Translations under genes and position numbers: made by a program
Source: Branchiostoma floridae
Taxonomy: Eukaryota > Chordata > Leptocardii > Amphioxiformes > Branchiostomatidae
Assembly: GCF_000003815.2 (NCBI RefSeq)
Contig: NC_049987.1
Coordinates: 12,579,625-12,643,624, forward strand
Reading direction: 5' to 3'
Length of the DNA stretch: 64,000 nucleotides
The notes under the pieces: model-generated
What the model saw: only the letters and a program-made list of their open reading frames with translations
Told to the model about the DNA's origin: nothing
Databases searched by the model: none
Shown here: positions 1 through 64,000 of the stretch, in pieces
How the letters are laid out: each line of letters opens with the position of its first letter
How positions within the stretch are numbered: the first letter of the stretch is position 1

Positions 1-1
1 A

Positions 2-2234
2 CAGCCCAAGCAGGTTAAAGGTGAAAGGCCATTTCATCCTGCTGGCTCACCCAGTCATGCAAGACATCGGGTCATAGTTCACACAGGAGGACCAACCAAC
101 AAAGTCTCGCTGCCATACATGGTGAGTTTTCGTCATCGTATAGATGTTCATTTCTGTCTTAATTCAATATTTCAGTCTTGTCCTTAATGTAACACCAACG
201 CCTAGAAGCTTTGCCATCTTACCTTTCTTTGAACATCTTCGGTTGTGTATAGAACTCCATCAGGAGGGGCCCAGGTGGCAGGGTAGAAGCCAGAATCCTG
301 CGCAGACATGTCAGACAGGTTCACAGGGAGAGGAAGGCCCAGGCTCAGGCCATCGGCCAATCACATCAGACACCTCATCCAAGCAACCAACCACAGCCAA
401 GCTCAAGATATCAACCAGAGTTGGTGAAAAAATCTACCAATCCTTCTGAACCCACTCACTCTGACCAATCACAAGCAACTTCTGGTGGGAATGACCAGTC
501 AGGGGTGGCAGACAGCAGTCAAGCAGATGAGAGGAGGCCAAAGTCAGGAAAAGTCATCAAGAAAAGGCCAGCTTCTTGGATTGGTCACAACAGACATTTT
601 GTGGTCCATGTGAAAGGTAGGAGGATCAACTATTCAATATATTGTATCCATGCTACTGTATTGCTACATATCCAAGAGCTTAGAAATTGACCAGAGGCCT
701 GCTTGTTATCCCTTACCTTAAGTCTTACCACTGCACAATGATTTGTGTAGATTTTACACCAGAAATTGTCAGGGCCACAGGTTACCACTACCCAGTGATT
801 GACATGATGGTGTTTATTCTTGCAGCACCTCCTGAGAGGTTACATGAAGACCATAGAGTGACAGCGCCTGATCCCAAACCCATCGACCTACTGGCACTGA
901 CCTCTGATGACCCTCCTGCCATCATCACCATGGCGAGGAGTGAGACACGCCCCGGGAGCAGCTCACCCATGAAGGAGGGGGAGGCAGGGTCTGATGGGGA
1001 GGACTCCAGCATGCCTAGTGTAGGAGAGAGCATCAGTAGTGGTGCTTCTGAGGAAGGATCCCCCCAGCCAAGAAATGGTTCCACCTCTCCCAAGGGGGAA
1101 CCCCAGCAGAACTTGGACTATTCCACTTCCAAAACAGAGGAACCAAAGAAGAGTTTGGACTGCTCCACTGCCCATGAAGAGGACACCAAACAGAATTCAG
1201 CTTCTCCCACTTTTGCTAAGACAGTTCAGGTAGAGACCGTTGACAGTTTCACATCAGCTAATGAGTACACACAGCAGGATTCCGTCAAGGAGGGTGAAAA
1301 ATTCAAGTTCTTTGACGACCTCCGAAAGAAATCCGTTGAACACGAAGTAGGAATGACTGAACCACTAGATGTGAAGTTCCCTCAACAAGACATTTCAAGT
1401 GCTGTACAGAAGAAGTTTTCCCTTGACAGCCACGACACACTGAATGTACCAAGAACCTCAGCTTTAAGGAGAGCTTCCCTGGACCTGAGAAAACCCAATG
1501 ATCAGAAGGCAATGGACTTTCTCAAGCTTGGCCGAGATGGCTCTCAAACTCCAACCCAAGCCAGGAGACGGTCGGTGGACAATGTCTACCAGCGGCGGAA
1601 CTCCTACCAGGAGACCCTGACAGCCCTGAGACACAGCAACAAGAGAAACAGCATCCAGGAACATGTGCTGCCTGGTCTGAAACCTGCTGGATCTGTCCTT
1701 ACAAGCCTGAGGGAGAACTCAGCTAAGCTCTCTGCTACTGTCCGACATACCATACCACAGTCTAGTTCAAAAGAGAATGGGGAACCCTATAGTCCTGCTA
1801 CCACCCCGAACCCTTGTCCTAGCCCTGTGACAACACCACCCCCTCTCCCTGCTGTTGAGTTCCCCATTGTGAAAAAGACGGGGGATATGGAAAAAACAAC
1901 AGCACGAACAATTAAGCGGGAACCCCTCTCACCACAAGCAGCGGACGTGAAAAACTGTCTGACCAACACAAGAACTATTGCCCTGGCAGAAAGCTCCAAA
2001 GAGAAGATGTTAAAAAGGCTGCGTGTGGTTTTGCAAGAAGTCAGAGTAGACGAAGTGGAACACAGGATATCTGGCACTATTGTGTGCAAGTGGGAGGGAG
2101 TAGTGTTTTCAGTTCAAGTGTCCATGGGGGTGGACTGTGGGGAGGGGGTACTGGTAAGCTTCTACAGGCTGTCTGGAGGGGATAACCAGAAGTTTTCTCA
2201 GCTGTGTGACAGACTGGAGGAAAAGCTGTTGTAG
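2..2234 (+). CDS. C-terminal part of a KA1-domain protein, probably AMPK/MARK-related Ser/Thr kinase (5' end outside window)
   Basis: Three exons can be read: 2-121 (donor gtgagt at 122), an exon ending at 616 (donor gtagga), and 826-2234 (acceptor tgcag, stop TAG). The join 616/826 is phase-consistent (G + CA gives Ala). The start of the middle exon is uncertain. The open frame runs from about 253, but the acceptor in phase with exon 1 is cag at 316-318; a different frame (264-423) would also splice in phase. The last ~75 residues (MLKRLRVVL... FSVQVSM... SFYRLSGGDNQKF...) resemble the KA1 domain that ends MARK/BRSK kinases: a helix, a strand with Phe-x-Val-x-Val, then F-x-R-(I/L)-x-G and a terminal helix. 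The preceding ~400 residues are Ser/Pro/Thr-rich and low-complexity, with several basic RRxS-type motifs (RRASLD, RRRSVD, RRNSYQ, KRNSIQ) that look like basophilic-kinase or 14-3-3 sites. The kinase domain itself is not in the window, so the family call is inference. An AATAAA follows at 3184. Confidence 0.6.
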
Positions 2235-5200
2235 TTTTTGTTATCTGAAATACACCACCTGTCTGCTGAACTGTGCCAAAGTTTTACGGAATTAAGCTTT
2301 ACTTTGTCAAGATGAAATATAGTGTATGTATGGAAACGTGCTATAAGCCAGAAATTCCCTATTGCCCATTCCTGTGTGTTGCAGTATAAAAGTGACAATG
2401 GAAACATGCAGCAATGCTGTCCACCTTAGCAGTGTCATGAGGACTACAATAAGCAGAATATAAAGCTAGAGAATGCACTTCCACAGGTGCCATTTACATT
2501 GTATTTAGAATTGAACAGAAAAAGTTGTTGGTACATGTTGTACAATGCCAAATCTTGAAAGGAATATTGTTGCATTTAGACAATTATAAAGATGATGTTT
2601 ATTTTTTAAAGAGCGTCATGACTCAAAACAAACATATGCATTCAGTGCCCAAACCCCCATACTTGTTGCCGTGATTGGTAAGTGGTCTTAAACAACCCAA
2701 GGATTTGTGCTTGACAAACATCTATGTAATCAGTGGTAGATTCTTCCTTATTTACATCCTATCAGATGACCATTCTGTTTGTCCTCGATCAATTGACTCG
2801 ACCATGTTCATGTCAGATTATACTGGATACTACATTTTTTGTAACTTGCAAATCAACAACTTTTAAAGCCTTTCATTCCTCTATAGAAGCTGACCAGAAA
2901 TAACTGTAAAATATTTGTATATCTAGCTATATGTTGTGAATTTTATTTTAAGCAATCCATGTTCAAGGGGAATACTGCAATGTCCACTTGCTTGCCTCTC
3001 CAAAACCACTATAATCTCATGGCAAAATTGAATTGATTGCTATATCAATGTATAAACTTTATACCAACTTATTAGTCTTACCGCCCCTACGGCTTCCTGA
3101 GCTACAGGACTGATGGATGGATGAATGGATGACTTTAGCAAATCACTTTCTGCTACAGTGGAGTGTATGTTGATTTTGTTCAAAATAAAGATTGATGCAT
3201 GAACATCAATGCTAGTGCTTTTTATGCACATACAAGAGCCAGGGGAGGGTAATCCTTTCTTCCTGTCACTAAAGCATCTTAAACATTAAGGAGTCATGTT
3301 TCAGTAAAAAAAAGTTACAACCACTTTGCAGTTTATGTTTTTATTATAGCTACGAACATAAAAGTCCTTGCACAATGCTATTACAATGCTAATTTAATAA
3401 AATAGTTACATGTGCACTGTTATCTAGAGAAACCCTGCCACCCCCATGAGGTGATATGATGGAATCTTCTGAAAGCTGTGGGTCATGTTGACGCCACCAT
3501 TTATATCTGATAGGGGTGGACAAAGTGTTTTGTGTGGATAATGGTTAATTGCACCACTTTACAGCAGGCCCTCCATGGAGGCTCTAACAGCTACGAAAGC
3601 TTGGTTTACAGCAGAATTATACAACATATAATACTGGTAGCCAGTTTGTAAACATCTCTTCGGCTGTACTATGGCACAGTGAATGAATAATCAAGCCTAC
3701 AACATACTGGTACAACTAGTCCTTTTACTATACACCAATCCTTCATGCGGTTGGTCCTGTCGCAAAATATTTTCCCTGTGACATACACAATGTTATGATA
3801 ATCTTTCCTTTCCTTATACAAATCCCGGTTATAAAGGTTACATATTCTATGTTATACATACACTAATTCTTTAAGCCATACTACAAATGCTTTCCATTCA
3901 ACAGAATACAAGTGGTTTTGACAGGACCAGTCCAGGAAATCAAGAAATAAAGGTGTTGAACTGCTGCTAACAAATGCCCTTGCCAGCATTATTCCAACCT
4001 TAGAAGGTATAAAACAATGCGGCATAAAAACTATTACTTGGGCTACAAGGGTGTTGTAAGTACCACATGCCTTAGTCCCTGTCATTTGACTCTTTTCCAA
4101 CCATAACTTAAGGTAGATAAACTGTTAGCTTTGACATATATAGCATAATTGCAGTGTGTATGTACACATGTACATGTACAATAATGTAGAAAAGCACTTA
4201 CACCTTTGTCAAGTGATTATCAGTCAAACTTTTAGGTCTTAATGTATGACAAACATGATAGTGCCAACTCTATAGATAGATAGACAGACAGATATATGGT
4301 TCCTTTGTTTAGTGGTGTTTGAATTTTTTACCGCAATATTAAAATAGACACAGACCTATGCTGCAGATACTGTATTTAGAGAATATAATAAGAATATCTG
4401 GTTTAATGTACAACCACCATAAGAACCAATACCACCCAACAGTCCCTTACTCTTCTGTACAACTCTGATGGCTTCTGTCATTAATGATACATTTTCCAAG
4501 CATTAACAATTAAGCATGACTGGGAAGTGGGAAAAAATCATTCTAAGGACAACAGCGCCCCCTACTGGAATATACGGGAAGGACAAAGAATATTCTGATA
4601 CCAACAGCTTCAGTCTATCATTTGAATCAAGAAATAAACAATCCAGTTATGATAAAAATGAAGAATGGTCCTCAGACCAAAATTAAATGTTCAAGTATGC
4701 ATGGCATTACCTTCAAGTTGACTTTTGAAGTCCCATCTCATGATCCAGTCAACAAACTCTTTGAATTTGGTACAATTCTCATGACCTTGACACCTCAGCA
4801 TTCTCTAGCTAAGGCATATCCTGCAATTACCTTTCATTGTGCTTTGCAGTTGGAGTTGGAAAGTTTGTTAGTAACATGTTCTGCCTTTACAAATGCAAGT
4901 AACATGTTTGTGAATCCTTAATATGACTATGGGCCCAGTATAGCAGTTCCACTTCACAACCTGACATGTATAAGTTACATTTCCACATATACTACACAAG
5001 TAACAAAGGAATGACTACTACAAATAAATGTCTTTCTCCTCCACTCTGGAAACCTATCACACTTCCTTTCCATCTGTCAAGTACTGGCCAAAGTGGCAAT
5101 ATGGTAAGGACTGCAGCTTTGCAAGGCTTGTGTACATGGCCAAATCTGTGGAATTAAAAATATTCTGGGAGAGGAATGCGATGTATCCAGGATTTCAAAA

Positions 5201-5846
5201 TATCTAACCTAGCCTACTACGGCTCTGGTAACTGATAGTTTGTTCAATTTTTCTCTGCAATACTAACTAAACACCTAATAGCCAGCGAAAGTTTGATGTG
5301 CTCAAGTACTACTTGAACAGTCTCTGGTCAATGCACAAAGTGGTACATTAAAAAATGACATGCACCATCCCTTGTCACTATCCTTTGGCATTGTTGATCA
5401 CATTTTTGACAGAGAAGAACATATGCAAATCATCAGAGGTTATTGTAGAATCAATACATAAGCTTCCGCAAGAGGACAGTCTTGTCTCCCCAATAAGAAA
5501 GATGGTACTTTTCAGAAAGATGATTTGTCAGCACAACTAGTTTAAGTTATGGGAGTCACCATCTAATACATGTATTGCCCCATGCTTGCCAGATATTGCG
5601 TGATCTGGAGGAATACCATCCTTCTTAGACTTAGGGAGACAAGACAGAGGAATGAACATTCTGTGGCTTTCAGACACTTGCGTGAAGGCTTACGGCTGCA
5701 CTAGTACTAATACTGTCATTTGGAATCTTCATCTTCATCTGTTTGTGAGCTAGTTTAGTCCTTCAGTCACCTCCTGTAGAAATTCTACACATGCCCAGTA
5801 GGTTCTGTATGAGTGTGTGGCTTGTTTGTCGATGTGTTGAGCATGC
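2235..5846. other. 3' UTR of the KA1-domain gene and intergenic sequence, no gene seen
   Basis: AT-rich sequence without long open frames, splice-bounded coding segments or recognisable protein similarity on either strand. It contains a short (TAGA/CAGA)n microsatellite near 4275-4293. The right part is probably 3' flank or 3' UTR of YRDC, whose distal terminal exon ends at 5847 on the - strand. Confidence 0.5.
3184..3189 (+). terminator. Candidate polyadenylation signal AATAAA for the KA1-domain gene
   Basis: An exact AATAAA lies 950 bases after the stop codon of the KA1-domain gene. It sits in AT-rich sequence that looks like 3' UTR. This is a motif match only; the cleavage site was not seen. 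Confidence 0.35.
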
Positions 5847-5934
5847 TCAGTGGACGCCGTTGGGGATAACGTACTCTGTAATGTCTGTTAGATCATATTT
5901 GTTGGCCAGAACATCAACTGTAGACATGTATGCA
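5847..5934 (-). CDS. YRDC: YRDC distal alternative last exon (B)
   Basis: The acceptor ttcttgcag precedes TGCATACATG. Spliced to the same upstream exon it gives Cys, then AYMSTVDVLANKYDLTD, and continues through EYVIPNGVH to a TGA. About half of its residues match exon A, including the ST-V--L--KYDL core. Both copies are open, have good acceptors and end in stops, so neither looks dead. Whether they are chosen by alternative splicing or polyadenylation cannot be seen here. Confidence 0.82.
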
Positions 5935-8900
5935 CTGCAAGAAAAAGAGAAAGAATTACTGATACAGCTCATTGATATTCCTTGCTATCCCATAGTTCTT
6001 TGCCAATTATAAATCCCATAATCCTTCACCTGAGTTGGTCCTGTGACCCTTTTCCATGATCCTTGATTGCATACAAAAACTTCATACTACAATGCCATGA
6101 TGTTCTCTTTTCAAAGACCACAATCCTTTTTCCCCTTATCAGTCCAACATAATCATGTCCCCATAGTTATTTTCTTCCTAATTACACCACTGCAAAAACA
6201 GGCCATACAGCCACATGCTTTTCTACTGTAGAACAAAGATGGACAGGTTAAAAGGGGTTACTGAGATGGCACCATGCAGTTTCTCACGCAGATAGGATTC
6301 TAACAAGGAAGAAAAAAACAAGGCAAAAGACACAAACTCCATGTAAGTGCACATATAAGTTCACCTTTGCCTATCCCCTTAAAGAGGTACAAAGTACTTC
6401 TAAATGTACCTATTTGTGTCTTATCACAAGACACCAACAGACTTTTCAATAATGACGTTGCTTTTGTGAAAAGATCTTAATTGTGACGTATGAATCTTAA
6501 GATCAAATCTACATATGATAAAATCTATCTATGATAGGTAAGAAAGTCATGCTTGTAATTCAACCAAATTCTTTGAGATAAACAAAGTTTCCTTCTCTTG
6601 ATATGTTTGTTTAGGCATCAAAAGATTTCTGCAGGAATAGATAAGTTCACATTTTTGCATGCAAATTATGCTTGGATGTCACCAAGAGACATCCCAATGA
6701 TACATTGATACTGACAAGGATTAGTCTGATGGGAGATTAGAAATCAAACTCAAGAGTGTGAAAGGAAGGTACTGGTACACCAGCAGCACACCACACGGAG
6801 AGAGCACACAAACATGGCAGAACGCAAACCTCCAGAAGCAAAAGCAAAGCAGGGTCAGGGGTCATAGGTCAATTGTGCGCTGGCAGGATGTATTCGGTGG
6901 CGTCCTTCAGGTCGTACTTGCTACCCAGTATCTCAACCGTGGACTTGTACCCACTGTGGACAATGGGACCACAACACTTACAAACACACATCATTTTCAA
7001 CCCTTACCTCGGTTGTTATGATTTCAGCTACAAGTCTATCTATTATTACAAGTAACGGTTACATCTATCTATTATTAGTAACAGCAACATTTCCCTTCAA
7101 AAATATATTGCACAGTGACAGGTGACAAGTATCTTTCAGTTGTTGTTCTTGCCACAATTGGAGATCAAAATAGCTGTTAATCTGAATATTTTTGCGATAA
7201 ATGCAAAATCAATCAATAATCATGATGGATCACAACTAAATAGATTGTTCACATCCACTGTTTAAAAGACATCAGCATGTTTTTGGCACACTCTTCATTT
7301 TCATAAACACTACTGTGCACAAAATAATACTGTGAGATTCAGATTTCAAAAATTGATATGAGCTTAGATCAATTGATCATATCTAAAGACTGCTGGGTTT
7401 GCAATCCTTGCAGTTTTTCTATGTCAGTGTAGCTTTGACATGTATCCGATCATGTGCAATTATTGCTATGTATGGCAACATATGAGTTTCCCAAAGGACT
7501 TGCCCTACTTTTCTAGAAAATGATGCAAGTAAGGAAACTGCTGAAAGTGTTTTCATCCATGCTAAGTTGAGAATAATAGGACATCGCTGTTCCCTCTAAC
7601 AATCTGTGATATTGATTAATTTGCTGTCCAACAATTCAGCCAAAGCTGCACTACTTTGTTCTGGTCTGAATTGAGAGCAAGGTATTGATTTCATGGATAC
7701 TTTAGTTTTCCCCCATCTTTATTTTCTTTGTACCGTTGTTGTGTAACTGGTTGAACACCAGTGTTTCCGCCAGACCTCAGCTGGGAGGCCGTCCACCTTG
7801 GGGCGCGAAAACCGCGAAAATTAAATTTAATTGTAAAACCGCGAAAAGTAAATTTAATTGTAAAATCGCGAAAATTAAAGTTAATGGTTAACTGTCGCAA
7901 GAAAAAACAAAACAACTAACGTCCGATTAAGTTCAGTGCCGAAGTGTTATGATCTGTGCCGCGTACCGGTATGCCGCACCGAACGGGTACTACGACTTTT
8001 AAAAAGTTCTAGAAACGGTTCTTGGACTTTCAAAAAAGAAATAGCATTTGTATATATTCTCTTTTATGTTGTGGTATACTTCTAAATCATCTAAAACCTT
8101 CCATAGATCGAGAAATTTGCGTTCAGAAATGACGAAAAACATCGTCTATCGGCGACAGTGAGCGTAATGGCGGCCGAAATCCCGCAATCTCACGTGGTGA
8201 CTTCTCGCGAGATCTGGGAAAGCTACCGACGTCACGGGAAACTAGCGCTGTGATTGGCTAGGATACACAACAACTACCGACCGCCATTTTTGATGCGTAA
8301 TTATCCCGAAAATTGCTGCCGTTTTCGGAGATTTTGCGGGCTCAAAACTCATATAAAAAGGAACCAAAGTTATACTTGATGTTTTTTACGTCCATCATCT
8401 CTTATGTGAACACTTTATTTTTCCGCTGTGTTGCCGATAGCGAACTTGAACGAGGTCGATTTCCCGTGCCGAGCACCCGGGCCGGTGGGCACATGTATCT
8501 GATTGTGTTTTGTTTTGTTTACGATGATTGACGATGAAAACAGAGACTAAAGTTGTTAATCTAGACAAAGTTTAATATTGTGTTGTCTTATTTCTCCCAA
8601 TAACAAAGTTTAGTTTGTAGTGTTATACTTATAGCGAGATCGACCTACCGCCAAGTTTGCGAATTATGTGACAGGGCAAATTCGCGTAACTGAGGCCTTG
8701 AAAAACGGGTTTTGATTATCGTATGCGAAAGGCCGCCGACACACATTGCCAACAACCATAACAATAGCAAAACAAACAGTGAGCGGCTTTCTGACTGTGG
8801 ACGGCGTCCCAAGCCTCTAGCTTCAATACAAAACTGCGGTTTACATTTATCAACTTTGTACAGATTTCTCGGCAAAATGTGGGTCGCAATTTTTTTATGA

Positions 8901-11900
8901 GGACGGCCTCTGGTTGCGTTCAAGCCGTCCAAAACGAAATGAGACCGTCATTGGACGGGTGGACGCCCCTCTGGCGGAAACACTGTTGAACACATTAGCC
9001 ACACTTCTGAGACCAAAGTTGATGGACTACTGGATAACCTTTTAACAAAAACAGGTCAACTTATGTAAACTACATGTACTACAGACCTTTGTTGAAAACT
9101 GGTTCAACAACATGCCTTTTCTGGCCGTGAGGGTGGCGACTCGGGCAAGTAAGCCAATAACACAAAGTCTAAGAACTTTTGAGCAGATGTACAAACATAA
9201 TACAGCTTAAAACTGTCAGGTCGTTCCTCTCAACAGATGACTATCAGAAAATGAACAGGACGTTTGACTGTGTTATATGCATTGCAGAATAGTATTGGTC
9301 TAACTTCTGCAGGATATGTTGCAACACAACTACAGCTTTGGTGTTCTACAGTTCCGAACAACGGAAAATGCGTTTTCAATGCAATCAAGGACTTTCTGAC
9401 CTAACAGTGACATTACACACAAAAGCTCCCCCCCCCCCCGTTTTCAAGTGTTTATAGATTTCAAAGATATTGTTGAGTCCCTTCTACTGTGCACAATGCA
9501 ACTTTCGATATACATTTTGATTCCTACTAGAATACATTAACCAATCCTTCTCACAATATGAAGTTAAGATGATGTACAAATCCATTAACAAAAATTGTGT
9601 TGTGTACTGACCATCCCACTCTCAGCACTCTGAACTGCCCCTCCACGGACAGGTCCACTACAGTTGACCCCTCGCGGACAGCCTGGGTGGACTCCAGCCG
9701 CCCTCCGTCCAACACCAGGTCCAGCTGGGGCCACAGGTTCTCAAACTCCTGCAGAAACCACATCAACAATATTACTATACCTGTACTTCGATCCAAAAAT
9801 TACAACATTTAACTGCTTACCAACCTACATATCCAATGGCACCTATCATTCATTTACTGACCATTCTCCTCAACTTTTCAGTCTGATGCAAATATAAACT
9901 AAGGCTAACATAGCAACCTGTTTCCATTAGTCATGAAAACAGCAAAAGAAACATCAATTTCCACATCAGCAGCAGGGCTGTCTCAATGACCCATCCTTCT
10001 GCCCCATGACAGAAATTTGGGTGGTTGGGACAGAAATTAATTTTACCCCAACCGTCCCCAAAATGACATGAAATGTTGAAAATGTACTTTCATAAGCTTG
10101 AAATGACATTACAGGAAAATGAAAAATACAGGCTCCAAAAACAATGAGTGGGATGGAGAAACATTTCAAGCTGGAGACAGTCCTGAATTCCACAACTATA
10201 TTGGTTCATTCCTCTCACCTGTATGTCGATAGTATTGCCAGCAGCGGATGTGTTAGCGCTGGTCAGAGCGATGGGCTCCATGCAGGTCTCTGCCAGCTGT
10301 CTCATGAACTTGTGCTGCGGCACGCGGATCCCCACCAGGTCCGTGCTCGGGTTCAGGTTGGTGTTCAGGGCGGCGGTGCGCTGCATCACCACGGTAACAG
10401 GGCCGGGCAGGAGGTCCTGCAGAAGCTCCATGGGGACGGTCATACGAGCCCATCTGGAGGGAGGGTGAAAAGTTGATTGCGTTCAGTTTTAAAGAAATAT
10501 GAATTTACAGGCTTAATTCCCTGTATATATGGCTCTGAACTTAAGTGATGTTGAGTTTGAATTTAGTTTGGCAGATTCAGTGACCTGCAATATTTGAACA
10601 GAATAAAATTTTGAAAAGCACTTTGTTTTACTCAAACAGAAAAATAACAATTTGACCATTTACCTTGGAATGTCAGAGACTTCAGCAACGCTGATGGCAA
10701 CAGGCTTGCTGGAATTGCGCCCCTTGATGGCGTAGATCTGTTCCACGGCCTCGGTGGACTGCGCCAGTCCGGCCAGACCGTAGATGGTGTCGGTCGGCAC
10801 GGCGATGATGTTCCCCGCCTGCAGACTCTTGGCAGCCATGGAGAGCTGCTTCTCTAGCATATCTGGGGTTAAAGGGTAGAGGTCAGTTAGGATATATGAC
10901 AATTCAACAACATATGTCAGAGGTGAAATAAACTTCAGAGTAAAGAAAAGGACATTGTTATTTTCTTCATATGATGCATGTCAAAGACAAACAGGTTGCC
11001 ATTTCCATCAAACATACAAGACACTTTTCTTGTTTGCAAGAAAAGTTAAAAGCTACCATAAAGTTAACGTTACAAAACACATGTAATACATCAAGACTTA
11101 TAGTACAGATCAGATACTCTTAAAATAAACATGAAGAAAACAGTATCATGCCTAAAACATGTATATGAAACATGTTATGTCATCACCAGAAACCCAATAA
11201 TCCTCAGCACTATGGTTACCATTGTCAACACTCCAACACAGGATCCCCACCCTCTAACCAAATCTGTTACTCAGATCAAGATACTGCCTCTGACAATAGT
11301 TCGGATTAACCTGTTTCCGAGTGTTTGCCTGCTTGCAACAATATCAGAACTCATTCATTGTGGACATTTTCTTTCAATAATAAAGCCTAATGGACATATT
11401 AGTTTATACATAATCATTGCATTAGGGGGTCTAACTCTTATATTTGGGTGAGACCTGGCTGAGTTGCAGTAACATTATTATTAGGATGAATTTCCTTGGA
11501 GTTTTTCTTGTACTATACAGTCCAAATGTAGCATGTCTCAAAATCATAAACCTACCTGGTTGCCTACATGGTGAATGTATACAATAGCTGACTCATAAAA
11601 ATTAATGTTTGTTAAAATTTTCTCTTCTTTCAACACACTTCACTGCAATTTTCCCTTCTTTCAACATAGTTCATTTCCCTCACATTTTCAGTATTAAATA
11701 CTGACAACAGAATTACATGAGCACCAGGGTAATTTGTCTGCACTGTATACATAAGCAATATTTACAGATTATAACAGGAAGTGCATGTACGTGCAGGTTG
11801 TCATGGCAACAGTTGAATCGTGACTGGCTGTCTCCATCTTTTGGAAGTAGCAAATTTGCTTCATTACTTTTCTTAATGTTGGGTTAAATACTGTTAAGGC

Positions 11901-14651
11901 CTGGGCAATTCAAACATGCTTAGCAGTCTTTCAACATACAAATTACACAATCTGGACACTTGATGGTACAGAATCAGCTGACAACAGACAAGGTATAAAG
12001 ATGTAATGTTCACTTGATCTTCTACATGTTCATTTGTGCATGTGCTGTCAGCAGATACATGTATATTAAATGATTTACAGGTAATAGAATTAGAATTAGC
12101 AAAATAAACCCTTTGTTTAGGGCTTATATTTCACCCATATTGTGGATCCCTGTGGTGCATCTGAGATTAAAATCAAACAGTTCTTGTATCTGGAAGCCAT
12201 CAGTGTGCAAACCTATAAACCACTCAGGCTTTACTGATCCCTGGCAACTTCCAACTGCCAGAGGGTTTTCTGTTAACCAGGTAAGGGTCACTGAAAATGT
12301 CAACAAGAGGTGTGTTTACCACACCTACATTATACTAACATAATCATACAGGTAATACATGCCATATCACTGTAATTACCAGGATAGTTTACTTCATCAA
12401 TCTATCGTTATCACAATACCAGGACTAGTCTTGATTCAGTTAGAAGACAGATGATTTTCTAAAACATAATAATGTCTGCTTTGCATTTTAAGAACTCACA
12501 TATTGTGCTTAAAATGAACAGAATAAGGCATGATCTTCATAGCACAAATTCACAAAGACAATTGTCTAGACCAGAGCTGAGAGTCGAGGTAAGGTGAGGC
12601 TTGATGGATAAGTTAGTTACACAGCTCACTGCCAACTTTTTAACCTATCACCCTCTGCACAACTTGACCTTCAGGCGCAGACATTCCAACAAGATCAAAG
12701 TACACAGTAAAATGCCTTTGGCACTTTGAGTCTGAATGTTACTCGTAAGAACAGCAACTCTGACTTTTATTCTTAACTCTTCAAACATATTGTATTTTCT
12801 AATCAAATAGACTTCCTTAAATAGGAGGGATTGTGAAATTTGAAGCTGTCAATTGTCAAATATTTGAAGTCACAATTTTCCATTTGTATCAGCAACAGCT
12901 GTCATAGAACAGGCCTGTGAGTTTGTAAAGAACATTTACTCATTGTGTGAATACTATACATGTATATGCAGGAAGGAAGTTTGACAATAAAACACTTATC
13001 ATATTTCAAAATCATTTACATTTCTTTGCAGCTACAAATTACAATGCACCTTCCAAGGCAACTCATAGTAGTCATAGGGCTTTTCGGAACAACAGTTTCA
13101 TGTTACTAGTAGTGAGAAGATTATCATACATGAAGGTAGTTAATTGACATCCAGCTGTGTTCAAGTGGTGTAGTTTTATTAGCTTTTAGGGACACCTAGT
13201 GTGACTCATGAGTCGAACCATCTGTTGCATAAGGTTGATGTAACATAAGATGGAACTGGCTGCAACACATAACTGTGACAACCTGACCTTTATCATGTTA
13301 CTGTCTAACACAGATGAGCCTTCACTCCAGACAGTCTTGCCTTGGAGGACTGTTAACATTCCTCCATAGCTTTTGATCTCTTCAACAAGCTAACCTCAGT
13401 CACACACCACAGTTGGACACATCATGGGAAGAAAAAAATATCCTTGGCCTCTGAAGTGCATCTAACCTTGTAACCATGGCTAAAAGGCCAGCTTGCATTT
13501 GACATTTTGCTGAGCACCCATAAATGTGCTGCAGTAATGTTATATAATATTTCATCTCCTTTGCTGGATCAACACATTTTATGGTCTTTTTTTCTATTTT
13601 CTAGGTGCCATTATTTTTCTTTAATTGTAACCATAGGGAAAATTGACTTGGTGATGCAAATTTTATTACTTACGAGTAATACTACTGATATTTTTCATTC
13701 TAATCAAGGATAATGCATATGTCAAAAGACAAGTCTTGGTAATTTTATGAGATGGTCATTCATTTTGACTTTTTAATCACATGATTGTGTTGATGCAACC
13801 TTTAAATTTTCACCATCAAAATCTACAATGAAGCTAAAAGTAAATACAAGAAAAATATATTCTGAGTCTAGACATGAACAAAGACAAGAGATTCAACAAA
13901 CTATTTGATTTGTTGGTACAGTATACATCGTTAGGTCATACACAATGTACCTTGATTTGTTTTCCTTGCTAGTCACACCCAATGTGTTAAAAAGCTACTC
14001 AAACAAAAACTCAACTGATCTTTTCACATTCCAACAAATCAAAACATCCGCCATTCAAGGAAATAAACAATTTTCTTCAATCACTCTTGTTTTCTTTTCC
14101 TCCTACAGCTTTCCTCCTTCAGTTGCACATTCTTGTCTTACATAACATCATTCATGCCACAGGGTTCTCAAATGGAGGGTGATGAAAAAAAATTCAAAAG
14201 ACGAATTTTATCTTTTCTTGAGAAGTCTTGTCCAGGAACAAAGGCTGTCCCAGCTGAACAATGCAAGGCCCCTCTCCCCACCTGGCGCAACCAGGATGCA
14301 ACGCACCGCATTAGTCAGCATGACGTCATGTCGAGAAGAAAGGGCCTGGGTGCGTTCCAGGAGCCGCACCGTCTACCACCAGATTTCCGCAAAATTACAA
14401 CCAAATACTCAAAACCACAACCACATATAAATTTGTATACGATACATAAGCATACCAAGACTTGAAACCGACTGTTATATATGAAATGCTGGATATATTG
14501 GGCGAAAAACTGACGAACCACGTGGAGAGCGCGCCACTCAATTTCCGCGCAGATACTCACCATCGTCGAGCTTGATGATTTTGGCCATTTTTCTGGAAAT
14601 TTCGGTACAACTGCGAAGTAAAATTCTTGTCGGTAGAAAGAATGTGCTCAT
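5847..14651 (-). CDS. YRDC: YRDC, threonylcarbamoyl-AMP synthase (Sua5/YrdC family)
   Basis: Makes threonylcarbamoyl-AMP from Thr, bicarbonate and ATP, the first step of t6A at tRNA position 37 for ANN-decoding tRNAs. Exons (- strand): 14651-14561, 10862-10664, 10453-10219, 9748-9612, then one of two alternative last exons, 6953-6869 or 5934-5847. All junctions are phase-consistent. Product 248 or 249 aa; human YRDC is 279 aa with a longer N-terminus. Diagnostic segments are PTDTIYGLAGL, KGRNSSKPVAI, PGPVTVVM, LVGIRVPQHKF and ALTSANTSA, which form the nucleotide and Thr/bicarbonate site of the family, followed by STVVDLS and LRVGC. The chosen ATG (14651) gives an Arg/Ser-rich, acid-poor leader that could target mitochondria; a second ATG at 14588 would give a cytosolic start. 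The first intron is 3.7 kb and shows nothing coding. The gene is divergent to CDK5RAP1. Very strong family match. Confidence 0.93.
6869..6953 (-). CDS. YRDC: YRDC proximal alternative last exon (A)
   Basis: The acceptor tgtccacag precedes TGGGTACAAG. Joined to the TG that ends exon 9748-9612 it gives Cys, then GYKSTVEILGSKYDL, and the frame continues DATEYILPAHN before a TGA. This aligns with the C-terminus of vertebrate YRDC (GC..EST..ILQQKYGL). It is homologous to the distal exon at 5847-5934, with the same phase and almost the same length (27 against 28 codons). Confidence 0.85.
7759..8985. mobile_element. Complete non-autonomous hAT-type DNA transposon with 8-bp target duplication
   Basis: Terminal inverted repeats CAGTGTTTCCGCCAGA (left) and TCTGGCGGAAACACTG (right), flanked by an exact 8-base direct repeat TTGAACAC at 7751-7758 and 8986-8993. 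An 8-bp duplication and a CAGTG start are hallmarks of hAT elements. There is no transposase frame. The left part holds three ~27-base repeats of CCGCGAAAATTAAATT type (about 7808-7880). The middle has promoter-like sequence: TCTCGCGAGA near 8203, GATTGG near 8254, and CATATAAAAAG near 8351. It sits in the YRDC intron before the two alternative last exons. Confidence 0.9.
7808..7880. repeat. Subterminal ~27-bp tandem repeat inside the hAT element
   Basis: Three near-identical units, each containing an (A/T)CGCGAAAA(T/G)TAAA core followed by TTTAATTGTAAAA. Subterminal repeats of this kind are commonly transposase-binding sites in hAT elements; that role is inferred. Confidence 0.7.
9973..10185. 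mobile_element. Short inverted-repeat element (MITE) in YRDC intron
   Basis: Starts CAGGGCTGTCTC and ends GAGACAGTCCTG, an imperfect terminal inverted repeat (11 of 12 bases), about 213 bp, with no coding capacity. No clear target duplication is visible. It lies between the YRDC exons 10219-10453 and 9612-9748. Confidence 0.55.
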
Positions 14652-15428
14652 GCGCTTCTGCTGGTCGAGTTTGGCTGGAATGTAACCGCGGAATCTGCTG
14701 CCACACAAGAAGTAGTTCGCTTGCACAATAGAAAGAGTGTTTTCATCAGCTCCTTGCCGCCATATTTGCGCTAATGGAGAAATGTGGGGGTTTATATGGT
14801 GGAGGGTTGATCCATTATGCAAACACTTCAGTTTCCTCATGCTTTACTGCCCAACCAATGGTACATTTTCCGATATATGGTAATAGCAATCATACAAAAT
14901 TATCTAGTTTGGATTCAAAAAATCTGATTAAAAGGCTTTATATTGTGAAGACAAGCGATCACCCCTTTGGTCAAGGGGGTACTACTGATTTGTCCCTAAA
15001 GTAAGGCATAACATTCGACTCTCTGATTGGTCAGATTTGAGGCTGTTACAATTTTCTGCTTTGTGATTGGTCGATCTTGCTGAGATGAATTTGCTATTCC
15101 CGCCAAAGTAGATGCGTATAATTTTACGACAGTTATTGTGGCACAGTCAAGTAAAAAGGATATTAAATAATCTTATTTACTGGAAAATAGGATCGAAAAG
15201 TCTTACTGGTAACACTGATGAGCCTACTGTTCAGCGAACCTCCACAACATTCGCAAAAATGGCAGCTGCAGACAATACCGCAAAACGGGTTGATTTATTT
15301 CCAACATGGCCGCCGTCATGTAATAATTTTTTTTGGCACGCTGCAGTCGACAATTTTCACGTCTTTTAGATGATCCTGACTGTTGTTGATAACCAAATCG
15401 TATACAATTTGTTCCGAACAAATCAAAG
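14652..15428. promoter_or_regulatory. Divergent promoter region between YRDC (-) and CDK5RAP1 (+)
   Basis: The 777 bases between the two start codons must hold both promoters and 5' UTRs. Three CCAAT boxes are visible: CCAAT at about 14855-14859, and ATTGG at 15026-15030 and 15066-15070, each of the last two inside TGATTGGTC. CCAAT/NF-Y sites are typical of TATA-less bidirectional housekeeping promoters. No good TATA box is obvious. Transcription starts were not determined. Confidence 0.65.
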
Positions 15429-18400
15429 ATGTATTCTACATGTTTGAGAATGAACTTGATCGCTTCCATGCGACCATATCGCTCGGTACAAAAAAGTTTA
15501 CAAGGTCAATTCCGAACTTGCTGTGCTGGTCACGGTTCCGACAAAATACCAACAAACTCTTCTACTAAGTTGAAAGATGGTCCGTCATTGCAAGACTTTT
15601 TGAAATACTCGACAGAAGAACTAAGACCCGTAGAAATCGGTGAGGAAGATACTGTTCCGTACTTGAATGAAGACGATATGTGGGGAGGAAGGCGGAAGGT
15701 TTATTTTGAGACGTACGGCTGCCAAATGAACGTCAGTGACACAGAGATTGCCTGGTCAGTGTTGAAGGATAGTGGCTACCAGAGGACCGAATCTGTCAAC
15801 GGTAAGTATCCCGAACTGAGCTACCGGTACAGGTCAACACCAGTTCAAAGTATAAGTAATACTGCACTGATAGGAGATAAGATAACTAAGGAATTTGCGT
15901 TTTCCTTGCGTTTTGATTTGACGTCATAAAATTTATGCATCCAAGGAGGTTGATGCATCATACAACACCCTTGATACAACCTAAATAATTATGAAACGAA
16001 GAGAGCTTTCAAACATCCTTTGAAGAATTGTTTGTAAATGTCATTCTGATTAATTTATTGAGTAGAAAGTTATTATATCATACATTACATGCATGGACAG
16101 CAGGAAAGGATGATCTTGTAATAAGTAACAAAAGAGTAATTCTGTTTGTTTTACAGATGCAGATGTCATCCTTGCTGTGACGTGTGCTATCAGGGAAAAT
16201 GCAGAGCAGAAAATCTGGACACGTCTACAGGAGTTTCGCGCAATGAAGACAAGAAGAAACAAAAGCAGACCTCTTAAAGTCGGTGTCCTGGGTAAGGAAA
16301 ATTGTGTTGACATCTTACGTGAGTTGAGTTTATTGAGTTGCCCTTTTAGCCCCTAGTAGGGCTAATATTTCAGGGCTAAGTTTCAAAATTAATTGCCAGT
16401 GGCTAATCTATTTTAGCCCAACATTTTGCAGGCTTTTGATACAAATCTATGTAGCTGATGGTGAAAGCCAATTCCATATGAAAGGTTCAGGGGCATCTGC
16501 CTTGAATGTATTTTTTGTGCGAAAAGAGGATGGCATATTTGCTAATTCATCAAAATCTGTGTGTTGAAATAAGAGAGTTCATACCCTTCTCTGCCCAGGT
16601 TGTATGGCTGAGAGACTGAAGAAGGATCTACTGGAGAGAGAGAAGTCAGTAGATCTGATCGCCGGTCCAGATGCGTACAGGGACCTTCCCAGGCTGCTGT
16701 CAGTCACGGAGTCAGGACAACAAGCCGCCAACGTGGTGCTGTCATTGGACGAGACATACGCTGATGTCATGCCTGTCAGGATGAACGCAGGGGCACCTAC
16801 TGCCTTTGTGTGAGTATTGTATTGTGGGTCTCTATGTCTGCAGCCAATGTATATGCAGGGCTCGAAATACTGGGTGCATGTGCACCCAGGTGCACCCAAA
16901 ATTGGAACTGTGCACCCAATTATTTTCTGTGGGTGCACAGGGTGCACCCAAATATTTTCTTGGGTTTATGTGTGTAAAGATATCAAAGTATACTACCGGG
17001 GTAGTATACATCATATTCTTGACATCTAACTAAGTGTTAGAAACATAAAAAGAATGTCTGTCATGGTACTTGTTTAAGAATTTGATAGCATGTAACTAAG
17101 TTTGGTTGTTAGGTTTTTCTGACATTCTACATAAATTTAAGTGGTGCACCCAAAACAATTTTGGTGCACCCAATTTTTTAAGCTGGGTGCACCAGTGCAC
17201 CTAATCCCAAAAATGAATTTCGAGCCCTGTATATGTATATGTTGTACTTGCAGACAAGATACTGTATCATAGTGTATGTATGGTACAGAATGTGACCTAA
17301 GAATATAGATGTTTCTGAAAGCTAAGCTGTAATAGTTTATATTCTCTGAAATTCGCTTTGTGCTATTCCTATGTACTCTGGTTTGAAATCTTTCGTCTCC
17401 CATTTTTGTTCCTTCAGCTCCATCATGCGAGGATGTGACAACATGTGCAGTTACTGCATAGTACCTTTCACTCGTGGGAGGGAGAGAAGCCGACCAATCA
17501 AATCAATCCTAGAGGAGGTCAGGGCGCTGTCTGGACAGGTACTAATCAAGAGCTTCACAGAATTGTTGTGCAACCTTGGACATATTGTCTTGTACTTTTG
17601 TACTGATTAATGATTAACCATTTCATAATAACACTCAGAGAACAAAGTCTACTTGTGGTTCTGTTTCTCCAGGGTGTAAAGGAGGTAACATTACTGGGAC
17701 AGAATGTCAACAGTTACAGGGACATGTCAGAACAGCAGCATCAGCTGGCAGACAGCCCAACCAACCTCAGCGCTGGCTTTGGCACTATCTATAGGAAGAA
17801 GAAGGGTAGGGACCATGGAATGTGCACTCAGAAATGCACCACTGCTACTTTTCTTCTCCATTCAAGGGAAGGTCACAGACCAAATTTGTGGAATCAAGAT
17901 GCTAATGGCTATCTTTACACAGATGGCTATCATATTTCTGTTGAGTTGTAAAGTTTCTAAATCAGCTGTTAAGACTGATGGTGGAACATGGCTGTGTTTC
18001 GACAATTAGAACGAAATTGAAATTAGAATGCAATTGAATGATTGAAACCTCCTTGGCTCATTGTTGTTGTGTCTGCCGCCTTTCTAGGAGGACTGCGTTT
18101 TTCTGCCCTGTTAGACAGAGTTGCCCAGGTAGACCCAGAGATGAGAATAAGGTTTGTTTCTCCACATCCAAAGGACTTTCCTGATGAGGTGAGTGGTTAA
18201 AACATTTCTTACTGCCTTTACCATGTATACAATGTCTCTTACACTACCAATACCAATTACATTCATAGATCTACATTGTTAATGCATGCAAATGTAAATG
18301 CAATGTAAATGTTTGTATGACAGAAATACTGGCTTGTCAAATGGGATACCTGGTACATGTAACTGACTTTTGTATTTTGCTTCTAAATCCATGGAGAAAA

Positions 18401-20495
18401 GTGTTTTATTTTTCATTCTAATATCCTCCTCAGTTAATTATGATTATATGTTGTTAGGTGTTAAAGATTGGAATAAAAATCAGGATTTAAGTATATCAAG
18501 GCCTGTCGTGCTTACAATGCCTATTGTTAAGTAAATCATGTGCATGTACAGTCCTGACTGTCATGTATTTTATTGTCCCATGTCTCCAGGTGTTACAGCT
18601 GATTCGAGACAGACCAAACATCTGTAACCACCTGCACCTGCCAGCACAGAGTGGCTCGTCCCAAGTGCTGCAGAGCATGCGGAGGAACCACACCCGTGAG
18701 GCGTACCTGGAGCTGGTACAGCACGTCAAGAAGGTCATACCAGGTCAGCAGGGCCAGTGTTGTGGTCTTGACTACACATCAGAATTTTGCTTTTGGAAAT
18801 ACAGTTTTAGGTCCTTATTTTGGAAATAATAAAAGGAACCATTGTTTGTAATTATCTATATATGTATGAGAAAATTAATCTCGAGGCAGATTTACTAGTG
18901 GCATGAGATAGCATCAAAGCTGGCTAAGGAGCACAGCTGGCCAAAGGGAGTTATCAGCCACAGGTAGCACACTCCTAGGCCGGCTTCAGTCCTCTGGCAG
19001 CTTTTGTTACTATCTTATGCTACTGTAGGATCTGCTTGGAGATTATGAGAAATGAGAAAATTCATACCAATTGATATGACAAGGTTGTTAGATTATTGAT
19101 GTGGCATATGAAACATTTTATCATGTTCCTGTGTTGTACCTGTTGTTTAGATGTTTCCCTGTCCAGTGACTTCATAGTTGGGTTCTGTGGAGAGACTGAA
19201 GATGACCACAACCAGACCCTATCACTGGCCAGACTAGTCAGATATGACAATGCATACCTGTTTGCTTATAGCATGAGAAAGGTAACACTTTTACTCTGCG
19301 ATTTTCTGGTGGTTTATTGATTTTTCTACTTAACATTTGTTGATACAATGTTCTTGATAGACGAACAAATTTAGTTAAATGGCAATAGAAAATGTACCAT
19401 GTATGAAAGTGATCCCCTGTCAACCTATTACATGTAATAGTAACATAAAGGCTGGAAATATAAGATATTTTATATTATCTCTTTCCATACTCATATGATT
19501 ATACTATTATCTTTGCTAATTATAGGTGTTATTTTGTTTCTGTACAGAAAACTCATGCCTATCACAAACTCATGGATGATGTGCCAGCAGATGTGAAGCA
19601 GCGCCGCCTAGCGGAACTGATTAATGTGTGCAGGCAGGGCATGGCTGAGGCCAATGCAGAGAAAATAGGACAAGTCCATCTAGTGCTGGTGGAAGGGGTG
19701 AGTGTCTATCCTTAACAGAAACATTGAAAAGTTCTAAATGTTTTTTGTATCAAATGTGTCAGATGCTGCTCCTCCCTATCTCAGTGGAGAAATTTGAAGT
19801 AACTTGACCTTTGTTCAGATGACTGATAACCTGGTATCTTTCAGGTCCCAGTTTGTATCCACTTTTGGAAAGGTAGTGACTTTTGGAAAGCATGCACAGA
19901 CTGGGAACGGATGGATACCAACCTCTTATGCAGGCTATTTTGTACCTCTTTAGGTTATTTTATCTCCGTATAAAGCAAGATTGACATTTTGTGTGCAGGT
20001 CAGCAAAAAATCAGCCAGTGACCTGGCTGGCAGAAATGATGGAAACACAAAGGTCATCATCCCAAATATGGACATCCCTGATGAGGTCGGAGGTCAGAAG
20101 AGCTCACCAATGAAAACAGGTGACTACGTTGCAGTCAAGGTGGGTTTGGATTGTGTCTCTTTCACCAATCTTGTAAAGGTAATTACAACTGTAACAATTC
20201 TCCTAACACTGATCAAAAGGTCAGTCAGTTAACCAGTTTACCATTATGTAATCTTTCTCTCAGTTTTAACTAAACTGTTTGAATCTTTTTTAGAACATCT
20301 GCAGAAAGCGAGATGATTTTTAGTAACTGTTTTCTGTGTTGTATATTAAGATAGATGCAGTTGTTCCTTTTTTTTCAGATAACATCCTACACCTCCCAGG
20401 TGCTGAAGGGCATTCCATTGGCTCACACTAGCCTGCAGGGGTTTCGCTATATGGAATTGCAGGGACAAAGAGCAGTCAACAGTGCTCAAACATAA
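15429..20495 (+). CDS. CDK5RAP1: CDK5RAP1, mitochondrial tRNA methylthiotransferase (MiaB-like radical SAM enzyme)
   Basis: Converts i6A to ms2i6A at position 37 of mitochondrial tRNAs. Eleven exons, all phase-consistent: 15429-15801, 16157-16291, 16599-16809, 17418-17538, 17673-17805, 18088-18188, 18590-18743, 19151-19281, 19548-19697, 19999-20139, 20379-20495. Product 588 aa (human about 600). The N-terminus ([20 protein letters not shown]) is basic and acid-poor, like a mitochondrial presequence. The UPF0004 domain carries its three cluster cysteines in [17 protein letters not shown] and LGCMAERL. The radical SAM motif is [19 protein letters not shown] (CxxxCxxC). Further matches are [30 protein letters not shown] and a C-terminal TRAM-like segment (LVLVEG ... 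GDYVAVK). No key residue is missing. Intron 3 contains a MITE. Divergent with YRDC; AATAAA at 20579. Confidence 0.96.
16859..17230. mobile_element. MITE with CAGGGCTCGAAATA termini in CDK5RAP1 intron 3
   Basis: Begins CAGGGCTCGAAATA and ends ATTTCGAGCCCTG, with a 6-base direct repeat TATATG on each side. The interior carries repeated GTGCACCCA/TGGGTGCAC units near both ends and no conserved coding frame. A second element with the same termini lies at 39894-40230. The termini look hAT-like, but a clean 8-base duplication is not visible. Confidence 0.75.
18894..19026. mobile_element. Possible small inverted-repeat element in CDK5RAP1 intron 7
   Basis: AGTGGCATGAGATAG at 18897-18911 is repeated in inverted form as CTATCTTATGCTACT near 19010-19024 (two mismatches). 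The intervening ~100 bases are more GC-rich than the surrounding intron. No target duplication was identified, so this is a weak call. Confidence 0.4.
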
Positions 20496-20578
20496 TTGTT
20501 AAGAAGGACATATTGCAGCAATTGCATATGCAGAAATTCGACATAAAACTTAGTAAAAGTATGAGAGGAAAGATGGAA

Positions 20579-20584
20579 AATAAA
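20579..20584 (+). terminator. Polyadenylation signal AATAAA of CDK5RAP1
   Basis: An exact AATAAA lies 84 bases after the CDK5RAP1 stop codon, in AT-rich sequence, at a spacing typical of a short 3' UTR. Confidence 0.7.
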
Positions 20585-21070
20585 GTATGAATTATTATTT
20601 ATTGACATCAGTTATTGAGAGGCTGCTTTAATGGTGATGGACAAGGAAGGATTTTTGGAGGTATCTTTTAGACCAGACATTACACCACTTTCTCTGTAGT
20701 AAAATGGCAATACAAGCAACTTCCATCCTTGCGTATAGATGCTTAGTTGTAAAATTCTAATGGTCAACAAAATGAGGTTCATCCAGATTTGAAAATAAGG
20801 ACTGTTCCCATCTGTTTTGGGCTGACTAAAGGAGAAACAATATCCCCAACATTTCACTCATGGTACCTTGGATTGCTGTACTAGGCATATACATTTTCAT
20901 ACTTGAGTAGATAAGACTTGGAAATTCTACAACTTGATATAAAAGTTCTTACTATTGTCTGAACTTCAAACAAAGCTTTTGAATACTTCTGCTCTTTCGT
21001 TCCTCATTTATACAATACAATGTTGATTTACACACATCTAAAAATGACTACAAGTGTTCCTTTACAATGT

Positions 21071-24017
21071 CTACATCTTTCTGGTGATGACCACATATCC
21101 AGGTCCGTCATTTGCCCCATTCTGACAGCTTGGGTCAGTACCACAGTTGAACGAACCACCACCTCCTCCACCATTGGGATTAAGGAGAAAATTTGCTCCC
21201 CTACCGCCACCTGAGTACCCCCCTCCCCCACCTCCTCCTCCACCGGCCCCATAACCCCCTCCCCCTCCACCAAACCCACCATCAGCATTATTATTACATT
21301 CCCCACACCCTCCAACTCCTCCATTCACAAACCCCTTCCCACCTTCCCCACCATTCTCACAACCGTCGCCTCCATATCGTTTAGAACTCCCTCCATCTGT
21401 CAGCAGCCCTCCCCCTCCACCGCCCATGTTGTTACTCTTCCCTTCTGTTGCCCCCTGTCCGTTAGTTCCTCCACTGCAGCCAGTTGTTCCATAGCTCTTG
21501 TTACCAGTAGTGGACGCAGTCCCATTGCAGAGGGGATTATGGGTCTGTAACCAATACCCCCCACCAAAACAAACCAACCTCCCCCACCCCCAGCAATAAT
21601 GAGTGGCTTGTTGTCTCCCCTGGTGACAAATGTACCACCCCCTCCTCCTACACTCCAGTTAGCCTTGTTCTCAGCACCTTCTTGTCCCACCAGGATCTTT
21701 AGAGTTTCACCTGCAGAGTAAAAAAGCGACATCAGATTTTGTATCTATTGCTTATCATAATCACCTATCCCTCTTGTAAGCAGAAAGACACAAATTTACC
21801 ACACTATTATTTCTTCTATTTAACACTAACGTTACATGTATCAGTAGAACGAAAGCTGATTATCGTAATCAATCCTAATTTTTCGTCATGGATTTGTGAT
21901 ACTCTCTGCCACTGTTGACTAGTTACCTAGGTGATGAAATAAGATATGGCGTTTACTGTTTCATACTTTCACTTGAATAGACTAAAAGGAACAAGAATAG
22001 ATTAAAAGGAACAAATATCAGACCTTGTTTAAGCGTAAATGTTCCATTTAGCATGGCACCCCGTCCTCGGGCGGACTTTGGGTTGTACATACCCCATCCT
22101 GCCGCAGCACCTGTCAATCAAACGTCAGGCACGTTCAGTACAGAGATCAGCTACTAGATAAAACTAATTCCATGTGTGAATTTTTCATTGTAGATTTAAA
22201 TTTTTTTTTATTATCTCTCGAGCTTGATGAAGCAGACATTTTTCAATTCAGTATTACTTCACATTTGTCGACCACTAAACGGTCTATACCTGCCACCTCT
22301 ATGCTGAATGCCCCCGTCTCCGGTACAGTGAAGTGCTGTATCCCGTCATGTAGCGTCACCAGGTGTTCATGGTCCTGTCCCCTGTAGTGGTTCCCCATGG
22401 TAGTGGGGCCCAGACGGCCGGTGGTGCCCAGGGTGGTGAACTTGGCAGTGCAGAATGTGGAATCTGCAGTTACAATGGTTATGGAATAGTGTTCATCAGA
22501 TATTCAATAAATATCAAGCATGGTTTAGGCTAACCAACATTTGAAATGTTCAGAACCTCAAAGCATACTTTTTCCAGGCTCCCTTCACCATCGTCTTACA
22601 ATCCCAATCTGCCTTCTAACTTTCACTCCTGAAGGCGAGATTCAGCACATACGACTACTAAATGCAAGTTTAATAACGCTTGAAAAGGGGGGAATTAAGA
22701 GGAAATAAAATCATTTCATGTGTGGATGACACCCATTGAAGTGACTTGGTGGCCTTACGTGGAGAGGTTTTATGTTGAAATGTGTGTCAGTCAATGCGCT
22801 GTCTCAAGTTATTTTCTTACAGCTGAGTAATGACGAGATTTCTACAACAAATGCAATGATCACTTCATAAGGGGATCAACAATAATACTGAATAACCTAC
22901 CAACAATGTCCCCAAAGATGATTTCCCTTTCTTTCGAATTCCTTTCCGTCTTCACATCAAACCTGACGTAACTGATGTCGTCAGAAATGTCCGGGGTTGG
23001 ACCTTTCAGCAGAGACTCGAGCCGGGCCGTGACGTCAGAGTACACGTTCATGACGTCAAAGTCACTGCCATGCTCCACGACTTTCTGTGAGAAGTCCACT
23101 GTGCTGGACAGACAGCCTAAGGTGCTCTCAACACTGTCTGCTGTAGCAGAGAGCTGTTTGGAACGGGCTGCTCTGACGGCCGCTAACTTTTCTTTCAGTT
23201 CAGTCTGCTTGCGTCTGACCAGGCCACTTTAATACTTGATCTCTTCCTCCGCAGCTGCATCGATGTCGTCTGCAGCTTTCTTGCTTCTGGTGTTCAGCTC
23301 TGTTTGCTTCTCAGTTACGACACCTGCGATATCTCGGTATTCCTGAAATTTCGGCATGGCGGTCTCGAGTTTGTCTTTGATCTTTGCCCTGACGCCACTC
23401 ACGACGTCTGTCAGCAAACCGTACTTGTGGTCCTTGTGCTGCAGTACTGTGCAATCTCGGCAGACGGGGTGCTGGCACGTCTCACAGAAGAACTTCAGCC
23501 TCTCATCTTCGTGTTTTGTGCAAATCGGCAGTGATGTTGGCTTGACTGATGACGTCTTGGTGATCAGATGTTCTTCAAGTTCAGCCACGCCGATGGCTTC
23601 ATGATCGCGTGTACGTTTGGCACGGCGGTGGGCACGAACGCATTCGTCACACAAAAACTCTTCACACAAAACACAACCACAGCTAGCCACGTCTTCTTCA
23701 CAGACATCGCAAGGAACTTTGTCATCCTCTACATTAGCCACACTCTTGTGTGTTTCAACGGTGTCCCTCAAGCTCAGGACGAAAAAGTTGTTTTTGAGCC
23801 CGGCGATACCACCATCTGGAAGTACAGTTTCGGTCCGACATGTTGGACACTGAAACTTGTCCTTCATCAGTTCACCTTGTTTCCCTACAAACTTCTCCAG
23901 ACAGCCCTTACAGAAGGTGTGAAGACACGGCAGGACCTTGGGATCCTTAAAGGGCTCCAGGCAGACCGTACACTCCAGAAAGTCGCCCGAAATCTGGCTG
24001 AGTATGGCTTCCGCCAT
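21071..24017 (-). pseudogene. RING/B-box/coiled-coil protein with ALK-type glycine-rich C-terminus, copy 1 (frameshifted)
   Basis: Exons (- strand): 24017-22901, 22463-22290, 22110-22024, 21710-21071. The first encodes a RING (CTVCLEPF ... CLHTFCKGC ... CPTC, residues ~14-60), B-box 1 (CDVCEED ... CDEC ... H, ~100-140), B-box 2 (CTKHEDERLKFFCETC ... CRDC, ~165-205) and a coiled coil: TRIM-type E3 ligase architecture. The remaining exons match the extracellular glycine-rich region of ALK/LTK (TTLGTTGRLGPT, GAAAGWGMY, ETLKILVGQEG, poly-Gly, ADGGFGGGGG, GYVVITRKM). Two lesions are visible. An in-frame TAA (23229-23231) lies in a 21-base GT...AG segment shared with copy 2. The last exon changes frame between about 21540 and 21595; one missing base in or near the six-C run 21557-21562 would explain it. 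It is either a decaying copy or carries a sequence error. Most of the frame is otherwise intact. Confidence 0.75.
23215..23235 (-). other. 21-base in-frame GT...AG segment carrying a TAA stop (copy 1)
   Basis: On the - strand the coiled-coil frame reads ...EEEIK, then a 21-base stretch beginning GTATTAAAG and ending GGTCAG, then RKQTELKEKLAAV in the same frame. The stretch is exactly seven codons and contains TAA. The identical stretch occurs in copy 2 at 29223-29243. It could be an extremely short intron, a read-through site, or a fixed nonsense insertion inherited by both copies. The sequence alone cannot decide. Confidence 0.6.
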
Positions 24018-24484
24018 TAGCACTTACACCTGCACGCCTCAGGTGAGGATGTGCGGATACAGGTACCGGTGGACTTTGAACTTTTGTTCAAGACAGGGTC
24101 ATAGTGCATGCTTACAAATGCATAACGTTTCAGCTGAGGGCCGATTGGGGCTATAAACCAAACGGTATATTTTGGCCCCCTGTACCCTGGTATTATTATT
24201 ATAAATTTTTGGCATAAACTATTTTGAAATGATTAATTTCAGCACTTTTCTGAGGGAAAATTGGTTTTCTTTCGGCCTTCTGCCGTGACGTCACCCCACA
24301 GAGCTCCACACCTGCAAGAGCCTCGGCTGAAGCAAGAGTTAATTGAATTTGATAAGCCAGCCAATCAGCGAAGAGGAAGGCGAAGGCTAATTAATATTCA
24401 TAAGCGGGGCCTTCCAATCCCGTATATATATAGAAACACATGCATGTCGTGACCACACAGCGGACGGATCACCCTACGCCCGGT

Positions 24485-24504
24485 TATATATATATATATA
24501 TATA
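24485..24504. repeat. (TA)n microsatellite
   Basis: About ten uninterrupted TA units followed by an A-rich tail, in the spacer between duplication units. Confidence 0.9.
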
Positions 24505-25806
24505 AAAATAGTAGTTTGCGAGGATTTGGAGTTCACGACAGGGTTATTTGGACGGTAGCAGAAGGTACGCGTTCCTTGAACGCTAGGGTACAAGTCTTTG
24601 TCGATGAATTTTGCAACATTCTGCGTGGCAATATCAATCATTTTCGGTAGATTTGACCTTGGCAGGGTCAGTTGAGACAATCGAGGAAATGTTACTTGGC
24701 GGAAATCACGGGAAAATTGGCCAGTTTGCGTTTAGTTTTGATACGTAAGTTTGACAGTGGCGAGAATGATTATTTTCTCATCAATATTTCTCGTCAGAAT
24801 GTTTTGAACTGTAAATCTAAACAATTGGCTTACCTGTGCAATGTTTATATGAAGAAAGATCAGTGGGTACTGAAATTATGTGTAACTTATTGCTCTTAAG
24901 TCAATAGATCAGCATTTTCTCCACTAGTGGCCACCTGTCTATAGTTGGCACATTTCTCTCACTGGACTGAATTATTACAATAAGGCAATATTAGGTCAGG
25001 TTTCAGGAAAAAAATATCGACAGGGCGGTAAAATTCTTTTAAAAGTTTGAGACGTCGCCATTTCGGTAATGGCTCATGCAAAACAAGAAGAAGATTTAAG
25101 TTTTCAGCTTGAAGAAAACAAACACTCCTACTACACAGTACCTACACCTGCTTGATAATTAGTAAATTAAAACTCATGACCAACTTTAATAAAAAAAAAA
25201 TCACTGCAATGATAAATGTACCCACATCACAATGAGCTTAAAACGGTACTTGGACCCAGTTATCGTACTGAAAATTGTTGAATTAATGGCTTCATGTCAT
25301 TTCATGATGAAATTTTTCTGAACGGAAGGTGTGGTGATTTCTCTCACTTTCGAAAAAAAAAGGAGCTGGCGATTCCAAAGTTTGTTTGTTTGTTAATGCA
25401 AACCAATTGGTAGTTATGCCTAGGAGCTCCTGTGGAAGAGTACATTCTTCCATATGGGCATATCGGGTAAGCTCCATTTTGAACTGAAATCAATTCACAA
25501 TATTTGTTCATTTTTTGGGAGAAGTTACTGTTAACGGTGCACACCCCATTTCTTCCGCGACCGGGGATAGTCCCAAATTATTTTGGAGTGAGGGGATTTA
25601 GCATCCGTTTAGTGCCCAGTTACTTAGTGTAAAATTAGCGTAGCGGATCCAAATCGCTGCTAGTATAAAATTCGACCCCTATAATGTTGTTTTCGGTAAG
25701 TTTTTGTCGACGAATCTTGGCTTCCGGGTATCGCTCCGCGGACGCAAACGTCATCGCTACGGGCTTTCGAAATGCATTAGGATATTCATTATTGTGAGAT
25801 TTTAGG

Positions 25807-25988
25807 TACAGTCAAACCTGTATTAGGGGCCACCTCTACAGAGGGGTCACCTGTCCATAGTGGCCACTTTTTGTCGGTCCCTTGGGTATTTTATCTACAA
25901 GTTACCACCTCTATACAGAGGCCACCTGTCTATAGTGGCCAAATTTGTCCGGTCCCTTGAGTGGCCGCTATAGACAGGTTTGACTGTA
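25807..25988. mobile_element. MITE with TACAGTCAAACCTGT terminal inverted repeats
   Basis: The left end TACAGTCAAACCTGT is exactly inverted at the right end as ACAGGTTTGACTGTA; total 182 bp. The interior carries repeated GGCCACCTCTA/ACAGAGG and CCTGTCTATAGTGGCC units. A short related fragment (GGCCACCTGTCTATAG) lies near 24929. There is no coding capacity. Confidence 0.85.
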
Positions 25989-26161
25989 CTAGAATTTTCT
26001 TGTAAATCAGATATGGTACATTTTTACTTGCATGCTGTATACTGTATAGGTGTAGTTCCCGGGGACAATTTTGTTTGGAAATACCGGTACGGCGTCGTTG
26101 AAAATAGTCTCTTCAGTTAACTAAACGTTTCAATGGGGGCGAGAAACTGGGGTGTGCCCCT

Positions 26162-26209
26162 AAAAATTACACGGGCGCTCTTCCTAGGAAGAGCGCCCGT
26201 GTAATTTTT
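26162..26209. repeat. Perfect 48-bp palindrome without spacer
   Basis: Two 24-base arms meet at CCTAGG. The left arm starts AAAAATTACACGGGCGC and the right arm is its exact reverse complement, ending GTGTAATTTTT. The arms are GC-rich at the centre and AT-rich at the edges, so the DNA could extrude a cruciform or the RNA could form a long hairpin. Confidence 0.95.
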
Positions 26210-26860
26210 CCGACTACTACTATATCTGCGCGATTCAACCTCTGCTTGGAGAGTACCTAAATGTTCCATTTTCGAGCAGGGGTTATTTGGGACAGTTAAA
26301 TGTTGCATGGGAAAAGGTATGGCTGAAATATGCTGTATTTGCTCCTAAGCAAATGTCGGCCTTTCTAGTTTCATTTCAGATTGGGATACAGGTGACTGAA
26401 ACACATCTATGTATACTCATAGATATATGTTAGGGACATAAATTCGACTTTGTTTGCGGTGAACTGTGTGGAAACAATCACGATACATGGAGACATTGCG
26501 CAATCGCGAGAAAAACACCATATTTTCCATTGAAATGTTATGTTAGAAATAGCATGTTTAACTCGCTTGTGCATTATACATCCCCGTACAAAAGCACGCG
26601 CTCTTAATGAACTTGAACATCTAGTAGGTCCCATACTTGAAGGCGGCCCACTGCTTTTTTACCTGGATCCTAGCGACAAGCTCCTTGTGAGGTCAGACGT
26701 GTTCCCGACCTATGAAGGCCTATGTTGTTGCCGAGGTGGGTTCAGATTGTTACTTTGTCAGTTATCTCGTAAAAGGTAGCTGCAACAGTTACAGTTCTTC
26801 TATTGTATTTTCTATGCTGTAACTAAGGTTAATGAAGCTATTCCTTCTTCTTTTTTCCAA

Positions 26861-26989
26861 ATAACATCGTCCACCTCCCAGGTGCTGAAGGGCATTCCGT
26901 TGGCTCACACCAACCTGCAGGGGTTTCGCTATATGACAATGCAGGGGCAAAGAGCAGTTAACAGTGACTTGACATTGCTGTTAATTTAG
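26861..26989 (+). pseudogene. CDK5RAP1: Duplicated terminal exon of CDK5RAP1, splice acceptor lost
   Basis: Reads [20 protein letters not shown] and on through GFRYM and QGQRAVNS, nearly identical to the true last exon (20379-20495), with a new stop TAG at 26987 instead of the original TAA. The acceptor TTTTTTCAG of the parent is TTTTTTCCAA here, so the invariant AG is gone. Only the tail of the preceding exon can be traced, near 26700-26738, with weak similarity. No upstream CDK5RAP1 exons are present, so this is a non-functional by-product of the segmental duplication. Confidence 0.9.
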
Positions 26990-27186
26990 ATGCGCATATT
27001 GTAATACTTGTACAAATACAAGCTGGAAAATGATTTATGACTACCATGTTCTACAACTTACTGTAAATGTCATGACTACTGTAACAGGCTAAGCTCAGTC
27101 TGTGCTCGATGGGCAGCGTTTATCTTTGCAATATGATATAATGTAGATTTACACTGTTTAAAAGATGGTGACTACAAAGTATCTCC

Positions 27187-30022
27187 TTACATCTGTCTGG
27201 TAATGACCACATATCCGGGTCCATCGTTTGCCCCACCCTGACCGCTGGTTTCAGAAATGGAGCAAAATGAACCACCACCTCCCCCACCACTTGGATTACT
27301 CCACTCTCCCCTACCACCCCCTGAGTACCCCCCTCCTCCACCCCCTCCACCCCCACTCCCATGAGCCCCTCCCCCTCCACCAAACCCTCCATCAGCTTTA
27401 GAAGAATACCCAATCCCTCCCACCCCACCATTCACAAACGCCTTCCCACCTTCCCCACCATTCTCACAACTGTCACCTCTAAAATGTTTAGAACTCCCTC
27501 CATCTGTCAGCAGCCCTCCCCCGCCTGTTAAGTTACCCTTCCATTCTGTCGCCCCCTGCCCGTTAGATCCTCCGCTGCAGCCAGCTCGTCCATAGCTCTT
27601 GTTTCCAGTAGTGGACACAGTCCCGTTACACAGGGGGTTATGGTTATGTGATCCCCGCCCTTCCCCTCCCCCACCCCCGGCGATAATGAGTGGTGTATTG
27701 TCTCCCCTGGTGACAAATGTACCACCCCCACCTCCTACACTCCAGTTAGCCTTGTTCACTGCACCTTCTTGTCCTACCAGGATTTTCAGAGTTTCATCTG
27801 CAGTATGAAAACAGATAACTGTTAAACATAAGATTTTGTTTTCAGTACTTCTCATAATAAACTATCTTTCTTGATTACGGAAAGACAAACATTTTACCAT
27901 ACTCCCCTGACAACCTTTCTGTCAGTGCAAGTTACTAGAACGAAAGCAGATAATTTGTCATTTTTCTCTGCATACGCTCACACCTCTTCTGAGATTTGTA
28001 CTACTTGCACTGCACTGCTCTACAGATTGCTTGTCAACGAGAGACCGGTGAAATTAGGTACAGTGTCTACACATGCACAGTCTTACTAAAACAGACCAAT
28101 AGAGAATCTTTTGAAACGCCGCACCTTGTTTAAGGTTAAATGTTTCCCTCAGTACGGCACCCCGTCCTCGGGCGGACTTTGGGTTCTTCGAATTCATACC
28201 CCATCCTGCAGCAGCACCTGTCAATAAAGTTGAATCAACATGTTAATCACTTTCAGTACAGCCTCGGAAACAACAACAAGAAATATAAAATGAGAACACA
28301 GATACTGAATGAAAAAAAAGATTTATTAACAAAGTTGTAGCTGGACTCTTTTCTTGATGATATCAGAACTGCACCCCTAACGCATCGATTATTTCTGGGC
28401 GCCTGATTAAGAACAGCACACTGTACATCAGTTTGATTTGTTATTAAAATCAATCCCTACCCGCTGTCTCTATAGTGTACGTTCCGGACCATGGTACAGT
28501 GAAGTGCTGTATCCCGTCATGTAGCGTCACCAGGTGTTCATGGTCCTGTCCCCTGTAGTGGTTCCCCAGGGTAGTGGGGCCCAGACGGCCGGTGGTGCCC
28601 AGGGTGGTGAACATGGCTGTTCGGAAGAATGAATCTGAGGGGGCAGAGGTTATGCTATAGAGTTCATCGAATATTCAACAACATTGGTTTAAGCTGAAAA
28701 AAGTTAGGAAATGTTGTGTGTCCTAAAGCCCCCTTTACAAATCAAGAATTTAGCTCGGCCGAGTTGTCAGCGAGCTCTAAATCACGAGGAGGCATGACCC
28801 TGATGCCTACAAACAAATAGCAGGGTTTCTTCGTCGGCATCAGGGTCATACCTCCTCGTAATGTAGAGCTCGCTGACAACTCGGCCGAGCTAAAATAATA
28901 CCAAATAACTGTACCGACTATGTCTCCAAGACTTATTTCCTTTTCTATCTTTTCTGTCTTCAGATCAAACCTGACGTAACTGATGTCGTCAGAAATGTCC
29001 GGGGTTGGACCTTTCAGCAGAGACTCCAGCCGGGCCGTGACGTCAGAGTACACGTTCATGACGTCAAAGTCACTGCCATGCTCCACGACTTTCTGTGAGA
29101 AGTCCACTGTGCTGGACAGACAGCCTAAGGTGCTCTCAACACTGTCTGCTGTAGCAGAGAGCTGCTTGGAACGGGCTGCTGTGACGGCCGCTAACTTTTC
29201 TTTCAGTTCAGTCTGCTTGCGTCTGACCAGGCCACTTTAATACTTGATCTCTTCCTCCGCAGCTGCATCGATGTCGTCTGCAGCTTTCTTACTCCTGGTG
29301 TCAAGTTCTGCCTGTTTCTCATTTATGACCCCTGCGCCATCCCGGTATTCCTGAATCTTCGGCATGGCAGTTGCGAGTTTGTCTTTGATCTTTGCCTTTA
29401 CGTCACTCACAACATCTGCCAGCAAGCCGTACTTGTGGTCCTTGTGCTGCAGTACTGTGCAGTCTCGGCAGATGGGATGCTGGCACGTCTCACAGAAGAA
29501 CTTGAGCCTCTCATCTTCGTGTTTTGTGCAAATCGGCAGTGATGTTGGCTTCACTGATGACGTCTTGGTGATCAGATGTTCTTTAAGTTCAGCTACGTCG
29601 ATGGCTTCATGACCGCGTGTACGTTTGGCACGGCGGTGGGCACGAGCGCATTCGTCACACAAAAACTCTTCACAGAAAACACAACCGCAGTTAGCCACGT
29701 CTTCTTCACAGACATCGCAAGGAACTTTGTCATCCTCTACATTAGCCACACTCTTGTGTGTTTCAACGGTGTCCCTCAAGCTCAGGACGAAAAAGTTGTT
29801 TTTGAGCCCGGCGACACCGCCCTCCGGAAGTACAGTTTCGGTCCGACATGTTGGACACGGAAACTTGTCCTTCACTTCACCTTGTTTCCCTACAAACTTC
29901 TCCAGACAGCCCTTACAGAAGGTGTGAAGACAAGGCAGGATCTTGGGGTCCTTAAAGGGCTCCAGACAGACCGTACACTCCAAGAAGTCGCCCGAAATCT
30001 GGCTGAGTATGGCTTCCGCCAT
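27187..30022 (-). CDS. RING/B-box/coiled-coil protein with ALK-type glycine-rich C-terminus, copy 2
   Basis: Exons (- strand): 30022-28915, 28634-28461, 28217-28125, 27797-27187; phases agree and total 662 codons including the internal TAA and the final stop. Domain order: RING (residues ~14-60), B-box 1 (~100-140), B-box 2 (~165-205), coiled coil (~205-370), then a domain like the glycine-rich extracellular region of ALK/LTK receptors: TTLGTTGRLGPTTLG, GAAAGWGMN, ETLKILVGQEGAVNKANWS, long Gly runs, and GPGYVVITRQM at the end. No signal peptide or membrane segment is seen, so a cytosolic ubiquitin-ligase-like protein with an unusual C-terminus is inferred. The only lesion is the in-frame TAA at 29237-29239 inside the 21-base GT...AG segment. 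If the stop is real, the product ends after the coiled coil at ~261 aa. Confidence 0.75.
28749..28894. mobile_element. Foldback element with ~58-bp inverted arms in an intron of copy 2
   Basis: The left arm starts TTTAGCTCGGCCGAGTTGTC and the right arm ends GACAACTCGGCCGAGCTAAA. The arms are near-perfect reverse complements over about 58 bases (small differences near TAAATCACG/CGTAATGTA), with a loop of about 30 bases. It is absent from the corresponding intron of copy 1, so it inserted after the duplication or was lost from copy 1. Confidence 0.85.
29223..29243 (-). other. 21-base in-frame GT...AG segment carrying a TAA stop (copy 2)
   Basis: Identical in sequence and position to the segment at 23215-23235 of copy 1. 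The flanking coding frame is open on both sides, encoding AAAEEEIK before and RKQTELKEKLAAV after. Confidence 0.6.
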
Positions 30023-30153
30023 TAGCACTTACACCTGTACGCCTCAGGTAACTGGATACAGGTGCTTTATGAACTTTTGTTCAAGATAAGGTCACAGCGC
30101 ATGCTTACAAAGGGATAACGTTTCAGCTGAGGGCCGATTGGGGCTATAAGCAA

Positions 30154-30776
30154 CTAAACTACCTACATAGTCTTTATCACCAGAGGGGCCACATGGATTG
30201 GGAATATACATACGTAATCATGTAGTGTATTTTGATGTACAAGAAATAGGATGCTTCATTGTAGGAAGTTGTACTGATTAGAGAACAAACCGGACTTTTT
30301 ATTTGGCAAATAAGGAAACCAAAACACGTACAGGTATGACACACAGAAGCGTTACAGTTGATAGACTTTTAGAACGTAACAGGATTCCTAATGAAAAATT
30401 AGAAATGCTGCCTTACCGTTCACGTCTAACAACTTACCACAGAGTGACCATCAATTCAATACTTTTGCGTATCATTTAGTGAACCAAGATACGCAAGCTA
30501 CAATTGAATGTGTTTTGTTTTCTGATGACTTGCTGCTACAAGCTGTGCTAGATTTTTATGATATTCATAACAATATTCAACTGATGCAGTGTGGACAGAG
30601 TGTCCAATCAGAAGACAACCCAATTTTGCGAGTCTAGTACGAACAGTGATATGTCTTGCTCAATGACTTTAGCCTGGCAGTATTCTTATAGAAAAGCAGA
30701 TGAGCTCGTCGACAATTAATAAGTGAGTCGAATAGTTTTGTTTTGCTCCATAGTTCCACTTCACGTGTGCCTGAGC
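30154..30776. other. Intergenic sequence between copy 2 and the LRR gene
   Basis: No gene is recognised. A TTTATT (AATAAA on the - strand) at 30298 is a possible polyadenylation signal for the LRR gene. The rest is AT-rich and featureless. Confidence 0.4.
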
Positions 30777-32102
30777 TTAATGACAACCTGCCTGAGCTGC
30801 AGTGATCTTGTCGAGTTGTTGGCCTTTGAGCTGTTCTGGGCTCGCACATATCAGTGACTGGTACACGGTGATGTTAGTCTCGGTGTGCAGCCATCTGTTG
30901 AAGCGCCACAGGTCACAGTCACAGTGCCACGGGTTGTCCAGCAAATACATGGTCTTCAGCGTCTGGACATGGCTGCTGAAATGGTCCGGAGTGAGGGTAA
31001 CAAGGTTGTTCTCTTGCATGTTGATACTCTGAATGCTGTCAAGACCGCTGAAAGCACCTTTGGACAGAACTGCCAAGCCAAGTCCCTCCAAGTTAAGATA
31101 CTGCAAATTTGGCAGGTTTGCGAAAGCATTGTCATCAACCTGGCCGATCGGGTTGTTGGATATGGTATACGACTGAAGAGACTGAACAAAGCGGAACATT
31201 TGTGACGGGATCTCGCGAAGGTTACAATGGTCAAGGTCTATGCTTGTCAGTGACTCATTCAGCGTGCCGGGGGCGAATGCGTCTGGATGGATCGCAGACA
31301 GGTTCGGGTTGTCTGCCATGATGAGAGTTGATAACTTCTTCATTGTCGAGAAGGCGTAGCCAGGAACGGCGGCAAATCTGCCGTCCTGGACGTACAAGGT
31401 TTCGAGATTGACCAAACTGTTGAAGGCGTTATACGGATACTGGGAGGACACGGGTGTTATCAGTAGGAACTTCAGGTTTTTCAGCGGTTCGAAGGCTCCG
31501 TCAGCAATAGAGTCTATTTTGTTGGCGACCAGGTCGAGCGTCTGCAGGTTGTCTAATCCCGTGAATGCGGTGCTGATGAGAGAGTCGATGGAGTTTGTGC
31601 TCAAATTGAGCAACATCACGGAGCCCAAACCACTGAAGGCGTTACTTTCAATATATCCCACTTTGCCAAAAGGCATCATAAGATACTCAAGCTTGTCTAG
31701 GTTGGGGAAAGCGTTCGACGGGACGCGTGTGAAGTTGTTGTAGTAAAGAACTAATCGGGTGGTATCTGGAGGGAATTTCGGGATCGAGTCCAGGACGCCA
31801 AAGCACACAACGGTGGAAAAACTACACGAGCACCCATTGGGGCAGTCGTCATCAAACCTGGTTGTAGTGATCTCGTCTCTAACTCTAGCTCCGTCTTCAG
31901 TCATGGGGTCATCTCTGTCAGCGTCATGATTGTGCTGAGCGCCAGGCTGCTTCCGATGTAAATTCGGGTTCGTCTTGTCCAATGGGGCTCCGTGTTCCTC
32001 ATGGAGTGGGTTTTCACGAGTCCCCAGGCCTTCCACAAGACTGACGTTACAGAGGACAAAGGTCAGTGCCACGCCCACCCAAACCACCTGTAGCGACGCC
32101 AT
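30777..32102 (-). CDS. Secreted leucine-rich repeat protein (LRRNT - LRRs - LRRCT)
   Basis: A single coding exon of 441 aa. The chosen ATG (32102, context aacATGG) opens a classical signal peptide (MASLQVVWVGVALTFVLCNV). An upstream in-frame ATG at 32129 lies before a sequence resembling a splice acceptor (cctcgtacag), so a 5' UTR exon may join there. After a charged linker comes an LRRNT cap (CPNGCSCS...C, from residue ~87), then about ten LRRs of 22-25 residues (L-x-x-L-x-L... NAF/GAF), and an LRRCT cap (NPWHCDCDLW ... C ... C) at the very end. There is no membrane segment or GPI-type tail, so it is secreted. The build resembles the LRR cores of lamprey VLRs, SLIT-family and amphioxus VLR-like proteins. 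The ligand is unknown. Confidence 0.85.
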   Translation of the reverse strand: MASLQVVWVGVALTFVLCNVSLVEGLGTRENPLHEEHGAPLDKTNPNLHRKQPGAQHNHDADRDDPMTEDGARVRDEITTTRFDDDCPNGCSCSFSTVVCFGVLDSIPKFPPDTTRLVLYYNNFTRVPSNAFPNLDKLEYLMMPFGKVGYIESNAFSGLGSVMLLNLSTNSIDSLISTAFTGLDNLQTLDLVANKIDSIADGAFEPLKNLKFLLITPVSSQYPYNAFNSLVNLETLYVQDGRFAAVPGYAFSTMKKLSTLIMADNPNLSAIHPDAFAPGTLNESLTSIDLDHCNLREIPSQMFRFVQSLQSYTISNNPIGQVDDNAFANLPNLQYLNLEGLGLAVLSKGAFSGLDSIQSINMQENNLVTLTPDHFSSHVQTLKTMYLLDNPWHCDCDLWRFNRWLHTETNITVYQSLICASPEQLKGQQLDKITAAQAGCH

Positions 32103-32129
32103 GTTCCCTGTACGAGGCAAAAATACCAT

Positions 32130-35100
32130 TTTATCGATACCAGCGGATGTATTATTAATAATTCACGGCTATTCATAAGGAAATCTAAGTCAAACGAAGG
32201 ACGATCTTCAACGATAATGAACTTGTAATTTGCATGCTAACTGATAAACGCACAACAATTTTAGGGCTAGGGATGAAAAACAGAACTGACAACACCTCTC
32301 CGTTTCGAAGTATCAAGCCTAGAATCACTGATGAACAGCACACGGAATATTGCCGGCAACATACAAGCTAGGATAGTAAATAAAAGGAAAAGACATACTA
32401 GTACCATATGCACAGGCGACACCTGGAGGTAAGAACGACCGGTAGAGCTTTATCTTTGCACCGTACGTCTATAAACAAACCCTTGATCAGTCACGTGGCC
32501 GTGCATAAAGGTCAATGACCCATTCTTACCTCATCTACGTACTTTGGATAAAAAGTTAGATTCTTTTGAAGCACAACCAACCTCTTGTACGTGTATGATT
32601 GACATTTAGAGTCAAGTTAACTGCAAGTGAATCCACTCTAGTAATCAAATTGTGTACCTTACAGCCAGTGTATAACCCCCGCAACTAGGGGTGGGCCGGG
32701 GACCGGTATTAAGGTAGGTTTCCATCTTGGACCGGTAAAAAAAACGAACCTGAAATTATACCGACAGATGTTCACACGTTTTTGGGCTTACCGGTCAAAG
32801 AAAAAAGAAAGAGCTAAGTAGAGTTCAATGTATAATCGTTTCTACAGTCAGCAGTTGGCGTTGTTTACATGAAGATAGGATTTTCAAAGGCCAGTGAAAT
32901 TGAAAGTCGGATACTCAACCAGATTCCTTTGTAAGGTAATGGGCCATTATTTTGAGTATCGCCTATTCACAAGTTTTCACAATCAGGTCTAGGTCCGGAC
33001 CCGAACTTTCTATACCGATACCCACCCCTACCCACAAACATAGTGTGATATCATATATGGTATAGTATTGGAAACTATGCTGTGAATACTACAATTCCTT
33101 TACTTTATTTCATTGGTTTGTTGTCGCTCGCTCGGAATCTCCGCATGACTAGTTTCCTCAACCCCTTTATAAGACTACATGTAAGACATATAATAAATAC
33201 GCCTCGTATATGATTGAGTTGAAACACTGAAAGAACCAGCCAGACAACTTATCCACTGAAATTAGGTTTTTATTGTACGTTCATCAGGACGGCCTGACAT
33301 AAATAGCACACGACAAGTCTGTACAGTGTCTGACATGCGCACATGACGTCAGCTTTCAGGTGACGTCATGCTAACAATAGGTGCCCTGCTCAAGAAGCCA
33401 TCCTTTTGCTGTTAACCAAGGAGGTTTAAAAAAAGATTTTTAACCTCCTTGTGTTAACACAGCGTGATCATCAGTTCAGTACTTTCCTCTGCATTTATCG
33501 TCTCTTCAAATGTCTATTCATTCCATGGGAGCGTCAGGTAGCAAATGGAATATGTACATCGAGATTTCCGGGGCCACAAATGGCAACAGTTAAACATGTA
33601 AAAGAAGGAGATACTCAATATAGATATTGACACTTATCTTTTTAAGTTCAATTTCTAGACGTGAGTGAATCACATCTGTATACTGGACTGCTAGTGTACT
33701 TATGTCCACATAGGTTATAGCTTGTTGCCATAGCAACACCACTAGTCTACATTGCGCTAGTCACGTGTCAAAACGCTGCCACATGGCGTTCCCCGACCAG
33801 TAGAAAGAGTAAAATCGCGTTCACACATTTAAGACACACAGCTAGAAACAAAAGAGAAATCCTTCTTGTTTCTGTCCGAAGTGACACACATTAATTGACT
33901 TGAACCGGGATACTCTTCTTCAGAGTTGTTCAAATAATGATTGGAATATCAAGTATTCTTCATGTGCTATTCCATTTTGTAAGTTAGGAGGGGGCTCTCA
34001 TCTACCAAAACGCCTTCATTAACTTTCTAATTGCGGGGTAATTGCAACCGAAACATCGGTACTTTTACATTTGCCTGTGCGACAGGCTCATTATCCGTTT
34101 GTTGGTCAGACGCGTTAAAAATAAAAACATAAAAGACCAACTTTGTTGTTGCGTTTATTCTAGATGTGACGCGTCCATGTTCTTTACATCTGAGGAACTG
34201 AGACTTGTATCAAAACCGAAATGAAAAACGCAGGGGAAAGATAATCCAATACCATCACATCAAATTTTAACCGTCGATACATTGACGGCTGAGAGGGTGA
34301 ACATAATAACAAGACCGGGTCTCAGGCTAGTAGATAAAAACGGCCAACTTAAATGTTTTAGATCATCCGCTCTCCTAAACTTTTAAAATGGAATGGCTTT
34401 ATTATCGAAGTACACAGACTTGTAACGTGTGATGAGCTAATTAAACTGGCTACAGAGTCGCCGTGTAGGAAAAATTCACTCCAGGCATTAATATAAGAAG
34501 AAACGCTGTCACGTTAAGTATTCAAAAGAATAACAGTTTTTTTTAACGTATCACAACATATTTGGTACAAAGCATATATCGTTACACAGTGGGTTTCAAA
34601 CAAACATAGTTGACGGTTTGTTGTGGTACATGACAGTCACAACATAAACCAGCTGTTACAAACAGACAAGCTCTAGGTAGGTTGCACACTGTGATATTTT
34701 TCCACTAGGTTGGATACAATGTCATCTACCTGACTATTGAGAAAACATGTCAAATGCCATGGCAACAGCAACTTGGCACATTCTTTGTTGTCCCACAGCA
34801 GAAACAAGTACTAGTATTTTCTTTATTCATCTTCATCTTGTTTTTTTATTCGTTGTCAAGCTTTTGAGGAAACTAATCATTTCATTATGTTATATTTTGT
34901 CATATACCGATCATATAGCTGTGCTACAAATTCATGCATTGTTGATGCTTCTTAACTGTAGCTCTGTCATTCTGCTCTATTTATACATACATTATCTGTT
35001 TTTTTTCTTCCTTTGCTACAGTTACAGAGTTACTCCTCACACAACAGTGGCTGCTGCTCGAGTGCGTAGCTGTAGCCCAATGTACAAAACGTTTCCCCTT

Positions 35101-36651
35101 CAGCCTGGCTCGTCCCTTTGATACCCCAAGTTACATACTGCCAGCTCGCAATCCCCCTACCCTCCCACCTAGTATACAGGTATCTACTGTGTGCTGTACA
35201 GACTACAAGTATAGGCCAACTGTTGAAATGCTTAGCATGTTGTCTACAGGACAGCATAGCTACGATACTGGCTTCACAATATATAGAGCAAACTGTTAGC
35301 TTGACAACCACCCCACCTTTCATCCATAGAAATGAACCTGCTGTGCTATGCCCAATGATACATTATCAAGGTTTATATTTCATTTACAGATACAAGCTTC
35401 AAGCAGCCTACAATTTCGTGATTTCTGTTAAGAGTTTGCTAATCACTGCAGCAGTCATCTAGTATGCTTTCCACAATCCTGATTGAAGTTATTCTTTCCT
35501 ACATCTATGAGAGTGATTTCAACTTAATAAGACATACTATAGTACCTGATGAACTTGGTATTCATTTCTTATGGATTCTAATATTGCAACCATTTCAGTT
35601 TGAATTTCAAGTCTTGCGACATTAAATAAAAATTGAATTACAGACTTTATGTTAGAAGCCAAAATGTAGCATTCTGACCAAAGAAACAGTTTTTGAAGAC
35701 TTATACAATTATATCAACATTTGCAGGGTGTGTCAACCTATCACAGAACACAAAAAGCAAGACAATTTTGGCATTGATACCAATCCTTCCATTGTCTGTG
35801 GTTAAAACACTGCAAAGTAATAAAAGCACATGAGAAATTAAAAGATTGACAATTTGCAACATACATGTACTGAATGGCCAAACTTCATTCTGGACAATTC
35901 AGAACAGATTAAAAAGAAACAGACTTAAAACTAATTTGTACAGCATTGTTAATAATCCTAAGTAGTTAGTCAGTTTCTTCGTTAGTGCTACTTGACATGT
36001 GAATCCGAGGAATGATTGTTTACTACTGGACCAGTATCTTTTGTGCTGTTATGCTAAAATCATCCTTCATTTTGCAACACAAAAGCATTGTGGGTTGCAG
36101 GGTTAACAACAAGCAACGATACACATTTCTACAATATGGATTAAAACCATTCCATATTGATAAAAAGATGAGGGACAGCTGTAGGTAGTTTTCAATGGAA
36201 AACCCTACCTGAATCAATAATATTAAAAGAGAGAGCATGACACGTGCCTTGGCCAGAAAACATTTGAAAGGAGAGACAAAGTCAATACAAGACCATACAA
36301 AATTACCCTTCTCTTGCCTCAAAATCGATGTTGAAACAGCCAAATTCTAGAGATTCCTTTGTCTTACAAGCAGCAAATATCGCAGAAAATCATATATAAA
36401 TGGCTAATGGTACATGTATACACAGAATATAATTACACGTAACAACACAAATATCGCAAACTGTGGCTTCCTTTCCAGGCATATCTTGTAACCTACACAA
36501 ATATCCTTGCTTGGTTTACACATTATATAATATGTAATTTCCATGAAATAAATAAGGAAAAAATTCTTGATATCCAAGTGACATGTGAGTAAAGCCATTG
36601 ATGTCCCAACTTTGGGCAAATCCAAATTGCAAACCACACACGGGGTATAGC
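32130..36651. other. Intergenic region between the LRR gene and the MAP7-family gene
   Basis: No convincing coding exon on either strand. It contains one inverted-repeat element (32686-33030) and a small hairpin (about 33417-33453: CAAGGAGGTT, A/T loop, AACCTCCTTG). Short frames near 34747-35460 lack splice context or similarity. Confidence 0.5.
32686..33030. mobile_element. Inverted-repeat (hAT-like) MITE starting TAGGGGTGGG
   Basis: Starts TAGGGGTGGG and ends CCCACCCCTA, with subterminal GGACCGGTA/ATACCGATA similarity. The flanking octamers CCCGCAAC and CCCACAAA differ at two positions and could be a decayed 8-base target duplication. About 345 bp, no coding capacity. Confidence 0.65.
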
Positions 36652-36657
36652 TTTATT
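36652..36657 (-). terminator. Candidate polyadenylation signal of the MAP7-family gene
   Basis: TTTATT on the + strand (AATAAA on the - strand) lies about 110 bases after the inferred stop codon at 36768. Confidence 0.5.
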
Positions 36658-36767
36658 TTACCACAGCCCTGGTCCTATGTTTTTTTGTGGCAGATAGAGC
36701 CTGTTTCTTTGCAAACCAAGTAAAAATATGGCGTACGCTTAAGACATGCCTGGTAAAACTGTTAGCC

Positions 36768-39700
36768 TCAAACAGAAGATTCTGTGCTCGCTTGGTTCTC
36801 AACCATCTGCCAGATCTGTCCCTCTTCCCCTTCTTCATGTTCAATGCCGACCCCATCATCGTTCATCACATCTTGAACTCCGACCTTCCGGGCATCCATG
36901 ATCGTTTCCGCTTGTCTCCACAGCTCCCCTTCAACTTGGTCTACAAAATCCTCTGCTGCACAAACAACATCAAGACCTAAATATTTGCCACATTGCCCCG
37001 AAAAAAATGGTGCTGCAAATTTGGTTTGTACAGCAAACAAACTTGAGGTATGATCTCATAAAATCTATGTCATGTTGATTGTACAGGTTGACTAACTTGC
37101 TGGAGGAATAAAAACACTTCAAAACTTCTGCTTTAGTCTTTCCTGCTTGTAGGATATACAGGGCAGTACTAGAGTAAAAAGAGTCTGAGAAGGTCATAGC
37201 ACAAAAAAAAAACATCTCTAACACTGCTTCTCTAGCAGACAACAGTCATCTATCTACTGCCAGCTTGAAGCTGTTTGGCCATGTAAGCTGGTTCCCAGAC
37301 ACACTAGAAGGACACTCAGCAGGTGTTGACAGTGCCGGGATGGCTGGTGTTTCAGACTACGAGTGAAGCACAGTTTTTCCGTGGAGAGGCCTACACCACA
37401 GCTACAAGACTACACAGACTGCAACAAGTGGTGATGAGGAGTGAGGTGGTTCCTGGTGGAGCAGTGCATGGCTACAGTCAGAGCAGGTCTGCAGGGGGAG
37501 AAGGGAGAGTCAGACAGGCTACAAGGAGAGGTCTACAACATGACTCAGGGAACCTGATATCTAACAGGCATACTGGTTGGAGTACAGGCGCAGTTTGCTG
37601 GATATCAATGTGCTACGAACCAGCTTGCCACAATGACAATACAACAGCAATTTCATGGCATCATTGCTGCACTTGTGCAGTTGCTTGCTATTTGTACTCC
37701 TGTAAGGCTGTCGTAATTTAGACTCAGGCCACACAGAGTTCAATTAATAGATGATATCTAAAGCTCAATAATTTGGACTTGAGCACTGGAGAATATCAAA
37801 GGTGTATTCAAATTTACATGGTCTTATCTGAAGTCTTGCACAATGATGTGAAGATTTGCATAATACTTTTTATAGCATTAAACAAGGTGAGGATGAAACA
37901 CAGTCGAACCATCACCTTTCACCGAGTTTCTTGTAAGTGATGACAATTTCACGACAGGAAAACCAGAAATGGTCATGGCTGAACTGATCTCACTGGGTAC
38001 CATAAAGGATTGAAGGTGGGTTCTGCCACAAGTGTGACATGACAATGAAACCATGTGTGCAAGAGTTGTTTTCTTTTTTAAAATTGACACCAATGCTGCC
38101 ACATTACCTGATATTACTTACCATTAACGTTCTCCTGTACAGGTTTCTTAATGTCTCCGTTGACGAATGCTATTATAGGCTGGTTGTCAGGTTCTATGAT
38201 ATCTCCTCCATCTAATTGGCTAGTCTTGTGACCGTCTCCAATGTCTATAAGATCATGGACCGTGGACCCATTCTGATGGGGGGCTTGAACGTGCTGTACA
38301 TTACTGCTATCTAGGGAAATAAGCTCCTCGAAGTCGCCGACTCCCTGGCCTGTTGCAGGCTCACTGGCAGGCGCTGGTGCTTCTGGTGTCAGCCCGAGCT
38401 GTACCAGGACCTGATCTGTGATGTCGGGCTGCTCAGCACTGGGGAAAACAGCAAACAGCACAGGTCAGGACTCTTTACAAAGATGCAAACTACTGTACAT
38501 GTCAAACAACAAGTACATACTTGCAAAAAACAAATGCACAGACCAACATAACAATGCCTGTATTGCCATAAATGCTTGACTAAGTCTTTAACAGACTGAA
38601 GGTAACAAACTGACCTGTCTTCAGCAGACCCCTGCTGCACCCCGGCAGCACCTGATTCCTGACTCTCAGGCCCACCCATTTCTGCGAGCTCGTCAAACAA
38701 ACTCTTCCCCTGCCCCGCGTCGCCCTCTGGCATGGCTGCTGGACCCTCACTTTCACTCTCCTCCTTTTCACTTTCTCCCTCAGCTCTTCCTCTATCTACA
38801 GTTTCCTTAACAACATCCTCTGTTCCCTGAGAGGGCTCCTTGGTGGGACTTTCTGAACCGGCATCTCCAGCCGACTCAGACTTCTCTCCCTTATCCTGGG
38901 CACAAAAGTGGGGCAGTTACACACTACTCAAATATCATGATGGATATAACATGCAGAAAGAACCAAACTTATCCACTTTCGGTACACAAAAACAATCATA
39001 GCCTGCAAAACTGCATATTGATGTTCCTCACCTTGCCTGGGGTTCCACTCTTTCTTGTTCTTGACATGATCATCTCTAATCTCTGCAGGAAAGAAACAAT
39101 TATTACTTTTAACTTATAGTAATTACAAATGTACATCACAACAGCCCTGGTGTGGTCATGATGAATGATGCTTCACGATATTTGCATTCATCGTTCTTCT
39201 CAGAATTGAAACACTCTACTCCAAGGTAAATACTGGCAATGTTGAGTATACACGTGTATCATGAGCCGACTAATGTAAAGATACATCCATCACACCTTCT
39301 TCCTCTCCTGCCGCTCCTGTTCCTCCTTTGCCAAGCGCTCCTCCAACTCTCGCTGGCGTTTTTCTGCTTCCTCTCGGGCCTTACGCTCCTCCTCTTCTCT
39401 CTGATTGGGTGGCAACACAAGCATAAACAGATCAAAATAGTCACCTCCGAAAATTATGACCTCCAGTTGGCCATTGAAAGCAGTGACCTATTACTCAAAT
39501 GGTTAACATTATTCCTTGTTATTGTCTGGGCAAGTCAAACATTGGTGCATAGCCCTGTCCTCTGCTATAAATTGTACTTGAAACACCATCCCACTCACCT
39601 GTCTCTCAAGCTCTTTCTGTTTCTCTTCTTCCTCTTGTTTTTGTTTCTCTGCTTCCTCGATAGCTTTTCTCAGCCGCTCTTCCTCTGCCTTTTTATACTC

Positions 39701-42700
39701 CTCTGCTAGGCGGCGCTGCTCTTCCTCGATTCTTGCCTATACAGTAAAGTACAATTCATTAGTTTGGTCAGAGCTATCTACAAATTTAACGCACAGGTAC
39801 ATGGGTTTAGGTACTGTACTGCAGGAGAGTACAGATGTGACCTAAGTGCATTGTCACGGTAATTTCATGGTAATTCTATCTGCAGGGCTCGAAATACCAC
39901 CTGCATATGCAGGTTAGTGCAGGCAAAATTGGAGCTGTGTAGGTATTTCTGGTGTCTACCTGCACCTAACCTGCACTGGTCCATGTACTGGGTTTTATAC
40001 ATAAATGACAGTCCTATGTTGTATGTGTGTATGGATTGTTATTAGCTGCATTGATAAAGTATGAAAGAAAAAAATAGCAATGCATGGTTCTTGAACAATT
40101 CATAATTCAACGATTCATAATTCTTAAGTTCAGAGTGGTGCAGGTAAAACTTGTATGGTGCAGGTAAATTTCAATGTTACCTGCACCAGTGCAGGTATGG
40201 TATGCAGAAAAAAGGATTTCAAGCCCCGTATCTGTCAAAATGGCCACCCACTGAGTGGGCCTGACCAGTCATCAGTACAGTACCAGTACACCAGAGTTCC
40301 AGTATTTTGGACCCGATTGGTGGTACACTGTACTTACTGGTACACAACTCAAAGCTGGGCGCAATAATTTCTTTTCATTATCAAAGTTTACATTTAAAAA
40401 ATTGCCTTTTGAATGTGAATTAACTTAGCCCTTTATTCCTAAACACTTACCTCCTCCTCAAGTCTTCTCTTTTCCTCCTCCTCTGCCTGGCGTTTCTCCT
40501 CCTCCTGCCGCTGTCTCTCCAGCTCAGCCTCGCGCTCACGCTGCTCGCGGACCATACGTCGTCTCTCCGCCAGGGCGGCCTTCGCTGCCTCTTCATCTGT
40601 CAGCACTGCCTTGCCCTTATCTTCAGCTGGTGGTTGAAAACACAATAACTTCAAAAGCAAGGCAACAATAAGGCTATACTTGTTATTCAACCCTAGTACT
40701 ATTTTGCCTCAAACAAACTAATGTTAAATAGTGGATTTGAATAAGACACTTCTTTTACATGTAGCTCCTCAAATGTGTTATCAATTCAAATTACCTGGTG
40801 CAGCAGGCTTTTCAGCTGGTTTTTCAGCTGGCTTTTCAGCTGGTTTCGCAGGCTCAGGTGCTTTAGCAGGCTCCGCTGGTTTAGCAGGTTCTGTTGGTTT
40901 TGCCTGTTCCGTTGGTTTAGCTGGCTCAACTGGTTTAGCTGGTTCAGCTGCTTTAGTTGACTCTGCTGTTTTAGCTGGTTCAGCTGGTTTTGGTGGTTCA
41001 GCTGGCTCAGTAACAGGTGGTTTTGCCTCTGGTTCAATTGGTGCTGCTGGTTTCTCTTCTGGCTCAGGTGGTTTCTCCACCACTTCTGCAGGCTTTTCTT
41101 CAGGTTCAGCTGCTTTAGGTTCTTCTGGTTTTGTCTCTGTGGCTGGCTTCACCTGTGGCTTCACCGGTTCCTTGTCTGGCTGTGCAGTGACTTCTATGGT
41201 GGGAGGTGGGGACTTCACAGGTACAAGTGGTTTCTTTATCTCCTTCGTCGGTGATGGTGTTTTCTCCTTGGGAGCTGGTTTGGGCTTGGCAGCGGCGCCA
41301 GGTGAAGGTGGTCTCGCCCGCGTGCTGGCTGGTGACGGGGCGCGCTTGCTCCCGGCAGCAGCGGGGGAGGGCGGTCTCTTATTAGCTGCTGACGCAGGAG
41401 AGGGCGGTCTTTTGCCGGCCGATCCGGGTGTTGTAGCCGGGCTGGACTGGCGCGGGGCGGGTGGAGGCTTGGCCGCGGCCGTGGAGGCATTCCTTGGGGA
41501 GGGTGGGGGTTTGGCTGCAGCAGGGGAGGGGGTCCGCTTCACCCCTGGGGATGGTGTTCTCTTGGGCGTAGACTGAAGACAAAGACATGGCAGTCCACAT
41601 GAGTTCATGGTAACAATAAAGCATCAGTGTCAAAAACAAGTTTGCAGATTGACTTTCCTATATACATTTGCTGGCAGCATCACTGATAGATAACACAACA
41701 TTACCTTACATGTCACAATGCAAATTGATCTCAGAAAGTACAATGCACAAGTCTTGATAGTAAATGGGACAATCAAAATCAGTTTGCACAAGTATTGCCT
41801 CACTCTTATAAAACTTCATGTAATATATAATTGCATGGAAATTTCTTTTGCCTCTAATCTAACTAGTGTGCCTCTCCCTACCTTCTCAGGCGGTTTGGCC
41901 TTAGCTTGGTTTTCCTTGTCACCATCTGTGTCTCCTTCTGCTCGCTCCTTTCCTGCAGCGGGGGGAGCGCTGCTCATCCGGAGTCTGTCCGAGCTGCGGG
42001 ACCGCATGGGCGTGCGTGCCCGGCCCGCGCCGGTGGACGTGGGTCTGCGGAAGTCCCGCCGTGGTGACAGGCTGGAAATGGAGTGGTCTGATTGGCTGGA
42101 TCTGGGACGAGAAGCTGTGAACGGACAACATCACAGCATCATAAAAATGTTACCACTCAAACTGTTTTAACAACTGCACATAATTTAACAAATGTTTAAA
42201 TGAAACCTGAAATCATCACTCCATCTTCCTTGATCAGCAGCCACGATGACTGAAAATCAGGGATCAAGTGAGATCATGATCAGCAAGACAAAGTTGTGAA
42301 ATTGTGCTTACAACCTGTATGGTGTAGTACATGTACATGGTCTTCATCAAACATCGAATCTGCATCAGTTGGTCACATCACAGAAATAACAGGAATACAG
42401 TCACCTTCATTCAATATTTCTTATCATAACAGTATGTCTTGGCATCTGAGCATGCCCTGTCAGTTTAAGTGCAATAAGTTAGTTTAAGTGTGATAAGTTA
42501 TCTAACTCTTCAGATTTACAATAAAATGACAGGTGAATAACTGTCACATTGATTCCAGGACCTGTGACAGGGAAAAAATGAGAGAAATCTGCTTGCAATA
42601 AAGTGCCAGAAAGCCATATCATGTAACTATATACAAATCTACATATTACATTTAATCAATATAATTGTACCTTATCTGTTTACTTTGAGTCTGACTATGG

Positions 42701-45700
42701 ACAATGTTAGTTTGGTGTAGATTTACGAAATTGATCTGCAACAACCTGGTAAAGGAAACAGCAAAACCTTTTCATGCTGCAAAATATCTGTTCTTGAACC
42801 AGCTATAATATGGATACAGTATTTCAGTCATGTAGGAACTTTCTACATGTGTATGTCCATCATAATTCTTAAGTCGTCCTAATGATTTCTTTTGGTCTAC
42901 CACACAAATTTTCAATTTACATTAACTACTGTTATTGAGTACCAGTATATACATTGTAAGAAACCACTCCAAAAGCTCATCAAACAAAGAAATAACCCCA
43001 AGAGGAGAAACATATTAGTGAGTAAAATAACAAATTAGTCAGAAGAAGCTGGAAAGCAAAATGAAATAGAATAAACTTTTAACAAAATTCCAGATTTTAG
43101 CGGAGGATGAACTTCTGTGTCTGTGTCACACTGTGAAAAGACATGGCCTGTTAACGGCTCCAATGCACCAGTTAAATCTGACAAAGAACAGTTCAAACAC
43201 ATAGTGGCTCCTCACCCCAACGAGACTGCTTTCTAAGCTGATAAAACTGTTAGGAAAACTCAGTCAAACCTGTTAGTCTGGACTGACACACACAATACCT
43301 ACCTGGCTTGCTGGGTGAAGGCGACGCCTCACTTGTCGGTGATTTGGGTGAAAACAATCGTTTTGTGACCGCCTCCGCTCGTGCCGACAGATTAACGGCC
43401 GACAAGGACCGCTGGCTGGGTCTGAGGGCTTCCCCGCCTATCGAGTGTAAAGAGTAATGAAGTACTGGGTGGACTTACCCGGGCTGGACAGGACAGAGAG
43501 CAGACAGCACACTACTACAGAGATGTGGACAGACCACAGCACCACGCTGAAACCTACCTGAGGATCATAGCTACATCTATGGCAAGGCTTGGAACTAAAC
43601 TGGCAAGGTCACAGAAGCCTACTTTAATTTCCAAATGATCTTTTCAAAATACACAAAGTGTTTTTGGACCATATTTATCAGAATATTGGTTTACAATTTG
43701 TGACATAACGTTACATGTAGCCTTGTTGTCGACTCAGATTGTTACATAGTTTCAACCTGTCTGCGATTGTTGAAGCTAAATGTCTTTAATGCTTGAAAAA
43801 TATTGAAAGCTTGCTGGCATGTCCAGTCTGACCTCACTTTGATCATTCAGCATTCCTCTGTTCCAAGCCTTGCCCTTCCTACATGAATACTCTATAGAGT
43901 ATACTTACATCTTTCAGTATCTATCCCATTGAATCAGTTGCATTAAATCAGTTGTTAGCCAATTGGTATAATAAATGACATTCCTTTATCTGTATCAGGT
44001 TGAACAAAATTGATATAAAGAAAATAATGAAACAGAAGGTAAGTTTAAAGTTTTCAGATTAATTCTCCTTAAACCCTTACAGTGTTAAGTTAAGCTTAAG
44101 AACCTCAGTTAGGTTTCAACAATAAGTAAGGTTAGTTTGTTAGTTGAGACAGAACCCAGTGAAGAAGACATGCAAGCATGCAGAACTGGACAGAACAACA
44201 GTGACAGCACTTACCAGAGAGCCAAGGGGGATATGGAAGGGGCTACAGTGTACATGTACATGTACATGTAGCAGAAGACTGCCAGATTCAATTTAGGTAT
44301 ACAATTACCTTTTACTTTCACTCAGGACTTTGCATATTGAAAGTCTGATATGTTAATCTTATTTGCTTCTTAACTTTTTGTCAGCACTTAACAGATTTCT
44401 TAGGAAAGTTCTCCAAAGCTTTGCATGAAGTATAGGTGGAAGGTCAAATAGATATACTCGTAGGCCAGCAAATAAACAGTAAGGTACATGCATGAGGTTT
44501 GCAAAAAATGTTTTCTTTGGCATGGATATGCAGAAGCAGAAAACAAACCCTTGAATGGAATCATGTTCCGATGGCAGAACTTACCAGCATGGAGAGAGGA
44601 AAGCAGCAAGCTTGGGCTTGATAGACAGGATTCAGACAACCAAACACACACATACGCAAACATACATGTACAACAGTCACACAAGGCACTCAGGGGACCT
44701 GGACACGTGATATGATGCAACAAAACTTTGAAATGTAAGTAAAGGTTGCACAAATTGTTCTTCCTGCAAGACAGTCCAAATTTCAAAATGCTATGGCAAC
44801 TATCATAACAGCATTTACGGTCAACAGCATTTAAGGTCCAAATTGTTTAAGTACCTTAAATTCTCTGACTCAAGATGCAGAAAAGAAGTCATTCACAACA
44901 TTAGAGATAGACAGCTGTAACTGACATGTCAAGACAGCAACCTCAAGAACAGAAGTATAATACTCGAGAACGATACTCTGGAGCAGAAGCACAACTGTGA
45001 TAAGACAGGCTACATGTATGACAAGACAGATGGAAACATCTTTTAAATACATGTACAATATAATAGCAGCATTCCCTTTGTGCAATTTAAGGCCTGACTG
45101 ACTATTTTTTACTAGTACAACGCCCTGAAGGCTACATTCCACAGTGCAGACAATCAAGCTGCTTTAAATGGCTAACATCTACCACATATGTATATTTCAT
45201 GGCCAGGAGAATGATTTGATCATCTATGTACTACAAGAATCACAAATTCACATTCAATATAGTTTGGACATTGAGCTCTAATGCTTTCATACAGTATACA
45301 GTCCCTTGAGGTTAACGAAAACAGTTTGGGGTACATAGATGGGTGCATAGCACAGAGATGTTTGCTTCCTAAGCAAGCAGAAAGAAGTAAGTTTAGGATC
45401 ACAACTCTAAGAGAAATAAGGAGTCAGAAGTTGACGTTCTTCAAGTTGATGGTGACTACGTGTTAGACTATAGATACAAGAATCACCCAGGAGTCTACGA
45501 GGCACATACACACACATTTGGACTAACACAATGCAAATATTAACTACAGCTCTACAGTTGGAGTGAGTTCATGCTTCATACAGGTTCAAGGTAAAGACAT
45601 CTTGCTAGTCAAGAAGAAAAGCTGGTCAGGAGTTAGAATGGAAAAAAAATTAGTCGAAAGTGAATGGAACATCAGTGTATATGGAGATGGGTAAAAAGCT

Positions 45701-48700
45701 GGTCAGTGGGAAGAAAATATATTTGAGTACATGCAGGTACACACCATCCCACCAGCTGGGGTTAAAGGTACAAGAGTTCAACCAAGGTTAAAGTTCAACC
45801 AGGTTTAAGGTCACGGGATCACTAGGGAGGTCACCTAGAGGAGATTAGCAAGTGAATTTGTTCAGTCCATGCACTAAGAGATTGAAGGTTAGTTCATGCT
45901 CAAATTTCAGTCAAAGACAGATTGGGAACAGCAATACACAAAGATTTCACAATACCCATGCAGTATTGGTGTGGGGTTACATGAGGGTCAAGGGTTACAG
46001 GCCACATCATGGATCAAACAAACATTGAACATAAACACAAATGGGACTCATTCATATTGAGGTTAAATTTTCATGCACCATTATAAATATTTCAAGGTCA
46101 AATATCATTCAAAGTGTCATGAATAGTGATTATTTGTTCAAAATAATTATAGTAAATTGTATCTTCCCATTGTCACTGTAGCTATATCTTTCCTTGTAAA
46201 GCTGCAAATGTTGCCTCAATGATCACAGGTTTCTTACAGAATTTCACCATGTTTTCATGGACTATCAGCACATATACATGTACATGTACAATGATACATG
46301 GAAGACATCATGAGGCAGCAAAGCAAGCTGGTATGTATCAAAGCTTCTACAAGCAGAACAGATATACAGGTGCTTATATTCAATTCAGGACAAGACAGGC
46401 TGATTACTACACAAACAAGGGTTTAAAGAAAATGGTGCAGACACAGACATTGGGCATGATCATTACGTGCAACCAGAGAAATTACCAGGGCTTTACTGAA
46501 ACTACCTTTACAAAATAATCTTCCATTAACATGTCATGTGTCTGATTTATGACAGGTAGAAATACTGGGATTTCGAGGGTGGTGCCAGTCTGTCTGCGTA
46601 GACCAAACGTAATTGTTACATTCATAAATGTTGCAGAACAACGCTGTTATTCTCCCAAGGGAAATGTTTGGGTATGCTGGCTGAGGTTTCACTCCCTTAG
46701 AAAGATAGGTCATCCTTAAACATATCTGCCTCTCTGGCAAAATCTATGACAGAAAATCTCTCGATGACAGAGAGAGGCATCAGATTTGTTGATTGACTCA
46801 CACTGGGATGAATATATGAATGTGTCATGATCTATGCAATCAATAAATACCCAAAGGTGTTGAATTGGTACATGTATTTTGAAAATTTGATTGTTCATTA
46901 ATTTTGTTATAACTGATGTGTTTGTTAAATGGTGAATGTACATGTATGTCTCTATTAGACATTGCAAATATGCTCAATGTAAAGGTTTGCAGCTTAACAC
47001 AATGAATACTGGTGAAATAGCTTCTACCTGAATTGGTTAGGATTACAAGATGGGATTGGGGCTGAGATTCACACACAGAGCAGCATTTAAGGGAATGTTA
47101 CGGGACAAACATGGACATGGACAATACCACTCTTGGAGGACAAGACACCACAGAAGACAGGCATGGTGATTGTTTGATCACTTCTTGATGTGGGAAGACA
47201 TTTGTTATGATGATTACTCCACGGGATCAGAGGGAATCAGCTTTTAGTTCAGGAAACACACAACACCACAAGGAACTACAGGTGAATGCCAGCACGGGAA
47301 GGGAGGTGGGCAGAACAGTAAGGGGGAGGGGGGCAGGCCTCACAGTTAGTCATTGGCCGGATCACTTACCAGGTGACGTTAGAGAGGAGGGTGCACTGCG
47401 CTGGGACAGGCTGGTCGTGGACGTAGACAGACGTTTGGTTATGGCTTCTGCTCGCGCCGAGAGGTTCATGGAGGACGTTGACCTCTTGGCAGGAAACAGC
47501 TGTTCTTTTCCATTAGCTAATGGGACATAAGATCGGCACAGGCCAAAGGTCATATCGGGTCACCTTCGTCCTTCCGTCTACATGTGAAGGTGAAACAAGG
47601 TCACTAACACCCAAGCAGATGCCAGGAGAGAGTGACCTTTGACATGGTTGTTCTAATCACCAGAGCTCAGGTGAATGATGGCTCATCTTTGCCCTTGGGA
47701 CACATTTAACAGGTTGTAGGATATTGTGACTGGGCAAGGGAGTTAAGTTGGGACCAGTGAGGTTCAGGGTTTGCTGGCATTTTTGCACAAAAAGTTGCAA
47801 GGAATTGGCTGGCAACATTGGGGCAAAACATGAAAATTGAAGGACAAATAATGAAACAAAACAAAAATAACACAAACATGTATCACACTACTATTAAATG
47901 AACATGTAGCAAAAAATGTGGACACTCCCAACATTGCAGAGTCAGCGCAGGATACTGTAAATGCAGAAATGTTCGCGGTGGATTAATGTTCACGGTTTTC
48001 GCGGTGACCACTTTACCGCGAACTTAAAACCACCGCGAACATTTTTCTATTATGGTATGAGATTGCAGTCCATGGTGTTACCGCGAACTTAAATCCACCG
48101 CGAAAAGTCCCTTTTCCCGCTACCGCGAAATTAAATCCCCGCGAACTTAAATGCATTTACAGTACTTGCTAATATGGCACAGACATGTATGGATGGCAGT
48201 GGCTCTATAGCACAATTGCAGCATGAACTTAGGTACATGGACATATAGTTGATACTGAACAATTTACAACAGCAGTGGCAGAAGTATTAAACTGGCATGT
48301 TTCAGCATTTAGAGTACATGTAGGACAAGCACAGACACCACAGTATGCTGTGCCAGCAATGCACAAGACAACTTTGTCAAACTATTGCTTATGAAGAATG
48401 CAGTAAGATCACATGACTGTGGTTGTGAAGCGGCTAAGCGCACCAGGAAAAGCGTATGGGTTGCCAATACTCTTATCAATGAACGCTGATGTTAGGGTGG
48501 GGTGGGGAAGGGGTATGAAGTATTTTAATTGTCTCCAAAATATGGGACGGTTGACTCTGATTTAACATTTCATGTTCATTTCACACTCGGCCATTCCTGT
48601 ATCTTCCACGTACACGTGTGTAGTGAATCTCAGTACATTATGTACAGTCCTGATGAGGTACATTGTGCTTTCGTGGCAAAGAGGAGAGCATATGACTACA

Positions 48701-51700
48701 GTAAGTTGTTTTCTGTCAATTGTAGAAATAGCCAAAAAAATAGGGAATCGTTGTCTCAGTGTTGCTCATGGTAAGGTATCAAATCTGTTGCATACTACAT
48801 GTTGAAAGTGCTTACCCAAGGAGATCTACTGATGGGTGTACCATGTGAACAAAAACAAAGTATGGACTTACAGTATACAGAATATGACATGACATTTGTA
48901 CATGGATTACAATCTCTGAATGGAGTAACATTTACATAGAATGAAGAAGGAACACCATAGAAGAAGCTACAGAAGTCAAGAGGCAAGTGCACACTTAACT
49001 AGTAAAGCCTAAGCTAACCATTCCTCCATGCAAACATTTAGTTTAAGAAACTTGTTTTTCTGCATCTTGGTAGTCTTACACAAGCCATCCTTTTTCATGT
49101 TATCGTCTTCAGCTTAAAGTTATAATTGTTTCTGGCATATCCTTTACATTACTACAAATTATCTACCACTTCTATGTATGTTACTTCTATGTCTTCATGA
49201 CTGTATATAAAAGAAATTGTCCTCCAACATCTGCCTAAGAGTTTTTGAACCAGAAGCTAAAAATGTGATGAACAGCAGTGATGGTCCAGTTCTGTAAGAG
49301 CATGGTACCCACCACTTCCCAGGAAGAAACACCACGTTTATGTGCTTACAGTAATTATAAACTACAACCCCAGGGTGAAAACACTGACAGTGCCTTCCTG
49401 CATCCTCACACCAGCTGTCAATCACCATCCAACAAAGACACTGATTGGTTGGTACCAACCTGGAGGAGAGGCTCCAAAGAGAGCAGACAGCTGGGGGCTG
49501 GTGACATTTGAACCCCATGACCATCGCTTCTGCTGCTGCGACTGTTGTTGTTGCTGCTGCTGTTGTTGTTGTTGTTGTGCCTGCGCTCTCTGGTAACCTT
49601 CGTCTGTTTTCTTTAGTGCAGCTTCACGTCGCTCCTGGTGGTGGAAAGCCAAAGTTCAGGGTTAGTCTAACGGTTGACTACAAGTAGAAATTACCTGTTG
49701 AGAGGTTATATCATATTAGTTTGTTCTTGTTAGGTAAACTCTTTAGTTACATCAAAACAAGTTTAAGAAAAAAACATCCAAAAAACAACTATACTACTTT
49801 AGTCAACATTAAAGTCTGCAAATCGTATTATCACAAAACTCACAAAATGCAATCATTAAGTAATTTTAATATCAGCAAATAGAGAATATCAAGCATTCGA
49901 AACGTGTCTAATGCACCATTGTAAGGTCAAAGGTCAAACCTGGTTTAGCCAGGACCATGCCGGTTAGATGGTATGATGGGATATATTAGTGCAATGGAAA
50001 ATAACAAGACTGGTTAAAACACAACAAAAGTATGGATTAGTTCCAACTAACAAAACCACATCAAGCTGACAACATGCATTGTCAGTGTTGATTGTTACAC
50101 CATGCTGTGTTGCTACATTTGTAAACTATATCTAATCTACACATGTAACATGTAGCAACATGCAACCCACACCTGTAGCTAGTCTTGGTGAGAGCTCCCA
50201 TATTCGCCCTACACCACAACTCACTTTCAACACAATCTGTTCTCTTTATAACACTTACAAATCAGATTCTGTTGAGAGTGAGGGGGTATGCACATGTTTT
50301 TGTAAAAGGCTGACTGTGTAACATACTCAAGAAATTATCATGTGAAATTGTGATTTTCTTCCGTTGTCTACAGATAAATAGCTTGACCTAAAAATTGTTT
50401 GTTGCAACCTTTGCTTTGTCTGGAGAATGGAGACGATGCATTTTGGAAAATCTAGACTTACATACTAGTGTGTTCATTTTGGTATGACAAAAACACAAAA
50501 ATGATTGTCACACATTACAACATGTACATGTACAAGTACCTAATACAACTCTTGTTTTTCTTTTGGACAATTTCAGATTCAGAGACCTATTTCAGCTTTA
50601 TGACATGCCATGTAACAACTCTAGCCCTATACAAAATTGAGGTCCAAAATGTGCCTAGTATAAATGTATGTAATTTGGTTAATCACTTTATTGCTACTTT
50701 TATGATGCAGCACCCATATGCCTTTGATGACTGCATAAATTTGACTGCTGATAGCAAAACATTTTCAGACAATTTTAACATTTATGTATGTCACAGTCAC
50801 CTTCTACAAGGTTGAATGCTTCATGTGCAATGACAGGTGTGAGGAATGAGGACCAGTGTTTCAGACTAACATCTCAAGCCTGGTTGCTTTTAACCCATAC
50901 TTTCACCTGCCTTTCAAGGACGAAGACTTCCCATAGTGTCTCCTTTTAATCACATGAATATGTTAAACAAACAATAAAAGGTACAGGCTTGAATGTCAGG
51001 CAAACACTGGTACTCAGCTTGTTAAAAATATTTAATACTAGTAATTACTACAGTGATGGAAGGAACAATCAAATGGACTAGTTAGCTTTGTAAGACCAGC
51101 CACAGCATTACTAAAGGGACTGGAACAACATGTTCATGATGTACCATACGATAGATTCATGCATCTATCACCAGTCAGCCAAGAGTTTATAGGCCATAAA
51201 ATAGAATGGACAATTTACCAATTTGACTCAATTTTGAGAATGGTACTACTATAATAGAAGCCTTGGATCTATAGATGGCTTCTGTATAACCGTTTCTATT
51301 ACATGGCCAATGTAGTGACAGTTAAACGCACCAATGGTGGATAGCCACTCATGGAGTTTGTACCAATGAATTGTCACAGTTAAGGATAATGATTCTTTAT
51401 TGTCTATGTAAGTGTACGCAGTAGGTGGCTTTTGCGATAAATTTCGTCAGATTCCTGGGACAATTTCTTAACTCAACTTACAAAACTGCACATTGGAAAT
51501 CCAATGAAAAAAAAAACTGTTTGCGAACATCTCATTTCAATCATGATGTAATAAAAGTGAGAACTTTTTGACCATGGCAATGCACACAGCTTATTTTGAC
51601 CATGGCAACATTGTGGCTGGTCTTACATCTGTAACCCATTGGCATGTTCCTTCACACAATGCTACACCCTTCACCACGTTAGCACACCACACAGTCAGTG

Positions 51701-54700
51701 TTTTGAGCATGCACAGTGCAAAGCCATGCGAAGCACAGGAAAGGTGGCGCATGCAGCCAGCCAAAAGCGTGCAAGCCTGGATAGTGAAAGCGGACCAGCG
51801 GGCCCAAGTTGTGAATGTGCGTTGTGAAGCTGGTGAAGCGATGGCAAGGGGGAGGGGGGCAAAATGGGTGGTCCCACAGCACTCAGGAGAGGGAGACTCT
51901 GGGAAGTCAGATTCTTACTGGGTATTTCTACCTCATTGTTACTTTTGTTAACCAGAAAGCATATCAATATTGCTTTGTAACAGTTCTCAAATCAAATTCT
52001 AGATCTCATGGACGATATCTGACATCCTCTCTGACAAAGGATGGAATCTTTTAAGACTTCTGTCACCGTTTCTCTTCTTTCAACACTTCTGTTTCAAGAA
52101 CACCCATCCAGGTTGAATTCGCCATTTACTCCAGCAATTTTGGTCCACCACACAGAAATTGGCTAAATGATAAATCATGACTGCTTATAAAACCTTTTTT
52201 TTCTTATGTTCATTCAAAAGGCATCAATCAAAAGCAATGCACATATAACTGCAATCTACATCATTATAACATGATACTTTTCCTCTGAGTCTGATACTTT
52301 TTTCTTTCAATTCTGAAACCAAGGTTGATACTGCTAAAGCAGGAGACCAAAGCCTAAATCTGATTCCATTACCTGATAAACCGCCACCTTAGCAACCACA
52401 CCTCTTTTGTACTCTTAGTTCACAATACAAGCTGTAAATACACAAATCTGATTGGTTTGTGCAATCCCACCATTGCCTATACCCCTACTCTTTCAAGAAG
52501 TGTGGTGGCAGGTTCTTCCATTTGCTCAATGTGGGCTTTTCTAATGGCTAACAATATCCTCTTCTGCTACAGTAATACAGTACAGATTTCGATTATATTC
52601 CCTTCCCACGCGTTTTGATCGTGATTAAATCTCGATTAAAAGTCCTGTGAATCTTAATTAACTCGTGATTCAATCTTGTACACTAATGAGCTGTAAACTT
52701 TTGAAGCTATCTATCATGTCGTCTGTTAACACGGTTACTCAGGACATCCCCTGAACTAAAAACAAAAGGCTTTGCTCCGACTGCCTGTCCCTTGGTCGGG
52801 CATTTCGCTGACGAAATACTTTGTTCATTAATGAGTAGAGTTTACTTTCTGAAATTTGCATGATACTTGTACGGTGACGAGGTCCCCCCTGAGTGCCCCA
52901 GGACCCCCCGCCCCCCCGCGGGATGAGGTGCCCGACACGTTCCTTCAGCACCACCACCTGGGTGCTCAACCCGTCGGCACCAACAGCCGAGAAGAGAAGG
53001 AAGTGACACGTACCCAGACGGCTCTCATTCTCACCATTTCCTCTTGCAAGCGCTCGGCACGGCGCTCCTCCACGTGCTGGTGGCGCTGCTCGTATTTAAG
53101 GCGGCTGTCGGCCATTTTCCGTCTGCGTTCCTCCAGCTGTTGATCCCGTAGCATGCGGGCCCGATCCTCTTTTTCTCTCAGTGCTGCTGCATCGAGAGCT
53201 ATACACATGTACACACAACACTGTCAGTTTCTAGAGGATTGCTTCAATCATAATTATCCATGAACGGCGTGGACATATAAATGCAGATGGGGCTGATCAT
53301 GATAAATGTACAGTACTTAAGAAATAATCCTCAACTGCATAGAGATACCTTTTCACATATTCACAGAGAAAAGACTTTTCTTTCAAACATCACTCAATTA
53401 TCAATGTAATAAATGTGTTTAATATCGTTCCATCAAGTTGCATACAAAGATTAGAGTCACACTTTCAAAGATCCGTTTCTGTGGAAAGACAGCTACATGT
53501 ATCTCACATCTTTGATCAGCACAAAGGCAGAAAAAATTATCCAAAATTTGATATACATAACAAAGTGGGGGGAAATTAGCCATTGGGATGTCGAAAAATA
53601 TCTACAAATTTTCTCCTGACCATTGTACAGACCTTTTCATTCAAACCAATTCCCCACAAACAGGCTGGAGTTTGGGACTCGCCCATCCAATTTTCTAGTG
53701 GTTGGTCATTCCATTACCCAATGTGGAATGTTTGTCAGGCTAAATTTGGAGGAAAACCAATAACCTCTAGACCAATGGGTTGAAAAGCTAGATAATTGTG
53801 TGGCTTGAGGACATCTCAGCCAGCTAAACTCCTAGGTTTCCACATGCTTGGGAAAGGTTCCACATTTAAAGGAGAATGTTAACCAAAGAGTGATTTGCAT
53901 GAGCATCATCTGAGGGATGCATAATGTTGTCACAGTTATTTTAATAAAAAAAAGTTTAAATGATTATTGGATTAGTCAATGTCATTTTTAATCCATACCA
54001 TTCTAAACCTGGCATGAAAAAATTATCTTTTTATAAAAAGAAATGGAATTAGCAAACATGAGTTATACATGACAGAATTGAAACATGACATAACATGCAC
54101 ACAAAACTGCAATCACAATGCGTTAACAACTACACAGTTGCCGTGACTGCCTACCAAGCTTTTGGCGCATCTGTTCCTGACGTGCTCGGACAGCATCAAA
54201 CCGTTCATCCCGAGACCTTACCGCCGACACTGCAAATCACCGCCGCCATGCAACATGCACGTTAGTTAGCGCCCCAGCAACAGAACCAGGCAAAACCATG
54301 CTTTCACCATAATGCCATGCAATGTTAGAGAACTCAACATGATCAAATCAGTTAATGACAACTCATTGTTAAAAGATGGCAAATAATACTATCATATGAT
54401 GTTAATAATGTATGTATCAATGAAAAATGGTAAGAAATGAATCTGATGTTGAAACTATATTTTGAACCAACAGAGTCTAAGTTTAAATAGGACTAATAAG
54501 TTCCTATCTTGCTCTTACCATCACCATCACCTTTCCATCACCAGGATTCAAACAATATTTTGCCAAATGTTTCCTACCTTCAGCTGGTTGCCATGGAAAC
54601 CCACCTGGTTGCCCGGGTAACCTTGGCACAGGTGAAGTGTGGCGTGCAGTGCCCTTTCCTGCTGAAGTAGGCCGGTCAGCTGACTTGCTTCTTTTGCCAG

Positions 54701-54703
54701 CAG
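36768..54703 (-). CDS. MAP7: MAP7/ensconsin-family microtubule-associated protein (5' end not in window)
   Basis: MAP7 proteins bind microtubules through an N-terminal basic coiled coil and recruit kinesin-1 through a C-terminal coiled coil. Fifteen phase-consistent exons (- strand): 54703-54578, 54229-54155, 53198-53035, 49634-49460, 47516-47370, 43437-43303, 42114-41882, 41572-40795, 40626-40451, 39736-39599, 39400-39296, 39082-39032, 38895-38615, 38438-38122, 36955-36768; about 1,029 codons. The N-terminal block (RDERFDAVRARQEQM, EDRARMLRDQQLEERRRK) continues to ERREAALKK ... polyQ ... KRWSWGS, matching the MAP7 segment ending RWSWG. NLS-type segments (SMNLSARAEAITKRL) correspond to the MAP7 STMNLS...KRLS motif. 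The C-terminal block (EEAAKAALAERRRMVREQRE ... RLEMIMSRTRKSG) is the kinesin-binding coiled coil. The last exon (EDFVDQVEGELWRQAE ...) is chosen by phase and position and is less certain. The first coding exon is not found. Which vertebrate paralogue (MAP7, MAP7D1-3) it equals cannot be told. Confidence 0.88.
39894..40230. mobile_element. MITE with CAGGGCTCGAAATA termini, second copy (MAP7 intron)
   Basis: Begins CAGGGCTCGAAATA and ends ATTTCAAGCCCCG, flanked on both sides by TATCTG. Same termini and similar length as 16859-17230, but its internal repeats are CCTGCAC/GTGCAGGTA instead of GTGCACCCA. It has no coding capacity. Confidence 0.75.
44249..44270. repeat. (TACATG)n simple repeat in MAP7 intron
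   Basis: A 22-base run of alternating TGTACA/CATGTA units. Similar runs occur near 46274-46289 and 61352-61370. The unit is itself palindromic. The motif TACATGTA is scattered through the window's noncoding DNA. Confidence 0.85.
47953..48164. mobile_element. MITE with TACTGTAAATGCA terminal inverted repeats (MAP7 intron)
   Basis: TACTGTAAATGCA at 47953 is exactly inverted as TGCATTTACAGTA ending at 48164. The interior is made of GTTCGCGGTGG and CCGCGAACTTAAA units in both orientations, so the whole 212 bp is nearly foldback. TA ends suggest a TA-targeting (Tc1/mariner-like) element, by inference. Confidence 0.85.
49538..49579 (-). repeat. Coding CAG/CAA repeat (polyglutamine) in the MAP7-family gene
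   Basis: Mixed CAG/CAA codons encode twelve consecutive Gln, then Ser and three more Gln, just before KRWSWGS in exon 49634-49460. The mix of CAG and CAA suggests a moderately stable tract. Vertebrate MAP7 has a shorter Gln/Lys-rich linker at this site. Confidence 0.85.
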
Positions 54704-57700
54704 CTGCATTTCAAGAGTGGAAACAGCCATAGTTAGAAAACTGTGATACTTCTCTCATACCTAGTACCTTCCTTTCAAACTGCAGAAGACACAGCACAGT
54801 TTCAATGTCTAACCAGATGCTGCATTGGTAAAGATAAGTCTATGGGCATATCGCTCGCAGCCAGCCATCTGGAATGTGTATTGCGAAAGGCGTATTGCAA
54901 GAAATGCATTTTCTCCTCTCTGATGTCTGCAGCCCTGCTGCACACATGTATGTATTCTGTATCAGTTCTCAATCAATGTCAATGACGGAGTGATGGAACA
55001 GTTGTGAAATGATTGATGATCCAGCAGCGCCAGTCAGATCCAGGTGTCACACATGTCTTCAAGAAAATCGCCAATAGTCAAAGAACAGTCTAAAAAGCAA
55101 GCATATATTGACAAAAGAAATTGATAATCCACGATGTAATAAATCAGCTTGTCTTTCTCTCAAGCTGGTACTAGCTGATAATTATATCACTGCTACCCCA
55201 GAGGCTGCTAATGCCTGTGATGGGATTATATGGCCTCATGTATCGGGGTCATGTGGTTCAGGGATTGCTGGGAAATCTCGAGTGGTGATGTCACATCTGA
55301 AGTGCTCAATGATTAGTAGAAATGGAAAAGTCAAACGTATGCCAGTTTGATACACGACATTTAGCAATCAAATTACAGGTATTAGTAAATCTATTAGCAG
55401 AGCCATGTCCTTGAATGATCTATGGTTTGGCTAAGGAGGGTTTGGATTATGAAGGACCAATTGATCAGATGCAAAACCCAAGAATGACAGGTTTTCCCCT
55501 GCACTGAGCAACAGAAATGGAAGTCTATCAGTATCAAATGACGTATCAAGCAATTTGCCTTTCTGTTGGCTGTTTATGTCAGGTGGCTGCCAAGGCCCAT
55601 CCACATTACAAAGGGGAACAATCTAAAGCTTGATTAGAACATTGAAAATCACTATCAGCAAAGATTGGAATTAGACTCCACTGTCAAGAAATTAGGCTTT
55701 GTTCCAGCAATACAGGGCAGAGGCAGCCCAGGATTTTCTTTTCAAGAACAATGTTAACTAAGCTTTGATTCAATCCTGACATTTCCTTCCAGATATTGGA
55801 CAATTCTGGTGGTCACAAACTTTGTTGGGAAGATGCAGATTCTATTACATATCTATTTGGTCACCAAATCAGGTATCCAATACCCAATGCTTTGGGAGGA
55901 CAGTTACATAAAACATAAATGCACACAAGATATCAAACTTGGCAATTTCCATGACATATCACAGCATTCTTCGGCAACTGCACGGCCTGGAAAATAACTC
56001 TAAATCCCCAGTGCCGACAACCTTCACTTGACCTTCCGTAGAAGACATTTAGACCTCCGAAGAGAAGACAGGTGAACCAATTCCCCAGGAGCAAGATCTT
56101 GTCTCCGCAGCCAATACTGGTGGATCTTCCCACATCTGCCAAGATGTCACTGGGGAGATGAACTACTATGTGACAGGAATATCAAGGGGCTGCCTCTTCA
56201 GGATTGCATCATAAAAAAGAGCCGCACTTCCAGCCAGTATGACATCATTGATGCGCCTCGTGCAAAATGCTAAAATACAACTTAAAACTAAAATGTCAGA
56301 TCATCTTTCTACACTGTACTTAGTTATCAATATCACTCCTTTATGTTGCATTCCTGCCAGACTTTATAGACAGCAATCATAAAAATGTAATTATATTACC
56401 GGTATACTCGGAGATTGAAATATACAGTACAATTTTCTCCCTAAGCAATGCATGGGTTTCATTAAATCTTCTTGCCTATATTCACAACAAACCTGTATAT
56501 TTCTTATTGAAGGTTATGGGCCCAATCATATTCATTACATATAATTTGATATACAATTCCACACTGGAGGCATTCTTGGAAAAGATGTATACATGAACAT
56601 TTGTACGTGTGACGTGTCTTACCAAATTTAGAAGTCTTTTTACTAAAAAGGCTATCTTGGGCCCTTGTCTTTGGTTGGTTTTCTCATAGCCTGCTTGAAA
56701 ATTCTGTATCAAAGTCGTATGACGGCCTGCGACGAATGCGACTCACTGGCTGTATAGCGTTTACCCTATAATACTGTCTTATCTGTAACAGCCCTTAGTT
56801 CGAAGACCTATACATAAATTCAGCCAGCCTTTGCATCATCAAGCCTCCTTATCCTTCCATCAGTACTTCCTTCAGGAGTGCCTTTATCGCTGCTGCCCTC
56901 CTGTTGGTGAGAGGTTCTGGACCATTCATCTTAACTGTCTGCCCAGGAATTATCATATGATTAAGTGGGCCCTGCAAGTCTGCAGTCTCAAAAGCCAACT
57001 TCTCAGGGGATTCCAAGCTACCAAAGATTATTCATTTGCTTTTATTGATGGTGTTCATACAAAAGAGGTCATGAAAGCCGACAGAGGCACTTTTCCACTG
57101 ACGTCTTGCTCTGCACTAATTAAGATGTCCCATTTGAATAACATGATTTGCCTTTTAAGTCTGTATTCTAAAGGATGGACGGAAAATTGGTTGCGGATTC
57201 ACTATGTTCAAGCTATTTCTTGAGGAGCGCGTATGCATGAGGAGGCTTGAGAGAGCATTCCTTTGCTCCTTGAAGTGTGCCAATAAAAACATTCCAGAAG
57301 ACAAAAGAGATGGGATGAGTTTCCTCATTTCCATAGATTGAAACCCCATAATGTGCATTTGCACACATCTGTTAACAAAAAATGTATGCATTTTAGCATA
57401 CTCAGTTTCTGTATATACATTAAGTACAGTAGGTCAAGTCTAAAGCAGAAGACTTTACAAGGCCACACAGGAACTTGACCTTAAGGATGGCACCTGTTCA
57501 CACATTGATTTTGGCCTGCCTGCCCCCACTGAAAATCATACTCCATAAAACAGTGAAGATGAAAGTTAAGAGTAAAAAATAACTTCAACACTTCAGTACA
57601 GAAATTAATATTCAACTTCTCTCTTCCACTAGAAGAAATGCTTTCATATTTGAGCTTGACTTAACTTGTAAAGAAAAAAATAACCCTTTGAGCACCTCTT

Positions 57701-59799
57701 CAAGGTGTGGCACTGCACCCCACCTCACAACATTCATCCCCAGGATACTAAAAAACATGCAAATCTTCGATAGAGATCTGGAGCAGCCTTGCATAACTGA
57801 TGTGCGAATAACAGGATTCAATACCGTAGGAAGATGGTGGGTCATTAATACATGCGACACACAACATAGTCACATGTAAGAGACAATGGCAAACTTAACT
57901 GAGATGCTCTGGCAAAATCAATAAGTACCAGAGTGTCTGTTTATTAAGGTGAACATTCACTTGAATAATCCATGACGCGGAACATAAACTGCTATATATC
58001 ATAGTTACGCATGGAGAAATGTAGAGAAAGCAGCTTATTCAATAGCATCACAGTCAGCCCAGACATGACAACTGAAAATGAAGACATATCACTGGAACTG
58101 TTGAAATTTCCCAGTACGTCAGAAACATGCAGGATCACACAAAAAAACAGGGTGGAAAGAACCAGCATGATCAATGAAAATTTAGCATTATGTATAAAAT
58201 ATTTGAGGAAAAATTTCATATCCAAGGATACGGGGCTACGAAGAACACACCCAGCCCATCCCTATTTTTTCTGCCAGGATAAAAAAATTAATTATTTCCA
58301 TGGAATAATTTGAAAAATTCTATCATATGCATTTTCTTAGTTAAACTTAAAACATAAAATACATCACCGACAATCTAATGAAATAAACCTCATCTACCCA
58401 TACCAGGTGGCAAAGCTACCTACAGTAGAGATCCCAGTCAGCTGATAAAAATGGAGCAGCCTTTAGTCAGCAGGTGACAGAGGAGACAGCCACGTCTGAG
58501 GATGCTGCAGCCGCATACATAATGACCCCGGGAGAAAAATGCCTGCCAATTCCCCACCTAAATCAGGAAAATGGGAGCGGACAAGCCGGCCGGTTACCTT
58601 TGGTTGGAGGCAAGCGGGATGGGGGGAGACTGGGTGGAAGACCAGGCTGAGCTGGGTGGGCTGTCTGCTGCCACCGGTACCTCTATCCAGCCGGCATTAC
58701 CTCATACAAAATGGCTGCAGCAGACAGGACACCAGATGCATAGACAAGTGGGGCCGGCCCATTCCAGACAGGGGGGTGCAGGGACTACCAAGCAGGATGT
58801 CTGACGCCCCAATACCTGAGAATTTCTGCATCCTTGTATGAATTGTTGATATACGAGTATAGTTTAGCATTTTGAGTTCACTTGTATATGCCCTTAACAT
58901 TTCTTTGTATAGAAAACATGTATCAGGCATTTTTCAGTCTGACGGGCAAGGCTGTATAATTTACAACTACCCCAACATGAAATGTACATCTGCAAAATGC
59001 AACCTTTCTCAAGTCTGAAAATTTCATGAGCTGTAAGCATTGGTTTGCCTACTGATGGTATCATTTCATCAATAACACTGCCATGTATTCCTGTTTGTGC
59101 TGTCATTGTCGAAGCAATGTTGGGTTCTACCACTGGTATTCTGATGTAGTGTAATTACATCCTGGATACAAGCTTGGCTAAAAATGCACTTGTCTGACGA
59201 AGGTAATGTGTCAGAATTTGGAGTGTTGATAGTTTGCATTCAATACTGCAACTGTAGGACTACAAAAAAATGTGAAGGATAGAAGTCAATAACACAGCAA
59301 ATATTTCAAACATGGAACGTTACGAGTTTTGCTCTAATGGAAGAAGGATATAGAAATACAGTGTGCGCATGTTTGTCATGACATTAAGGCTTCTCCAAGA
59401 CATATGCAGAAATCCAACACTTTCACTCAGGGGATGCAGGGCCAGGATTTATTGCAGACTAGTGCACATTAGGCTACGTTAAGTGCTTGGTGTACTTTGC
59501 AGGTCGTGGTAGGGCCTGTGCTGAATATCACTGAGGGTCAGGACTGGGACTTCCTGAGGCAGGGTTGTAGCTAGCTTACTGTTACCGTAATGGCATTTTG
59601 TCTGTATTTACGTGTGCAATAATGTCCTCAGAGGGAGATACCAGGAAATAATGTGGTGAAGGCTTATGTGAGAAATGGCAGAAAGGAATAGAAAGTGAAA
59701 GTGACCTTAAGTCAGTTTAGCTCACTGAAAAGCTATTCCTCCACTGGTCTTATAGAGAACTTCTGAAGACAGGTGCTATGTACAGTATTTACAGGTTCA
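54704..59799. other. Upstream region or first intron of the MAP7-family gene, no exon recognised
   Basis: The next upstream MAP7 exon was not found here; it may be noncoding or lie beyond the window. The sequence is AT-rich except for a GC-rich block at about 58440-58810, which has open frames on both strands but no recognised similarity and no clear splice pair. Confidence 0.4.
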
Positions 59800-59975
59800 T
59801 TGTACCAGAGAAATTCCCCTAGCTCCTTTCCACAAGCACAATGAACCATGGACCACAGCTTAACGTCCCGTCCTTAAGGACTGCAACCCATTCCAGTGTT
59901 GGGTGAGCAAAACAGCCAGAATCGAATTCTTTTAGTTCCAGAGGCAGGGCCACTAACCACACTACCATTAGTATT
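59800..59975 (-). mobile_element. tRNA-derived SINE-like element
   Basis: On the - strand a tRNA-like head shows an A-box-like TAGTGTGGTTAGTGG (about 59951-59965) and a B-box-like GAATTCGATTC (about 59919-59929). It is followed by a body containing GGACGGGACGTTAAGC and GTGGTCC, which resembles the conserved core of many metazoan tRNA SINEs. Edges are approximate and no target duplication was found. Confidence 0.6.
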
Positions 59976-62109
59976 ACCAAGTTAAAAATTTATAATTTTT
60001 ATCCGTCCTCTGCTATCTTTCTGGAGTATCTTGTCCATACCAAACAATCACTTGTGTGGACCTGTAAACAGAGGCATATACATTACTGACTTGGGTATCC
60101 AACTGTGCTTCTGTCGTTAGTATCATAATTACGACATGTATATAGCACAACATTGAAGCCAAGCAAATTCAAGAATTTCACCTAATCTCTTTCTTCAACA
60201 AAGTACCAGTATACATAAGAAACAACAGTCTAACCTCCGATAGAAACAACTCAGGGTTATATATCGTATAATATAAGTACACATAAAAATAACTTGCAAA
60301 ATCAAATCTGTCTGGTCAGTCAGAAACCTGGGTAACCAGAAGTCATTTTACAGAGATTATAGTGTCCTTGGTAAATCATGTTTATCAAACTTATTGCAAG
60401 GCCAGCTCACCTTAAACAACTCCCATACTAATGCAGGGACCAGGTTTAATTATGTTATCTAAGACTTACATGAATGGCCCTCTCAGATACAAAGCCTTCC
60501 TTACCTTATCAAACATACAGGAATATTACAGACATAAAGCCTGTAAACGTCTTAAAATCTTAGCTAAGGATAAATGTACACAGTACTAAATCTTCACATG
60601 TATTTCTTGTGTGTATAGCCAAATGACTTTTTGTTGAAAATGAGTAATAATTACCTGGAAATGCCTGAGGTCCACAACTATTCTCACGACCCCTTCAATG
60701 TCCAAGGTCATCTCCCCAATAAACCCCCCATTCACCTGTGTGTCTGGGGATTAAAGTAGGCTGTTCTCACCCTTGAGGTCCATAACACAATCAGTCTCAA
60801 GATTGATCTATAATACCAATCTCCTTAGAGCAGGTACTGGAATCCATAATAATCTGCAGGTTACAACAAAAACACTAGATGGCGCTGCTACCTTTCTGGC
60901 CAATGGCGAGTTCACACCATAATCCTACATCTAAGGTCTAGCTCGTTTTCAAAGCAAAATCCATCACAAAAAGCCAAAAGCACTTCCTTTATCCCGAATT
61001 CTGCAATTAATAGTTTCTATTTCTTCCAAGGGCTTTTTATCTTGTATAGACTACTGTGCATACCAGAGCAAACCCACCACCCAACATCATTCAAACAGTT
61101 AACTTTCAAAGGCAGAACTTAAAGCCCTTCTGTCAAAAGACATGGCAATGAAAAATCAACTTTCAGGCTAGCCTAGTAGATATGAAAAATGTGGTCATTA
61201 GGCACTGCCTAAATTTCTTTTAGGACTTCTTTGATCCATATGGCTTGCTGAAGAGTTGAGTTGCACAGCTAACAGATATTTCTGCCTGGCATTTAATGGC
61301 ATGTCAGAACCTTCTTACTGTACTTGGTATTGATTCTTGATAGGTTACTAATACATGTACATGTACATGTTGCACCAAGGGGAAACCTTTTGCTTACCAC
61401 AGCTTGAATTCTAATACCAATAGACTATTTTTGAGTGCTGTAGAAAGAAAAGTTACTTATTATTTGGGTTAATCTAATAACTATAGCAACGGGGCTTCAA
61501 TTTATTCCTCAAGGGTCTTAAATCACAAGCTTTCAAGAACAATACAGGAAACCCTATAATTTATGAGGATATGATAATTAGGAGTCATGTAAGTTGCATG
61601 TTTTATGTGGTTTCAGTCATGACCTGTTTGTCACGGGTCACAGTTCACAATAGCACAGGTTGGACCTTCTGCTCCCAGCAATTGACTTTACCTGGGTAAT
61701 GATTGACGAGTTGACAAACACGTCCCAGACATTAGACCAGGTGTGCATTGTCCTCGTTAAACCCTGAAGCGAATTTGAAAGGCACTCGTTCTACATGCCC
61801 ACTCTAGGTTAGACAATTAAGGACGCGAGTAACGATGAAGGTGCATATTGACCTGGTGCACATCAAATGTTCGACTTCCAAATAAGCAAAGACTGTCAGA
61901 CCTCTTACATGTAGGCTCAGTTAATTTTTCTTAATTCCAGCCATCAAAATATAATGGCGAAACTGCCCTATATTCAACTCTGCCAATCATGGTAACCAAG
62001 ACTCTGAAATCACAACATTTTCTGTAAGTCAATACCCCAAGTTGTGGAAAGAGTAAAGGGCAATCCGATATAAAGACGTATTTATGTATAAAAGAACGAA
62101 AAATAGCAA
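59976..62109. other. Noncoding sequence between the two SINE-like elements
   Basis: No exon, RNA gene or element is recognised apart from a (TACATG)n run at 61352-61370. Confidence 0.45.
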
Positions 62110-62324
62110 TACTTGGCACGAAGATGTTCCAGTGGTAGCAAGCAGCCCCACTGTTTATACTAAATCAAAGTTAGCAACTGGGAGACCTGGTTCAATCCTG
62201 GAAAGGGCATCTCAGTTGAGGCTCCATCCATCTTTCAGAGGAGACGTAAAAGGTTCGAGGAGGTACCTCGAGCACATTAAAGGGGAAGGGCAAGCAACCT
62301 CTCTCTGTAAAATTACACCCTCTA
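62110..62324 (+). mobile_element. tRNA-derived SINE-like element running into the assembly gap
   Basis: A perfect B-box GGTTCAATCC (62189-62198) lies ~50 bases after an A-box-like CAGTGGTAGCA. Downstream, CTTTCAGAGGAGACGTAAAA and a CATTAAAGGG segment resemble the same SINE core as in the element at 59800-59975. The 3' end is cut by the N gap. Confidence 0.6.
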
Positions 62325-63099
62325 NNNNNNNNNNNNNNNNNNNNNNNNNNNNNNNNNNNNNNNNNNNNNNNNNNNNNNNNNNNNNNNNNNNNNNNNNNNN
62401 NNNNNNNNNNNNNNNNNNNNNNNNNNNNNNNNNNNNNNNNNNNNNNNNNNNNNNNNNNNNNNNNNNNNNNNNNNNNNNNNNNNNNNNNNNNNNNNNNNNN
62501 NNNNNNNNNNNNNNNNNNNNNNNNNNNNNNNNNNNNNNNNNNNNNNNNNNNNNNNNNNNNNNNNNNNNNNNNNNNNNNNNNNNNNNNNNNNNNNNNNNNN
62601 NNNNNNNNNNNNNNNNNNNNNNNNNNNNNNNNNNNNNNNNNNNNNNNNNNNNNNNNNNNNNNNNNNNNNNNNNNNNNNNNNNNNNNNNNNNNNNNNNNNN
62701 NNNNNNNNNNNNNNNNNNNNNNNNNNNNNNNNNNNNNNNNNNNNNNNNNNNNNNNNNNNNNNNNNNNNNNNNNNNNNNNNNNNNNNNNNNNNNNNNNNNN
62801 NNNNNNNNNNNNNNNNNNNNNNNNNNNNNNNNNNNNNNNNNNNNNNNNNNNNNNNNNNNNNNNNNNNNNNNNNNNNNNNNNNNNNNNNNNNNNNNNNNNN
62901 NNNNNNNNNNNNNNNNNNNNNNNNNNNNNNNNNNNNNNNNNNNNNNNNNNNNNNNNNNNNNNNNNNNNNNNNNNNNNNNNNNNNNNNNNNNNNNNNNNNN
63001 NNNNNNNNNNNNNNNNNNNNNNNNNNNNNNNNNNNNNNNNNNNNNNNNNNNNNNNNNNNNNNNNNNNNNNNNNNNNNNNNNNNNNNNNNNNNNNNNNNN
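62325..63099. other. Assembly gap (775 N)
   Basis: Uncalled bases. The gap begins directly after the body of a SINE-like element, so a repeat may have caused the break. Confidence 1.
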
Positions 63100-64000
63100 C
63101 AAAAGTATTTGATATTTGATTTGGCTCGGAAACATAAGGGAGTGGCAACCAAAAAATGCTCTAACTTTGTACATTAAAAACATGTTGAAGATGGACTAAA
63201 TTCTGAATTGGATCTTATGATATTCGACATTTCTATTATCAAATCTAACCTTTCTAATCTGTCTTCATGCTTGATACCTTATGATTTAGAAATGAGATGA
63301 TTTATGATATATGTATACTTAAGTCATTATACAGAGACAATCATGAATTGTAGAAGCAAATTAATTGTGACAGCAAACAGGCTACTGCCACATGTAAATA
63401 AACACCACATGCCTTACACAATGTTGTACATAGTTGGACTGACCCCTACCCTTTCACACTTGTGCAAAGCCACACAGATCTAAAATTGTTGCCTGTCCTA
63501 ACAGGCTGTTAGCCTGCCTGGTTGTCACACGCCCTCCCCACATGCCCAGCGTTCCTCGGACCCCCTGCAGACATGATGCACCCTAAACTGTCCACTGCTG
63601 CCCAGAGTCACGTTCTGGTGTTTATGTGATCAGTTGGATGGGCTAACACTACTTTTAACTGCTGTGTTTTTCTGGCACAGGCCTGCATACATGACATGTA
63701 CCTACTCCTTTATGTAATACAAGGCCTGAAATAGCCCCGAAGAAAAAATCTTGTAGGGAGTCATTGCTTTCACATTCTTTCAACAGCATATTGTTTAATA
63801 GTTACTTATAATTATATTCATATGCCAATGAAAATCAATGGTATTCAAGTACAGAACAAATTTCAACCAAACAAAATCCATTGGCTTTCTGCCAAGGATG
63901 ACACTCGGTATACCTACACCTGGTGCCTTTTTCACACCTATTCCCTTTGTTCTTACCGATACTTGAAACAGTACAGTTATCATAGTCAATAGCCCCTTTG
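63100..64000. other. Noncoding sequence right of the gap
   Basis: AT-rich sequence with no recognisable coding segment, RNA gene or repeat on either strand. Confidence 0.45.

Follow-up and report, generated by a model that had tools for sequence, protein, structure and literature searches.

On its minus strand, the 64,000-nucleotide stretch of Branchiostoma floridae DNA analysed here (the window) carries two tandem genes, an upper copy U (30022 to 27187) and a lower copy L (24017 to 21071), which we read as a pair of members, probably disabled not long ago, of a TRIM-type gene family ending in a glycine-rich domain (GRD) of the ALK/LTK type, whose working members would be cytosolic E3 ligases recognising diverse ligands through loops of the GRD. 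We give this reading as a whole a probability of roughly two in three.

Exon layout and gene family

Both copies consist of four exons, A to D, separated by three phase-1 GT-AG introns, and all exons given below lie on the minus strand. Exon A of U (28915..30022, from exon reading and Pfam) encodes a RING, two B-boxes and a likely coiled-coil region split by a stop codon, followed by three GRD exons delimited by exon reading and PDB searches: exon B (28461..28634) with the GRD start (FTTLGTTGRLGPT...), exon C (28125..28217, GAAAGWGM...), and exon D (27187..27797), which holds the poly-glycine part and ends in GYVVITRQM plus a stop. Exon reading in L gave an exon A with the same modules, also broken by a stop (22901..24017), the GRD start in exon B (22290..22463), GRD exon C (22024..22110), and a poly-glycine exon D (21071..21710) in which a 14-nt length difference shifts the frame near 21555-21580. 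Pfam identified zf-B_box (5.7e-13, in two stretches) and RING (8.3e-10) in U exon A, confirming the RING and two B-boxes named in a first-pass annotation of this DNA, and the RING and both B-box stretches exceeded the Pfam cut-off in U as well as in two uninterrupted members of the family. Exon A likely includes a coiled-coil region after the B-boxes, where a weak PML_CC match (0.0024, below cut-off) was found in C12:19199958 only. Known C-terminal classes of TRIMs comprise PRY-SPRY, NHL, MATH, filamin, FN3, PHD-bromo and others; such classes, B30.2 included, gave no Pfam match in the sequences scanned.

The first-pass annotation had placed two tandem copies on this strand at these coordinates, quoted motifs from their GRD exons and proposed their exon junctions, and all of this held on re-reading, with the motifs present and the junctions phase-1 GT-AG. 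Its chain from RING/B-box exon to GRD exons stands as to order, phases and junctions, but it had missed the L exon D frameshift and an in-frame TAA in both exons A, located by exon reading at codon 262 of U (29237..29239, also by paralogue comparison) and codon 263 of L (23229..23231). The TAA follows ...EEEIKY in both copies, with 261 (U) and 262 (L) codons before it; the frame is open at this position in the paralogues compared, the nearest of which has Tyr there. Because of the two TAA codons and the frameshift in L, neither window copy is translatable as the proposed fusion without readthrough.

The duplicated pieces of the upper copy span 26847..30149 and their partners 20367-24156, as separate pieces and no single continuous block. 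Comparison of the U and L introns gave no clean contrast; the best pieces reach 79-88% identity over 28-76 nt, and intron 2 scored no higher than shuffles. Several further features were observed in the window. An inverted repeat, ~87% self-complementary, occupies 28749-28894 in U intron 1 and has no counterpart in L in a repeat comparison; it is possibly a small transposable element. A long leucine-rich-repeat open reading frame (30777-32162, minus strand; LRR_8 3e-44) lies directly upstream of U, and plus-strand exons at ~19464-20484, two of them without a Pfam match, presumably resemble the end of a CDK5RAP1-type gene; a piece of these exons (20367-20484) is duplicated at 26847-26966.

A search of the 513.4-Mb genome with a 107-aa coiled-coil part returned at least 92 matches (131 candidates scored), and one with GRD exon B at least 34 (40 candidates). 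Exon B was found downstream on the same strand in 16 of 30 coiled-coil-bearing loci read, U and L included; the downstream reach at these loci ranged from ~1.5 to >7 kb, and the other 14 are therefore not counted as being without exon B. At three further loci, coiled coil and exon B were paired by coordinates alone. Exons B and D were both present in 11 loci, nine of which were modelled as spliced genes with splice sites of our own choice, in two models picked from several candidates or at a shifted acceptor. Seven of the nine models, including those at C12:19199958 and C3:11914109, are uninterrupted (664-670 aa) and have the same exon order and phases, the other two being U and L; first introns in the nine span 137-1564 nt. 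At C12:19194192 there is no AG at the acceptor normally used for exon B, and one six bases further was taken; the exon B start was picked by frame at C3:11914109 and C9:22629096. The two loci left unmodelled look damaged: C9:11637713 has a stop in exon A and no exon C was found there, and C16:5604160 has no RING match in frame with the coiled coil. The RING/B-box plus GRD layout is a gene family and not a one-off. The shuffled gene initially proposed, with an ALK-type GRD where PRY-SPRY or NHL is usual, fits the family, given the seven uninterrupted four-exon models elsewhere in the genome, but not U and L, which have a shared stop and, in one of them, a frameshift.

It could be argued that U and L are plain pseudogenes with nothing further of note. 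The in-frame TAA common to both and the frameshift in L speak for this account, and as a description of the window genes today it is correct; it is nevertheless incomplete, as exon A before the stop is constrained between U and L (28 silent and 23 replacement differences, omega 0.21; binomial p 2e-7 versus neutrality) and open members exist in the family. As the whole explanation we consider it improbable, though worth keeping in mind.

Exon B matches also included ten on C4:1.64-2.01 Mb and one at C18:12895168. At C4:1803611, C4:1820648 and C18:12895168, the 3.3-5 kb upstream of the GRD yielded no RING/B-box module; with GRD exons at three loci having no RING module nearby, the domain is not confined to TRIMs. 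Six related scaffold genes (L035-L039 and L041) read MATH-like repeats instead of a GRD (Pfam MATH 3.4e-23 on one L035 unit), and in a tree built from 28 RING exons these six group as a single clade among the GRD-bearing ones; with its long branches and open forks, this tree makes the order in which domains were swapped no more than a lead. Other domains were seen downstream of paralogues. At L034 (C4:30443000-30452900) a WWE domain (4197-4556, 1.4e-9) lies downstream of C4:30445236, which is closely paralogous to the window RING exon, and is perhaps another C-terminal swap. On the gene strand of L032 (C9:13549800-13559700), two Death domains (4190-4501 and 7266-7607; 7.5e-9 and 6.2e-14) lie downstream of C9:13557464, the paralogue closest to the window genes, and are candidate partners. 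At L033 (C9:7012900-7022800, gene strand, ~4002-5801), long tandem-repeat open frames with SMKSSQSAAAHP-type units lie downstream of a paralogue.

The glycine-rich domain and its loops

In ALK and LTK, the GRD belongs to the extracellular part of the receptor kinase and folds as a polyglycine helix bundle. A phmmer search of the PDB with window GRD exons B-D matched LTK (7nx0, 3.3e-9) and ALK (7mzy, 2.9e-7), largely through the non-poly-glycine part, which upholds the ALK/LTK-type identity first suggested for these exons; domain 1 of the ALK match (7.2e-7, residues 8-102) had a bias of 0.1. The profile check of the C-terminal exons against the ALK GRD family, suggested in the annotation, was positive in the PDB, where a profile of six GRDs found only ALK, LTK and SCD-2 chains up to E 1 (best 1.8e-13) and aligned colinearly over positions 8-269 of 293, the poly-glycine part contributing a large composition bias. 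The Pfam side of the check fell short, as ALK_LTK_GRD (PF12810) scored 13.4 bits on the window GRD, below its cut-off of 24.5. With an E limit of 1, five of the six members matched PF12810 (best 1.4e-4), one member also matched Gly_rich_2 (0.023), and two full-length open models gave no GRD match in Pfam at E 0.1. No kinase match was obtained in the scanned models, which run from the RING to the GRD. Judged by these sequence comparisons, the C-terminal module of the window genes is homologous to the ALK/LTK GRD beyond its glycine composition. A search of the lancelet's own genome for the GRD with the Pfam family gave only one ALK-like locus (1 match, 2 candidates), L001 (C1:13892393-13895539), with probable ALK/LTK orthologue exons whose GRD intron layout seemingly differs from that of the TRIM-linked GRD.

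Across ten pairs from five open C12-type genes, omega was 0.19-0.48 for the RING exon, 0.22-0.55 for exons B and C, and 0.40-0.65 for exon D. Exon D showed 4 replacement versus 29 silent states in glycine columns and 91 versus 31 in other columns, with clustering of replacement changes (p = 0.0002 in 5-codon and 0.003 in 8-codon windows; silent changes, p = 0.17 and 0.10). Site models M1a and M2a were compared with a script of our own in place of PAML or HyPhy, on a small number of paralogues, which exchange sequence; for exon D of six genes, equal codon frequencies, the most conservative setting, gave a 2dlnL of 53 with 13% of sites at omega 4.5, and F3x4 and F61 gave 150 and 174. The selected class comprised 12-13% of sites over the three settings, and the selected sites fall in short loops between glycine runs. 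Leave-one-out values ranged from 32 to 62, including 35.3 without the sixth gene (C16, with the damaged RING part) and 55.9 without the C356 gene (on a small contig, and perhaps a haplotype copy), the two halves gave 31 and 14, and 30 simulations without selection gave at most 0.08. Wrong topology or one odd sequence was rejected as the source of the signal, which the star tree, leave-one-out and halves all keep. By the same test, 2dlnL was 0 for the RING/B-box/coiled-coil exon, with 5 as with 11 sequences, and 1.9 for exons B and C. U and L themselves differ at 17 of 29 loop residues versus 21 of 168 elsewhere (p = 2.5e-7), loops being defined as 14 sites from the six-gene model with one residue on either side. 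The GRD loops are under strong positive selection and the RING/B-box exon is constrained; by analogy, loops changing this unusually fast may resemble immune recognition surfaces. The 'new recognition module' guessed at in the annotation gains independent support from this loop-specific selection, with no such signal in the RING/B-box exon, while recognition itself is what we infer.

A different account of the same domain would make it a low-complexity glycine tail for self-assembly, with loop variation reflecting relaxed constraint and not recognition. The near-neutral ratio at many non-glycine sites of exon D is what such a tail would give, and an AF2 model of exon D alone reached a pLDDT of 31 and gave no fold. 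Yet the fitted site class lies above neutrality, far beyond the null simulations, the glycine columns are strongly kept, and most of the GRD profile can be aligned to the ALK GRD. We regard the glycine-tail account as unlikely, and retain a GRD with selected loops.

The shared stop and the integrity of the models

The stop lies within a gene-conversion-like 327-nt tract (28964..29290, minus strand) in which U and L show 3 differences, versus 11.9% divergence outside (permutation p = 0.0002). dS between the copies is 0.027 inside this tract and 0.234 outside; measured against the paralogue L032, which lies on the same contig at a distance of ~0.95 Mb, the corresponding values are 0.041 and 0.367. 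Gene conversion as the cause of the tract would account for its low divergence as well as for the stop common to U and L, in which case the stop can be younger than the U/L duplication; U and L would then have become disabled recently, as is probable.

The stop might instead be functional, yielding 261/262-aa RING/B-box proteins without a GRD, or be passed by TAA readthrough. Such a role would fit the constraint upstream and an apparent constraint downstream within exon A (8 silent and 7 replacement differences, omega 0.25, p = 0.012). The downstream stretch, however, coincides with the low-divergence tract, near-identical also to L032, so that its apparent constraint is weak evidence for readthrough and leaves room for a young stop; on this overlap, a functional or read-through stop was rejected as the main account, and we hold it to be quite improbable. 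A still weaker proposal, that RING/B-box and GRD exons are separate neighbouring genes, could draw on GRD exons elsewhere without a RING module nearby and on models known from genomic sequence alone, but was rejected as highly improbable on the repeated exon order and phases, since nine models agree in order, strand and phase-1 junctions with first introns of 137-1564 nt, exon B recurs downstream in the loci counted above, and exon B starts inside a codon. The preferred reading of the window remains that of two probably disabled members of a family of RING/B-box-GRD genes.

Proposed action and comparison with known systems

Working members would be transcribed as one mRNA and probably act in the cytosol, where the coiled coil would dimerise them and the RING would recruit E2-ubiquitin. 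The GRD would form a constant glycine scaffold displaying short hypervariable loops, and these loops may bind diverse foreign or fast-evolving ligands and bring them to ubiquitylation. A broader proposal, which we advance tentatively and at somewhat less than even odds, is that lancelets possess a family of cytosolic ubiquitin-ligase immune receptors in which ligand is bound by a polyglycine scaffold of the ALK type that carries hypervariable loops, convergent with the B30.2 of finTRIM and TRIM5alpha and, in design, with a phage-adhesin polyglycine sandwich, the same TRIM body having also exchanged its C-terminus for MATH and perhaps for WWE or Death modules. If this holds, a domain known chiefly for ligand binding in the ALK/LTK receptors, the GRD, would have been reused intracellularly as a diversifying E3-ligase recognition surface. 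It would then be a further kind of recognition domain in TRIMs and an instance of convergence with the antiviral B30.2 TRIMs, and would offer a testable idea of variable-loop display on a glycine scaffold.

Judged by titles and abstract starts among the matches listed, the open-licence PMC literature holds no description of a RING/B-box plus ALK-type GRD combination, and gene databases may already annotate such models. The words 'glycine' and 'alk' do not occur in the accessible main text of PMC3503706, and 'glycine' is likewise absent from the accessible text of that paper, PMC3137616, PMC12373286 and PMC5787515.

The ALK/LTK GRD is homologous to and colinear with the TRIM-linked GRD and sits on a membrane receptor kinase, whereas the TRIM-GRD models have a RING at the start and the GRD at the end. 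Closest in scaffold are the Branchiostoma subfamily C TRIMs, which according to the accessible text of Marin 2012 (PMC3503706) carry MATH domains on a RING, two B-box scaffold like the one seen here; L035-L039 and L041 look like this type, which ends in MATH repeats where TRIM-GRD genes end in the GRD. The accessible part of PMC2657112 describes finTRIM, with 15.6% of sites positively selected under M2a, and a concentration of selection in finTRIM and TRIM5alpha in loops of the C-terminal B30.2 recognition domain. finTRIM thus resembles the present genes as a TRIM multigene family with positively selected loops in a C-terminal recognition domain, and differs in that the domain is B30.2 there and GRD here, and in that some selected sites of finTRIM lie beside the RING (PMC2657112) whereas the TRIM-GRD RING exon has none. 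In the gp38 of phage S16, as outlined in the accessible text of PMC6851490, a polyglycine sandwich sets glycine-rich motifs between hypervariable segments, the distal ones being proposed receptor binders; gp38 is a phage adhesin and the likeness is by analogy only, but it too pairs a glycine lattice with hypervariable segments.
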